Shown here one piece after another: positions 1 through 50,820 of a stretch of 50,820 nucleotides of DNA. Origin of the DNA: Acidimicrobiales bacterium (GTDB lineage Bacteria > Actinomycetota > Acidimicrobiia > Acidimicrobiales > Iamiaceae); NCBI GenBank assembly GCA_025463365.1, contig JAOBWM010000042.1:1-50820 (forward strand). The letters run 5' to 3'. Position numbers and translations under genes: made by a program. The notes beneath the pieces are model-generated. The model was not told where the DNA came from. It was given only the letters and a program-made list of their open reading frames with translations, and made no database searches. Position 1 is the stretch's first letter. The number at the start of each line of letters is the position of its first letter.

Positions 1-245
1 GCCCAGAGGGCTACCGGTGGCTTGTCGACGCTGATGTAGCCACCGGGATCGAACGAGGCGAAGAAGAACGCGTGCCAGCTCCCACCCATGCTCCGGGCGG
101 CCGCTGCGTAGTACTGGTTGCCGAGTCGGTTGACATCGAGCCGCCACGTGTCGAGCGCCAGCGCGACCAAGGTGACCGTGGCCCAGGCCACGCGCTCGAC
201 CGCGGTCGTCGGCGAGATCCGTCCCGCGAGGGCGTCCGGGGTCAT
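1..245 (-). CDS. GT39 (ArnT-like) membrane glycosyltransferase, N-terminal fragment
   Basis: Partial gene running off the left edge; only the first 81 residues are visible. Reading from the ATG at 245 gives an N-terminal hydrophobic helix (residues about 18-32), then NQYYAAAARSMGGSWHAFF and SVDKPPVALW. These are the first luminal-loop signatures of family 39 (PMT_2/ArnT-like) mannosyltransferases, which use polyprenyl-phosphate sugars on the outer face of the membrane. The same signatures (FYSAAVQAGTHSWKAFFFG, TVDKPPVALW) occur in the full-length gene that ends 150 bp upstream on the same strand, so these are tandem paralogs and probably co-transcribed. Family assignment is firm; the substrate is unknown. 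Confidence 0.85.
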   Translation of the reverse strand, partial: MTPDALAGRISPTTAVERVAWATVTLVALALDTWRLDVNRLGNQYYAAAARSMGGSWHAFFFASFDPGGYISVDKPPVALW

Positions 246-395
246 CGATCCGGTTGTGGCCGGCGCAAGACGATCAGGAGCGTTCGCATCGGGTGCCACC
301 GATCGCACCCTCCCCCGGCCACCTCACCCGGCGTTGCGACGAACCTTGGAGTTGGTTGTGAGCCCACCTGACCTGCCCATCCGGCCGCCCTTGGG

Positions 396-2462
396 TCAGG
401 TGGTGAGGTCGTAGATGGTCGCACCGCCCACGGTCTTGGCGGTGTAGTTGGTCGTGACCCAGGTCGTGATGGCGCTCGACGACGAGGTACCACCTCCGGC
501 CCCACCGCCCCGGCCGCCCATCATCCGGCCACCGGCGATGAAGTAGTGGATCTTGCCGGCCTGCACGTCGGCCTGGAACTGGGCCGGCGTGGGACTGGGA
601 TCGGAGCCATTGAACCCGCCGATCGCCATGACCGGCTCGTTGGAGGCGAGCTGGTAGCCGCTTGCGGACTGGGAGCCGATGGTCGCGGCCACCCAGGTGT
701 ACTGGTCAGCGTCGGTCTTCAGCAGCGTCGTCAGCTCGGCGGTCGACGTGCTGCCCTGGAGGAGGCTGCCGGCGGTACCGGTGTTCGTCGTCACCCCGGT
801 GCCGGCGCCGGCACCGGCACCGGGACCGGGCGGCACACCCCCGCCGAACCCGCCACCGAAGCCACCACCGAAGCCACCACCGAAGCCACCCCGTCCGCCG
901 CCGCCCGGACGACCGCCCAGACCGCCCGACCCAGGCCCGGCGGTCGGAAGGGATCCGCTGTGGGACACCGATGCGGTCTGGAGCGAGTAGGCCGTCGGCG
1001 CGGCCAGGCAGAGGACCAGGGCGGTGGCACCGACCGCTGTGCCCACCCGGCCCCTGAGCGACGGGGCGAAGGCGAAGAGCGCGGCCACCGCCAAGCCACC
1101 GAAGAGGACGACCGGCTGCAGGAGCGGCATCCAGTTCGGCGTGCGGTGCAACACGGTGTAGGCGAGCGTCGTCGTGACCGCGAGGGTCGAAGCGAGCACG
1201 ACCCGGCCGAGGATCTCGTCACGCCGGCGCCACCACGGGACCAGCCCGATCCCCACCAGGGCCCCCACCGCCGGGGCGAGAGCGACCGCGTAGTAGGGGT
1301 GGATGATGCCGGCGCCGAAGCTGAACGCGAGGGCCGTGACGATCAGCCAACCGCCCCAGATCAGCAGGCCGGCACGGGCGCGATCGGTGCGAGGGGCACG
1401 CCCTCGGAGCGCGAGCCCGGCCACCAGGAGCAGGACCGAAGCAGGGATGAGCCACGCCGCCTGGCTGCCGAACTCCGAGTTGAACATGCGGCTCCACCCG
1501 GTCGGGCCCCAGTTGCCGCCGCCACCGACGCTTCCGGTCTCGTTCCCGGTCAGCCGGCCGAGGCCGTTGTAACCCCAGACGAGCTCGAGGATGCTGTTGT
1601 GCTGGGAGCCGCCGATGTACGGCCGGCTCGAGGCCGGCCACATGGCCACGATGGCGATCCACCAGCCCGCAGAGGCCACGAGTGCGAGGAACCCGTAGAA
1701 GGACTGCACGAAGCGACGCCGGAAGGTGGTCGGGGCGCAGATCAGGTAGACGAGCGCGAAGGCCGGTGCGACCAGGAGGGCCTGGAGCATCTTGGTGAGG
1801 AAGCCGAAGCCCACCAGGCTCCACGCCAGGACCAGCCACCCCGTGCTCGCCCGTTCGAGGGCCCGGGTCAGTGCGTAGGCGGCGCCGACCAGCAGCAGCA
1901 CGAGGAACGCATCGGGGTTGTTGAACCGGAACATCAAGGTGGCCACGGGTGTGCAGGCGAGGATCGCACCAGCCACGAGGCCCGCCCCGGCGCCGTACCA
2001 GCGCTTCACGGCCGCGTGCAGGACGCCTACCGAGCCCACCCCCGCGAGGGCCTGGGGCACGAGGATGCTCCAGCTGTTGACGCCGAAGACGCGCGCCGAG
2101 ATGCCCATGACCCAGAGCGCGACGGGGGGCTTGTCCACGGTGATGGAGTTGGCAGCGTCGGACGAGCCGAAGAAGAAGGCCTTCCAGCTGTGCGTGCCGG
2201 CCTGGACCGCCGCGGAGTAGAAGCTGTTCGCCCAACCTGAGGCGCCGAGGCCCCACAGGTACAGCAGCGCGGTGGCGCCCAGGAGGCCGAGCAGCGCCGG
2301 CCGAGCCCACGTCGGGTCGCCAGGCGGTCCCTGCAACACGCGGCGCATCGGGCCGCCTCGGGTCGACCCGTCCGGTCGGCCGGACGGCCGGTCCACGGAA
2401 GATGCAGGGGCCGTCCCGGACGAGCCCAGGGAGGTGGCGGGGCGGTCGAGCATGGAGGTCAT
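396..2462 (-). CDS. GT39 (ArnT-like/PMT_2) membrane glycosyltransferase
   Basis: A protein of about 690 residues with many transmembrane segments and the family-39 signatures WANSFYSAAVQAGTHSWKAF, ITVDKPPVALWV and FRFNNPDAFLVLLL. It ends in an extracytoplasmic C-terminal domain (YTWVAATIGSQSASGYQL...VMAIGGFNGSDPSPT...IHYFIAGG). Family members transfer a sugar, usually mannose, from a polyprenyl-phosphate carrier to a glycan, lipid or protein at the outer membrane face. Before the C-terminal domain lies a Gly-rich linker encoded by 12-bp repeats. I chose ATG 2462 (MTSMLDRP); an in-frame GTG at 2495 and an ATG at 2453 are alternatives, and no strong Shine-Dalgarno sequence decides. A second paralog follows downstream at 1-245. 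The acceptor substrate cannot be told from sequence. Confidence 0.88.
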   Translation of the reverse strand: MTSMLDRPATSLGSSGTAPASSVDRPSGRPDGSTRGGPMRRVLQGPPGDPTWARPALLGLLGATALLYLWGLGASGWANSFYSAAVQAGTHSWKAFFFGSSDAANSITVDKPPVALWVMGISARVFGVNSWSILVPQALAGVGSVGVLHAAVKRWYGAGAGLVAGAILACTPVATLMFRFNNPDAFLVLLLVGAAYALTRALERASTGWLVLAWSLVGFGFLTKMLQALLVAPAFALVYLICAPTTFRRRFVQSFYGFLALVASAGWWIAIVAMWPASSRPYIGGSQHNSILELVWGYNGLGRLTGNETGSVGGGGNWGPTGWSRMFNSEFGSQAAWLIPASVLLLVAGLALRGRAPRTDRARAGLLIWGGWLIVTALAFSFGAGIIHPYYAVALAPAVGALVGIGLVPWWRRRDEILGRVVLASTLAVTTTLAYTVLHRTPNWMPLLQPVVLFGGLAVAALFAFAPSLRGRVGTAVGATALVLCLAAPTAYSLQTASVSHSGSLPTAGPGSGGLGGRPGGGGRGGFGGGFGGGFGGGFGGGVPPGPGAGAGAGTGVTTNTGTAGSLLQGSTSTAELTTLLKTDADQYTWVAATIGSQSASGYQLASNEPVMAIGGFNGSDPSPTPAQFQADVQAGKIHYFIAGGRMMGGRGGGAGGGTSSSSAITTWVTTNYTAKTVGGATIYDLTT
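838..895 (-). repeat. 12-bp tandem repeats encoding Gly/Phe linker
   Basis: On the plus strand a unit close to GCCACCACCGAA is repeated about four times. Read on the minus strand it encodes repeats of FGGG inside the glycosyltransferase, between the membrane domain and the C-terminal extracytoplasmic domain. The unit is in frame, so copy-number change would alter linker length without a frameshift. Confidence 0.75.
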
Positions 2463-2768
2463 GGTCACCACGTTGGCCGTCGACCCTTGGAGCACCCTGG
2501 GGACCCCCGGGGTCTTCCCGCCGTCTCGATCCCGTCCTTGCCACGTCGTCCTCCTCCGGTGTCACCGAGTCCCGGACCCGACGAGGTGCCACCCGAAAGG
2601 CGGCGCTCCGTCCCCGTTTGGCCCGAGGTCGACCCGTGGATCGTCTGGACGGTCAGGAGCCAGTGGACGACGAGGTGGCCGCGGTCCCCGAGGCCGCGGG
2701 CGCGCTGCCCTGGGTCGCGGCCTGATCCTCAGGACCGACTGGGAACCGGCTCGGAAGCCCCGCCGACC

Positions 2769-2996
2769 TCAGGCGCTCGACGCCACCACCAGCAGGGTGC
2801 CGCCCACGGCCACCTCGTCGCCCGGGCGCAGCTGCCGGCCCCGGCGCACCTCGGGCTCGCCGTTCACGGTGACCTCGCCACCGGCCAGGAGGGCCTTGGC
2901 GTCCGACCCACCGTCGACGATGCCCGCGACCTGCAGGAACTGGCCCAACCGGATCATCTCGTCGCGGATCTCCACCGGGACCGGACCGGCGGTCAT
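2769..2996 (-). CDS. S4-domain RNA-binding protein (YbcJ-like)
   Basis: A 75-residue protein made almost only of an S4 fold: IRLGQFLQVAGIVDGGSDAKALLAGGEVTVNGEPEVRRGRQLRPGDEV matches the small stand-alone S4 (YbcJ-type) proteins that bind structured RNA. The start ATG at 2996 overlaps the stop of the upstream lipoprotein by four bases (ATGA), so the two are translationally coupled. The RNA target is unknown. The 2497-2768 spacer downstream holds no gene I can support. Confidence 0.85.
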   Translation of the reverse strand: MTAGPVPVEIRDEMIRLGQFLQVAGIVDGGSDAKALLAGGEVTVNGEPEVRRGRQLRPGDEVAVGGTLLVVASSA

Positions 2997-3391
2997 CGGT
3001 CGACCGGCACGGTGCAGCCGGCAGCCACCCCGGCGGGCGTGGGCAGGATCTGTGCGACCCCGTCGGGGCCGATCTCGATCATCCATCGCGACGGGGTCTG
3101 GTGGAGGTACATGGGCACGAGGTCGCGGATCGACGTGGGTTCGGCCGACTCGCCGGCCCGGAACAGCTCGACGGAGGTCTGGACCGTGCGGTAGTCGGTG
3201 TCGCAGACGGCCAGGCGGGCCGAACCGGTCTGTGCCCTGGGCTGGAGCTCGGGCACCGAGGACCCAGCGACGGTGCCGGCGACGGTGGTCGTCGGCCGAG
3301 GGGCGCCGCCAGACGACGCTGACCCGGAGCATGCCGATCCGGCCAGGGCGAGGACCGTCACGGCCATGACCTCCACGATCCTCGACACCAC
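2993..3391 (-). CDS. Small lipoprotein, unknown function
   Basis: 132 residues beginning with GTG at 3391. The N-terminus MVSRIVEVMAVTVLALAGSAC carries a lipobox (LAGSAC, lipidated Cys at residue 21). A GAGG motif five bases before GTG supports this start; an in-frame ATG at 3367 would also keep most of the signal peptide. The mature part is short and contains AVCDTDYRTVQTSVELFRA and a C-terminal PTPAGVAAGCTVPVDR with a second Cys; TVQTS...Y is reminiscent of pilin-like or type II secretion-like tails, but I do not recognise a family. A TAGGCT -10-like box lies at 3431-3436. It is coupled to the S4 gene downstream. Confidence 0.7.
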   Translation of the reverse strand: MVSRIVEVMAVTVLALAGSACSGSASSGGAPRPTTTVAGTVAGSSVPELQPRAQTGSARLAVCDTDYRTVQTSVELFRAGESAEPTSIRDLVPMYLHQTPSRWMIEIGPDGVAQILPTPAGVAAGCTVPVDR

Positions 3392-3673
3392 AGCCTCGTC
3401 CCCTCGCGGGCGGGACCCACGTCGGGGGCGAGCCTACGACCGGCGGCATGGTCCGAACGGCCCGATCGCATCAAGTCTCCGGGCCGACGCGCCGATGCCC
3501 GGGCATGGCCCGCTTCCGCCCCCTCCTGTCCGGTCGCCCGGGCCGCGGCGCGCAACACGTGGTCGAACGGAACTCCGGCCAGGCGCACTGAACCGAGCCG
3601 GGCCGCTGCATGGGGTGGTCCGATCGGCGGTGCCCTGGCCGGGGCGGGATCCCCGCGGTTTGGCCTCCTCTCG

Positions 3674-4339
3674 TCAGCGGGAGAGCCGCGCCCGCTCCGG
3701 CTCCGATGACGTGAGCCCGCGAAGGCGCTGGTCCGGGTCCTGCTCAGGCGGGCCGGGCACCACCGCAAGCGGGATCACGCCGGCCCACACGTCGAGGTCC
3801 AGGTCCTCGTCGTCGTCGACCGGCCCTCCGGCGCGCACCTTGGCCGAACCTTCCTCGATCGCGAGGCGCAGGACGAGGGTCTTGCGCGACTCGGACGGGT
3901 TGGCCGCCCGAGCTTCGGCGCCACGGCCGGGCAGGACGTGGTCGACGATGGCGTCGAAGGCCCGCTCCTTCTCGGCGTCGTCGTCCACGCGCACCGCCCG
4001 ACCCACCAGCACCACGGAGCGGTAGTTCATCGAGTGGTGGAACGCCGAGCGGGCCAGCACCAGGCCGTCGAGCAAGGTGATGGTGACGCACACCTCGGCA
4101 TCGGTCGACGCTCGCAACATGGCGTTGCCGACCGCACCGTGGAGGTAGAGCGACTCGCCGATGCGGCCGTAGGTCATGGGGAGGACGCGTGGCTCGCCGT
4201 CGACCACGAACCCGACGTGGGCGATGTACGCCTCGTCGATCACCGCGTTCGCCGTCGCACGGTCGAACCGGCCCCGCTCCGCCAACCGCCGCACCGTGGT
4301 CCGCTCCGTCTGTTCCAGCTCGTCGCCCATGGCCGTCAT
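3674..4339 (-). CDS. Pyridoxamine 5'-phosphate oxidase family (FMN-binding split-barrel) protein
   Basis: About 221 residues. AYIAHVGFVVDGEPRVLPMTYGRIGESLYLHGAVGNAMLR followed by DAEVCVTITLLDGLVLARSAFHHSMNYRSVVLVGRAVRV is the signature of the actinobacterial PNPOx-like/Nim-like flavin-binding split barrel, in which the first conserved stretch contacts FMN and the paired HHSMNYRS motif is diagnostic. Members are flavin- or F420-dependent reductases or haem-binding proteins; the reaction here is open. Starts at 4339 (MTAMGDEL) or 4330 (MGDEL) are both possible. The gap to the lipoprotein upstream region (3392-3673) shows no further gene. Confidence 0.85.
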   Translation of the reverse strand: MTAMGDELEQTERTTVRRLAERGRFDRATANAVIDEAYIAHVGFVVDGEPRVLPMTYGRIGESLYLHGAVGNAMLRASTDAEVCVTITLLDGLVLARSAFHHSMNYRSVVLVGRAVRVDDDAEKERAFDAIVDHVLPGRGAEARAANPSESRKTLVLRLAIEEGSAKVRAGGPVDDDEDLDLDVWAGVIPLAVVPGPPEQDPDQRLRGLTSSEPERARLSR

Positions 4340-4421
4340 GGTGGCCGACCCGGGGCCCGCACCCGGTGCGCGTTTCGGCGGCCGCCCGTCCACCCCCGAG
4401 CGGCACGCCGGAGCGGGGCTG

Positions 4422-4601
4422 CTACTCGGGCTTCAGTTCTGCCCGCACCATCTCGCGCAGCGAGCCGTCGTCGGCGTGGCCGTGGACGGCGACTGCGTGG
4501 GCCACGGCGGCGTCGAGGACCTCGCCCTCCTCGCCCGCGATCGTCAGGGTGCATCCGGAGTCACTGGGCATCTCTCGGCAGTCGGCAACCATTCGAGCCA
4601 T
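4422..4601 (-). CDS. DUF1059 small protein
   Basis: 59 residues: MARMVADCREMPSDSGCTLTIAGEEGEVLDAAVAHAVAVHG. This matches the DUF1059 family, about 55-60 residues long, with the pattern CR..P...C...I.G...E.....HA....HG. A clear Shine-Dalgarno sequence, AAGGGAGAG, lies six to seven bases before ATG 4601 and settles the start. Function is unknown in the family; the conserved Cys and His residues suggest metal binding (inference). Confidence 0.85.
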   Translation of the reverse strand: MARMVADCREMPSDSGCTLTIAGEEGEVLDAAVAHAVAVHGHADDGSLREMVRAELKPE

Positions 4602-4921
4602 GGCGGCTCTCCCTTCGTCAGGCGGGTGCTGGACCCGCGTGCGGACCCTGTTGCCCGCGTCGAAGGCCGCGCACCACCGGTCCCGCCCGGCCGCCCGAAG
4701 GGGTGCGTGACGCTCCCCAGCTCGCAGACCAGCAACCGACATGATCGGCCCCTTCCGGGCCTTCGGCGACTCGCCGTTCGCCCGGACCCGCCACCCTACC
4801 GAGCGCCCGCGAGGCATGCCGATGAGTTCGCGCCCACCGCACCGTCGTCCTCCCTGCAACGATCGCGGGCGCTCCCACGCCACGACCTCAGCCACGTCCC
4901 CGCTCTCGACGAGGTGCTCCG
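4602..4921. other. Divergent intergenic region, no gene seen
   Basis: 320 bp between the divergent DUF1059 gene and serine hydrolase gene. It contains a TAGGGT hexamer on the minus strand (4793-4798) that could be a distant -10 box. Open frames here have no coding character of their own. Confidence 0.5.
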
Positions 4922-6142
4922 ATGACCGAACCGAACTGCCTGTCCACCGGTGGACTCGACCACGTGCACGAGGTCCTGTCCGGCTTCGTCGACCGCGGCG
5001 TGGTGCCCGGGCTGGTCGCGGTCGTCGGCCGGGGGGACGAGCTCCACGTGCACGCCGTGGGCACGATGGGGCTCGACGATGACCGGCCGATCCAGCGCGA
5101 CGCGATCTTCCGGATCTCCTCCATGACCAAGCCGGTGACGGCGGTGGCGACGCTGCTGCTCGTCGAGGACGGCGTGCTCGGGCTCGACGATCCGATCGAC
5201 GACCTCCTGCCAGAGCTGGCCGAGCGGCGGGTGCTGCGCTGTTCCGACGGACCGCTCGACGACACCGTCCCCGCCGACCGAGCGATCACCGTCCACGACC
5301 TGCTCACGTTCACCTTTGGCCACGGCATGGTGCTCAGCGAGCCGGACTCGACCCCCTACCAGCGAGCGGTGACCGCGCTCGACCTCGGTGGACCGCCGAA
5401 CCCGGACGGGTACCCGGCGCCCGATCCGTGGCTCCGGGGCGTCGGCACCCTGCCGCTGGTCCACCAACCGGGCGAGCGGTGGCTCTACAACTCCGGCTCG
5501 GAGGTTCTGGGCGTGCTCATCGCTCGCGCCTCGGGTCGACCGTTCGACGAGTTCCTGCACGACCGGATCTTCGAGCCGCTCGGCATGTTCGACACCGGGT
5601 TCTGCGTCCCGGCCGATCGAATCGACCGCCTCACGACCGGCTACCTCACCGACCCGGCCACCGGTGGGCTCGAGGTGCACGATCTGCCCGCGACCGGGCA
5701 GTGGAGCGTGCCGCCGGCCTTTCCTTCGGGCGCCTCGGGCCTGGTGTCCACGGCTGACGACTTCACCGCCTTTGCCCGCATGCTCCTCCGCGGCGGCTCC
5801 CACGATGGTGTGGCGCTGCTGTCCCCCGAGGCCGTCGAGCGCATGACCAGCGACCAGCTCACACCCGAGCAGAAGGTCGGGGCGGCCATGGTCGACGACT
5901 ACTTCGCCACCCACGGCTGGGGGTACGGCGTGTCGATGCTGACCCACCCGAACGACGAGCCGCTCTCGGTCGGGACGTATGGCTGGGACGGCGGCCTCGG
6001 CACGGCCTGGGTGAACGACCCGGCCGAGGACCTGATCCTCCTGCTCCTCACCCAAGCGGCGTGGACGTCGCCCACGCCGCCCGAGATCGTCGGCGCGTTC
6101 CGAGCCGCGGCGTACCAATCCCTCGGGGCCCTCGAGACCTGA
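4922..6142 (+). CDS. Serine hydrolase, class C beta-lactamase / EstB-like family
   Basis: 406 residues with the beta-lactamase (class C, PF00144) fold. The nucleophile motif SxxK is ISSMTKPVT (Ser about residue 68), preceded by DAIFRI. The second motif YxN is WLYNSGSEVLGVLI. Later GASGLVSTADDFTAFARMLLRGG and HGWGYGV...YGWDGGLGTAW (in place of HTG) complete the fold. No signal peptide is visible, so it is probably cytoplasmic; family members act as esterases, D-aminopeptidases or lactone hydrolases rather than true beta-lactamases. GACGAGG seven bases upstream supports ATG 4922. Confidence 0.9.
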   Translation: MTEPNCLSTGGLDHVHEVLSGFVDRGVVPGLVAVVGRGDELHVHAVGTMGLDDDRPIQRDAIFRISSMTKPVTAVATLLLVEDGVLGLDDPIDDLLPELAERRVLRCSDGPLDDTVPADRAITVHDLLTFTFGHGMVLSEPDSTPYQRAVTALDLGGPPNPDGYPAPDPWLRGVGTLPLVHQPGERWLYNSGSEVLGVLIARASGRPFDEFLHDRIFEPLGMFDTGFCVPADRIDRLTTGYLTDPATGGLEVHDLPATGQWSVPPAFPSGASGLVSTADDFTAFARMLLRGGSHDGVALLSPEAVERMTSDQLTPEQKVGAAMVDDYFATHGWGYGVSMLTHPNDEPLSVGTYGWDGGLGTAWVNDPAEDLILLLLTQAAWTSPTPPEIVGAFRAAAYQSLGALET

Positions 6143-6212
6143 CGGCGCGCGGAGGTGCCGGCGTGCGGCGGGTGCCGGCGCTCGGCGACTCTGCAGCCGC
6201 TCAGGAGCCCAG

Positions 6213-6308
6213 GGAGCTCAGGAGCTCAGGAGCTCAGGAGCTCAGGAGCTCAGGAGCTCAGGAGCTCAGGAGCTCAGGAGCTCAGGAGCTCATTGGCTCA
6301 TTGGCTCA
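6213..6308. repeat. Octamer tandem repeat array (GGAGCTCA)n
   Basis: Ten perfect head-to-tail copies of GGAGCTCA (6213-6292) followed by two copies of the variant TTGGCTCA (6293-6308). Each main unit contains the 6-bp palindrome GAGCTC. The array fills the space between two convergent genes and its last bases supply the TGA stop codon of the GGDEF gene on the minus strand. Confidence 0.97.
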
Positions 6309-8153
6309 GGAGATGGGGAGGAGTGCGCCCGAGGACGTCCAGGCCAGCTCGACCGCGGAGTTGCGGTTGGCCTTGGCGCGGTAGAGCGCGGCATCTGCTC
6401 GCTGTAGCAGCGCGGCCGGGCTCTCGCCGGGTTCGCTCACGGCGACGCCGACGCTCGCACCGACGGCGTGCAGGCCCCCCTGCAGCGGCGGCTGCACGAG
6501 CGCGTCGCGGATGCGCAGTGCGGCCTCCAGCGCGTCAGCGGGACCGGTGACCGGGTCGAGGATGACCACGAACTCGTCGCCGCCGATGCGCACCGCCGTG
6601 TCCTCGTGGCGGACGACGGCGCGGATCCGATGGGCCACGTCGACCAGGACATCGTCGCCCGCCGCGTGGCCGTGGACGTCGTTGACAGCCTTGAACCGGT
6701 CGAGGTCGATGAAGCACAAGCCGATGTGCTGGCCGCTGCGGACGGTCCGCGACAACGCCTGGCCGAGGCGCGGTTCCAGGACGCTGCGGTTCGGGAGGTC
6801 CGTCAGCGGGTCGTGGGACGCCATGTGGGCGAGCTGGACGGCGAGCCGCTCGCGATCGGTGGTGTCGCGGAAGGTCAGGACCAACCCGTGCACCGTCGGC
6901 TCGTCGAGGAGGTTCACGCCGACGCACTCCACGTGGCGCCACTCGCCCGAACAGGCCCGCAGCCGCACGGTCATCGGTTCGGGCTCGCGGTCCCCCGCCA
7001 CCAACAGCTCGAGCTCCCGGATGGCCGCCGGCGCGTCGTCGGGGTGCACGAGGCCGAGGACCCCGTCGGCGTGCTGCCATCCAGCCGGATAGCCGAGCAC
7101 CCGGGCCGTCGACGGGCTGGCGTATTGGACGTGCCCAGTGGCGTCGACGACGGCGATCATGTCGTCGGCGTTCTGGAAGAGGTGGCGGAACCGGGTCAGG
7201 TCCTGGAGCATCCGGCGCTCCTCGGTCACGTCGGTGAACGTCACGAGCAGCCCGCCTTTGCCGTCGGCGTTCTGGACGCACGAGAGCCGCAGCAGCAGGC
7301 GTTCGCCGTCCGATCGCAGCCACCCCACGACCTCGCCGTCGACGGGCTGGCCCTTGGCGGCGCGGACCAGCGGCCGGGCATCGCCGATCAGCGGCTCCCA
7401 GTCCTCGTCGTAGGCCAGCCAGTGTCCCGTTGCCCACAGATCGGTCAGCTCCTGGGCCGTACAGCCGAGGAGTCGCTCGGCGGCTGCGTTCAAGCGCCGG
7501 ACGATCGCCCCCGGTTCCACCAGCATCACGCCCTGCTCGAGGAGATCGAGCGATGTCTGGGCCACGCCCTCGCTCACGATGGCCTTGGTCACGATGGCGT
7601 CGCGCAGGAGCTCCTGCTCGGCCAGGGCTCCGAGGTCGGCCAAGGCCTGCGCCTGTTCGGTCGTCAGCTCCCGGGGTCGGCGATCCATGACGCACAGCGT
7701 CCCGAGCGGAAGCCCGTCGGGGCCGGTGAGCACCCGACCGGCGTAGAACCGGATCTGCGGGCCGCCGGCCACGAACGGGGCATTGGCGAATCGGGGGTCT
7801 GCGGCCGCGTCGGGAACGACCATCGTCGGCTGCTCACCGACGATCGCGTGGGCACAGAAGCCCATCTCCCGCCTGGTCTCGGCGACATCGAGCCCGACGT
7901 GGGACGTGAACCACTGCCGGTCGCGATCGACCAGCGTCAGCAGTGCGATCGGTGCATCGAGCAGCGTGGCCGCCAGCCGGGTCAGCCGGTCGAACCGCTC
8001 CTCGGGCGCGCTGTCCAGCAGCCCGAGCCCGACGAGGGCATCGAGCCGGTCCTCCTCGGATGGATGCAAGGGCGCGGGTTGCACGGTGTTCCATCGGCAC
8101 CACTCCCCGACTGTCAACCGCGTCACCCAAATTGATCCCGATGGCCCCGGCAT
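6306..8153 (-). CDS. Diguanylate cyclase with GAF and two PAS sensor domains
   Basis: About 615 residues, no membrane segment. Order: GAF domain (SAPEERFDRLTRLAATLLDAPIALLTLVDRDRQWF...GFCAHAI, residues about 30-190), PAS (LEQGVMLVEPGAIVRRLNAAAERLLG), a second PAS with PAC (FQNADDMIAVVDATGHVQYASPS), and a GGDEF domain (HDPLTDLPNR, DLDRFKAVNDVHGHAAGDD, RIGGDEFVVIL). The RHED motif five residues before GGDEF is a complete RxxD inhibitory site, so product inhibition by c-di-GMP is expected. It makes c-di-GMP from two GTP. ATG 8153 has GAGGG upstream; GTG 8084 is the alternative. The stop lies in the octamer array. Confidence 0.9.
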   Translation of the reverse strand: MPGPSGSIWVTRLTVGEWCRWNTVQPAPLHPSEEDRLDALVGLGLLDSAPEERFDRLTRLAATLLDAPIALLTLVDRDRQWFTSHVGLDVAETRREMGFCAHAIVGEQPTMVVPDAAADPRFANAPFVAGGPQIRFYAGRVLTGPDGLPLGTLCVMDRRPRELTTEQAQALADLGALAEQELLRDAIVTKAIVSEGVAQTSLDLLEQGVMLVEPGAIVRRLNAAAERLLGCTAQELTDLWATGHWLAYDEDWEPLIGDARPLVRAAKGQPVDGEVVGWLRSDGERLLLRLSCVQNADGKGGLLVTFTDVTEERRMLQDLTRFRHLFQNADDMIAVVDATGHVQYASPSTARVLGYPAGWQHADGVLGLVHPDDAPAAIRELELLVAGDREPEPMTVRLRACSGEWRHVECVGVNLLDEPTVHGLVLTFRDTTDRERLAVQLAHMASHDPLTDLPNRSVLEPRLGQALSRTVRSGQHIGLCFIDLDRFKAVNDVHGHAAGDDVLVDVAHRIRAVVRHEDTAVRIGGDEFVVILDPVTGPADALEAALRIRDALVQPPLQGGLHAVGASVGVAVSEPGESPAALLQRADAALYRAKANRNSAVELAWTSSGALLPIS

Positions 8154-8296
8154 CACCCTCGCCGAGCCGAGGGGCCGCCTGACGGTGCACCGGGCTACCA
8201 CCTGACGTGCAGCAGATGCCCCTCGTCCTCCGCGGTGACCAGCACCGCGGTCGATTCGAGGCATCGGCCGCACTCGGCGGGTAGGGGTGGGGTCCG

Positions 8297-9517
8297 ATGA
8301 ACGACCCAGCCGGAACCCCGCCCTCCGACGAGCCGAGGCTGATCGCCGGCCGCTACCGCCTCGGCCGGCTCCTCGGGTCGGGCGGGATGGCCGACGTCTA
8401 CCGGGCCACCGACGAGCGTCTGCACCGCCCGGTCGCGGTGAAGGTGCTGCGGCCCGGGGATCCGGCCGCCGGCGAGGGGGAGGCAGCTGCCCGCGCCCGG
8501 TTCACGGCCGAGGGTCGGATGGTGGCGCAGCTGAACCACCCCGCGATCGTCTCGATCTTCGACGCCGGAGAGGACGGAGAGCGTGCATTCCTGGTCATGG
8601 AATGCATGCCCGGCACCAGCCTCCGCGACCGCCTGGGCCAGGGCCCGTTCGCCGAAGGAGAGGTGAAGACCCTCCTCACCGACGTGCTCGGCGCCCTCGC
8701 CGCCGCCCACCAAGCCGGCGTGGTCCACCGAGACGTGAAGCCGGGCAACGTCCTCGCCACCACCGACGGCCGTTGGAAGGTAGCCGACTTCGGCATCGCC
8801 CAGGCCGATGGACTGGTCCCGGACACGGGCGACCTGACCTCGACCGGCCTGCTCGTCGGCACGCCTCGCTACGTAGCCCCGGAGCGCTTCGCCGGCCACC
8901 GGGCCACGGTCGCCAGCGACCTCTACAGCGTCGGGGTCGTGCTCGACGAGGTCCTGGCCGAGTCGGCGACTCCGTCCCCGGCCCTGGCCGCCGTCGCGGC
9001 GCGGGCTCGAGCCGTCGATCCGGACCAGCGGTTCGCGTCGGCCGCGTCCATGGCGGCCGCCGTCGAGGGCGCGACCACCGTCGCCGCCCTCCTGCCCACC
9101 GCGCCCGACGCACCGGGGGCCACCACCGTCCTGCCCCTCGCCTCGACCGACGCCCCGACGGCCATCTCCGGATCCGAGGCGACGGCCGTGCTGGCCCGAG
9201 GCGCGCCCCAGACGTCGCGTGCCCGGCCCGCGCGTGCCCGATGGTGGGCGGTGAGCGCCGTCGCCCTGCTGGCGGCCGGCGCCCTCGCCCTCGGACTCGG
9301 TGCCGCCCGCGGCGACGACCCCTCGGCCCCAACCGCCCCGACACCCGCCACGACCTCGACCTCCGCCTCGCCGACGACCGTCGCCACCACCACGACCCCG
9401 CCCACCACCGCTACACCGACCACTGCCCCAGTCGTCGTCACCACCACGCCCCGCGCCGAACCACCGAGGAGGTCGAAGGACAAGGACCCGAAGGGAAAGC
9501 ACCAGCCCGCTGGCTGA
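8297..9517 (+). CDS. Ser/Thr protein kinase, PknB-like, single-pass membrane, shortened C-lobe
   Basis: 406 residues. Kinase motifs are complete: Gly loop LLGSGGMADVY (26-35), Lys49 (VAVKV), HRDVKPGNV (Asp146, Asn151), DFG (Asp164), VGTPRYVAPE and ASDLYSVGVVL. After YSVGVVLDEVL the sequence jumps to ALAAVAARARAVDPDQRF. The roughly 35-45 residues that in PknB-type kinases form the loop after helix F and helix G (LTGxPPFxG...PPS) are absent. One transmembrane helix (about 316-336, WWAVSAVALLAAGALALGLGAA) leads to an extracytoplasmic Thr/Pro-rich tail ending in Lys-rich sequence, without PASTA repeats. Divergent from the diguanylate cyclase gene. Confidence 0.9.
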   Translation: MNDPAGTPPSDEPRLIAGRYRLGRLLGSGGMADVYRATDERLHRPVAVKVLRPGDPAAGEGEAAARARFTAEGRMVAQLNHPAIVSIFDAGEDGERAFLVMECMPGTSLRDRLGQGPFAEGEVKTLLTDVLGALAAAHQAGVVHRDVKPGNVLATTDGRWKVADFGIAQADGLVPDTGDLTSTGLLVGTPRYVAPERFAGHRATVASDLYSVGVVLDEVLAESATPSPALAAVAARARAVDPDQRFASAASMAAAVEGATTVAALLPTAPDAPGATTVLPLASTDAPTAISGSEATAVLARGAPQTSRARPARARWWAVSAVALLAAGALALGLGAARGDDPSAPTAPTPATTSTSASPTTVATTTTPPTTATPTTAPVVVTTTPRAEPPRRSKDKDPKGKHQPAG

Positions 9518-9640
9518 GGTCCGAGAGCGCCGGCGCCCCCGAGTTAGGACGGGCGCACCGGCAGGTGTTCGCTGGTCGTTCTGGGACGACACGTGGATGT
9601 CGGCGCGGTACCGTCTCGGCCACGCGAGGTGGGGGCGTCC

Positions 9641-10168
9641 ATGGCGGAAGTGAACTCGAACCGTGAGGGGCCAACCGATGCGCTGACGATCGTCGGTGCC
9701 TTGGCCGCTGCTCCTTATGCCGCAGCGATGCTGGGCCTCGGCTTGCGGACGTTGGCGTTGGAGTCCTATCCACGAGCCTTCGGCCTGCGCTGGAACAGCG
9801 ATCTGAAGCCCGAGTTCCCCCACGGTGGCGTCGCGCTCGTGTTCGGGGCCGTGGTCCTCGTGATCGGTGCGCAGATGGTCGCGAGCTTGGTTGCGACCGT
9901 GCGCCAGCACCGCACCGCCAGGTGGCTGGCCATCGTGTGGCTGATCCTGGCGATCCCGGTCATGTACCGCATCGCCTGGCACCCGGATCGCAGCCGCCGG
10001 TGCTTCGTCGACGGCTACCGCGACCGGATGGTGTGCGCCTCGGCGACGACGGTGACGATCCGGGACTTCGCCCTCCTCGCGTTGCCAGCCATCATGGCGA
10101 TCGGTTGCCTGCTCCTCGCTCGTGGGAGGCACGGTGATCGCGGCGCCGTGACTGGCTACGGCGACTGA
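9641..10168 (+). CDS. Four-helix membrane protein, unknown
   Basis: 175 residues from ATG 9641, with GAGGTGGGGG just upstream and a TACCGT -10-like box at 9609-9614. Hydrophobic segments: DALTIVGALAAAPYAAAMLGLGL, GGVALVFGAVVLVIGAQMVASLV, WLAIVWLILAIPVMYRIAW and FALLALPAIMAIGCLLLA. Two Cys residues (RRCFVDGY, VCASAT) lie in the loop before the last helix. No family recognised. It follows the kinase by 123 bp on the same strand; a functional link is not shown. Confidence 0.6.
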   Translation: MAEVNSNREGPTDALTIVGALAAAPYAAAMLGLGLRTLALESYPRAFGLRWNSDLKPEFPHGGVALVFGAVVLVIGAQMVASLVATVRQHRTARWLAIVWLILAIPVMYRIAWHPDRSRRCFVDGYRDRMVCASATTVTIRDFALLALPAIMAIGCLLLARGRHGDRGAVTGYGD

Positions 10169-10686
10169 GCCGGCGTTGTGGGACGGCTGCTCATCACCGG
10201 CGAAGGGGACGGGGCTCAGCCGGATCAGGCCCGTTGGGCGGCGCGCGCCACCGGAGGACCTGTCGAGTCGAGCTTGGTCGACAGCGACCTCGCCGTCCCC
10301 TTCCCGGTCGGCCACTCGCCCAGCAGCGTCGTAGATCACCTGGTTCGGCTCGAACAGCCCATCGACGTCGGCGGGTCGCCTCTCGTGCGTCGTAGCCACG
10401 GGCGAGCGCGACGCCGCCCACGAGGAAGAGCTCGCCGGACTCTCCAACGCGGGCGAGCTCGTCCCCTACGACTGCCAGGTCGGTCGCTCCGGGCCGCTGT
10501 CGAATCTCGCGTCATCCCGCGTCAACCCGGCCGAACGGACACCGCTCCCGCGCCCCGCCCAAGCCTCAGAGATACCTTGCGTTGCACAAGAGGACCGTCG
10601 ATGGCGGGACGAGCATGTCCCCTCGGTGTCGGTCCAGATCACCCTCACCACCACGCGCTGCCCGCCGGTGGGGTGGTGCCCGCCAG

Positions 10687-10710
10687 AACCCGCGGGTCTT
10701 CGCGGGTTTT
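10687..10710 (+). terminator. Hairpin followed by T-run, plus-strand terminator candidate
   Basis: AACCCGCG (10687-10694), loop GGTCTT, CGCGGGTT (10701-10708): a perfect 8-bp stem running into TTTT. It has intrinsic-terminator form on the plus strand, although the only plus-strand gene upstream (membrane protein) ended about 520 bp earlier. Confidence 0.55.
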
Positions 10711-10740
10711 CCGCTGTGGCCGGGCTCTCCCCGGACGCGG

Positions 10741-10764
10741 CAGAGGCCCCCGAAGGGGCCTCTG
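10741..10764 (-). terminator. Hairpin terminator downstream of tRNA-Val
   Basis: CAGAGGCCCC, loop CGAA, GGGGCCTCTG: a perfect 10-bp stem with a stable tetraloop, starting 17 bp beyond the 3' end of tRNA-Val on the minus strand. There is no T-run after it, which is common for terminators in high-GC actinobacteria. Confidence 0.75.
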
Positions 10765-10780
10765 ACCTGGTGTTCCGTGG

Positions 10781-10854
10781 TGGGCGTAACAAGACTCGAA
10801 CTTGTGACCCCTGCCGTGTGAAGGCAGTGCTCTAGCCAACTGAGCTATACGCCC
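10781..10854 (-). tRNA. tRNA-Val (anticodon CAC)
   Basis: The minus strand reads GGGCGTA TAGCTCAGTTGGCTAGAGCA, anticodon stem CTGCC / GGCAG with loop TTCACAC (anticodon CAC, codon GTG), then GGGGTCACAAGTTCGAGTC and the acceptor 3' strand TACGCCC plus A. All four arms pair. CCA is not encoded. A TAGGGT box lies 15 bp upstream and a hairpin terminator downstream. Confidence 0.95.
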
Positions 10855-10869
10855 GTGTAGGGAGTGGCG

Positions 10870-10879
10870 ACCCTAGCGC
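10870..10879 (-). promoter_or_regulatory. tRNA-Val promoter -10 region
   Basis: On the minus strand GCGCTAGGGT ends 15 nt before the tRNA-Val 5' end; TAGGGT fits the actinobacterial TANNNT -10. The same ten bases occur upstream of tRNA-Leu at 45454-45463, which supports a shared stable-RNA promoter element. No clear TTGACA-type -35 is seen here. Confidence 0.55.
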
Positions 10880-11030
10880 GACCCTCGCAGCGCCCTCCAC
10901 CTGGGTTCCCCGCCGGCGCACGGACCGCCTCGCCCGGCGAGCTCGTTGTGCGAACCGTCCGCCACGGACGACTTCCACAACAAGTTCGTGGAGGCGGGAG
11001 CGGGGGTGGGGGAAGTTCCGGCGGCGCAGC

Positions 11031-11429
11031 TCATCTGGCGAGGGGGCGGAGGTCGTAGGCGGGGTTGAGGATGAGGAGCTTGTTGTTGCGGACGCCGACC
11101 ATGCCCTCGACGGTCAACGAGCACCCGAGGGTGATGCCAGGGATCCGTCGGCGGCCGAGGAAGCCGACGGTCAGGGCGCCGGTGCTGTCGACGATGACGG
11201 CCTCGAGCGTCGGCACCTCGCCCCACGGTCGGACCCGGATCGAGCGGACCCGGCCGCCGACCTGGGCGCGGCGGCGCCACACGACGTCGGCGATGGGGAC
11301 GTTCCGGGTCAGGTCGAGCATCCCGCCGGGCGGGTTCAACGCGACGGCCGGCGCCGACAGGTCTGCGGCGCGTGCAGGGTCGACCGCTGCCAGGGTCACC
11401 GTGTCGGTCGTCGGGTGCGCGTCGTCCAT
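11031..11429 (-). CDS. OB-fold nucleic-acid-binding domain protein
   Basis: 132 residues. DVVWRRRAQVGGRVRSIRVRPWGEVPTLEAVIVDSTGALTVGFLGRRRIPGITLGCSLTVEGMVGVRNNKLLILNPAYDL is a single OB fold of the type found in small actinobacterial proteins encoded beside APC permeases and TrkA genes (as around Rv2690c-Rv2694c in M. tuberculosis). ATG 11429 has GAGG nine bases upstream and begins 10 bp after the stop of the transporter gene, so the two form an operon. Function is unknown; the linkage to potassium-uptake genes is the main clue. Confidence 0.8.
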   Translation of the reverse strand: MDDAHPTTDTVTLAAVDPARAADLSAPAVALNPPGGMLDLTRNVPIADVVWRRRAQVGGRVRSIRVRPWGEVPTLEAVIVDSTGALTVGFLGRRRIPGITLGCSLTVEGMVGVRNNKLLILNPAYDLRPLAR

Positions 11430-11439
11430 CGTCCGGGCC

Positions 11440-13464
11440 TCAGTGGTGCTTTGCGGCGTGGTAGGCGGCACGTTCTTCGGCGGAGATCGGCGTGCTGCCG
11501 AAGTGGTACGGCACGAACGTGACGTTGGCGTGGGGCAGGCGCCCGACGGCCTTGGCCAGCTCGTCCGACGTGCGGTCGTGCAGCAGCCGGTGCCACCAGT
11601 GCGTGTACTCGCGGCGCGGGATGAGCACGGTGACCTCGGTGCGCCCGTCGGCCAGTTCCTCGGCCACCACGTCCATCACGGAGCGGGCCAGGCGACGGTC
11701 GGGACAGTCGACGATGTCGAGCGGGACCCGGATCATGTTGAGCTCCTGCCAGCGGTGAGCCAGGCGCTCGGCCTTCTCCGGATCGGCGGCGGCGTGGACG
11801 GCACGGCGCTCGTCGGCCTGCAGCGTCCGGGCGTACTGGATGGCCCGGGCGGTCGGGCGGTCGAGGTCGGAGACCAACACGAGCACCGAGTGGCGAGTCC
11901 GCACCGGAGCCTGCATCGCGTCGTCGACCTCGTGCTCGAGCTCCACGGACTCGGCCTCGTACTGGCGGTTGAGCCGGACCAGCAGCGCGACCATCACCGG
12001 GACCAACACGATGACGAACCAGGCGCCGTGCCAGAACTTCATGACGCCGATCACGATCGTCACCACGCCGGTGGTGAACGCGCCCAGGCCGTTGATGAAC
12101 AGGCCGAGCTTCCAGCCCTGCTCCTTGAGCTTGATGTGGCGGACCGACATGCCGGCCTGCGAGAGCGTGAAGCTCGTGAACACGCCGATGGCATAGAGCG
12201 GGATGAGGTGGTTGACGTCGGCCTTGAAGATCACAACCGGGATGGCGGCGGCGACGGCCAAGGCCACGATCCCGTTGGAGAACACGAGCCGGTGGCCGCG
12301 CTTGGTGAGCTGCTTGGGCATGAAGGCGTCGTCGGCGTGGAAGCTGGCGAGGCGGGGGAAGTCCGCGAACGACGTGTTGGCCGCCAGCACGAGGATCAAC
12401 ATGGTCGCGGCCTGGACGAAGAAGAAGATGGCGTGGGAGGCGGGACCGTTGCCGAACGCGTGCTTCGCCACCTGCGAGATCACGGTGACCTTCGCGCTCG
12501 GGACCGTGTGGTACTTCGCGGCCAGGAAGGAGATGCCCACGAACAGGGTGCCGAGGATCGCTCCCATGATGACGAGGGTCTCGCGGGCGTGCTTGGCCTC
12601 GGGCTTCTTGAAGGCGGGCACGCCGTTGGAGATCGCCTCGACGCCGGTCATGGCGGCGCCGCCGGAGGCGAAGCCCTTGAGCACGAGGAACAGCCCCACC
12701 GCTCCCGAGCCGATCGCCTCGTGCTCGGCGGGCATCGGGACGTGGCTGAACCCGCCGACCATGCCGCGGACGAGGCCGGTGATGATCATGGCGAACATCG
12801 AGATGATGAACGCGTAGGTGGGCACGGCGAAGATCCGGCCCGACTCCTTGACGCCGCGGAGGTTGCCCCAGGCGATGATGGCGATGAAGAGCAGCGCCAT
12901 CTCCACCCGGTACGGGTAGAAGAACGGCACGGCCGAGTAGAGGGCAGCCATGCCCGCCGACACCGACACGGCGACGGTGAGGATGTAGTCGGTCAGCAGC
13001 GCGACACCGGCAACCTGCGCCGGCATGAGACCGAGGTTGTCCTTGGTGACGATGTAGGCGCCGCCGGCGGACGGGTAGGCCTTGATCGTCTGGCGGTAGC
13101 TGAACACCAGGATCACCAGCACCGTGACCAGCGCGAGGGTGATCGGGACGAGGAACGCCGTGAAGGCGAGGAAGCCGATCACCGGCAGCATCGCCCGCAG
13201 GATCTCCTCGGAGGCGTACGCCGTGGACGACAGCGCATCACTGGCGAACACGGCAAGGGCGGTCGGCTTGCCCAGGCGCTCGTGCTCGAGCTGGTCGGTG
13301 GTGAGCGCCGGTCCGAGCACCTTGTTCTTCAGGCGGTAGCCCGACGTCTCGGGCACGTCCACGCCCGGCTCGGCTGGCAGCGGGCCTGGCGGGGTCGGAC
13401 GGCGCAAGGAGGATGGCGGGGAGGAGGGTGGGGAGGTCGGCGCCGAGGCGTCGGTCAAGGTCAT
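11440..13464 (-). CDS. APC-superfamily transporter, KimA-like potassium importer candidate
   Basis: 674 residues: a disordered N-terminus (about 45), about 12 transmembrane helices (residues about 70-500) and a cytoplasmic C-terminal domain of about 170 residues with a Usp-like look (HSVLVLVSDLDRPTARAIQYARTL...EVTVLIPRREY). LGKPTALAVFASDALSSTAYASEEIL closely follows the N-terminal helix of Bacillus KimA (YdaO), a K+/H+ symporter of the APC superfamily. Asp76 and Tyr83 keep the 7-residue spacing of the KimA residues I recall as needed for potassium (D36, Y43). Generic annotation would be amino acid permease. Divergent from a KdpDE-like sensor/regulator pair, which fits potassium transport. Confidence 0.85.
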   Translation of the reverse strand: MTLTDASAPTSPPSSPPSSLRRPTPPGPLPAEPGVDVPETSGYRLKNKVLGPALTTDQLEHERLGKPTALAVFASDALSSTAYASEEILRAMLPVIGFLAFTAFLVPITLALVTVLVILVFSYRQTIKAYPSAGGAYIVTKDNLGLMPAQVAGVALLTDYILTVAVSVSAGMAALYSAVPFFYPYRVEMALLFIAIIAWGNLRGVKESGRIFAVPTYAFIISMFAMIITGLVRGMVGGFSHVPMPAEHEAIGSGAVGLFLVLKGFASGGAAMTGVEAISNGVPAFKKPEAKHARETLVIMGAILGTLFVGISFLAAKYHTVPSAKVTVISQVAKHAFGNGPASHAIFFFVQAATMLILVLAANTSFADFPRLASFHADDAFMPKQLTKRGHRLVFSNGIVALAVAAAIPVVIFKADVNHLIPLYAIGVFTSFTLSQAGMSVRHIKLKEQGWKLGLFINGLGAFTTGVVTIVIGVMKFWHGAWFVIVLVPVMVALLVRLNRQYEAESVELEHEVDDAMQAPVRTRHSVLVLVSDLDRPTARAIQYARTLQADERRAVHAAADPEKAERLAHRWQELNMIRVPLDIVDCPDRRLARSVMDVVAEELADGRTEVTVLIPRREYTHWWHRLLHDRTSDELAKAVGRLPHANVTFVPYHFGSTPISAEERAAYHAAKHH

Positions 13465-13617
13465 GGATCGAGTGTCGGCCCAGGTCGCATCAAGGCAGCG
13501 TCAGGGTCGGGGCCGCTGCGCCAAGATCCCGTAAAGATCGGCTCCCACGACGGGCTTCCGGCACGATTCGAGGCGTTCGGGCACCTCGGCGAGCGTGCTC
13601 AGCGGCATGATGCGGCC

Positions 13618-14775
13618 ATGGCATCGGCCAAGCAGGTTCGCTCGCAACTCGCCGGCCTGGCCGCCGGCGGGACCCTGGCGTGCGTGCTGGCGGTCGGGTT
13701 GGTCCCGCTGCGCGGCGGTGCGAGCGCGGCGACCCCCGCGCTCGTGTTGATCCTGCCCGGCGTCATCGGCGCCATCGTCGGCGGCCGACTCACGGCCGCG
13801 GTCGTGGCCCTCGGGACGTCGGTCGCGTTCGGCGTGCTGTTCCTCCCGCCGTACGGCCGCTGGAAGATCCTCGATCCCGAGGACGTCGTGGCTGCCGTGG
13901 TCTTCGTGGCGGTGGCGGTCGGAGTCGGCGAGCTGACAGCCCGGGAGGCATCGCGGCGCCGGCTCGCCGAGCGACGAGCCGAGGAGCTCGAACGCCTCAC
14001 CGCCACACTGGAGGCAGCCAACGTCGAGCGCCGTCGCATGGAGGGCGAGCTCGACCGCCTGGCGGTGATGGCGGAGGTCGACCAGCAGCGCGCCGCTCTC
14101 CTGCGGTCGGTGTCGCACGACCTCCGCACCCCGCTGGCCACGATCCGCGCCGTCGCCACCGACCTCCGCAGCGACACCCTCTACGACGCGGACACCCGCA
14201 CCGAGCTGCTGGGGCTGGTGAGCGACGAGGCCGAACGGCTGGACCGCCTCGTGGCCAACCTCCTCAGCATGAGCCGGATCGAGGCCGGCGCCTTCGCCCC
14301 CGATCGACAGGCCGTCGACCTGCCGGAGCTCCTGGCGACGAGCGCCCACCGGATGGGACGCGCCCTCGAAGGCCGGCGGCTCGAGCTCGAGCTGGCCGAC
14401 GACCTGCCGCTCGTCGACGCCGACTACACGCAGGTCGACCAGGTGGTGGCGAACCTGCTCGAGAACGCGGCGCGCCACAGCCCGCAGCGCTCGACCGTCC
14501 GTCTCGGTGCCCGACCCGCCGGCGGCCTCGTCGAGGTGTGGGTGGAGAACAGCGGCGAAGGCGTCCTCGCCACGGAGCGGGCCCGCATCTTCGAGGTCTT
14601 CCACCGCAGCCACGGCAGCCGGTCCAGCGGGGTGGGGCTCGCGATCTGCAAGGCGGTCGTGGAGGCCCACGGCGGCACGATCGGGGTCCGCGAGGCGGTC
14701 GGCGGCGGCGCCCGGTTCACCTTCACGCTCCCGGTGCGCGCCGACGCACCCGAACCTGCCGGACATCGCCCATGA
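13618..14775 (+). CDS. Sensor histidine kinase, KdpD C-terminal-like (DUF4118)
   Basis: 385 residues. The N-terminus is a DUF4118 module with four short membrane helices (residues about 12-105), as in the C-terminal half of KdpD. A coiled-coil segment (115-155), HisKA with SVSHDLRTPLATIRAV (His167), and an HATPase domain (NLLENAARHS, VWVENSGEGV, SSGVGLAICKAVVEAHGG) follow. It lacks the N-terminal KdpD and Usp domains of full-length KdpD. Start ATG 13618 is chosen because the sequence is continuous from there. The stop overlaps the next start by four bases. Likely senses an envelope or ionic state and phosphorylates the adjacent regulator. Confidence 0.9.
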   Translation: MASAKQVRSQLAGLAAGGTLACVLAVGLVPLRGGASAATPALVLILPGVIGAIVGGRLTAAVVALGTSVAFGVLFLPPYGRWKILDPEDVVAAVVFVAVAVGVGELTAREASRRRLAERRAEELERLTATLEAANVERRRMEGELDRLAVMAEVDQQRAALLRSVSHDLRTPLATIRAVATDLRSDTLYDADTRTELLGLVSDEAERLDRLVANLLSMSRIEAGAFAPDRQAVDLPELLATSAHRMGRALEGRRLELELADDLPLVDADYTQVDQVVANLLENAARHSPQRSTVRLGARPAGGLVEVWVENSGEGVLATERARIFEVFHRSHGSRSSGVGLAICKAVVEAHGGTIGVREAVGGGARFTFTLPVRADAPEPAGHRP

Positions 14776-15518
14776 GCCCCAGCCCCGACCGAGCCGCCGA
14801 CGGATCGACCGACCGCACCGCGGGCGCCAGCGTGCTCGTCGTCGACGACGAGCACGCGATCGTGCGCGCCCTGACCGCCGCCCTCGAGGCCAGGCACTAC
14901 CGGGTCACCGCGGCCCGCACCGGCCACGAAGCCCTCGAGCTGGCGGCGACCATGACGCCGGACGTGGTGGTCCTGGACCTCGGGTTGCCCGACCTCGACG
15001 GCCTCGAGGTCTGCCGCCGCATCCGCCGCTGGAGCGAGGTGCCGATCATCGTGCTCACCGCCGAGGGCAGTGACCGGGTGAAGGTGCAGGCCCTGGACGA
15101 AGGCGCCGACGACTACGTCACCAAACCGTTCTCGACCCCCGAGCTCCTGGCCCGCCTCCGGGTCGCGCTGCGCCACCACCGCCGGTCAGCGAGCGACGAC
15201 GCGGACCTGGCCGAGCACCAGGTCGGCGAGCTGGTGGTCGATCACCTCCACCACGAGGTCCGCGTGGCGGGTGAGCGCCTCGACCTGACCCCGAAGGAGT
15301 TCGGCTTCCTCGCCGTGCTGGCCCGCCACCCGGGCCGCGTCTTCACGCACCGCATGATCCTCCAGGAGGTCTGGGGTGAGGCGTACGGCACCGAGACCCA
15401 GTACCTCCGCGTCTACGCGAGCCAGATCCGCAAGAAGCTCGCCGGCCGACCGGCACCGGTCCTCGTGACCGAGCCCGGCGTCGGTTACCGGCTGGTGGAC
15501 GCGGCCGACGGCTCGTAG
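14772..15518 (+). CDS. KdpE-like OmpR-family response regulator
   Basis: 248 residues. The receiver domain (residues 20-135) has DDE (25-27), phospho-acceptor Asp69 (VVVLDLGLPDLDG), VLTAEGSD and VTKPFST. The C-terminal winged helix (about 150-245) contains LTPKEFGFLAVLARHPGRVFTHRMILQEVWG and YLRVYASQIRKKL...EPGVGYRL, the KdpE-type Trans_reg_C. ATG 14772 overlaps the kinase stop (ATGA). By position it should control the divergent KimA-like transporter operon; that is inference. The gene end overlaps the convergent amidase by 34 bp. Confidence 0.92.
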   Translation: MSPSPDRAADGSTDRTAGASVLVVDDEHAIVRALTAALEARHYRVTAARTGHEALELAATMTPDVVVLDLGLPDLDGLEVCRRIRRWSEVPIIVLTAEGSDRVKVQALDEGADDYVTKPFSTPELLARLRVALRHHRRSASDDADLAEHQVGELVVDHLHHEVRVAGERLDLTPKEFGFLAVLARHPGRVFTHRMILQEVWGEAYGTETQYLRVYASQIRKKLAGRPAPVLVTEPGVGYRLVDAADGS

Positions 15519-16915
15519 CCGCAGGCCCGGTCGATCTCGACGGTCTCCTCGAGGACGGCGAGGAGGCGCAGCACCGCGGTGTCGGCGTGCTGGGGGCCGA
15601 TCACCTGCAGGCCGATCGGCATGCCGTCAGACGTGTACCCGATCGGCACGGTCCCCGCCGGGGATCGGGTGAGGTTGAACGGGTACGTGAAGCCGACCCA
15701 GCCGATCTCCTCGACGCCGTGGACCGTGCCGTTGCCCGACCCCGTCGGCGTCTGACCGCCCACCGTCGGCGTGAGCAGCAGGGGCGCCTCGTGGAACACC
15801 TCGACGAGCCGCAGGTTCAGCCGGTGAGCCAGGTCCTGCACCTCGAGGGTGGTCGTCGGCGTGCCCGACCTGCGGATCCACTCCAGCATCCCGGCCAGGC
15901 CGGGGTCGAGGTCCTCCCACTGCGCGCCGTCGGGATCGGCACCGAGCACGGTTCGCAGGTTCGCCGCGAGCGAGAGCTTGAGCCACTCGAACCCCGGATC
16001 GGCGGTGAACACCTCGTCGAGCACGACCACCTCGGTCCCGCGCGCCTCGAGTGCCTCCACCGCGGCCTGGCACGCATCGAGGACCTCTCGGTCGACGGAC
16101 GCGTAGCCGAGCGTCGGCGACCACACGACCCGGCGCGGAACGTGCAGGTCGTCGACCGCGCCTCGCCACGCCTGGTCCGGCATCGGCAGCGACCGCAGGT
16201 CAGTGGGGTCCGGTCCGACCACGGCGTCGAGGGCGAATGCGGTGCTGGCCGCCGACATGGCCAGGATCCCCTTGCTCGACAGGTCCGCCCAGCCGGGCGG
16301 CGTCGGCCCGCCGACGGGGACACGGCCGAGCGACGGCTTCAAGGTGGTGAGGCCGCACAACGCAGCGGGGATGCGGAGCGAACCGCCGCCGTCGGAACCG
16401 GTCGCCATCGGGATCATCCCCGCCGCGACGGCGGCCGACGAACCACCCGACGAGCCGCCGGCACTGCGGCCGAGTGACCACGGGTTCCCTGTCCGGCCGA
16501 ACACCCGGTTGTCGGTGTCGGCCTTCCACGCCAGCTCGGGGGTGTTGGTCTTGCCGACGATCACACATCCGGCCTGGCGCAGCCGGTCGACGAGCACGGA
16601 GTCGGCCATGGCCGGGTCGCGGTCCGCGAAGAGCCGCGAGCCCAGGGTGGTGCGGAAGCCGACGGCATCCTCGGTGTCCTTCACCCCGATCGGGATGCCG
16701 GCCAGCGGGCCGACGTCCTCGCCCTGTGCGAGCCGCTCGTCGATCCACGCCGCCTGGGTCAGCGCGGCCTCCTCGTCGACCGCGACGAACGCTCCCACCT
16801 CGGGGTTGGTGGCGTCGATGCGCGCCAGCGCGTGCTCTGTGAGCTCTCGTGCGGAGATCTCTCGCGCGGTGACGCGGCTGGCCAGGTCCTCGATGCTCTC
16901 ACGGCGGAAATCCAT
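15485..16915 (-). CDS. Amidase signature family hydrolase
   Basis: 476 residues. The Ser-cisSer-Lys triad is visible: Lys79 in PIGVKD, Ser155 in GGSSGGSS and Ser179 in GSDGGGSLRIP. RTTLGSRLF, VGKTNTPELAW and NPWSLGRSAGGSSGG are typical of GatA-related amidases. No gatB or gatC lies nearby, so this is more likely a catabolic amidase than the tRNA amidotransferase subunit. A TAGCGT box 8 nt before ATG 16915 points to leaderless transcription. The C-terminus overlaps the response regulator end on the opposite strand. Confidence 0.92.
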   Translation of the reverse strand: MDFRRESIEDLASRVTAREISARELTEHALARIDATNPEVGAFVAVDEEAALTQAAWIDERLAQGEDVGPLAGIPIGVKDTEDAVGFRTTLGSRLFADRDPAMADSVLVDRLRQAGCVIVGKTNTPELAWKADTDNRVFGRTGNPWSLGRSAGGSSGGSSAAVAAGMIPMATGSDGGGSLRIPAALCGLTTLKPSLGRVPVGGPTPPGWADLSSKGILAMSAASTAFALDAVVGPDPTDLRSLPMPDQAWRGAVDDLHVPRRVVWSPTLGYASVDREVLDACQAAVEALEARGTEVVVLDEVFTADPGFEWLKLSLAANLRTVLGADPDGAQWEDLDPGLAGMLEWIRRSGTPTTTLEVQDLAHRLNLRLVEVFHEAPLLLTPTVGGQTPTGSGNGTVHGVEEIGWVGFTYPFNLTRSPAGTVPIGYTSDGMPIGLQVIGPQHADTAVLRLLAVLEETVEIDRACGYEPSAASTSR

Positions 16916-16923
16916 GGCGACCG

Positions 16924-16929
16924 ACGCTA
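16924..16929 (-). promoter_or_regulatory. Leaderless -10 box of the amidase gene
   Basis: TAGCGT on the minus strand, 8 nt before ATG 16915. This spacing places the transcription start at or beside the start codon. Confidence 0.6.
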
Positions 16930-16942
16930 CGACGCAACGGCG

Positions 16943-17641
16943 TCAGTTGCCGGTGGTCGCCGTTCCGGGTGACTGGACGCAATCCCAGTACCCGTCGGCG
17001 TCGAGCCGCCGCGCCGACGTGCCGGCCGGGCAGGAGGAGGCATCGGCCACCCTCCTGACGACGCGGAAGTCGTGCGGGCCCGAGCACGGCACCGTCTTGG
17101 CCGACGGGCCCGGCTCCACGTCGATGCACGCCCCGGCCGCGGCAGCCGGCGGCCGGACGGTCGGGCCGGGGTGGGTGCCGGCGGTGGCGTAGGCCGTCAC
17201 CACGAAGATGAGCCCGAACACCCCGACCAGCACGACCCATGGCAGGTGGCGCATCAGGCCGGCGCCGAGCGCGGTCATCGGCGGCAGGACGTCGACCAGG
17301 TCGTCGTCGTCCTCGGCGGCCACCACGCCTCGCGCGTCGACGGCCGGTGGCCTGCGATCCCTGGTCGGGACGGCCCCGGGGCGCGATCGCGACCTCATCC
17401 TCGAGTCGTCGTACCGGCGCCGGGCGGCGGGGTCCTGGAGGACCTGCCACGCCTCGTTGATCTCGCGCATGCGCCGGTCGGCCAACCGCCGCTCGGCGGC
17501 CGACGCGTCCCCGAGCCGATCGGGGTGGAGCCGGCGGGCGAGGGCGCGGTAGGCGACGCGCAGCTCGTCGGTGGAGGCCGAGGGGGTCACCCCCAGGCGC
17601 TCGTAGTGGGTGGCCGTGGGAGCCTCCTGGCCGTGGTTGAT
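16943..17641 (-). CDS. Membrane J-domain (DnaJ-like) protein
   Basis: About 230 residues. An N-terminal J domain (THYERLGVTPSASTDELRVAYRALARRLHPDRLGDA... with the HPD motif, then MREINEAWQVLQDPAARRRYDD), a basic linker, one transmembrane helix (HLPWVVLVGVFGLIFVVTAYATAG) and an extracytoplasmic tail with four Cys (CIDVEPG...VPCSGPHDF...SSCPAG...WDC). J domains stimulate Hsp70 ATPase; here it would be tethered to the inner membrane face. There is no ATG, GTG or TTG in frame between the upstream gene and the J domain. A TAGCCT box lies 7 nt before an in-frame ATC at 17641; an in-frame ACG at 17617 sits five bases after AGGAGG; a CTG is at 17650. Confidence 0.78.
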   Translation of the reverse strand: MNHGQEAPTATHYERLGVTPSASTDELRVAYRALARRLHPDRLGDASAAERRLADRRMREINEAWQVLQDPAARRRYDDSRMRSRSRPGAVPTRDRRPPAVDARGVVAAEDDDDLVDVLPPMTALGAGLMRHLPWVVLVGVFGLIFVVTAYATAGTHPGPTVRPPAAAAGACIDVEPGPSAKTVPCSGPHDFRVVRRVADASSCPAGTSARRLDADGYWDCVQSPGTATTGN

Positions 17642-17690
17642 CGCACCCAGGCTACGACGGCGGCCGGGGGCGACGTCCGGTCGAGCCGGA

Positions 17691-18611
17691 TCAGTACCCG
17701 AGATCGACGTCGACCAGGCCGACCAGCTCCCGGCCGTCGCCGTAGCGGCGCACGTTCTCGGTGATCCGGGCACCGAGCAACGGCCGAGCCATCGCCTGGG
17801 TGTTGCCGGTGTGCGGCGTCACGAGGGCGTTCGGGAGGGACCAGAGCGGGTGGTCGTCCGGCAGTGGCTCGGGATCGGTCACGTCGAGCGCGGCGCCGCC
17901 GATCGTGCCCGAGACCAGGGCGGCGACGAGTGCGTCGGTGTCGATGTGGGCGCCGCGGGCCACGTTGACCACCCAGGCGTCGGGAGCGAGGAGCGACAGC
18001 TCGGCGGCCCCGATGAGCTGCTCGGTGCCGGCCACGAGCGGCAACGCCAGGACGACCGCGTCGGCATCGCGCAGCCCGACGTGCAGCGCGTCGTGGGCGA
18101 GGACGCGGGCCACGCCCGGCATCGGCTGGGCCGTGCGCCGCACGACGGTGAGGTCGCAGTGGAACGGGCCGAGCATCCGGATCAGGGACTCGGCGATGCC
18201 CCCACCGCCCACGATCGTCACCCGGGCCCCGAGCAGGTTGCGGCCTGCCTGCGCGGTCCAGGTCTCGGCCCGGCTGAAGCGGGCGAGCTGACGGAACCCG
18301 GCGAGCAGGAGCGCCATCGTGTGCTCGGCCACCGGCTCGGCGTAGACGCCCTTCGCGCAGCTCCAGGTGTGCTCGTGGTCGAGCATGGCGACGTACGGCT
18401 CGATGCCCGCCCAGGGCAGCTGCACCCAGTCGATCGCCCGATGGTCAGCGAGCAGCGCGGCGAGCCCGGGAGGATCGTCGGCGCGCGTCCACACCACCGC
18501 GGTGGCGTCGGCAAGCGGCACGACGCGGCCACCGCCGGCCTCGACTGCCGCGTCGATCCACCCGGCGGAGACGGGCTCGGTGGCGACGAGCGGCGGCCGG
18601 TGCGGGGTCAC
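17691..18611 (-). CDS. D-isomer-specific 2-hydroxyacid dehydrogenase
   Basis: 306 residues. The nucleotide-binding signature is GARVTIVGGGGIAESL; VNVARGAHIDTDALVAALVSG, AALDVTDPEPLPDDHPLW and LVTPHTGN supply the conserved Arg, acidic residue and His of the family. It reduces a 2-keto acid with NAD(P)H or the reverse; the substrate is not predictable. GTG 18611 is chosen because TACGGT lies 7 nt upstream (leaderless pattern); a GTG at 18647 is in frame. Divergent from the surface-protein gene, with an inverted repeat between. Confidence 0.88.
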   Translation of the reverse strand: MTPHRPPLVATEPVSAGWIDAAVEAGGGRVVPLADATAVVWTRADDPPGLAALLADHRAIDWVQLPWAGIEPYVAMLDHEHTWSCAKGVYAEPVAEHTMALLLAGFRQLARFSRAETWTAQAGRNLLGARVTIVGGGGIAESLIRMLGPFHCDLTVVRRTAQPMPGVARVLAHDALHVGLRDADAVVLALPLVAGTEQLIGAAELSLLAPDAWVVNVARGAHIDTDALVAALVSGTIGGAALDVTDPEPLPDDHPLWSLPNALVTPHTGNTQAMARPLLGARITENVRRYGDGRELVGLVDVDLGY

Positions 18612-18618
18612 GGGCCCG

Positions 18619-18624
18619 ACCGTA
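18619..18624 (-). promoter_or_regulatory. Leaderless -10 box of the 2-hydroxyacid dehydrogenase
   Basis: TACGGT on the minus strand, 7 nt before GTG 18611; it decides the start codon in favour of 18611 over 18647. Confidence 0.55.
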
Positions 18625-18662
18625 GCGCCGTCCGAGAACCCGAGCACCCGCTCGCTTTTGGA

Positions 18663-18679
18663 TCTGACGGTGTGTCAGA
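18663..18679. promoter_or_regulatory. Inverted repeat TCTGAC-N5-GTCAGA, operator candidate
   Basis: Perfect 6-bp arms with a 5-bp spacer (GGTGT), lying between the divergent dehydrogenase (18611) and surface-protein (18746) genes. Its dyad form and position fit a binding site for a dimeric regulator such as TetR or GntR type; the regulator is not identified. Confidence 0.5.
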
Positions 18680-18745
18680 ATCGGGCCGGCGCTCCTGCCG
18701 GCACGGTGTGGAACGAGCGCTCGCACGCACTTCCTGGGGGATTCG

Positions 18746-21172
18746 ATGTTCCGACGTTCGTTCCGACACGTCCTGTTGGCGGTGCTCGCCACCGCGGCTG
18801 GACTGGCCATCGTGGCCGGCACCGGAGGGGGCCCGGCGGGGGCCGCCACGGTCACCCAGGCGCTCGACTGCGGCGTCGGCGGCTCGCAGACGATGACCGT
18901 CCTGGCGACGGCACCCGCCACGGTCACCACGGGTGGCAGCTACACCGTGCAACTCGACTCCGGCAGCGGCAAGGCCGACGGGGCCGAGATCAAGAACATG
19001 GTCACCACGTTCCAGGCGCCTGTCGGCAGCACCCTCGTGCCCGGCTCGGCCACCCTCATCGGCACCGGCACCGGCACCGTCGGCAACGTGACCGCCAAGA
19101 TCACCGGCACCACGGTCTCCATCACCGTGCCGGGACCCATCGCCAACGGCGCCACCTTCGACCCACCACCGCTGCAGTTCCAGCTCCAGGCCACCGGCGC
19201 GGTCGGAACCGTCCTCGCGGTCAAGGCCCGCCAGAGCCCGGCCTACACGCTGACCGCGGCCGGCTCCTTCAACGTCACGTGCAACGCGGTCAGCCCGCTG
19301 TCGTCGTTCACCAGCACCACGATCCAGGCCGCGGCGACCACCACGACGGCCCCCACGACGACAGCCTCGACCACGACCACCACCAGCGGGACGACCACCA
19401 CGAGCGGGACGACCACCACCGCCGGCAACACCACCACGACGCACCCGACCACCACGACCGCCGGACCCACGACCACCACGACCACCGCTCCCCCGGTGAT
19501 CACCACGCAATCGTGGTCTCCGGGAACCGCATGCGGCGTGCCCCAAGCCATCAGCGCGCCAGCCAACACCACCGCCGTCAGCATCGTGGTGGCCGGTGGC
19601 AAGGGCGGCAAGGGCGGCTCGCAGGCATCCAGCTCGACGTACAACGGCGGCGCCGGCGGCCAGGCCGCGGCGACCTTCCCGGCCTCGCCGGGCCAGCAGT
19701 TCTCCGGCGTCGTCGGGTGCAACGGCGCCAACGGCGTGAACGGCGGGACCAACTCCGCCAATGCGGGCGGGTTCTCCCTCGGCGGCGGGTCCGGGGCCGG
19801 ATCGGTGGTCCTGCTCCAGACCGGCGCCAGCGGCGGTGGCGGTGGCGGGGCGAGCGCAGCCTGTGCCGGCCCCAACTGCGCGTCTGGCAGCGGTACGCCC
19901 CTCGCGGTCGGCGGCGGTGGCGGCGGTGCCGGCGTCAGCAACTGTGCCGGGACCCCGGCCGGTCCGGGCGGTGCCTCGGGCACTGGCTCGAGCGCCAACG
20001 GTGACAGCGGCCACGGCCCCTCGGGCGCCAACGGCAGCGGCGGTGGCAACTCCGGTGGGAGCTCGGGCGGCGGCGGAGGGGGGACCGGTGGCGTCAACAC
20101 CGACCTCGCCGTGGGTGATGGCGGCAACGCCCCCTCGACCAGCCCCCTCGACGGCTTCGGCGTGAGCGTCGTGGGCGGCGGTGGCGGTGGCGGATATGCC
20201 GGCGGCAAGCAGGGCGCCAACACCAACACCGGCTGCAAGGGCGCCGGCGGTGGAGGCGGAGGTTCCTCGTGGATCGCCAACGCGGCGACGAGTGCGTCGT
20301 TCGCGGCGGCCTCGACCCCGTCGGTCACGTTGACGTTCACCATCGTCACCAACCCGACGACCACCACGACCTCGACCTCCACCACGACGTCAACGTCGAC
20401 GTCGACGTCGACGTCCACCAGCACGAGCACCACGACGTCGACGACGGCGCCGACAACCACGAGCAGCACCACCACGAGCACGACCCAGCCCGTCTGCACG
20501 CCGGATCTGGTGCCGTTCGCGTCCTCGGCGCTCGCCGTCCAGCAGCAGTACGTCGACTTCGAGGGCCGGATCCCCTCGGCCGGTGAGAACACCGCCTGGG
20601 TCGGACCCATCGCGAGCTGCGCGACCACGATCGATGCCCTCGACCTCAGCCTGCTGCCGACCGACCAGTCCGCCGACGATGCCCGGCTCGTCCGGCTCTA
20701 CCTGGCCTTCTTCAAGCGGCCACCGGACCACGACGGCTTCGCCTACTGGCAGGCCACGCTCGACAAGGGTCGCGGCCTCGTGAACGCGGCGCTCAAGTTC
20801 GCCCAGTCCTCGGAGTTCAAGCGCACGTACGGCTCGCTCTCCAACCCCGACTTCGTCGAGCTCGTCTACCAGGACGTCCTCGGCCGGGACTCCGATCCCG
20901 ACGGCAAGACGTTCTGGGTCACCCGCCTCGACAACAAGACGAAGAACCGTGGCGACGTGATGGTCAACTTCTCGGAGTCGTCGGAGAACACCACGAAGAA
21001 GCACGACCACGTCCAGGTGTTCCGCCTGTACCGGGCGATGATGCAGAAGTTCCCGTCGAAGACGGCCTACCTCACCCTGCTCGACCCGGTCCTCGCCGCC
21101 ACCAGCACCCTCAGCGACACCGCGCACACCATCCGCCACAGCGCGGCCTACGCCACCCGCATCAGCGCCTGA
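18746..21172 (+). CDS. Large secreted glycine-rich surface protein with C-terminal DUF4214
   Basis: 808 residues. Signal peptide MFRRSFRHVLLAVLATAAGLAIVAGTGGGPAGA; an N-terminal beta-rich domain (35-190) resembling actinobacterial DUF11-like or surface domains; a Thr-rich linker (about 195-250); a glycine-rich domain (about 252-530) with repeated GGGGGG blocks and six Cys; a second Thr/Ser linker (about 537-585); and a C-terminal DUF4214 domain (about 590-808: VRLYLAFFKRPPDHDGFAYWQ, FVELVYQDVLGRDSDPDGKTFW). DUF4214 is common on very large extracellular proteins. No sortase motif or membrane anchor is seen, so it is secreted or held non-covalently. GGGGGA before ATG 18746 supports the start. 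Confidence 0.85.
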   Translation: MFRRSFRHVLLAVLATAAGLAIVAGTGGGPAGAATVTQALDCGVGGSQTMTVLATAPATVTTGGSYTVQLDSGSGKADGAEIKNMVTTFQAPVGSTLVPGSATLIGTGTGTVGNVTAKITGTTVSITVPGPIANGATFDPPPLQFQLQATGAVGTVLAVKARQSPAYTLTAAGSFNVTCNAVSPLSSFTSTTIQAAATTTTAPTTTASTTTTTSGTTTTSGTTTTAGNTTTTHPTTTTAGPTTTTTTAPPVITTQSWSPGTACGVPQAISAPANTTAVSIVVAGGKGGKGGSQASSSTYNGGAGGQAAATFPASPGQQFSGVVGCNGANGVNGGTNSANAGGFSLGGGSGAGSVVLLQTGASGGGGGGASAACAGPNCASGSGTPLAVGGGGGGAGVSNCAGTPAGPGGASGTGSSANGDSGHGPSGANGSGGGNSGGSSGGGGGGTGGVNTDLAVGDGGNAPSTSPLDGFGVSVVGGGGGGGYAGGKQGANTNTGCKGAGGGGGGSSWIANAATSASFAAASTPSVTLTFTIVTNPTTTTTSTSTTTSTSTSTSTSTSTSTTTSTTAPTTTSSTTTSTTQPVCTPDLVPFASSALAVQQQYVDFEGRIPSAGENTAWVGPIASCATTIDALDLSLLPTDQSADDARLVRLYLAFFKRPPDHDGFAYWQATLDKGRGLVNAALKFAQSSEFKRTYGSLSNPDFVELVYQDVLGRDSDPDGKTFWVTRLDNKTKNRGDVMVNFSESSENTTKKHDHVQVFRLYRAMMQKFPSKTAYLTLLDPVLAATSTLSDTAHTIRHSAAYATRISA
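20385..20418 (+). repeat. Hexamer repeat (ACGTCG)n in Thr/Ser linker
   Basis: About five copies of a six-base unit, with end variants, encoding Ser-Thr dipeptides in the second linker of the surface protein. It is in frame, so linker length can drift without breaking the gene. Confidence 0.8.
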
Positions 21173-21236
21173 CACCCCAGCCACCCAGCCGCCCCAGCCG
21201 CCCGAGCGCGCTGAGCCGTCCGAGCCGCCCCTCCCG

Positions 21237-21282
21237 TTCTGAGCGCCCGGTGTCGCGTCGACGCGACGCGGACCGCTCAGAA
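21237..21282. repeat. 46-bp palindromic repeat, copy a
   Basis: Outer arms TTCTGAGCG / CGCTCAGAA, inner arms TGTCGCGT / ACGCGACG. First of five copies; see copies at 21308, 21406, 21476 and 22991. Confidence 0.9.
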
Positions 21283-21307
21283 ACAGTCGGCCCGCCCCGC
21301 CCTCCCC

Positions 21308-21353
21308 TTCTGAGCGCCCTGCGTCGCGTGCATGCGACGTGGAGCGCTCAGAA
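21308..21353. repeat. 46-bp palindromic repeat, copy b
   Basis: Same 46-bp length and arms TTCTGAGCGC / GCGCTCAGAA, with a CTGCG variant after the left arm. Starts 71 bp after copy a. Confidence 0.9.
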
Positions 21354-21355
21354 GC

Positions 21356-21391
21356 CGACGACCACCGACGACCACCGACGACCACCGACGG
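21356..21391. repeat. Short tandem repeat of CGACGACCAC
   Basis: Three copies of a 10-bp unit between palindrome copies b and c. Confidence 0.85.
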
Positions 21392-21405
21392 CCCACACCC
21401 TCCCG

Positions 21406-21451
21406 TTCTGAGCGCCCGGTGTCGCGTGGACGCGACGTGGAGCGCTCAGAA
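21406..21451. repeat. 46-bp palindromic repeat, copy c
   Basis: Closest to copy a, with arms TTCTGAGCGC / GCGCTCAGAA. Together with copy d it repeats the a-b arrangement at the same internal spacing. Confidence 0.9.
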
Positions 21452-21475
21452 ACCGACGGCCCGTCCGCCCTCCCC

Positions 21476-21521
21476 TTCTGAGCGCCCTGTGTCGCCTCCA
21501 TGCGACGTGGAGGGCTCAGAA
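21476..21521. repeat. 46-bp palindromic repeat, copy d
   Basis: Closest to copy b; starts 70 bp after copy c. One arm base is changed (GGGCTCAGAA). Confidence 0.9.
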
Positions 21522-21608
21522 GCGGACGGCCGCCCCCCGGGTTGGTCGGTCGTGGCGGCGGGGCCGAGCGGCTGACCAGGTCGGTTGGGGCGCCGCCGAC
21601 CTCGCCCG

Positions 21609-21614
21609 TACGCT
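21609..21614 (+). promoter_or_regulatory. Leaderless -10 box of the MFS gene
   Basis: TACGCT, 6 nt before GTG 21621. It supports GTG as both the transcription and translation start. Confidence 0.55.
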
Positions 21615-21620
21615 CGCCAG

Positions 21621-22964
21621 GTGACCACCGCTCCCCCCGCCGACGATCCCGACGCGGGCGACGGTCGGAGCGACTTCGAGGACTACGAGGACGCGTACCT
21701 CGAGGGCAACCGCACGTTCACGCCGGGGACGGCGCGCTCCGCGTTCGCCCATCGGACGTTCCGCACGGTCTACCTCGGCGCCTTCGCGTCGAACATCGGC
21801 ACGTGGATGCAGAACGTCGTCCTCGGCGCGCTGGCCTTCAAGCTCAGCCACTCGGCCACGTTCGTTGCCCTGGTCAGCGCCGCTCAGCTCGGCCCGCTGC
21901 TGCTGTTCTCCGTCGTTGGCGGGATGATCGCCGACGCCTTCGATCGCAAGAAGGCGCTGATGCTGCTCAGCATCCAGCAGGCGATCTTCTCGATCGTCCT
22001 CGCCGTCGTGACCATCCCCCACGACCCGAACCGGGCGGCGCTCGTCGGCGTGGTGTTCGTGATCGGGGTCGGCAACGCGCTGTTCGCTCCGATCTTCAGC
22101 GCGGTCGTGCCGGTGCTCGTGCCCCGCCGTGACCTCCCGGGCGCCATCTCGCTCAACTCCGTGCAGATGAACGCCTCGCGGGTGATCGGCCCGGTGATCG
22201 GCGCCGCCATCTACTCCCGATGGGGCCCGTCGTGGGTGTTCGTGCTCAACGCCGTCAGCTTCGGGTTCGTCATCGTCACCCTCACGCGGGTCGCGCTGCC
22301 CGAAGCGCCCGCCTCGGGTGGCCAGGGCCTCCACCGGCTGCTGGAAGGGTTCCAGGTGGCGCGCGTCGACCGGGTCGTGCGCCAGTGCCTGACCTTGATC
22401 GCGGTCTTCTCGTTCCTCTGCCTGCCGTTCATCACCGAGATGCCGAAGATCGCCAACGACCACCTCGGCATCGACTCCAAGAGCAGCTCCTACGGCGTGC
22501 TGTACGCGTGCTTCGGCTTCGGTGCGGTGATCGGCGCGCTGTCGATCGGCACCGTGTTCGCCCAGGCCTCGAAGGCGCGGCTCACACGCCAGGGCCTCAT
22601 CGGCTTCGCGGCGATGCTCACGATCTTCGGGCTGCTGCGATCGGCGGCCCTGGCCTATGTGGCCATCCTCGTGCTCGGCTGCGTGTACTTCGCGGTGATC
22701 ACCTCGCTGTCCACGGTCCTGCAGGAGCGGCTCGACGACAAGGTGCGGGGCAAGGTCATGGCACTGTGGATCATGGGGTTCGGGGGCGTGGTCCCCTTCG
22801 GCGGCTTGCTCGGTGGGTCTCTGATGGACCGCGTCGGGATCGCCCCCGTCCTCGTCGGTGGCTCACTCGCCGCCCTCGCCCTCGCCTGGTGGGGCGACCT
22901 CCTGCCCGACGCCGCTGCGATGCCGGGCTCACGACATCCCGCGCCGCTGGACCAAGGCGCCTGA
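21621..22964 (+). CDS. MFS transporter (MFS_3, EntS-like exporter type)
   Basis: 447 residues, about 12 membrane helices after a polar N-terminus of about 50 residues. FRTVYLGAFASNIGTWMQNVVLGALAFKLSHSATFVALVSAAQLGPLLLFSVVGGMIADAFDRKKALM is the MFS_3 signature, including the GGMIADAFDRK loop 2-3 motif. Family members include the enterobactin exporter EntS and many predicted drug or metabolite exporters; the substrate here is unknown. The start is GTG 21621, fixed by TACGCT six bases upstream and by the protein start TTAPPADD. Palindromic repeats lie on both sides. Confidence 0.88.
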   Translation: MTTAPPADDPDAGDGRSDFEDYEDAYLEGNRTFTPGTARSAFAHRTFRTVYLGAFASNIGTWMQNVVLGALAFKLSHSATFVALVSAAQLGPLLLFSVVGGMIADAFDRKKALMLLSIQQAIFSIVLAVVTIPHDPNRAALVGVVFVIGVGNALFAPIFSAVVPVLVPRRDLPGAISLNSVQMNASRVIGPVIGAAIYSRWGPSWVFVLNAVSFGFVIVTLTRVALPEAPASGGQGLHRLLEGFQVARVDRVVRQCLTLIAVFSFLCLPFITEMPKIANDHLGIDSKSSSYGVLYACFGFGAVIGALSIGTVFAQASKARLTRQGLIGFAAMLTIFGLLRSAALAYVAILVLGCVYFAVITSLSTVLQERLDDKVRGKVMALWIMGFGGVVPFGGLLGGSLMDRVGIAPVLVGGSLAALALAWWGDLLPDAAAMPGSRHPAPLDQGA

Positions 22965-22990
22965 ACCCCCGTCAGCCCCTGGCCAACCCG

Positions 22991-23036
22991 AACTGAGCGC
23001 CTGGTGTCGCACCCACGCGACGCAGAGCGCTCAGAA
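22991..23036. repeat. 46-bp palindromic repeat, copy e
   Basis: Same length and core (CTGAGCGC...GCGCTCAG) with a more diverged left end (AACTGAG) and centre. It lies between the convergent MFS and murF genes. Confidence 0.85.
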
Positions 23037-23108
23037 CGGTCAGCACGCCGTGGTCCCGGGTGGTGACGTCCCGGTAGGGCGGGGGTTGGGGCGGGGGGTC
23101 GTGGTGGG

Positions 23109-24437
23109 TCAGGACGGGGCGTGGAGCGCGGCGACGACGGCCTCGAGGCCGGCGGCACGACTCGCCTTGACCAGGACCACGTCGTCGGGGCCGAGGGCGA
23201 GGCTGCCCAGACGCTCGACCGCGACCGCCGGGGTGTCGGTGGCATCCTCGCCGGCCACCTCATAGGCGGGCTCGGCCACCGAGACGACCGCGATGCCGGC
23301 CGCCGCGGCGTATCGGGCGATCTCTCGGTGCGCTGCCTCATGCCCCGCGCCGATCTCGTGCATGGTGCCCAGCACCGCGATCCGTCGACCGCTCGCCTCC
23401 AAACCGGCCAGCGCATCGATCGCGGCCCGCATCGAGGTCGGGTTGGCGTTGTAGGAATCGTCGAGCACTCGGAAACCGGGCGGCGCCGTGCGCAGATCCA
23501 TCCGCATCGCCGACAGGCGGGCGCCGGCCAGGCCCTCGGCCACCGCCTCGGGCGTGGCGCCCATGGCCATGGCCGCGGCCGCCGCGCCGAGCGCGTTGGT
23601 GACCTGGTGCCGACCGGCCACGGCCAGCCGGATGGTCGCGTGACCCCACGGGCTGTGCAGGTCGAACGAGGGACGAAGATCGCCGTCGAGCACGATCCTC
23701 GACGCCCGCACCTCCCCGCGGCCTTCGGTCCCGAACGTGAGCACGGTGGCCCGCGTGGCCGAGGCCATGGCGGCGACACGCTCGTCGTCGGCGTTCAGCA
23801 CGGCCGTGCCGTCGGCGGGCAGCGATGCCGGCAGCTCGGCCTTGCCCGCGGCCACGTCGTCGATCGAGCCGAACGCCTCGAGGTGGACACCGGCGACGAC
23901 GGTGACCACCGCGACGGTGGGCCGGGCGGTCTCGCACAGCGCGGCGATGTGGCCCCGACCGCGCGCCCCCATCTCCACGATCGTGCATGTGGTGCCGTCA
24001 GGGGCGTTGACGAGGGTGAGCGGTACCCCGAGCTCGTTGTTGAACGACCCGGCGCTGGCGGTCGTGGGCCACGTGGTCGCTGCCGCCGCCGCCAGCAGAT
24101 CCTTCAGGGAGGTCTTGCCGACGCTTCCGGTCACGCCCACGACCCGCGGCCCGAGCTCATCTCGCGCCCGGGAGCCGAGCGCGGTGAGCGCGGCGGCCGT
24201 GTCGGTGACGCGGATCGCCGTCCCCGCCTCGATCGGCCCCGAGGTGAGGTACGCATCGGCCCCCGCCCGGATCGCCGCCGAGATGAACTCGTGTCCATCG
24301 CGCTCGGCGACGATCGGCACGAACAACTGGCCGGGCACGATGCGGCGCGAGTCGATCGTGGCACCGTCGATCTCGGTGTCTCGTCCGAACAGCTCGCCGC
24401 CCGTCGCCGCCGCCACCTCCGAGGTGCTGAACCGCAT
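23109..24437 (-). CDS. murF: UDP-N-acetylmuramoyl-tripeptide--D-alanyl-D-alanine ligase
   Basis: 442 residues, the usual MurF length. N-terminal domain with DGATIDSRRIVPGQLFVPI (UDP-MurNAc binding), central ATPase with P-loop TGSVGKTS (103-110), SFNNELGVPLTL, and the Mur C-terminal domain with RVLDDSYNANPTSMRAAIDAL. It adds D-Ala-D-Ala to the UDP-MurNAc tripeptide, the last cytoplasmic step of the pentapeptide precursor. It is not in a dcw cluster here; instead it stands divergent to ddl, whose product is its substrate. TACGGT 8 nt before ATG 24437 indicates a leaderless mRNA. Confidence 0.95.
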   Translation of the reverse strand: MRFSTSEVAAATGGELFGRDTEIDGATIDSRRIVPGQLFVPIVAERDGHEFISAAIRAGADAYLTSGPIEAGTAIRVTDTAAALTALGSRARDELGPRVVGVTGSVGKTSLKDLLAAAAATTWPTTASAGSFNNELGVPLTLVNAPDGTTCTIVEMGARGRGHIAALCETARPTVAVVTVVAGVHLEAFGSIDDVAAGKAELPASLPADGTAVLNADDERVAAMASATRATVLTFGTEGRGEVRASRIVLDGDLRPSFDLHSPWGHATIRLAVAGRHQVTNALGAAAAAMAMGATPEAVAEGLAGARLSAMRMDLRTAPPGFRVLDDSYNANPTSMRAAIDALAGLEASGRRIAVLGTMHEIGAGHEAAHREIARYAAAAGIAVVSVAEPAYEVAGEDATDTPAVAVERLGSLALGPDDVVLVKASRAAGLEAVVAALHAPS

Positions 24438-24445
24438 GGCCGCCG

Positions 24446-24451
24446 ACCGTA
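24446..24451 (-). promoter_or_regulatory. Leaderless -10 box of murF
   Basis: TACGGT on the minus strand, 8 nt before ATG 24437. Confidence 0.6.
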
Positions 24452-24841
24452 CCCGCCGAACGAACCTCGACCGATTCCCACGCCAACGGCAATGGCGATG
24501 CGCGACGACGTCGGGCGACGACAGGGACCGGCGGGCGAGGGTCGACGACGGCGCGACGACGCGGCGGCCCGCGACGGCGAAGGCAGGGCGGCGGGCGAGC
24601 GGGGCATGGCGGGCGACGGACGACAGGCGACCGACGACCGGCGACCGACGACCGGCGACCGGCGACCGGCGACCGGCGACCGGGGACAACGACGGGGGCG
24701 ACGGCTACGGCTACGGCCACGGACCCCGGCGACGACGACGGGACAACGGCGAGGCGGGGGCGAGAGCGAGCGGTGGCGACCCCGATCCCGATGGTGATGG
24801 CGATCCACGGCTCATCCGGCTGAGGGGCCAGGGGCCGACCG
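24452..24841. repeat. Low-complexity murF-ddl intergenic region with heptamer repeats
   Basis: About 390 bp of C/G/A-biased sequence with no gene. Its core (about 24619-24688) is a run of the heptamers CGACCGG and CGACCGA, roughly ten units, each carrying the GACC/GGTC theme; the flanks contain looser GACGACG and GGCGGGCGAG repeats. It separates two short leaderless promoters. Confidence 0.75.
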
Positions 24842-24847
24842 TAAGGT
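24842..24847 (+). promoter_or_regulatory. Leaderless -10 box of ddl
   Basis: TAAGGT, 8 nt before ATG 24856; mirrors the arrangement at murF. Confidence 0.6.
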
Positions 24848-24855
24848 GGTCCGCC

Positions 24856-25941
24856 ATGACCGAGCCCGAGTCGCGCATCCGCCTGGTCGTCCTCTACGGC
24901 GGGCAATCGGCCGAACACGATGTGTCTCGGGTGTCGGCCGCCCACGTGCTCCGGGCGGTCGACCAGTCCCGCTACGAGGTCGACCCGATCGCCATCTCCC
25001 CCGAGGGCGAGTGGCGGCGCTCGGAGTCGACACTCGCGGCGCTGGCCGCGGGCGGCGGCGACGCCATCTCCGACCCGCTCGATGCATCGGGCACCGGCCT
25101 GGTCCCGCAGGCCACCCTCTCGCCAGCGCGGCCTGGTCAGCAGGTGGTGGTGCTCCCGATCCTGCACGGGCCACGGGGCGAGGACGGCGCGGTGCAGGGC
25201 CTGCTCGAACTGGCCGGCGTCGCCTACGTCGGTAGCGGCGTGCTCGGATCGGCCGCCAACATGGACAAGGTCATGTCGAAGGTCGTGGCCGCCGCCGCGG
25301 GCCTTCCGATCGTGCGCTACCTCGCGGTGCGCGACCACGACGTCGACGAGGCCTTCGTGGCACGGGTCGAGGCCGAGCTCGGGTGGCCGGTCTTCGTGAA
25401 GCCCGCCAACATGGGTTCGTCGGTGGGCGTCACGCGTGCCGACGATGCCGGCGCGCTGCGTGCCGCCCTCGCCACCGCCATCGCGTTCGACGAGTGGGCC
25501 GTCGTCGAGGAAGCGGTGGATGCTCGCGAGATCGAGGTGGGCGTGCTCGGCAACCACGAGGCGCGGGCGTCGGTGCCCGGCGAGATCGTCCCGACCCACG
25601 AGTTCTACGACTACGAGGACAAGTACCTCGACGGTGCCGCGCAGATGGTCATCCCCGCCGACCTCCCTGCCGAGATCACCGCCCAGGCCCGGACGCTCGC
25701 GGTCGAGGCGTATCGGGTCCTGCGCTGCGACGGCCTGGCCCGCGTCGACTTCTTCTACGAGGCCGGCGGCCGCGGCCTCCTCTTCAACGAGATCAACACG
25801 ATGCCCGGCTTCACGCCGTACTCGATGTATCCGTCGCTCTGGGCCGCGACCGGCCTGCCCTACCCCGAGCTGATCGACGAGCTCGTGCGCCTCGCCCTCG
25901 AGCGCCACGCCCACCGCACCCCCCACCGCCGCGCCCGCTGA
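24856..25941 (+). CDS. ddl: D-alanine--D-alanine ligase
   Basis: 361 residues, ATP-grasp fold. N-terminal LVVLYGGQSAEHDVSRVSA; ILHGPRGEDGAVQGLLELAGVAYVGSGVLGSAANMDKVMSK; ATP site VFVKPANMGSSVGVTRA; C-terminal LARVDFFYE...LLFNEINTMPGFTPYSMYPSLW with the metal-binding Glu and Asn. It joins two D-Ala with ATP to make the dipeptide used by MurF, encoded divergently next to it. Length and motifs are complete; vancomycin-type D-Ala-D-Lac variants usually differ in the omega loop, which was not resolved here. Confidence 0.96.
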   Translation: MTEPESRIRLVVLYGGQSAEHDVSRVSAAHVLRAVDQSRYEVDPIAISPEGEWRRSESTLAALAAGGGDAISDPLDASGTGLVPQATLSPARPGQQVVVLPILHGPRGEDGAVQGLLELAGVAYVGSGVLGSAANMDKVMSKVVAAAAGLPIVRYLAVRDHDVDEAFVARVEAELGWPVFVKPANMGSSVGVTRADDAGALRAALATAIAFDEWAVVEEAVDAREIEVGVLGNHEARASVPGEIVPTHEFYDYEDKYLDGAAQMVIPADLPAEITAQARTLAVEAYRVLRCDGLARVDFFYEAGGRGLLFNEINTMPGFTPYSMYPSLWAATGLPYPELIDELVRLALERHAHRTPHRRAR

Positions 25942-25983
25942 CCCTGTCCCCCGGGCGGCCGTCTCGGTTCTTGCCGCGCGGCG

Positions 25984-26754
25984 TCAGGCGCGGTGGGCGA
26001 GGTAGGCGCGGCAGAGCTCCTGCAAGCGGTCACGCCCGAAGCTCGGCTCGTGGCCGCCGTGCACGACGGTGACCGGCAGGTCGAGGAGCCGGCGCATGGT
26101 GGCGACGTAGGCGTCGATGTCGCAGCCGTCGAGCTCGTCGAGCAGTGGGCCGTCGTACACCGCATCGCCCGAGAACAACACGCCGGTGCCCTCGTCCCAG
26201 AGGCCGATGCTCCCGGGCGAGTGGCCGGGAAGGTGCAGCACCTCGAAGGCCCGGTCGCCGAGGTCGACCACGTCGCCCTCCTCTAGGACCCTCGTGGCCG
26301 GCGCGGGAGCGATCTCGATGATCGACGGGATGGGCGGTCCCTCCGGGACGGCGTCGACCAGCAGGTCGGGGATGTCGTATCCGGCATCGCGATACGGGCC
26401 GACCACGTGCTCGCCGAAGAGCCTGGAGTCGAGCGACGTGAAGATGCCGCCGTCGAGCCGCTCGGCCTCGGCGGCGTGGATCGCCCGCTCGTCGAACTCG
26501 TGCATCCCGCCGGTGTGGTCGCCGTGCGCGTGGGTTGCGACCGCGAGCAGCGGGCCGCTCCCCTGTCGCTCGACGAACGACCGCAGCGGCCGCAACCCGA
26601 GGGACGTGTCGACGACCAGGTCCCGCTCCCGTCCCTGCACGTGCCACACGTTGCACCGCAGCAGCGGATGCACGTGCGGCTCGGTCACCAACGTGACCGC
26701 GTCGTCGACGCGCTCCCGCACGAACCACGGATCCGCCACCGGCAAGCCCTCCAT
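25984..26754 (-). CDS. MBL-fold metallo-hydrolase
   Basis: 256 residues with the metal motif THAHGDHTGG (HxHxDH), then LHLPGHSPGSIGLWDEGTGVLFSGDAVYDGPL (second and third metal sites) and VVHGGHEPSF. This is a glyoxalase-II-like member of the metallo-beta-lactamase superfamily that would bind two zinc or iron ions. The exact substrate (thioester, lactone or other) is unknown. TACCCT lies 7 nt before ATG 26754 (leaderless pattern). Confidence 0.9.
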   Translation of the reverse strand: MEGLPVADPWFVRERVDDAVTLVTEPHVHPLLRCNVWHVQGRERDLVVDTSLGLRPLRSFVERQGSGPLLAVATHAHGDHTGGMHEFDERAIHAAEAERLDGGIFTSLDSRLFGEHVVGPYRDAGYDIPDLLVDAVPEGPPIPSIIEIAPAPATRVLEEGDVVDLGDRAFEVLHLPGHSPGSIGLWDEGTGVLFSGDAVYDGPLLDELDGCDIDAYVATMRRLLDLPVTVVHGGHEPSFGRDRLQELCRAYLAHRA

Positions 26755-26761
26755 GCCGGCC

Positions 26762-26767
26762 AGGGTA
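26762..26767 (-). promoter_or_regulatory. Leaderless -10 box of the MBL gene
   Basis: TACCCT on the minus strand, 7 nt before ATG 26754. Confidence 0.55.
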
Positions 26768-26856
26768 CGAGCCGACAGGCGGACCCGCAGCGAGGGCGAG
26801 GCTCGATCAGGGGAAGATCGGTCGACCCTGAGAATCGAACTCGATCGGCTTGCCGA

Positions 26857-27474
26857 TCAGCCGCCGAGGGAGCGGGTCAGGGAGTCGAGGAGGGCTCGAC
26901 GGCGGGAGCGGAGCCAGGCGAGGTCGGGGGCGAGGCCGAGGTCGGCGCGGAACTCGGCTTCGGTGGCGATGCCGACCACCGTCGCCCCGGCTGCGAGGAG
27001 GACGTTGCGGAGGCGGGCACGGTCGGCGTCGGTGGCGGCGATGCCCTCGCGCGCCAGCGCGGCGACGGCGACGTCGACCAGGGGCTCGGCGGCGGTGGCG
27101 AGTCGGGTGGAGGCCGGCGGGCCGAGGCGGCTGATCTCGCGGACGACGGCCAGCAACTCGGGATGGGTGGTCCCCAAGCGGAACGTGGCATCGACCACCG
27201 CGACCATGCGATCGGCGAGTGCGGGGCCGGTGCCCGCCACCGCCTCGAGCAGCCGACCGCCGAGGTCGGCCACGGCGTGGTCGACGACGCCGAACAGCAG
27301 TTGCTCCTTGGAGGGGAACCAGTAGAGGAGCGTCTGCTTGCGAACACCGACCTCGGCCGCCACCGAGTCGAGCGAGGTGGCCTCGACCCCCCGGTCCGCG
27401 AAGGCGTGGAGGGCGGCAGCGAGGATCCGGTCCCTCGTCGAACCGATCGCCTGCTCACGGGCTGCCTCGGACAT
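26857..27474 (-). CDS. TetR-family transcriptional regulator
   Basis: 205 residues. N-terminal HTH: STRDRILAAALHAFADRGVEATSLDSVAAEVGVRKQTLLYWFPSKEQLLFGVVDHA, with recognition helix around VRKQTLLYWF. The C-terminal part is all-helical ligand-binding sequence (LLAVVREISRLGPPA). GGAGG eight bases before ATG 27474 supports the start. It is divergent from the acyl-CoA reductase gene, and a perfect inverted repeat lies in the 60-bp gap, so it probably represses that operon and itself. The ligand may be an acyl-CoA or a pathway intermediate (inference). Confidence 0.92.
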   Translation of the reverse strand: MSEAAREQAIGSTRDRILAAALHAFADRGVEATSLDSVAAEVGVRKQTLLYWFPSKEQLLFGVVDHAVADLGGRLLEAVAGTGPALADRMVAVVDATFRLGTTHPELLAVVREISRLGPPASTRLATAAEPLVDVAVAALAREGIAATDADRARLRNVLLAAGATVVGIATEAEFRADLGLAPDLAWLRSRRRALLDSLTRSLGG

Positions 27475-27510
27475 GTGCCGATCCTCCGCCGAGCGATGTT
27501 CGCACGGCTC

Positions 27511-27526
27511 TCTACCAAGTGGTAGA
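27511..27526. promoter_or_regulatory. TetR operator: TCTACCA-AG-TGGTAGA
   Basis: Perfect 7-bp arms around AG, centred in the 60-bp gap between the tetR start (27474) and the reductase start (27535). It overlaps the likely -10 (TAGACA, 27523-27528) six bases before GTG 27535, and a TAGAGA/TAGAGT pair on the other strand, so binding would block both promoters. Confidence 0.7.
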
Positions 27527-27534
27527 CACTCTAC

Positions 27535-29886
27535 GTGATCGCCGACGACCTGGCTGGGAAGCGCATCGCCGTCACCGGCTCCACCGGCTTCCTCGGCACC
27601 GCCCTCGTGGAGCGCCTGATCCGCTCGGTGCCCGACTGCGAGCTGGTGCTGCTGATCCGCAAGGGCCGCATGCGCACCGTCGAGCAACGGGCCCAGCGGG
27701 AGATCTTCAAGAACAACTGCTTCGACCGCATCCGCGAGCAGGTCGGCGGCAAGGCACCCTTCGACGAGCTCGTGGCCCGCCGGGTCACGGTCATCGAGGG
27801 CGACGTCGGGACCGACGGGCTCGGCCTCACCGCCGAGGGCCGGGCCCTGTTGGCCGGCTGCGACATCGTCATCCACTCGGCCGCCACCGTGAGCTTCGAC
27901 TCCCCCATCGACCTCGCCGTCGAGGTCAACCTCCTCGGGCCCACCCGCATCGCCCAGACCCTTCAAGATCTCGAGGTCACGCCGCACCTCGTCGCCGTCT
28001 AGACCTGTTACGTCGCCGGCAACCGCCGCGGCGCCGCCCCCGAGATCCCCGTCGACGAAAGCCCGTTCTGGATCACCGACATCGAGTGGAAGCGCGAGGT
28101 CGAGAGTGCCCGTCGCGTCCGGGCCGATGCCGAGGCCGCCAGCCGGATCCCCGAGCAGCTGGCCACGTTCATGGTCGACGCCCGCGAGGAGCTCGGTGGT
28201 GCCGGCACGCCGCTGCTCGCGGCCAAGAGCGAGAGCCTCCGCAAGGACTGGGTCAAGGCCCAGCTGGTCGACGCCGGCCGCTCCCGCGCCGCCTCGCTCG
28301 GCTGGCCCGATGCCTACGCCATGACCAAGGCGCTCGGCGAGAAGGCCCTCGGCGAGAACCACGGCAACGTACCCGTGAGCATCGTGCGGCCCGCCATCAT
28401 CGAGTCGGCCTGGTCCGAGCCGGTGCCGGGCTGGATCCGCGGGTTCCGGATGGCCGAGCCGGTGATCATCTCCTACGCCCGCGGCTTGCTGAAGGAGTTC
28501 CCGGGCGTTCCCGAGGGCACCGTCGACGTGATCCCGGTCGACCTCGTGGTGGGCGCCATCATCGGCGTCGCGGCCCGCGGCCCGCTCAACGAGGACGGCT
28601 CGCCCGACATCACCCAGGTCGCCTCCGGTTCGGCCAACCCCCTCAAGTACGAGCGCCTCGTCGGCCTCGTGCAGAGCTGGTTCAGCGACCACCCGCTGTA
28701 CGACGCCGAGGGCCAGCCCATCGCGGTGCCCGACTGGGGCTACACGTCGCGGGACCGGGTGCAGAACCAGCTCACGCGAGCCAAGACCATGCTCGAGCGC
28801 ACCGAGAAGGCGATCGGATCGCTCCCCTTGCGCGGCAAGCAGGCCGCGTGGTCGGCCAAGGTCGAGGAGCAGCGCGAGACGGTCGGTCGGGCGCTCACCT
28901 ACGTGGAGCTGTACGGCGCCTACACGGCGTGCGAGGCGATCTACGGCGTCGACCACCTGCTCGCCCTCCACGAGTCGATGGCCCCGGCGGACCAGGGCGA
29001 GTTCGGCATGGACCCGCGGATCATCGACTGGGACCACTACGTCCACCAGATCCACCTCCCGTCGGTCGTCGAGCACGCCCGCGTCCGCACCGACGGCAAG
29101 CGGGGCCGCAGCGAGTCCCGCTCGGATCGGCTGCGCCGCCAGGTGCTCGCCCCCGAACGCCAGATGGCGGCGTTCGACCTCGAGAACACCCTCATCGCTT
29201 CGAACGTGGTCACCAGCTACGCCTGGCTCGCCAGCCGTCGTCTCGACCGCGATGACAAGCTCCGCCTCACCGCCAAGCTCGTGCGAGAGGCTCCGAGCCT
29301 GCTGCGCATGGACAAGGCCGATCGCAGCGACTTCCTGCGCTCCTTCTATCGCCGCTACGAGGGCGCGCCGGTGGCCCAGATCCAGGAGGACTCGGCCGAG
29401 ATGCTGTCGCAGCTCATCTTGACCAAGAGCTTCCCCGCCGCCATCCGCCGGGTGCGCGAGCACCGGGCCCTCGGCCATCGCACGGTGCTCATCACCGGTG
29501 CACTCGACTTCGTCGTCGAACCGCTGCGACCCCTGTTCGACGACATCGTGTCGGCGTCGCTCGCCATCGGCGACGACGGCCGCTACCTCGGCCAGATGCT
29601 CGACGTGCCGCCCACCGGTGAGAGCCGGGCCTCGGCCCTGTTCGACTTCGCCGCCACCCACGACATCGACCTCTCCGAGTCCGTCGCCTACGCCGACTCC
29701 TCGAACGACCTCCCCATGCTCGAGGTCGTCGGGTTCCCGGTCGCCGTGAACCCCGAGATCCGCCTGGCCAGCCTGGCCCGCAAGCGCGGCTGGCTCGTCG
29801 AGGAGTGGTCGAAGGCCCCCGGCTTCAAGCCGCCCGCCCTCCCCCTCGCCCCCCGCCGCCACCTCACCAAGCCGGCCCCCCGATGA
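27535..29886 (+). pseudogene. Fatty acyl-CoA reductase (extended SDR) fused to HAD-IB phosphatase, interrupted by an amber codon
   Basis: One continuous frame of 784 codons with TAG at codon 156 (28000-28002). Before it: MIADDLAGKRIAVTGSTGFLGTAL (NAD(P) site), VTVIEGDVG and DIVIHSAATVSFDSPI, as in FAR / thioester-reductase SDRs. The stop falls in HLVAV[stop]TCYVAGNRRG, where the family has Ser-Thr-x-Tyr. After it: Tyr261-AMT-Lys265 (YxxxK) and VSIVRPAIIESA, then a helical region and a HAD domain from residue 545 (FDLENT, VLITGALD, YADSSNDLPML), with Glu550 replacing the usual second Asp of motif I. The last in-frame restart is ATG 28171, without the NAD site. Codon use is normal throughout, so the change is recent, a read error, or read through. 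Confidence 0.85.
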
Positions 29887-29915
29887 CGCCGGCCCCGATC
29901 GCCCCGACCCCACCG

Positions 29916-29960
29916 ATTTGTTGCGATCCTGCACCGACACGGTTCGCGATCGACACAAAT
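29916..29960. repeat. 45-bp inverted-repeat element, copy 1
   Basis: ATTTGT...ACAAAT ends (extending to CGATTTGT / ACAAATCG at 29914-29962) with GCGATC and CGATCG inside. 44 of 45 bases match copy 2, which starts 72 bp later. Confidence 0.9.
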
Positions 29961-29987
29961 CGCAGCGCGCTCCGCCGGACCTCACGG

Positions 29988-30032
29988 ATTTGTGGCGATC
30001 CTGCACCGACACGGTTCGCGATCGACACAAAT
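29988..30032. repeat. 45-bp inverted-repeat element, copy 2
   Basis: Differs from copy 1 only at the seventh base (T to G). The pair fills most of the 199-bp gap between the reductase/HAD frame and the dehydrogenase gene. Confidence 0.9.
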
Positions 30033-30085
30033 GGGGATGGGGCGTCAGGGTCGACCAGTGGGCTGGGCGAGCGGGGGGTGCGGCG

Positions 30086-31243
30086 ATGAAGGCGTTGCGG
30101 TTCGAGCGCAAGCCGGGGAGGTACGTGGCGGCAACGGTCGCGGGGCGGCTCAGCCCGGGCAAGGGCGCGTCGGTCGGGCCGCTGAAGCTGAAAGACGTCG
30201 ACGAACCCAAGCTGCCGGCCGACGACTGGGTGCGCCTGCGCCCGCGCCTGGCCGGGATCTGCGGGTCGGACCTCGCGACCATCGACGGGCACTCGAGCCA
30301 CTACTTCGAGCCGATCGTGTCGTTCCCGTTCACGCCCGGCCACGAGGTCGTCGGCAACCTCGACGACGACAGCCGCGCCGTGCTCATCCCGGTCCTGTCC
30401 TGCGTGACCCGCGGGATCGAGCCCATCTGCCCCGCCTGCGAGGCCGGACGCACCAACCACTGCGGCCGCATCGCCTTCGGCCACCTCGAGCCCGGCCTGC
30501 AGAGCGGCTACTGCAGCGACACCGGCGGTGGCTGGTCCACCGACATGGTCGCCCACCCGAGCCAGCTCCTCGCGGTGCCCGACGCGCTCAGCGACGAAGC
30601 GGCCGTCATCGTCGAGCCCACCGCCTGCGCGGTCCACGCTGGACGCGTCGTCGCCGCCATGGGCCCCAAGGCCACCGTCGCGGTGATCGGTGCCGGAACG
30701 CTCGGCCTGCTCACCATCGCCGCGCTGCGGTCCGAAGCCACCGTCGGGACGCTCGTCGCCACGGCCAAGTACCCGCACCAGAAGTCGCTCGCCACGACGC
30801 TCGGCGCCGACCGGGTGGTGGCTCCCAGTGAGCTGGCCCGCCTCGTTCGGACCCTCACCGGTGCGTGGGTGCTCGACGGCGGCCAGCTCACCGACGGCGT
30901 TGACCTCGTGGTCGACTGCGTCGGCACCGAAGCGAGCCTCGCCCAGGCCCTGCAGGTCGTCGGGCCCGGCGGCGAGGTCCTCGTCGTCGGCATGCCCGGC
31001 CACACCACCCTCGACCTCACCTCCCTCTGGCACCGCGAGACCGCCATCCGGGGTTGCTACGCCTACACCCGACCCGACTTCGAACGGGCGCTCGACCTCG
31101 TCGCCGAGGCCGACCTGGCCCGCCTGGTCAGCGCCACCTACCCGCTCGCCCGCTACACCGAGGCCATCGAGCACGCAGCGGGCGCCGGCGCCCGCGGTGC
31201 CGTCAAGATCGCCTTCGACCTCCGCAAGAAGGATCGCCGCTGA
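30086..31243 (+). CDS. Zinc-type alcohol dehydrogenase (MDR superfamily)
   Basis: 385 residues. Catalytic-zinc motif GICGSD (Cys59), GHE (His86-Glu87); structural-zinc Cys set partly changed (C115-PA-C118-x7-C126, with Cys106 perhaps the fourth ligand); Rossmann site VAVIGAGTLGLLTI; then DLVVDCVGTEASLAQALQVVGPGGEVLVVG. It oxidises an alcohol or reduces an aldehyde with NAD(P). Its stop TGA overlaps the ATG of the LarA-like gene by one base, so these two are translationally coupled. Placed after an acyl-CoA reductase, a role on a long-chain alcohol or aldehyde is a reasonable inference. Preceded by a G-rich Shine-Dalgarno region. Confidence 0.9.
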   Translation: MKALRFERKPGRYVAATVAGRLSPGKGASVGPLKLKDVDEPKLPADDWVRLRPRLAGICGSDLATIDGHSSHYFEPIVSFPFTPGHEVVGNLDDDSRAVLIPVLSCVTRGIEPICPACEAGRTNHCGRIAFGHLEPGLQSGYCSDTGGGWSTDMVAHPSQLLAVPDALSDEAAVIVEPTACAVHAGRVVAAMGPKATVAVIGAGTLGLLTIAALRSEATVGTLVATAKYPHQKSLATTLGADRVVAPSELARLVRTLTGAWVLDGGQLTDGVDLVVDCVGTEASLAQALQVVGPGGEVLVVGMPGHTTLDLTSLWHRETAIRGCYAYTRPDFERALDLVAEADLARLVSATYPLARYTEAIEHAAGAGARGAVKIAFDLRKKDRR

Positions 31244-32835
31244 TGCCCCGTCCCGGTTTCGTGCTCGACGTCGACAAGTCGACGCCCCCGATCCTCTTCC
31301 ACCACGGCGAGGGGTTCCGTCTGGAGAAGCTGCCGGCCGGACGCACCCGCGTGATCTACCCGGGCGAGCCGCTCGAGCCGCTGGAGGACGTCGAGGCCGA
31401 GATCCGCAAGGCCCTCGCCGAACCGCTCGACAGCGAACCGCTCACCGCGCTGCTCAAGCCGGGCATGAAGCTCACGATCGCGTTCGACGACGTGTCGCTG
31501 CCCCTGCCCCAGATGAAGCGGCCCGACATCCGCCAGCGCGTGATCGAAGCGGTGCTGGACCTGGCCGCGTCCGCCGGTGTCGACGACGTCCACCTGATCG
31601 CGGCGCTGGCCCTGCACCGCCGCATGACCGAGGACGAGCTGCGCCAAGCCGTCGGCGACCGCGTGTACGACGCCTTCGCCCCGTCCGGTGCCCTCTACAA
31701 CCACGATGCCGAGGACCCCGACAACCTCGCGTTCCTGGGCACCACGCCCCACGGCGAAGAGGTCGAGATCAACAAGCGGGCCGCCGAGAGCGACCTGTTG
31801 ATCTACGTGAACATCAACATCGTCAGCATGGACGGTGGCCACAAGTCCACCGCCACCGGCCTGGCCAGCTACCGCTCGATCAAGCACCACCACAACGTGT
31901 CGACGATGCACAACTCCAAGTCGTTCATGGACCGCCACAACTCCGAGCTGCACCACTCGAACTGGCGCATGGGCAAGGTCATCGCCGATGCCGGCGTCAA
32001 GGTCTTCCAGATCGAGACGACGATCAACAACGACACGTTCGGCCAGGACGGCCCCATGTCGGTGCTGGCCAAGCGCGAGTGGGAGTGGACGGCCAAGGAC
32101 CGCGTCACCTTCGTGGGCATGCAGCAGGGCCTCAAGCGGCTCTCCTCCCCCACCCGGCGCAAGATCTTCCAGTCCCACCGGGCGCCGTACGGCGTCACCT
32201 CGGTCACCGCCGGTGCCATCGAGCCGGTGCACGAGCGGACCCTCCAGCACTGCTTCGACCAGCACCTGGTCGAGGTCGAAGGCCAGACCGACATCTTGAC
32301 GATGGGCCTGCCCTACATCTGCCCGTACAACGTCAACTCGATCATGAACCCGATCCTCGTGATGTGCCTCGGGCTCGGCTACTTCTTCAACATGTACCGG
32401 GGCCGGCCGCTCGTCCGCGAGGGCGGCGTGCTGATCATGACCCACCCCACGCCGTGGGAGTTCCACCCCGTCCACCACCCCAGCTACATCGACTTCTTCG
32501 AGCAGGTCCTCTCCGAGACCACCGACCCGGCGATCATCGAGGAGACCTTCGAGAAGCAGTTCGCCGAGGACGAGTGGTACCGCCACCTGTACCGGACGAG
32601 CTACGCCTACCACGGCGTCCACCCCTTCTACATGTGGTACTGGGGTGCCCACGCCCTCAAGCACCTCGGCCGGGTGATCATCGTCGGCGGCGACCCGCGC
32701 GCCGTGAAGCGCCTCGGCTTCAAGAGCGCCTCCACCCTCACCGATGCCTTCGAGATGGCCGAAGACGTCGTCGGCCCCGAGCCGACGATCACCCACCTGA
32801 AGAACCCGCCCATCGTGATGGCGGATGTGAAGTGA
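31243..32835 (+). CDS. LarA-like (DUF2088, nickel-pincer lactate racemase superfamily) protein
   Basis: 530 residues, about 100 longer than lactate racemase. N-terminal domain: LKPGMKLTIAFDDVSLPLP (residues 71-89), LALHRRMTEDELRQAVGD (His125), YNHDAEDPDNLAFLGTTPHGEEVEINK. Then MDGGHKSTATGLASYRSIKHHHN (Lys201, His215-217), matching the LarA segment whose Lys holds the nickel-pincer nucleotide and whose His binds nickel. At the DxTRP site of LarA the sequence is DVSLP, so the substrate-binding Arg is Leu86. A C-terminal extension (about 390-530) rich in Tyr, His and Trp is unlike LarA. Relatives racemise or epimerise 2-hydroxyacids; activity here is uncertain. No larB, larC or larE in the window. 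AAGGA upstream of ATG 31243. Confidence 0.82.
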   Translation: MPRPGFVLDVDKSTPPILFHHGEGFRLEKLPAGRTRVIYPGEPLEPLEDVEAEIRKALAEPLDSEPLTALLKPGMKLTIAFDDVSLPLPQMKRPDIRQRVIEAVLDLAASAGVDDVHLIAALALHRRMTEDELRQAVGDRVYDAFAPSGALYNHDAEDPDNLAFLGTTPHGEEVEINKRAAESDLLIYVNINIVSMDGGHKSTATGLASYRSIKHHHNVSTMHNSKSFMDRHNSELHHSNWRMGKVIADAGVKVFQIETTINNDTFGQDGPMSVLAKREWEWTAKDRVTFVGMQQGLKRLSSPTRRKIFQSHRAPYGVTSVTAGAIEPVHERTLQHCFDQHLVEVEGQTDILTMGLPYICPYNVNSIMNPILVMCLGLGYFFNMYRGRPLVREGGVLIMTHPTPWEFHPVHHPSYIDFFEQVLSETTDPAIIEETFEKQFAEDEWYRHLYRTSYAYHGVHPFYMWYWGAHALKHLGRVIIVGGDPRAVKRLGFKSASTLTDAFEMAEDVVGPEPTITHLKNPPIVMADVK

Positions 32836-33112
32836 CCTCTCGTCACTCGTTCGGCTGCGCCTCACTCCGTTCCTCGAACGGCACCCCGGCTGGTGCGGCT
32901 GTCGCCGCCCGGCTCGTTCAGCAACGCACGGCTTCGCCGCACGTTCCTGGGTGGGGGCGCTCCGCGGGCTCCGCCCCCCACGCCCCCCGGGGCTCGCTTC
33001 GCTCGTTCGCACCAGTTGCTCGCGCTCGCGCGGCCTCGGTCCTCGTTGCTTGCGGCCACCCCTTCGGGGCTACGCCCCGGACCCCCCACTCCGTCGTCGA
33101 GGGTGGCTCCTG
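32836..33112. other. Hairpin-dense spacer inside the operon
   Basis: 277 bp with no gene but several short inverted repeats with TTCG-type loops, such as CGGCTTCGCCG, GGGGCGCTCC...GGCTCCGCCCCCC and CCGGGGCTCGCTTCG, and CCTTCGGGG followed by CTACGCCCCGG. Such a run of stem-loops could end or stabilise the upstream mRNA, or be an array of degenerate palindromic repeats. Confidence 0.6.
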
Positions 33113-34081
33113 ATGGCGGAACGCAAGGGGCTGGAGAAGGGGTTGGTGGCGTTGCAGAAGGTTCGGGCGCGGGTTCCGGCGGTTCGGGAGGTGGTGCGCA
33201 AGGCGGACTTCCCGTACCGGGCGCCGACGGTGCCGCTCACGGTCGAGCCGGCGCCCGCAGAGCAGACGCTCGGGGCCCACTACGACTCGGACTGGGCTCG
33301 CAAGCTGCCCGCTCGCTACGCACGCTTCTTCCTGACCGAGGGCATGGTCCGGCCGATCATCGCCGGGCTGGCCCAGCCCGAGCGGCGCGGCCTCGACCGC
33401 CTCACCGACCTCGACGGGCCGGCGATCTTCGCGGCCAACCACCACAGCCACCTCGATGCGGGCCTCCTGATCACGTCGCTCCCCGAGCCGCACCGCCACC
33501 AGGTGTTCGCCGCCGGAGCTGCCGACTACTTCTTCGACAGCAAGCTCAAGGCCATCTCCTCGGCCCTCGTCCTCAACGCGATCCCGTTCGAGCGGGCGAA
33601 GGTCGGCCGCCGATCGGCCGTCCAGGCCGCTGAACTGCTGCAGGCGGGGTGGAGCATGGTGATCTTTCCCGAGGGCGGCCGATCGCCCGACGGGTGGGGC
33701 CACGAGTTTCGCGGCGGCGCCGCCTACCTGTCGATCCGCAACGGCGTCCCCGTCGTGCCCGTCCACATCGCCGGCACCGGGCGGATCATGCCGAAGGGCA
33801 GGAGCCGACCGAAGCCGAGCCACACGGTGGTCACCTTCGGGACACCCATGCAACCCCACGAGGGCGAGCGCCCGCCGGCCTTCACCCTGCGCATCGAGGC
33901 CGCCGTGGCCGCCCTGGCCGACGAAGCCACCTCCGACTGGTACTCGTCCCGCCGCCGCGCCGCGGCCGGCGAGACGCCTTCGCTGTCCGGCCCGTCCTCT
34001 GGCGCCTGGCGACGCACCTGGGCCCTCACCGCCCAGCGCAAGCGGCGCAGCAGCGCCACGCGCTGGCCGGACCTCGACTGA
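33113..34081 (+). CDS. PlsC-family 1-acyl-glycerol-3-phosphate acyltransferase
   Basis: 322 residues. Acyltransferase motif I is NHHSHLDAG (HX4D), motif II region VLNAIPFERAKVG, motif III VIFPEGGRSPDGWG, and motif IV VPVVPVHIAGTG. It transfers an acyl chain from acyl-CoA or acyl-ACP to a glycerophosphate or similar acceptor at the membrane. The N-terminal 70 residues (KGLEKGLVALQKVRARVPAVREVVRK) and a basic C-terminus are extra. GAGGGTGG before ATG 33113. It is last in the line reductase/HAD, dehydrogenase, LarA-like, acyltransferase, separated from the third by the hairpin spacer. Confidence 0.9.
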   Translation: MAERKGLEKGLVALQKVRARVPAVREVVRKADFPYRAPTVPLTVEPAPAEQTLGAHYDSDWARKLPARYARFFLTEGMVRPIIAGLAQPERRGLDRLTDLDGPAIFAANHHSHLDAGLLITSLPEPHRHQVFAAGAADYFFDSKLKAISSALVLNAIPFERAKVGRRSAVQAAELLQAGWSMVIFPEGGRSPDGWGHEFRGGAAYLSIRNGVPVVPVHIAGTGRIMPKGRSRPKPSHTVVTFGTPMQPHEGERPPAFTLRIEAAVAALADEATSDWYSSRRRAAAGETPSLSGPSSGAWRRTWALTAQRKRRSSATRWPDLD

Positions 34082-34100
34082 TCGGTACTCCCTGGTCGGG

Positions 34101-34167
34101 TCGCTGCCGATCGGGCGGGTGAGCCGGCATCGGGCGGGCTCGCTGCGGATCAGGTGGGTGAGCCGGC
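34101..34167. repeat. 28-bp direct repeat, two copies
   Basis: TCGCTGCCGATCGGGCGGGT...GCCGGC at 34101-34128 and a copy at 34140-34167 with three mismatches, 39 bp apart, between the convergent acyltransferase and lipoprotein genes. Confidence 0.75.
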
Positions 34168-34169
34168 GA

Positions 34170-34697
34170 TCAGCCGCCGGCTGTCGTGGGCACCGAGGTC
34201 GAGGCCGTCGGACCGTCGGCCGGCGGGGTCGACGTCGCGGTCGGGCCGAACGAGGCACCGGCCGTGGTGGTCGTGGCCGGGGCGGTGGTTGCGGGAACGC
34301 CCTGGCGGGTCGGCTCGGACGACTCGGCGGCGGTGCGACACGCCGTGATCGCGAGGGTCAACCGGTCGGTGTGGTCCTTCGTCGAGGCCGGATCGTTCTT
34401 GGGCACGCCGCTCGCGCCACGCGCGATCACCTCGCGGAGCTCCGATTCGGACAGGGTGCTGTAGACGGCCTTGGCCGTGCAGCGGGCCTCGACCGCCGGG
34501 ATCCCCGAGCGGCGGAGCGCGTCGACGAAGTCGGACTGCGGCGGAATGGGCTTGCTGCACGCTGCCGCGCCGAACCCCAGCACGGCCACCAGCGCGGTGG
34601 CCCCGACGGCCGACGCCCGCCGCCACCGGGCTGGGCCACGGCGACGTTCGGAGCAGCGATCGGCAGAGGGCACGGCTGGCGAGGCTACCGGGATCAA
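34170..34697 (-). CDS. Lipoprotein with Thr-rich tail, unknown function
   Basis: 175 residues. A basic stretch then ASAVGATALVAVLGFGAAAC gives a signal peptide with lipobox (GAAAC). The mature domain of about 75 residues (DFVDALRRSGIPAVEARCTAKAVYSTLSESELREVIARG...LTLAITACR) has three Cys including the lipidated one and helical character, like small actinobacterial lipoproteins. The C-terminus is Thr/Pro/Ala-rich. ATG 34697 overlaps the stop of the DUF1023 hydrolase by four bases, so it is the third gene of a coupled operon. A shorter start within the signal peptide is possible. Confidence 0.78.
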   Translation of the reverse strand: MIPVASPAVPSADRCSERRRGPARWRRASAVGATALVAVLGFGAAACSKPIPPQSDFVDALRRSGIPAVEARCTAKAVYSTLSESELREVIARGASGVPKNDPASTKDHTDRLTLAITACRTAAESSEPTRQGVPATTAPATTTTAGASFGPTATSTPPADGPTASTSVPTTAGG

Positions 34698-36235
34698 CGG
34701 CCGCCCAAGAAGCGCGCCAGCCCCGTGACGTCGTCGATCACCTCGCCGGTGATCTCGACGGCACCGTCAGCCGTGCCGGCGGCCGCCACCGCGGTCACCA
34801 CGGCGGCATCGCCGGCATCGTCGGCGATCGGCTCGAGGAGGTGCTCGCCTCGCATCCACGAGCCGGCACGACCGGCCTCGGCCACCAGGCGTGCTCCGGC
34901 GCCGTGGACGTCAGCGGCCGCCGCCTCGGCCGCGTTGGTCGGGCGGCGGCGGAGCTGGTGCGGCCGACCGGCCACCACCGCGGCGAGGTTGGCGAGGGCG
35001 ATCGAGCCAGCTCGGAGGTAGGCGCTGTGGCCGGCGCCACCGGTCTCGAGGCGGGTGAACCCCGACCCGGGACGGTTCGGGTCGGGCCCGAAGGCGCGGG
35101 TCCGCGTCACGAGATCGCCGGGCGCCTCCATGGTGAAGTGCTCGGTTCCCGACGCGCCGAGCTGCGACGCGTGCTCGACCAGCATCCCGGGGCTGCCGGC
35201 CGCGACGACGGCGTCGGGTCGGGCTCCGGCCAGCACGGCGGCACCCACGGTGGTGCTGCCGTAGCTGTGCCCGATCAGCACGAGCCGCTGATCCGGGCCG
35301 AGGTCCAGGCCGGTCACGGCGCGGGCGAGGAGCTCGCCACCCTGGAGGGCGGGCCCGCGATCGGTCAGCTCCCAGATCGACCGGGGACCGAGGTGAGGCG
35401 CATCGGGAGGGTCGTACCCGAGCCAGGCGACGACCGCCGTCCTTCCCGGTCCGCCCGCTGCGGTGTCCGCGGCGGCGAGGAGCAGCCGGGCGCGGGGCCC
35501 GACATCCTGGTCGAACGTGGTGAGGTCGTTGCCGACGCCAGGCACCAGCACCGCCACGGACCGGGCCGAATCGAGGCGGCCCATCACCTCCACCACCCGA
35601 CCACCGTGGCGGGGATCGACGAACAAGATCTGGCGCGGCCGACCGGTGGTGGGATCGGTTCGGAGCAACCGACGCAGGGCGATCCGCCGGGCCCGATCGG
35701 GCTCCTTGGCCACGAGCCGGCGCAGCAGGATCCGGTTGGCGACGTAACGATCATCGGGCGGCATGCCGTCGACCGGCCCGACCAGCTCTGGTGCCACCGC
35801 CGCCAACCGCCAGACACCGGCCGCGCCGAGGGAAGCAGCCACGACCGCCACCACCTCGGGAGAGGCGCCGGAGCGGAGCAGGGCCCGCAGAGATGCCAGC
35901 GCGGACGGTGCACACGGCGCGTCCGCGGCCGCCGCGATGTCGGCCACCAACGCCAACGTCCCACCGCCCAACGCACCGCCATCGGCGGCCGCCAGCGCCG
36001 AGCCCACGGCGCCGACCCACCGGGTGGTGGCGGACTCGAGCTGGGCCAGGCGGCGAACGTCGTCAGCCAGCGCATCCAGCGCGGCCCGCGCGGCGGCGCC
36101 CGCGGCGCCTGCGGCCGGGGCCGGGGCCGGGGCCGAACCGGCGATCGCTCGGGCCTCCCGCCGCAAGCCCTCGTCGAGCTCGGTGCCGAGGCGCGCGTAC
36201 CCATCCAGGCAGCCCGGATCGGCCCCGACCCTCAA
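34694..36235 (-). CDS. DUF1023 alpha/beta-hydrolase, WXG-operon partner
   Basis: 513 residues. The N-terminal part (1-150) is helical and Ala-rich, as in proteins that start with a WXG/EsxA-like module. The C-terminal part is DUF1023: ILFVDPRHGGRVVEVMGRLDSARSVAVLVPGVGNDLTTFD and the nucleophile elbow LVLIGHSYGSTTVGAA (GHSYGS), with DAVVAAGSPGM and AGHSAYL supplying acid and His candidates. The start is TTG 36235, overlapping the TGA of the preceding small gene (TTGA); no ATG or GTG fits near. The substrate is unknown. Coupled to genes on both sides. Confidence 0.82.
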   Translation of the reverse strand: MRVGADPGCLDGYARLGTELDEGLRREARAIAGSAPAPAPAAGAAGAAARAALDALADDVRRLAQLESATTRWVGAVGSALAAADGGALGGGTLALVADIAAAADAPCAPSALASLRALLRSGASPEVVAVVAASLGAAGVWRLAAVAPELVGPVDGMPPDDRYVANRILLRRLVAKEPDRARRIALRRLLRTDPTTGRPRQILFVDPRHGGRVVEVMGRLDSARSVAVLVPGVGNDLTTFDQDVGPRARLLLAAADTAAGGPGRTAVVAWLGYDPPDAPHLGPRSIWELTDRGPALQGGELLARAVTGLDLGPDQRLVLIGHSYGSTTVGAAVLAGARPDAVVAAGSPGMLVEHASQLGASGTEHFTMEAPGDLVTRTRAFGPDPNRPGSGFTRLETGGAGHSAYLRAGSIALANLAAVVAGRPHQLRRRPTNAAEAAAADVHGAGARLVAEAGRAGSWMRGEHLLEPIADDAGDAAVVTAVAAAGTADGAVEITGEVIDDVTGLARFLGGR

Positions 36236-36459
36236 CGCGCCGCGGCGTCGGCATCGGACTCGGCCTCGATGACGGCGGCCACGCGCCGGCATCGGGCCAC
36301 CAGCGCCGCCGTCATGGCCTCACGACGGGCTCGCTCGGCATCGAACCGTTCCCGCAGAGGACCCGACCAGCCGGCTCTCGCACGACCCGCCTGCGCGGCG
36401 CGGGCCTGCGCCGATGCCTCGATCCGGGCGGCGATGCACCGCAGCTCGCTCGGGTTCAT
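36232..36459 (-). CDS. Small WXG100-like protein
   Basis: 75 residues from ATG 36459, all helical: ELRCIAARIEASAQARAAQAGRARAGWSGPLRERFDAERARREAMTAALVARCRRVAAVIEAE. The WSG turn between two long helices is the WXG100 (ESAT-6-like) hairpin pattern. GGAAGAG six bases before 36459 supports this start over ATG 36465. The stop overlaps the TTG start of the DUF1023 gene. No ESX secretion ATPase is present in the window, so export is not shown. Confidence 0.72.
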   Translation of the reverse strand: MNPSELRCIAARIEASAQARAAQAGRARAGWSGPLRERFDAERARREAMTAALVARCRRVAAVIEAESDADAAAR

Positions 36460-36492
36460 CTCCATCTCTTCCGCCGGCGACGTGGGACGTCG

Positions 36493-36521
36493 ATCGTGCT
36501 TCTCGACCACTCCCGTGTCAA
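36493..36521 (-). promoter_or_regulatory. Promoter of the WXG-like/DUF1023/lipoprotein operon
   Basis: On the minus strand TTGACA (36521-36516), a 17-bp spacer and CACGAT (36498-36493), about 34 bp before ATG 36459. The -35 is a perfect consensus; the -10 is weak. Confidence 0.6.
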
Positions 36522-36594
36522 GGGATGATCTACCGTGGCTCCTCAGCGGACAGGCCCGGAGGCCCGGAGGCCGGCGCCCCGGAGCCCTGCGGCG

Positions 36595-37311
36595 CTACTC
36601 GGGGGCGATGCGGTGTTCCCACGTGGTCAGCCCGGAGAACGCGGCGCTGTCGCCCGCCGCCAGGTGCCCCACGTACCAGCCGGCCCCTCCTGCGTACTGC
36701 CAGCTCTTGGTCACGGTCGCCGAGCCGACGTAGCCGCGGGTCGTCCAGGTGGGCTCGGCCTCGCCGACCGGCCACACCTTGGCCTGGACCGTCGTCCCGA
36801 TCACCCGTGCGCACAGGTGGAGTCGCGACACCGGCGGGACGCCGAGCGCCTTGGAGAAGTCGAGCTGCCCGACCTCCTTCATCGGGGGGGACAAGGCGGT
36901 GTCCCAGACGTGGACGTTGAAGATCCACCGCCAGCCGTACACGTTCTGCGTGACCGTGATGGCCCGCAGCCGCCCGCTGCCGCGCCGCACGCGCAGGGCG
37001 GCGCCCATCTGGACGTACTGGCCGTTGCTTCCGCTCCAGGTCGCGCACGACTCCTGGTCGGTCGACGCCGCGACGCCCGTAGGCGTGAACACGGTCCGCA
37101 GGTTCGGGCCCGAGGTGCCCGCGACCGGCGTGACGGTCACGGTGCCGCCGCTGCTCGCGAACTGGTAGGCCGCCTGGCCGTCCGGGGTGAGGACGTCGGG
37201 GTGGGTCGCCCCACCGCTGGACCCGTCGTAGGTCTGCACCCGCTCCCGACAGGACGCAAGCAGCAGGACCGAGGCGAGGGCGATGGCCGTCACGACCCGA
37301 CGTTGACCCAT
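36595..37311 (-). CDS. Lipoprotein with LamG/concanavalin-like domain
   Basis: 238 residues. Signal MGQRRVVTAIALASVLLLASC with a lipobox (lipidated Cys21). The rest is beta-rich: FTPTGVAASTDQESCATWSGSNGQYVQMGAALRV, GRLRAITVTQNVYGWRWIFNVHVWD, LHLCARVIGTTVQAKVWPVGEAEPTWTTRGYVGS. The segment VQAKVWPVGEAEPTW is typical of laminin-G/concanavalin-like domains in actinobacterial and phage proteins. Likely an outer-surface carbohydrate- or polymer-binding lipoprotein; the ligand is not known. Downstream of it the spacer 36522-36594 contains nothing further. Confidence 0.75.
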   Translation of the reverse strand: MGQRRVVTAIALASVLLLASCRERVQTYDGSSGGATHPDVLTPDGQAAYQFASSGGTVTVTPVAGTSGPNLRTVFTPTGVAASTDQESCATWSGSNGQYVQMGAALRVRRGSGRLRAITVTQNVYGWRWIFNVHVWDTALSPPMKEVGQLDFSKALGVPPVSRLHLCARVIGTTVQAKVWPVGEAEPTWTTRGYVGSATVTKSWQYAGGAGWYVGHLAAGDSAAFSGLTTWEHRIAPE

Positions 37312-37423
37312 GAACTGCTCCCGTCATTCCAGAACTGGCCGAGACACAATCTCAACACAATTCGCTGGGCAAGGCCCAGAGAACCGATTCCGCTCCGGGT
37401 CGCTCGAACGATGCGGGAGCGGT

Positions 37424-39916
37424 CTACCGGGTGGCGGAGGTGGGTCGCACCGCGGGCGTGGCGTCACGAGGGTCAGAGGTGCGGGAGGCGATCCACGCCT
37501 CGAACGCGGCAGGGGCCATCGGCCGGGCGTAGTAGTACCCCTGGGCCGTCGCGCACCCCATCGATCGCAGGGCCTGCACGTTGGCGGCCGTCTCGACGCC
37601 CTCGGCGACGATCCCGAGGCCGAGACGCTGGCCGAGGTCCACGATCGTCTGGACCACGGCCAGCCCCGCCGCGTCGGTCTCCATGTCGAGCACGAACGAC
37701 CGGTCGATCTTCAGTTGGTCGACGGGGAGCCGCGTCAGTTGGGCGAGCGACGAGTGCCCGGTCCCGAAGTCGTCGACGGCGATCGACACCCCGAGGGCCC
37801 GCAGCTCACCCATCACCGACGCCGCGAGCGCGGGATCGTCCATGACCGACGTCTCGGTGAGCTCGATCTCGAGCAGTTCCGGCGGCAGCTCGTGGTCGGC
37901 CAGCAGACCGGCGACGAACGCGACGAGGTCGGGCTCCCCGATGTTGCGGCTCGACAGGTTGGCCGACACGCGCCAGCGATGGCCCGCGTCGAGCCAGCGT
38001 CGGGCCTGGCGGACCGCGTCGCGCAGGACGAGGCGCGTCAAGGGCTTGATCAGGCCGGTGCGCTCCGCGATCTCGATGAACTGGGGGGTCGGGATGGGCG
38101 CCCGGCCCGCCGGCGTCCATCGCAGCAAGGCCTCGGCCCCGACGACGGCCTCGGTGCGCAGATCGACCTGCGGTTGGTAGTGGAGCTCCAGCTGTTCCGC
38201 ATCGATCGCGGCACGCAGGGCGCCGACCAGGGCGAGTTGGGCGGAGCTGAAGGTGTCGAGATCGGCTCGGTAGATACCGAGCGACGTCCGGCCTTCCTTG
38301 GCCAGGTACATGGCCACGTCGGCCTGGCGCAGGAGGGTGATGGCATCCTCCGCCGTCGTGCCGGGTGCGCCGAACGTGAGGCCGGCGCTGGCCGAGACGT
38401 CGAGGTCGAGGTCGATGCCATCGATCCGGTAGAGGCCGCCGATCGCATCGACGACCGCCTGGGCGATCTCGGTCACGGCGTCGCGATCCGCCCCGGCCCA
38501 CAAGATCCCGAACTCGTCCCCGCCGAGCCGGGCCACGAACCCCTGGTTGGCCACCCGTTCGCCGATCTGCTGGAGGAGGGCATCACCGGCGGCGTGCCCG
38601 AGCGTGTCGTTGACCTCCTTGAACCGGTCGATGCCGAGCACCATGACCGCGGCGCCGGCGCCGAGCGCGAGCGTGTCGAGCACCCAGCGGTGGAACAGGG
38701 TTCGGTTCGGGAGACCCGTCAGCTGGTCCCTCGTGGCGAGCAACTCGTTGGCGTGCACCTCGCCTTGCAGCTGCTCCACGAGGCCCACGTTCTGGAGGCC
38801 GATCCCGGCGTGGCCGATCAGCAGGTTGAACAGCCGGACGTCCTCGCCGTCGAACGTGCGGATCTCGCCCCGTCGGCGCTCCACGCCGACCAACAGGGCG
38901 TCAGCATCGACGTGGACCAGGCCGACGATGTCGTCGGTGCCGGCTCCTGCGCCGACGCGGCGCCGGAACCCGGCCCGGTCGAGCAGCGGTTCGGTCAGCG
39001 ACGCACCGGTCCGGTTCACCAGTCGGCTCGGCACCTCCAGCCCGGGCTGCTCGATCCACGCCGACTCGGCGTGCAACAGCTCGGCGAGCTGCTCGAGCAG
39101 GACCTCGCGCATGGTGCCGTCGGCCACGGCCTCACCCAACCGGCTGGTGAAGCCGTCGAGCACCTCCAGCACGCGGTAGCGCGCCGTCACCTGGGAGTAG
39201 AGCCTGGTCACCACGGCGAACAGGACACCGATGCCGCCGACCAGCCAGACGGCCGACGGGTTGACGTCGAGCACGATCACCGCGACCAGGCTGATCGAGA
39301 CGTCGGGGACGACCGCCAGCCAGCCGGTGACCGCGCCTTCGAGGAGCTCGCGGTCGAAGCCGCCTTCGAACAGCGAGATGGCCACCGTGACGAGCCCGGT
39401 GCCCACCAGCTCGGCGGCGATGACCGCCGCGGAGACGGCGAGCCACTCGATCGGGCGGTCCGGCGTGCCATCCACGAACGGCAGGATCACGAGCGCCGCC
39501 GCGCAGGCCTGCAGCACGTGCGAGAGCAGGTTGGTCGCCAGCTTGATCGCGCCCTGCCGGTGGATCACCAACAGCACGAAGCCTGACGAGAGCGCCCGGA
39601 GCACGATGACGAGCTCCGGTGGCAGCAGGCAGAGGCCGACGACCAAGGGGACGGCGGTGAACGAGAAGGCGTGGCTCTGGTCGCCGATCTCGACGTCGAT
39701 CGGGAACCACTCGGCCACCAGGAACAGCACGACCACGGCGATCGCGATCGGGATCGACACCGGCCGCTCGAAGGCGGCTGCCCACCAGATCAACGGCGCG
39801 ACCATGCCCGCGACGGCGAGGTCGAGCAGGACCACGCGGATGGTCCCGGCCCGCTCCGCTGCCTCCTCCTCGGAGGCAGGCGCGGTCAGCTGCTCCGCCA
39901 CGTCCGACCGGTCCAC
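37424..39916 (-). CDS. Membrane GGDEF-EAL c-di-GMP enzyme
   Basis: 830 residues. Seven to eight membrane helices (about 25-240, MASE-like sensor), a GAF domain (about 255-385), GGDEF (HANELLATRDQLTGLPNR; GGDEF at 465-469) and EAL (595-830). The EAL domain keeps EALLRW (595-600), NLSSRN (653-658), ELTET (685-689), DDFGTGHSSL (715-724), LKIDRSF (735-741) and EGVET (772-776), so c-di-GMP phosphodiesterase activity is expected. The GGDEF motif is intact but the RxxD inhibitory site is missing (RVANQGFVARLGGDEF). The start ATG 39916 overlaps the end of the protease gene by 31 bp; GTG 39901 is an alternative. Confidence 0.93.
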   Translation of the reverse strand: MDRSDVAEQLTAPASEEEAAERAGTIRVVLLDLAVAGMVAPLIWWAAAFERPVSIPIAIAVVVLFLVAEWFPIDVEIGDQSHAFSFTAVPLVVGLCLLPPELVIVLRALSSGFVLLVIHRQGAIKLATNLLSHVLQACAAALVILPFVDGTPDRPIEWLAVSAAVIAAELVGTGLVTVAISLFEGGFDRELLEGAVTGWLAVVPDVSISLVAVIVLDVNPSAVWLVGGIGVLFAVVTRLYSQVTARYRVLEVLDGFTSRLGEAVADGTMREVLLEQLAELLHAESAWIEQPGLEVPSRLVNRTGASLTEPLLDRAGFRRRVGAGAGTDDIVGLVHVDADALLVGVERRRGEIRTFDGEDVRLFNLLIGHAGIGLQNVGLVEQLQGEVHANELLATRDQLTGLPNRTLFHRWVLDTLALGAGAAVMVLGIDRFKEVNDTLGHAAGDALLQQIGERVANQGFVARLGGDEFGILWAGADRDAVTEIAQAVVDAIGGLYRIDGIDLDLDVSASAGLTFGAPGTTAEDAITLLRQADVAMYLAKEGRTSLGIYRADLDTFSSAQLALVGALRAAIDAEQLELHYQPQVDLRTEAVVGAEALLRWTPAGRAPIPTPQFIEIAERTGLIKPLTRLVLRDAVRQARRWLDAGHRWRVSANLSSRNIGEPDLVAFVAGLLADHELPPELLEIELTETSVMDDPALAASVMGELRALGVSIAVDDFGTGHSSLAQLTRLPVDQLKIDRSFVLDMETDAAGLAVVQTIVDLGQRLGLGIVAEGVETAANVQALRSMGCATAQGYYYARPMAPAAFEAWIASRTSDPRDATPAVRPTSATR

Positions 39917-41448
39917 GTGTCGCCCCGCCAGGTCCGTCCGGCCCAGGCATCGTCCCGCCAGGTGCGCCCGGTCCAGGTCGCGTCGCGCCAGGTGCGGCCA
40001 GACCAGTCCGTACCGCCGGTCAGCCAGCTGTCACCGGCCCAGACCTGACCGTTCCACACGCCACCCGTCCAGGCGGTCCCGGCCGAGGCCTTCGGCGCCC
40101 ACGTGGCGGGCGTCCACGGTCCGCTCTGCACGTCCCGCTCGCCGCGCAGCTCGACGCCCTCGAGGGACACGTGCGAGGTGCCGCGCGCTCCTTCGATCGT
40201 GCCCAGGCCGGTCGAGGGGACGAACGCCTGCTTGGCCGACGGCAGCGCCACCTTGGTCGCGGCATCCAGATCGACCATGCCTGCGCCCTGCGCGGCGAGG
40301 GCCGAGCCGCTGACGGGCCTGGCGGTCTCGCGCAGCACGGCCTTGACCTCGTCGGGGGTGAGCGAGGGACGGGCCTCGAGCAGGTCGGCGACCAGACCCG
40401 ACGCCACCGCCGCGGCCTGGCTCGTGCCCGAGCCCCGGAACCCGGTCTCGCCGACGCGAGCCTCGGGGTGTTCGTCGTCGATGGTGGAGCCGGGGTCACG
40501 CAGGCTGACGATCGAGGTCCCCGGTACGACGAGGTCCACCCGCCGGGCCGAGGTGCCCACCGAGGAGTACGGCGCGACCCGATCATCGAGGGTGAGGCTC
40601 GGATCGCCCAGGTCGACCGAGCCGACCGTCAGCACATAGGGGTCCACCGCCGGATCGAGCAGAGCGCCGCCCGAGTTCCCGGCGGCCACCACGACCACGA
40701 CGCCGTTGCGCCAGGCCGACTCGACGGCATGGGCGAGCGGATCGGACCGGTAGGACTGGGTGCCGTCGGTGCCGTAGGAGAGGTTGAGGACCCGGATGTT
40801 CACGCCGGGGTCGTGGCGGTGCTGGACCACCCAGTCGATGGCGGCGATCACCTGGGAGACGTCGACGGCTCCGTTGCCGGCACCGACCTTCACGTTGACG
40901 AGCCGGGCCGCCGGAGCGAGGCCCTGGGTCTTGGCGGTGCCGCGGCCGACGATGATCCCGGCGAGGTGCGTGCCGTGGCCGAACCCGTCGAGGCCGGCCG
41001 GCACGCCGCCCTGGTGGTCGAAGGAGAGGTCGGGACCGTTGATCACGGCCCCGGGCGCGTCGAGGCCGGGGACGGGGACGGTGCCGGTGTCCACGAGGGC
41101 CACGTCCACGCCGGATCCATCGATGCCCCGCGAGAGCGGGGCCGCGGCCTTGGTCGCGTTGCGCACGTCACCGGGCCACACCGCGGTTCCGGTGCCCCGG
41201 AACTCGTCGAACAGACCGAGCCGGAACCCGGCGCCGAGGACGTTGCTGAGCAAGCCGTCGAGCGTGGTCCCGACTCCGCCGAGCAGGCCGCCCACCGTGC
41301 CGAGGAGGCCGCTGGTCTGTGCCGTCGGCGGTGCCGCGGCACCGGCCGTCCCGCCTTGGACCGGGAGCACGGTCAGGAGGAGGGACGCGCCCACGCCTGC
41401 GGCCAGTCGTCGGCTCCAACGTCGCGTGCTGCGCCGTGCGCTCATCAT
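39886..41448 (-). CDS. Secreted subtilisin-like (S8) protease with C-terminal Trp-pentapeptide repeats
   Basis: 520 residues. Signal peptide MMSARRSTRRWSRRLAAGVGASLLLTVLPVQGGTAGAAA. Catalytic Asp120 (VALVDTG), His158 (FGHGTHLAG), oxyanion Asn258 (AAGNSGG) and Ser343 (SGTSQAAAVASG) are all present. After the catalytic domain (about 105-405), residues 445-517 carry Trp at 445, 450, 460, 465, 470, 475, 482, 487, 492, 497, 502, 507, 512 and 517, a WxGxx pentad that ends in four decapeptides of the W(S/T/A)GRTWRxx type. The tail may bind a cell-wall or surface ligand or fold as a beta-solenoid (inference). Confidence 0.93.
   Translation of the reverse strand: MMSARRSTRRWSRRLAAGVGASLLLTVLPVQGGTAGAAAPPTAQTSGLLGTVGGLLGGVGTTLDGLLSNVLGAGFRLGLFDEFRGTGTAVWPGDVRNATKAAAPLSRGIDGSGVDVALVDTGTVPVPGLDAPGAVINGPDLSFDHQGGVPAGLDGFGHGTHLAGIIVGRGTAKTQGLAPAARLVNVKVGAGNGAVDVSQVIAAIDWVVQHRHDPGVNIRVLNLSYGTDGTQSYRSDPLAHAVESAWRNGVVVVVAAGNSGGALLDPAVDPYVLTVGSVDLGDPSLTLDDRVAPYSSVGTSARRVDLVVPGTSIVSLRDPGSTIDDEHPEARVGETGFRGSGTSQAAAVASGLVADLLEARPSLTPDEVKAVLRETARPVSGSALAAQGAGMVDLDAATKVALPSAKQAFVPSTGLGTIEGARGTSHVSLEGVELRGERDVQSGPWTPATWAPKASAGTAWTGGVWNGQVWAGDSWLTGGTDWSGRTWRDATWTGRTWRDDAWAGRTWRGDTWTGRTWRSS
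39889..40008 (-). repeat. 30-bp tandem repeats encoding the WxGRTWRxxx decapeptide
   Basis: Four units of 30 bp at the 3' end of the protease gene, each encoding W-(S/T/A)-G-R-T-W-R and three variable residues. Copies share the GGTCCACGT/GGTCCAGGT-type core on the plus strand but differ by several bases, so they are not recent duplicates. Confidence 0.8.
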
Positions 41449-41527
41449 GGGTTCCCTCCCCGTGACCCCTCCCCGACCATCCAGCAGCGCTGTGTGGTCG
41501 TCCGGTCACCCTCAGTTGTGGGAGCCG

Positions 41528-41556
41528 ACCGTATCGGACCACGCAACGTGTTGCAA
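41528..41556 (-). promoter_or_regulatory. Promoter of the S8 protease, with GCAAC repeats
   Basis: On the minus strand TTGCAA (41556-41551), a 17-bp spacer, TACGGT (41533-41528). The -35 is embedded in GCAAC/GTTGC half-sites (41543-41554, with more at about 41562 and 41573), which could be a regulator site. The untranslated leader would be about 70 nt, ending in GGGGAGGGAACC before the ATG. Confidence 0.6.
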
Positions 41557-41615
41557 GGGTCGCAACAATCACGCAAGGTGAGATGTCCGGGTGCGTCCCG
41601 GGGTCACCGCACCGG

Positions 41616-42593
41616 TCAGGCGGTCGCCCCGGCGAAGTAGCGCCGCGGGGTGACCACGAGCATGGCGTCGACCTGCGCGGCCGTCACGCCGTGGTCGAGC
41701 AGGTAGGGAAGGACCTCGTCGTGGATGTGGAGGTAGTTCCACTGCGGCATGAATGCCAGGGCCTCCGGCTCGATCCAGTCGATGTAGCAAGCCGCGTCCT
41801 GCGAGAGGACCAGCTGGTCGGCGTAGCCGCGACGGCAGAGCTCGACGACGATGTCCGCCCGCGCCTCGAACGTGGTGCCGACGTTGATCCCGAACCGGTC
41901 CATCCCGAGGATGAAGCCCGCCTCGGCCAGCTCGCTCAGGTGGTCGGCGTCGTCGGTGTCGCCGCTGTGGCCGAGCACGATGCGGCTGGGATCCACGCCC
42001 TCCTCGTCGCAGAGCACGCGCTTGGCCTCGGACCCCGACCGGGAGCCGGGATGGGTGTGCACCGTGATCGGGGCCCCGGTCCGATGATGGGCCTGGGCAA
42101 CGGCTCGCATCACGCGGACGACGCCGTCGGTGGGGCCCTGCTCGTCGATGGCGCACTTGAGGAACGCGGCCCGGACGCCGGTTCCGGCGATGCCGTCGGT
42201 GATGTCGCCGACGAACAGGTCGACCATGGGGTCGGGCAGCTCCGCGCTCAGCGCCGGACCCCGGTGGTGGAAGAAGAAGGGGACGTCGCCATAGGTGTAG
42301 CAACCGGTGGCGACCACGATGTTGAGGTCGGGCACCTGCTCGGCGATCACCTGGATCCGGGGCAGGTACCGCCCGAGGCCGATCACGGTGGGATCGACGA
42401 TCGTCCGCACGCCCTGGGCGGCAAGGGCCTGGAGCTTGCTCACGGCATCGGCCACCCGCTCGTCCTCGCTCCCCCACTCGTCGGGGTAGTTCTGTTGGAC
42501 GTCGGGCGTGAGCACGAACACGTGCTCGTGCATGTAGGTGCGCCCGAGTGACGATGTGTCGATCGGTCCCCGGACGGTCTCCACCTGCGCCAT
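41616..42593 (-). CDS. Phosphotriesterase-like lactonase (PLL family)
   Basis: 325 residues, an amidohydrolase-type TIM barrel. Metal ligands: His22 and His24 (MHEH), carbamylated Lys146 (FLKCAID), His179 (HTHPGS), His209 (GHSGD), Asp266 (LSQDAACY). RGPIDTSSLGRTYMHEHVFVLTPDVQQNYPDEWG and TVIGLGRYLPRI...LNIVVATGCYTYGDVPFFFHH are close to the mycobacterial PPH/PLL lactonases, which hydrolyse acyl-homoserine and other lactones with weak phosphotriesterase side activity. GAGGAGACGAC before ATG 42593. Cytoplasmic, no signal peptide. Confidence 0.93.
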   Translation of the reverse strand: MAQVETVRGPIDTSSLGRTYMHEHVFVLTPDVQQNYPDEWGSEDERVADAVSKLQALAAQGVRTIVDPTVIGLGRYLPRIQVIAEQVPDLNIVVATGCYTYGDVPFFFHHRGPALSAELPDPMVDLFVGDITDGIAGTGVRAAFLKCAIDEQGPTDGVVRVMRAVAQAHHRTGAPITVHTHPGSRSGSEAKRVLCDEEGVDPSRIVLGHSGDTDDADHLSELAEAGFILGMDRFGINVGTTFEARADIVVELCRRGYADQLVLSQDAACYIDWIEPEALAFMPQWNYLHIHDEVLPYLLDHGVTAAQVDAMLVVTPRRYFAGATA

Positions 42594-42631
42594 GTCGTCT
42601 CCTCTGTCGCTCGAACGATCAGCGGCGAAAC

Positions 42632-43408
42632 CTACGCCTCGGCTGCACGGCGGCGCGGTCCGTTCGACTCGGCCTGCTCAGGTCTTCCCGCTCCGGTCTC
42701 GAGGAAGGGTCGGTTGCCGTAGCGGTCGAGGTGCACGACCTCGCCGATCGGCCGGCGCGTGGTCGGGCCGTAGTTGCCCTTGGCCCATCCGATCGGGATG
42801 ATGCACACCGGGTTCACGCTTCGGGGGAGGCCCAGGATCTTGCGGGCCGAGGGCACCCACCAGATCGGCAGGGTCTGCAGGGACGCCCCGAGCCCGACCG
42901 CCCGGCAGCCGAGCAGCAGGTTCTGGACCGGCGGGAACACCGAGCCGTAGAACGACGCCACCGAGATCTGCGGCCGCCCGACCGGCTTGTGCTTGAGGTT
43001 GCGCCGGTAGCACGGGATCACGAAGACCGGCAGGTCCTCGAAGTGCTCGGCCTGCCACTGGCCCGGCGCGATCTGCCGCAGCTCTCGCTCGTCGCCCTTC
43101 GCCATCCGGACCGCGATCGGATCGATCACGCGGTAGAGCTTGCGCCAGAGCTTGGCCAGCTTGAGCTTCTGCTCGCGGTCCTCGACCACGAGGTACGACC
43201 AGTCCTGCGTGTTGGAGCTCGTCGGCGCCTTGAGGGAGAGCTCGAGGAGCGGCAGGAGCACGTCGTGGGACACCGGGTCGAGGTGCAGGCGGCGCACGGC
43301 GCGCTGGGTCCGCATCGCGTCCTCCATCGGCATGCCCAACCGGGCCAGCGCCTCGGCCGGCTCCGGCGGCACGAACGAGCTCTGGTCCCCTGGTCCCGCG
43401 TCGGTCAC
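42632..43408 (-). CDS. Nitroreductase-family flavoprotein
   Basis: 258 residues with MRTQRAVRRLHLDPVSHDVLLPLLELSLKAPTSSNTQDWSYLVVEDRE (FMN phosphate and dimer contacts), SVFPPVQNLLLGCRAVGLGASLQTLP and NPVCIIPIGWAKGNYGPTTRRPIGEVVHLDRYG. FMN-dependent reductase using NAD(P)H; the actual substrate is open. The start GTG 43408 is set by TACGAT six bases upstream (leaderless pattern). Lies 39 bp upstream of the lactonase on the same strand, so the two may be co-transcribed. Confidence 0.9.
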   Translation of the reverse strand: MTDAGPGDQSSFVPPEPAEALARLGMPMEDAMRTQRAVRRLHLDPVSHDVLLPLLELSLKAPTSSNTQDWSYLVVEDREQKLKLAKLWRKLYRVIDPIAVRMAKGDERELRQIAPGQWQAEHFEDLPVFVIPCYRRNLKHKPVGRPQISVASFYGSVFPPVQNLLLGCRAVGLGASLQTLPIWWVPSARKILGLPRSVNPVCIIPIGWAKGNYGPTTRRPIGEVVHLDRYGNRPFLETGAGRPEQAESNGPRRRAAEA

Positions 43409-43414
43409 CGGCGC

Positions 43415-43420
43415 ATCGTA
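43415..43420 (-). promoter_or_regulatory. Leaderless -10 box of the nitroreductase gene
   Basis: TACGAT on the minus strand, 6 nt before GTG 43408. Confidence 0.55.
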
Positions 43421-43438
43421 GGTGTGACGCCATCGCCG

Positions 43439-43615
43439 TCACCTGATGACCGAGCGGGTCCCGACCACGATCGCGTCGGAGGATCCGAGTTCGCTGTTGT
43501 CGTCGAGCACTCCGACACGCACGCGTCGGCGGTGGTCGACCGGAACCGGACCTTCTCGCTCCCCGCCGTGAGCTCGATGAACCTGGTACCGGTACTGGCC
43601 GTCACCATCGGTCAT
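43439..43615 (-). CDS. Possible 58-residue protein, unknown
   Basis: ATG 43615 to TGA 43439: MTDGDGQYRYQVHRAHGG...RVRVGVLDDNSELGSSDAIVVGTRSVIR. The sequence looks protein-like at its C-terminus, but third-position GC is lower than in neighbours and there is no clear ribosome site. No family recognised. It would precede the nitroreductase on the same strand. The alternative is non-coding spacer. Confidence 0.3.
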   Translation of the reverse strand: MTDGDGQYRYQVHRAHGGEREGPVPVDHRRRVRVGVLDDNSELGSSDAIVVGTRSVIR

Positions 43616-43647
43616 GGTGGCGGCCCGCCGGGCCCAGCAGCCGTCGG

Positions 43648-43653
43648 TACCCT
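43648..43653 (+). promoter_or_regulatory. Leaderless -10 box of the gamma-glutamyltransferase gene
   Basis: TACCCT, 6 nt before GTG 43660; supports GTG 43660 rather than the adjacent ATG 43663 as the start. Confidence 0.55.
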
Positions 43654-43659
43654 CGACCG

Positions 43660-45267
43660 GTGATGGACACCGAACCGAGCACCCGATGGTGGCCCACCAC
43701 CTACGCCGCCGACGGGCTGGTGTGCTCGATCGACCACCTGGCCTCGTCGGCCGGCGCCCAGATCCTCAGCGCCGGCGGATCGGCGGCCGATGCCGCGGTG
43801 GCGGCATCGGCCGTGCTGGCCGTGACCAGTCCCCACATGTGCGGCATGGGTGGCGACCTCTTCGCGCTGGTGCACGACCCCGACCACGCCGGGGTACCCG
43901 ACGCGCTCAACGCATCGGGGCGCGCCGGATCCGGCGCCGATCCCGAGCGGTTGCGGGCCGAGGGCCACCGGGCCATGCCGTTCAAGGGCGACGTGCGCAG
44001 TGCGCCCGTCCCAGGATGCGTCGACGGCTGGTGCGCGCTCCACGAGCGCCACGGCCGCCTGCCGCTCGCCGACGTGCTCGCGCCGGCGATCCGCGCCGCC
44101 GAGTCCGGCTTCCCTGCCGCGCCGATGTTGGCGTTCACGTTGGAGCGGCTCGTCGGGGTCTCCGGCTGCGACGAGCTCACCTCCATCCGCCCGGCGATCG
44201 GTGAGCGGGTGTTGCGCCCGGGCGTGGCCCGCCAGCTCCGGGCCGTCGCCGAGGGCGGGCGCGCCGCCTTCTACGGCGGCGAGTTCGGGTCCGCCCTCCT
44301 CGCCGCAGGGGCGGGCGAGTACGAGCCGGCCGACCTGGAGCGATCGAGCGCCGATTGGGTCGATCCGCTGGGCCTGGCCGTCTGGGGCCACGACCTCTGG
44401 ACGATCCCGCCCAACTCGCAGGGCTACCTCTCGCTCGCGGCGGCGCGCATCGCCGAGTTGGCGGCCGCCGGCGAACCGTTCCCCCCGCCGGCCGACCCGG
44501 CCTGGGTCCACCTGCTCGTCGAGGCCGCCCGCCTGGCCGGCCACGACCGCGTGACGGAGCTCCACGAGCACGCCGATGGCCCGGCCCTCCTCGCGGATGC
44601 CCGGCTCCGGGATCTCGCCGCTCGCTTCGATCCGCTCGGGCTGTCCGGCGCGGTCGCCCCCGATCGCGCCGGCGGGACGATGTACCTCTGCGCCGTCGAC
44701 GGTGATGGCATGGGCGTCAGCTTCATCCAGTCCAACGCCGACGCCTACGGCTGCCACGTGGCGGCCGCCGGCACCGGCGTCTTGCTGCACAACCGTGGCG
44801 TCGGGTTCTCGCTCGAGCCGGGGCACCCGGCCGAGTACGGCCCCGGGCGGCGCCCACCGCACACGCTTGCCCCCGCGCTGGTCACCCGGCCCGACGGCAG
44901 GCTGCGAGCGGTGCTCGGCACGATGGGGGGCGATTCCCAACCGCAGGTCGTCCTCCAGCTCCTCGCCCGCCTGCTGGCCGAGGGCCAAGAGGTCGGCGAC
45001 GCCATCCACGCCCCGCGCTTCGTGCTGCAGGCCGGCGAGCACGGCTTCGCCACCTGGGACGGCGAGCCGCAGACCGTCCGCCTCGAGCAGCACGCGCCCG
45101 ACTCGTGGGGCGCCGGCCTGACCGAACGAGGCCACACCGTGGCCGTCGCCGGCTTCGATCCCGCCGGCTTCGGCCACGCCCACGCCATCGAGATCCGCGA
45201 GGACGGCATCCGCGCCGGCGCCGCCGACCCCCGCTCCATGACCGGCGCCGCCGTGGCCTCGGCCTGA
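43660..45267 (+). CDS. Gamma-glutamyltransferase family (Ntn hydrolase)
   Basis: 535 residues. SIDHLASSAGAQILSAGGSAADAAVAASAVLAVTSPHMCGMGGDLFALV is the large-subunit N-terminal signature. The autoprocessing/catalytic Thr is in AGGTMYLCAVDGDGMGVSFIQSN (Thr340), in place of the common TTHxxVVD. NNRGVGF-type (LHNRGVGFSLEPGHPAEYGPGRRPPHTLAPALV) and GTMGGDSQPQV complete the small subunit. It cleaves gamma-glutamyl bonds of glutathione or related compounds after self-cleavage. No signal peptide is seen, so it would be cytoplasmic, unlike E. coli GGT. Start GTG 43660. Confidence 0.92.
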   Translation: MMDTEPSTRWWPTTYAADGLVCSIDHLASSAGAQILSAGGSAADAAVAASAVLAVTSPHMCGMGGDLFALVHDPDHAGVPDALNASGRAGSGADPERLRAEGHRAMPFKGDVRSAPVPGCVDGWCALHERHGRLPLADVLAPAIRAAESGFPAAPMLAFTLERLVGVSGCDELTSIRPAIGERVLRPGVARQLRAVAEGGRAAFYGGEFGSALLAAGAGEYEPADLERSSADWVDPLGLAVWGHDLWTIPPNSQGYLSLAAARIAELAAAGEPFPPPADPAWVHLLVEAARLAGHDRVTELHEHADGPALLADARLRDLAARFDPLGLSGAVAPDRAGGTMYLCAVDGDGMGVSFIQSNADAYGCHVAAAGTGVLLHNRGVGFSLEPGHPAEYGPGRRPPHTLAPALVTRPDGRLRAVLGTMGGDSQPQVVLQLLARLLAEGQEVGDAIHAPRFVLQAGEHGFATWDGEPQTVRLEQHAPDSWGAGLTERGHTVAVAGFDPAGFGHAHAIEIREDGIRAGAADPRSMTGAAVASA

Positions 45268-45307
45268 CCGTCGGGCCACGGGTGTCGGCGCTCCCCCAAA
45301 ACCAAGC

Positions 45308-45333
45308 GTGACCAGCGCAGAAGCGCTGGTCAC
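45308..45333 (-). terminator. Intrinsic terminator of tRNA-Leu
   Basis: GTGACCAGCGC, loop AGAA, GCGCTGGTCAC: a perfect 11-bp stem one base after the CCA end of tRNA-Leu on the minus strand, followed by TTGGTTTTGG. Confidence 0.9.
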
Positions 45334-45334
45334 C

Positions 45335-45421
45335 TGGTGCACTGGGGGGGACTTGAACCCCCACGTCCCTAAGGACACCAGCCCCTCAAGCTGGCGCGTC
45401 TGCCAATTCCGCCACCAGTGC
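45335..45421 (-). tRNA. tRNA-Leu (anticodon GAG)
   Basis: 87 nt with encoded CCA. Minus strand: GCACTGG TGGCGGAATTGGCAGACGCG, anticodon stem CCAGC / GCTGG with loop TTGAGGG (anticodon GAG, codon CTC), a long variable arm (TGTCCTTAGGGACGT) typical of class II tRNA-Leu, T-arm GGGGGTTCAAGTCCCCC, acceptor CCAGTGC plus A and CCA. Confidence 0.96.
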
Positions 45422-45453
45422 GTGGCTGCCCGGGCGGACCCGAGCGGGTGGTC

Positions 45454-45463
45454 ACCCTAGCGC
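45454..45463 (-). promoter_or_regulatory. tRNA-Leu promoter -10 region
   Basis: GCGCTAGGGT on the minus strand, ending 32 nt before the tRNA 5' end. It is identical to the ten bases upstream of tRNA-Val. A TTCAGA with an 18-bp spacer upstream could serve as -35. Confidence 0.55.
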
Positions 45464-45514
45464 ACCGCGAAGTGCGCTCTGAAGACCGAAACGAGGCCGT
45501 GATGGTGCCCCTGG

Positions 45515-45751
45515 CTAGGCCGGGGTGGACATCAACAGCCCGAGGGCCAACGTGGTGAAGCCGAACAGCACGGCGAGCACCACGGTGATGCGATCGAGGT
45601 TCTTCTCGACGACCGTCGAGCCCTGAGCGGCCGCACCCATGCCGCCACCGAACATGTCCGACAGGCCGCCACCCTTGCCACTGTGGAGCAGCACGAGGAT
45701 CAGCAGGCTGCCCGACACGATCACATGGAGGGTTACGAGGAAAACCAGCAC
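45515..45751 (-). CDS. secG: Preprotein translocase subunit SecG
   Basis: 78 residues: VFLVTLHVIVSGSLLILVLLHSGKGGGLSDMFGGG...VVEKNLDRITVVLAVLFGFTTLALGLL. Two membrane helices flank the conserved LLHSGKGGGLSDMFGGG loop and NLDRIT, diagnostic for SecG, the small SecYEG channel subunit. GTG 45751 follows AAAGG at seven bases. It lies 82 bp downstream of the peptide-transporter operon on the same strand and just upstream of tRNA-Leu; this secG next to tRNA-Leu order is common in actinobacteria. Confidence 0.93.
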   Translation of the reverse strand: MLVFLVTLHVIVSGSLLILVLLHSGKGGGLSDMFGGGMGAAAQGSTVVEKNLDRITVVLAVLFGFTTLALGLLMSTPA

Positions 45752-45833
45752 GCCGAGCCTTTCGGGTCGTTCGAACCCTCCGTCACCGGGGGGCCCGAGA
45801 ACGATAGCGGGCGAGCGACCCGGGCCGAAAGCG

Positions 45834-46868
45834 TCAGGGGGCCGAGCCGATCGTGGGCGCACCGGCCGGCAAGGCGGAACCGATCTGGACCGGAACCTCG
45901 ATCGGGTGGTGGCACGCGAACTGGTGGTCAGCGTCGCCGTCGAGCGGCGGCTCCTGCTCGGCGCAGATCTCCGTGGCCCGCCAGCACCGGGTCCGGAAGT
46001 GGCAGCCGCTCGGCGGGTCGATCGGGCTCGGGACGTCGCCCTCGAGGATGATGCGCTGCCGGGCGCGCTCGAGCGCCGGATCCGGGATCGGCACCGCCGA
46101 CATCAAGGCCCGCGTGTAGGGATGCCGGGCCTCGCGGTAGATGCGCGCACGGGTGCCGATCTCGACGATCTTCCCGAGGTACATCACCGCCACCCGATCG
46201 GAGATGTGGCGGACCACGGAGAGGTCGTGGGCGATGAAGAAGTAGGTGAGCCCGCGCTCCTCTTGGAGCCGGCGCAAGAGGTTGACGACGCCGGCCTGGA
46301 TGGAGACGTCGAGGGCTGAGACGGGCTCGTCGAGCACGATGAGCTCCGGGTTCACCGCCAAGGCCCGGGCGATGCCGATGCGTTGGCGCTGGCCGCCCGA
46401 GAACTCGTGGGGGTAACGGCTCTGGTGCTCAGGCGACAGCCCCACGATCTCGAGGAGGTCGGCGACCTGGTCGCGGCTCTGGGCCCGCTTCAGGCCCTCG
46501 TGGATCAAGAACGGCTCGGACAGGATCTCCCCCACGTTCATGCGCGGGTTGAGGGAGGCGTACGGGTCCTGGAAGACCATCTGCATGCGCCGGCGCAAGG
46601 CCTTGTTGTCGGCCTTCTGCAGCGTGGTGACGTCCTCGCCACCCAGCTTGATGGTTCCCCGGGTCGGCGCGAGCAGGCCCATGAGGACCCGGCCGAGGGT
46701 CGACTTGCCGCACCCGGACTCCCCGACCACGCCGAGCGTCTCGCCCGCCTCGAGGGAGAAGGTGACGTCACTGACCGCATGCACCTTGGCCCGCCGCAGG
46801 CCGAGGATGTCCCTGCGCGGCCCCGGGAAGTCCTTCACCACGTTCTGTGCTTGGAGGAGGACGGTCAT
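45834..46868 (-). CDS. Peptide ABC transporter ATP-binding protein, DppF/OppF type
   Basis: 344 residues. Walker A GESGCGKS, Q-loop MVFQDPYASLNPRM, signature FSGGQRQR, Walker B LIVLDEPVSALD, switch His in FFIAHDLSVV. The C-terminal oligopeptide-transporter domain has GCHFRTRCWRATEIC with the Cys residues that in this family can hold an iron-sulfur cluster. ATG 46868 overlaps the preceding stop by four bases. Partner of the DppD-type ATPase; together they drive the two permeases encoded upstream. Confidence 0.94.
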   Translation of the reverse strand: MTVLLQAQNVVKDFPGPRRDILGLRRAKVHAVSDVTFSLEAGETLGVVGESGCGKSTLGRVLMGLLAPTRGTIKLGGEDVTTLQKADNKALRRRMQMVFQDPYASLNPRMNVGEILSEPFLIHEGLKRAQSRDQVADLLEIVGLSPEHQSRYPHEFSGGQRQRIGIARALAVNPELIVLDEPVSALDVSIQAGVVNLLRRLQEERGLTYFFIAHDLSVVRHISDRVAVMYLGKIVEIGTRARIYREARHPYTRALMSAVPIPDPALERARQRIILEGDVPSPIDPPSGCHFRTRCWRATEICAEQEPPLDGDADHQFACHHPIEVPVQIGSALPAGAPTIGSAP

Positions 46869-47890
46869 GGCGCACCGGTCGCGATCCGCACGAGGGACTC
46901 CGTGGCCATCAGCTCGTCGGCGCGATGGCAGGCCGAGAAGTGGCCGGGGTTGCGTTCGATGTTCTCGGGGACGACGGTCATGCAGCCGGCCTCCTCTTTG
47001 GCCCACGGGCAGCGAGGGTGGAACGAGCAGCCCGGCGGCGGATCGAGCATCGATGGGGGCTGCCCGGCGATCGGCATCAGCGGCTCGTCGACGTCACCGT
47101 CGAGGCGGGGAAGCGAAGCCAACAGTCCGGCCGTGTAGGGATGGGCCGTGCGGTCGAAGATGTCGTCGACGACGCCCGACTCGACCACGCGGCCGGCGTA
47201 CATCACGGTCACCCGGTCGGCCATGCCGGCGACGACGCCGAGGTCGTGGGTGATCAAGATCACCGCGGTGTTGAGGCGATGGCAGAGGTCGACGAGGAGC
47301 TCGAGCACCTGGGCCTGGACGGTGACATCGAGGGCGGTGGTGGGTTCGTCGGCGATGATGAGCTGCGGGTCGCACGAGAGGGCCATGGCGATCATGGCCC
47401 GCTGGCGCATGCCACCGGAGAACTCGTGCGGGTACTGGTCCACGCGGCGGTCCGGCTGAGGGATGCCCACCAGCCTGAGCATCTCGATCGCCCGTTCCCG
47501 GGCTTGGCGGCCCGAGACCTTGCGGTGGGCGTGGATCATCTCGGTGATCTGGTAGCCGATGCGGTACACGGGGTTCAGGGCTGACAGCGGGTCCTGGAAG
47601 ATCATGGCGACCTCATCGCCGCGGACCTGGCCGATCCGGTTCTCGCCCACCTCGAGGAGGTTCTCCCCCGCCCAGGTGACCGCGCCCTCGATGGTCGCCG
47701 ACGGGGGCAGGAGCTGCAGGATGCTCATGGCGCTGACCGACTTGCCCGAGCCGGACTCCCCCACGATGGCCACGATCTCGCCCGCATCGACCTGGAGGTC
47801 GAATCCCCGAACGGCCTGGACGACGCCGTCGTCGGTGCGGAACCCGACCGTGAGCTCGGCGATCTCGAGCAACGGAGGCACGTCAGACAT
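46865..47890 (-). CDS. Peptide ABC transporter ATP-binding protein, DppD/OppD type
   Basis: 341 residues. Walker A GESGSGKS, MIFQDPLSALNPVYRI, signature FSGGMRQR, Walker B LIIADEPTTALD, ILITHDLGVVAGMADRV. The C-terminal motif CSFHPRCPWAKEEAGC matches the DppD/OppD Cys-rich tail. ATG 47890 overlaps the permease stop by eight bases. It forms the ATPase heterodimer with the following gene product. Confidence 0.94.
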   Translation of the reverse strand: MSDVPPLLEIAELTVGFRTDDGVVQAVRGFDLQVDAGEIVAIVGESGSGKSVSAMSILQLLPPSATIEGAVTWAGENLLEVGENRIGQVRGDEVAMIFQDPLSALNPVYRIGYQITEMIHAHRKVSGRQARERAIEMLRLVGIPQPDRRVDQYPHEFSGGMRQRAMIAMALSCDPQLIIADEPTTALDVTVQAQVLELLVDLCHRLNTAVILITHDLGVVAGMADRVTVMYAGRVVESGVVDDIFDRTAHPYTAGLLASLPRLDGDVDEPLMPIAGQPPSMLDPPPGCSFHPRCPWAKEEAGCMTVVPENIERNPGHFSACHRADELMATESLVRIATGAP

Positions 47891-48896
47891 CCTTCACATC
47901 CAATGCGTCCCGCAGGCCGTCGCCCACGAGCAGGAAGCCGAGGACCAACAAGATGATGGCCAGGCCCGGGAAGATCAACAGGTGCGGCGCGTCGCCGAAG
48001 AAGGACTGCGACTGCGAGATCATGTTCCCGAGCGACGGGGTCGGCGGGATGATCCCCACGCCGAGGTAGCTGAGCGCCGCCTCGGCGAGGATCGCGCTGC
48101 CGATCCCGATGGCGGCGAGGACCACCACCGGCTGGAACACGTTCGGCAGCACGTGGCGCCAGATGATCCGGAACGTGGGCACACCCGTGGTGCGGGCGGC
48201 GTCGACGTACTCGAGGTCGCGGACCTGCAAGAACCCGGCCCGGACCGTTCGGGCGGTCTGCAACCAGGCCGTGGCGGCCAGGGTGACCACCACCGCCGTG
48301 ACCCCCTGCCCGATGGCCACGATCATGGCGAGGGCCAACACGAAGTACGGGATGCCGAGCACGATGTCGACGAACCGCATCAAGATCGTGTCGAGCCAGC
48401 CCCGGAACCACCCGGCCAGCGCCCCCACCGTGATCCCGATGGTCGTCTCCACTGCGGTGGCGACGAACCCGATGAACAGTGACAGCCGGATGCCGTACAC
48501 GACCCGGGCGAACACGTCCTGCCCCAGGTTGTCGGTGCCGAACCAGTGCTGGTTGGTCGGCGCCTCCTTGCTGGTGACGCCTTGCGCGGTCGGGTTCTGG
48601 ACGAAGAACGGCCCGACGAGGCCGAGCAGGAGCAGCGCGATCACGATGAAGAGCCCGGTCATGGCCAGCCGGTTGCGACGGAAGCGGCGCCACGCATCGC
48701 TGGCCAGGCTCCGGGTGACCAGGACGTCGGCGAGCGAGGCATCGAGCGCGGAGGCCGCCGGGTCGATGCCCAGCTCGGTCGCCTCCGCCCGCCGCAGGAC
48801 TGCGTCGGGAGCCGCGCCGAGGGTGGCGTGCAGGCCGGGTTCGTCGGGTCCGTTCACGACGCCGTCTCTTCCCTGATCGATCGGGCGGTCAGGCAT
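47883..48896 (-). CDS. Peptide ABC transporter permease, DppC/OppC type
   Basis: 337 residues. A cytoplasmic N-terminus of about 75 residues, then RRFRRNRLAMTGLFIVIALLLLG (OppC_N), and a BPD_transp_1 domain with about six helices and the EAA-type loop EYVDAARTTGVPTFRIIWRHVLPN. ATG 48896 (MPDRPIDQG) overlaps the stop of the DppB gene by eight bases; an upstream in-frame codon at 48944 would overlap more and is less likely. Forms the membrane channel with the DppB-type permease. Confidence 0.93.
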   Translation of the reverse strand: MPDRPIDQGRDGVVNGPDEPGLHATLGAAPDAVLRRAEATELGIDPAASALDASLADVLVTRSLASDAWRRFRRNRLAMTGLFIVIALLLLGLVGPFFVQNPTAQGVTSKEAPTNQHWFGTDNLGQDVFARVVYGIRLSLFIGFVATAVETTIGITVGALAGWFRGWLDTILMRFVDIVLGIPYFVLALAMIVAIGQGVTAVVVTLAATAWLQTARTVRAGFLQVRDLEYVDAARTTGVPTFRIIWRHVLPNVFQPVVVLAAIGIGSAILAEAALSYLGVGIIPPTPSLGNMISQSQSFFGDAPHLLIFPGLAIILLVLGFLLVGDGLRDALDVKDV

Positions 48897-49893
48897 CGGA
48901 GTCTCGCAAGCGGATCCGTGGATCGAGCAAGGCGTAGCCGACATCGACCATCACGCTCGCGATCCCGTAGACGAACATCACCACGAGCGACAGCCCGAGG
49001 ACGATGGGCACGTCGCGCTGGGCCGACGCCGTGACGATCCGGTAGCCCAACCCGCGGAGGTTGAAGACCGTCTCGGTGAGCACCGCAGCCCCGACCGCGG
49101 TGCCGAAGTCGATGCCGAGGATGGTGATCACCGGGAGCATGGCGTTGCGCAGCACGTGCTTGCGGATCACCACGGACTCCTTCAGCCCCTTGGCCCGGGC
49201 CGTGCGGACGTGGTCCATGCGCAGCGTCTCGAGCATCGAGGTGCGGGTGATGCGGGCCAGGATCGCGGTGGAGACCGAAGCCAGCACGAGCGCGGGCTGC
49301 AGCAGCGACTTCAGCTGCAGACGGCTCGGGATGATCCCGAGGTACCACGTGTTGGGCCCGAACCCCAGCGGCGGGAAGCGGGCCCACGACGGCCACTGGT
49401 GCTGGTACGCGTAGACACCCGTCACCTGCTTGATGAGGTACCCGAGCACGAACACCGGGACGGCGCTGGCGACCACCGCGACCACCGTGGTCACCGTGTC
49501 CGCCAAGGAATTTCGTCTTCGGGCCGACAGCACGCCGCTCGAGATGCCGATCACCACCTCGACCACGATCGCCCAGAACGCGAGGCGGAGGCTCAGCGGC
49601 GCCCGTTCCTTGATGATCGTCGTGACCTTCTGATGGGTGAGGTACGACTCGCCGAGGTCACCGTGGACCGTCCGGTCGAGGAACTTGACGTACTGGACGT
49701 AGATGGGCCGGTCGATGCCCAGTTGGTGTTCGATGTTCTTCACGACCTGCGGGTCCACGGCCTTGTGGCCGCCGCCGGCGATGAGCTCGGCCGGGCTGCC
49801 GGGCAGGATGAAGAACAGCAGGAAGAGGATGGTGGCCCCACCCCACAGGACGAACACGAGCTGCAGCATGCGGCGGAGGATGTAGCTGGTCAT
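48889..49893 (-). CDS. Peptide ABC transporter permease, DppB/OppB type
   Basis: 334 residues. MTSYILRRMLQLVFVLWGGATILFLLFFILPGSPAELIAGG is the typical DppB N-terminal helix; the permease domain has five further helices and the EAA-type loop DHVRTARAKGLKESVVIRKHVLRN. AAGGGGACC precedes ATG 49893. The gene follows the substrate-binding protein gene after a strong hairpin, so its expression is probably lower than that of the binding protein. Confidence 0.94.
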   Translation of the reverse strand: MTSYILRRMLQLVFVLWGGATILFLLFFILPGSPAELIAGGGHKAVDPQVVKNIEHQLGIDRPIYVQYVKFLDRTVHGDLGESYLTHQKVTTIIKERAPLSLRLAFWAIVVEVVIGISSGVLSARRRNSLADTVTTVVAVVASAVPVFVLGYLIKQVTGVYAYQHQWPSWARFPPLGFGPNTWYLGIIPSRLQLKSLLQPALVLASVSTAILARITRTSMLETLRMDHVRTARAKGLKESVVIRKHVLRNAMLPVITILGIDFGTAVGAAVLTETVFNLRGLGYRIVTASAQRDVPIVLGLSLVVMFVYGIASVMVDVGYALLDPRIRLRDSDA

Positions 49894-49973
49894 GGTCCCC
49901 TTCGAGGCGATGGGGTGGGCGGGAGGCGGGGTGTAGGGCGGTGGTGCGGGGGCGGGGTGCGGGGGACAGAACC

Positions 49974-50011
49974 GTCGAGAGGGCGCCGGATCGGCCCGGC
50001 GCCCTCTCGAC
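49974..50011 (-). terminator. 16-bp perfect hairpin between binding-protein and permease genes
   Basis: GTCGAGAGGGCGCCGG (49974-49989), loop ATCGGC, and the exact complement at 49996-50011, starting 11 bp after the stop of the substrate-binding protein on the minus strand. There is no T-run. It is well placed to end or stabilise the binding-protein mRNA with partial read-through into the permease genes. Confidence 0.8.
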
Positions 50012-50022
50012 CTGTGTTCGTA

Positions 50023-50820
50023 CTAGGAGGTCTTCGCCATCCGCTCCCAGAGGTACAGCCCCAGCGGGGGCTGATCGTTGTTCACGACGGTGTCACGGAA
50101 GACCGTGGCGCCCGTGTACCAGTTGATCGGGATGGCCGCCACGTCCGTGTTGAGGAGGATCTCCTCGGCCTTCTGGTAGTCGAGGCCGCGCTGGGTGATG
50201 TCGGTCTCGCCTTGGGCCTTCTTGATCGCGGCCTCGAAGTCCGGGTTGTCGTACCGGCCGAAGTTGTTGCCCCCGATGGAGGCCTTCGAGAAGAGGTCGA
50301 CCATGAAGTTCCCGTAGGTCGGGTAGTCCGCATACCAGCCGGAGCGGCAGATGTGGCAGGCGCCGGGCTTCGGGATGTCCCGGAAGTAGGTCTCGGGGAT
50401 CGGGTCCAACTTGGCATCGACGCCGAGGTACTTCTTCAGGTCCGCCACGATGACCTGGACCACCTGGTCGTGGCCACCACCCGGGTTGTACTGGATCGGG
50501 ATCGCACCGCTGAGCTTGCCGCCCGCGGCTTCCCACTTCTTGAAGTGGTCCTTGGCGGCCTTGGCATCGAAGGCGCAGAAGTCGCAGAGGTCCTTCTTGA
50601 AGCCGGGGATGCCAGGAGGCGTGATGCCGGTGGACGTGCTGCGGGTTCCCTCGTACACCTTGTTGTTGATCTCCTCGCGGTCGATCGCGAGCGAGATCGC
50701 CTTGCGCAGCTCGAGGTTCTTGGCCCCACCGAGCACCGAGTCGTCATGACCGAAGTCGAAGTAGTAGCTCCCGAGGTTCGGGTCGTCGACGGTGTTGTTC
50801 TTGTACGCGGCCTGCGCGGC
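50023..50820 (-). CDS. Peptide ABC transporter substrate-binding protein (SBP family 5), C-terminal part
   Basis: Partial: the last 265 residues, running off the right edge in frame. LRKAISLAIDREEINNKVYEGT is the SBP_bac_5 hallmark; PPGIPGF and SGWYADYPTYGNFMVDLFSKASIGGNNFGRYDNPDFEAAIKKAQ follow the C-terminal lobe of DppA/OppA-like proteins. Cys pairs (LCDFC and ACHIC) are unusual and could form disulfides outside the cell. It is the first known gene of the operon and delivers peptides or similar solutes to the permeases. Confidence 0.93.
   Translation of the reverse strand, partial: AAQAAYKNNTVDDPNLGSYYFDFGHDDSVLGGAKNLELRKAISLAIDREEINNKVYEGTRSTSTGITPPGIPGFKKDLCDFCAFDAKAAKDHFKKWEAAGGKLSGAIPIQYNPGGGHDQVVQVIVADLKKYLGVDAKLDPIPETYFRDIPKPGACHICRSGWYADYPTYGNFMVDLFSKASIGGNNFGRYDNPDFEAAIKKAQGETDITQRGLDYQKAEEILLNTDVAAIPINWYTGATVFRDTVVNNDQPPLGLYLWERMAKTS

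Follow-up and report, generated by a model that had tools for sequence, protein, structure and literature searches.

An in-frame TAG at the catalytic serine codon of a fatty acyl-CoA reductase/HAD fusion gene in an uncultured Acidimicrobiales bacterium: recent nonsense mutation or consensus error

INTRODUCTION

What does it mean when a stop codon stands exactly where an enzyme should have its catalytic serine, in a gene that looks otherwise intact? Such a codon might be read as sense, it might divide the gene into parts that work separately, it might mark a loss of function, or it might be a wrong base. The question is raised by a gene in a 50.8-kb stretch of DNA (the window, the whole stretch that was analyzed), which forms contig 105 in a 219-contig draft assembly of 4.31 Mb, 98.4% complete and with 2.65% estimated contamination. 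The host is an uncultured Acidimicrobiales bacterium belonging to the same genus as Aquihabitans sp. G128, for which there is a finished genome. That a stop falls on a catalytic residue is no evidence, on its own, that the codon is recoded, and the surrounding gene, its relatives, and the decoding machinery of the host were considered together.

RESULTS AND DISCUSSION

The interrupted gene and its relatives

Read in frame, the gene contains exactly one internal stop, the TAG at codon 156 (positions 27988 to 28014 read ctc gtc gcc gtc TAG acc tgt tac gtc), and is open on both sides of it, as an earlier note on this DNA had described. Features of the region are collected in Table 1. When the gene is aligned with its relatives, no gap opens at the TAG; the alignment spans 783 residues at 84 to 88% identity. 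Against the G128 orthologue, identity is 89% before the stop, 86% after it, and 87% overall. The homology of both pieces to one family is far beyond chance. The two NAD_binding_4 matches are complementary, covering profile positions 1 to 124 before the stop (101 bits) and 160 to 258 after it (66.6 bits; cut-off, 20.1), and with the stop read through they merge into a single match of 179.4 bits over positions 1 to 258. The HAD-IB domain matches TIGR01490 over its full length with 114.5 bits, above the cut-off of 98.3. The proposed architecture, an acyl-CoA reductase fused to a HAD hydrolase, is thus borne out by the NAD_binding_4 halves and by TIGR01490 and PF12710.

Table 1. Features of the interrupted gene and its surroundings (window coordinates)
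Feature	Position	Strand	Remarks
TetR-family regulator, divergent	26857-27474	-	Intact, 205 aa
Palindrome TCTACCA-AG-TGGTAGA, probable TetR operator	27511-27526	.	Between TetR gene and reductase
Fatty acyl-CoA reductase (SDR type)/HAD-IB hydrolase fusion, interrupted	27535-29886	+	784 codons including final TGA
NAD_binding_4, N-terminal half (Rossmann part, TGSTGFLG)	27571-27966	+	Pfam; sole part remaining in 155-aa product
In-frame TAG, codon 156, replacing catalytic Ser of S-T-x-Y	28000-28002	+	Reading frame and alignments
First in-frame start (ATG) past the stop	28171-28173	+	No Shine-Dalgarno-like sequence
NAD_binding_4, C-terminal half with YAMTK	28264-28560	+	Pfam
C-terminal "Sterile" domain of fatty acyl-CoA reductases, weak match	28885-29052	+	28.6 bits, under Pfam cut-off of 35.4
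HAD-IB hydrolase domain	29167-29724	+	PF12710, TIGR01490
Zn-dependent alcohol dehydrogenase, downstream	30086-31243	+	ORF listed at 29918-31243; likely start at 30086
ORF with lactate racemase N-terminal (LarA-like) domain, downstream	31054-32835	+	
PlsC-type acyltransferase, downstream	32951-34081	+	

In an alignment with the solved fatty acyl-CoA reductase 7eoz, which extends through residue 524, the TAG falls on the serine of "VSTAY." The catalytic serine of the family motif S-T-x-Y is therefore absent from the host gene as assembled, and the codon in its place is TAG. The other expected motifs are all retained, in agreement with the earlier note. The glycine-rich NAD motif begins at residue 14, YxxxK is present after the stop as YAMTK at residues 261 to 265 (Tyr261 and Lys265; positions 28315 to 28329), and the DxDxT-like motif of the HAD domain occurs at residue 548 as DLENT, with Glu replacing the second Asp.

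Comparison of the orthologous codon, a check that had been suggested, gave serine in all 24 other genomes read, and the relatives' sequence at the site is HLVAV-S-TCYVAGNRRG. Ten of these genomes are from the same genus, where the codon is TCC in seven, AGC in two, and TCG in one. Five less close genomes have AGC, and nine further members of the class have TCG, TCC, or TCT. When 296 genomes of the class were searched, the gene turned up in 74 others, none of which has a premature stop. Two apparent exceptions were rejected: an internal TGA in genome G223 (query position 775) is that gene's natural C-terminal end, and the two pieces of a seemingly split gene in G298 share one open frame. No gene split at codon 156 was found among the 74 genomes, and relatives carrying two separate genes divided at this point, which would have spoken against an interruption in the host, were therefore not encountered. 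Several genomes of the same order are without a clear homologue.

The gene is single copy in the host, with no second intact copy elsewhere in the genome, and it is the sole full-length fatty acyl-CoA reductase there. Other NAD_binding_4 matches in the host are partial, and since the same profile also finds matches in 14 of 14 control genomes, they are probably general SDR proteins.

A lone stop in a gene that shows no decay

We compared the interrupted gene with its intact relatives by a hand-written Nei-Gojobori count. Its dN/dS values against them were 0.08 to 0.23, and intact pairs among themselves gave 0.05 to 0.27. Amino acid changes unique to one lineage were equally ordinary, numbering nine in the interrupted gene and nine, nine, and eight in the intact genes of G009, G010, and G002, respectively. 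The earlier remark that the sequence does not decay after the stop is consistent with these figures. With no surplus of amino acid change, a long-standing pseudogene is ruled out, although by our estimate any loss within about the last tenth of the host branch would escape detection. Both the TetR gene on the opposite strand and its conserved operator are intact. The interrupted gene carries a disabling change and its orthologues are intact, as in a young pseudogene.

A lone stop, no decay, and no means of recoding (see below) together indicate an isolated nonsense change, either a recent loss or a consensus error. The earlier note had named both, and the absence of decay and the intact relatives support that pairing. 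We lean toward the first, namely that the sampled strain very recently acquired a nonsense mutation of the young-pseudogene type, as the somewhat more probable account. Under this account, translation would stop after Val155 and release a 155-residue Rossmann fragment, which matches the earlier expectation of a 5' product with the NAD site only. The fragment would be without Ser156, Tyr261, Lys265, and the HAD domain, and reductase and hydrolase activities would thus presumably both be lost. The promoter region, operator, regulator, and downstream genes would all be untouched, and the loss would be so recent that relaxed selection has left no mark. As in other young bacterial nonsense pseudogenes, there is a single nonsense codon and no other decay; what sets this case apart from them is that we only infer the presence of the mutation in the organism, beyond the consensus sequence. 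The conservation of the gene across the class makes its fixed loss less expected and counts against a mutation, and the order members that have no clear homologue suggest that loss can be survived in the group.

The route to TAG bears on the same point. The earlier note had supposed a single base change from TCG, and this is possible, TCG being the commonest serine codon in the gene (20 of 48). However, the step is unproven: TCC predominates at the site within the genus, and if TCC was ancestral, two changes would be needed to reach TAG.

The principal alternative is that the TAG is an artifact of the consensus, either a base error or the allele of a minority strain in a draft that is probably metagenome derived, and that the organism's gene is intact. 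We regard this as a plausible reading that falls somewhat short of an even chance. It draws on the division of the assembly into 219 contigs and its estimated contamination, and on the fact that the gene is otherwise fully constrained, is intact in every other genome, and is defective in one codon only. The quality of the assembly argues in the other direction. We screened for errors by comparing about 75 G128 ORFs with 0.77 Mb of the host genome (the window plus 0.72 Mb sampled outside it), and the TAG at codon 156 was the only convincing in-frame stop among the gene pairs. Other candidate stops, and one case resembling a frameshift, looked on inspection like antisense, over-extended, or tail-divergent ORFs. 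This result and the position of the site in the middle of the contig indicate that the assembly is not generally error ridden, but a screen of about 75 genes would still be compatible with a few wrong bases per genome. From sequence alone, a real mutation and a draft consensus error are indistinguishable.

As an observation on base composition, the tetranucleotide CTAG is strongly avoided in this genome: the window has 7 occurrences versus about 130 expected from base composition, and the 716-kb sample has 119 (about 8 per 50 kb). One of the seven in the window (27999 to 28002) arises through the TAG itself, which does not discriminate between error and mutation.

Restart or read-through would not readily restore function

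A restart past the stop could in principle yield a working HAD protein at the expense of the reductase, and the earlier note had pointed to the first in-frame ATG as the place. The HAD domain after the stop is complete, and a second ATG, at 29164, directly precedes it. However, neither ATG has a Shine-Dalgarno-like sequence before it, no relative has a split gene, and the reductase half downstream of the stop is conserved as well as the rest of the gene, when it would be expected to fade under long use for the HAD domain alone. A product begun at the first ATG would be without both the NAD site and the catalytic serine. There is thus little to support a useful restart there, and we consider a functional split very unlikely.

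Read-through of the TAG, whether tolerated or programmed, would yield some full-length protein, and the frame that is open and without decay on both sides would accommodate it. The decoding machinery of the host does not. No CUA anticodon was present among the 47 tRNAs recognized in the host genome; that the assembly missed such a tRNA is unlikely, although not impossible, because it is about 98% complete. Release factor RF1 is present, above its curated cut-off. TAG ends 96 of 476 ORFs (about 20%) predicted with a simple ORF filter in the 0.77 Mb that includes the window, and it is an ordinary terminator in this genome. On these grounds, amber recoding or a suppressor tRNA was rejected. Nor is the TAG conserved, as no relative has a stop at this codon and hence there is no conserved recoding signal; a reductase with a near-cognate residue inserted in place of the catalytic serine would mostly be inactive. 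Programmed recoding can in effect be dismissed, and the earlier suggestion of tolerated read-through, which did not hold up, must be rated as more improbable than a functional split. Least credible of all is a real TAG with low-level read-through by a near-cognate tRNA or an error-prone ribosome, in which the codon would set the dose of a scarce full-length protein.

The tRNA census also turned up second copies of tRNA-Trp (70 nt, a weak match at 32 bits), tRNA-Asp, and tRNA-Cys clustered on another host contig (C183, 3295 to 3554; L092, 46 to 308), possibly from a mobile element or a contaminant.

Likely function and regulation of the intact gene

By family, the intact gene should reduce long-chain acyl-CoA to an aldehyde or alcohol. 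A role in lipid synthesis is suggested by its fused HAD-IB domain and by an acyltransferase encoded three genes downstream. The gene resembles the fatty acyl-CoA reductase family (NAD_binding_4 plus Sterile; PDB 7eoz) in its Rossmann motif, S-T-x-Y position, YxxxK, and C-terminal similarity, and differs in having TAG at the catalytic serine and a HAD-IB domain fused C-terminally, the latter as in its Acidimicrobiales relatives. The HAD-IB part resembles other such hydrolases in its full-length match above the NCBIfam cut-off and differs from them in being fused behind a reductase and lying downstream of a stop. G128 and other Acidimicrobiia have orthologues in the same order with the TetR, alcohol dehydrogenase, and acyltransferase genes, and these orthologues are intact at codon 156. 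A more distant parallel is the elb ether-lipid operon of Myxococcus xanthus, in which ElbD has fatty acyl-CoA reductase-like and acyltransferase domains and ElbB is a separate HAD protein (PMC9131029). There, too, a reductase-like domain, an acyltransferase domain, and a HAD protein occur together in one operon; unlike the host protein, ElbD carries acyl-CoA synthetase and ACP domains in addition and lacks a fused HAD (PMC9131029). By analogy, the operon may serve as a lead, and as a lead only, to the function of the fusion protein.

If the preferred reading, a recent nonsense mutation, is correct, this strain would have just lost a reductase that is widespread in its order and would be a natural knockout for the function of the fusion protein. 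The case looks like an ordinary mutation or base error and not a new mode of gene reading; whether a young loss-of-function allele or a single wrong base, it carries little weight in itself.

Of more use is the probable TetR operator that precedes the gene. In each of the four whole genomes searched, the pattern TCTACCA-NN-TGGTAGA has a single occurrence, and most of the relatives read carry the palindrome at the corresponding position, across genera. It is likely to be the dedicated operator of the divergent TetR gene. The gap between it and the GTG start of the reductase gene is just 8 bases, which suggests that the mRNA may be leaderless and that the repressor may cover the -10 region. The surrounding region is syntenic in the genus; besides the fusion gene, it holds genes for an MFS transporter, a D-Ala-D-Ala-ligase-like protein, TetR, alcohol dehydrogenase, the LarA-like protein, and the PlsC-type acyltransferase. 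No known RNA elements were found with Rfam between 26000 and 34500.

Two kinds of repeat lie near the gene. Just 3' of it is a tandem pair of 65-nt units (29896 to 29960 and 29968 to 30032) that are 89% alike, with no further copies in the 0.72-Mb host sample. Between the LarA-like and acyltransferase genes is a GC-rich dispersed repeat of about 170 bp (32837 to 33006), with two more copies in the host sample and many in G002 and G010; its single-strand fold is not unusual. Elsewhere in the window, positions 18746 to 21172 encode an 808-residue protein with two DUF4214 stretches.
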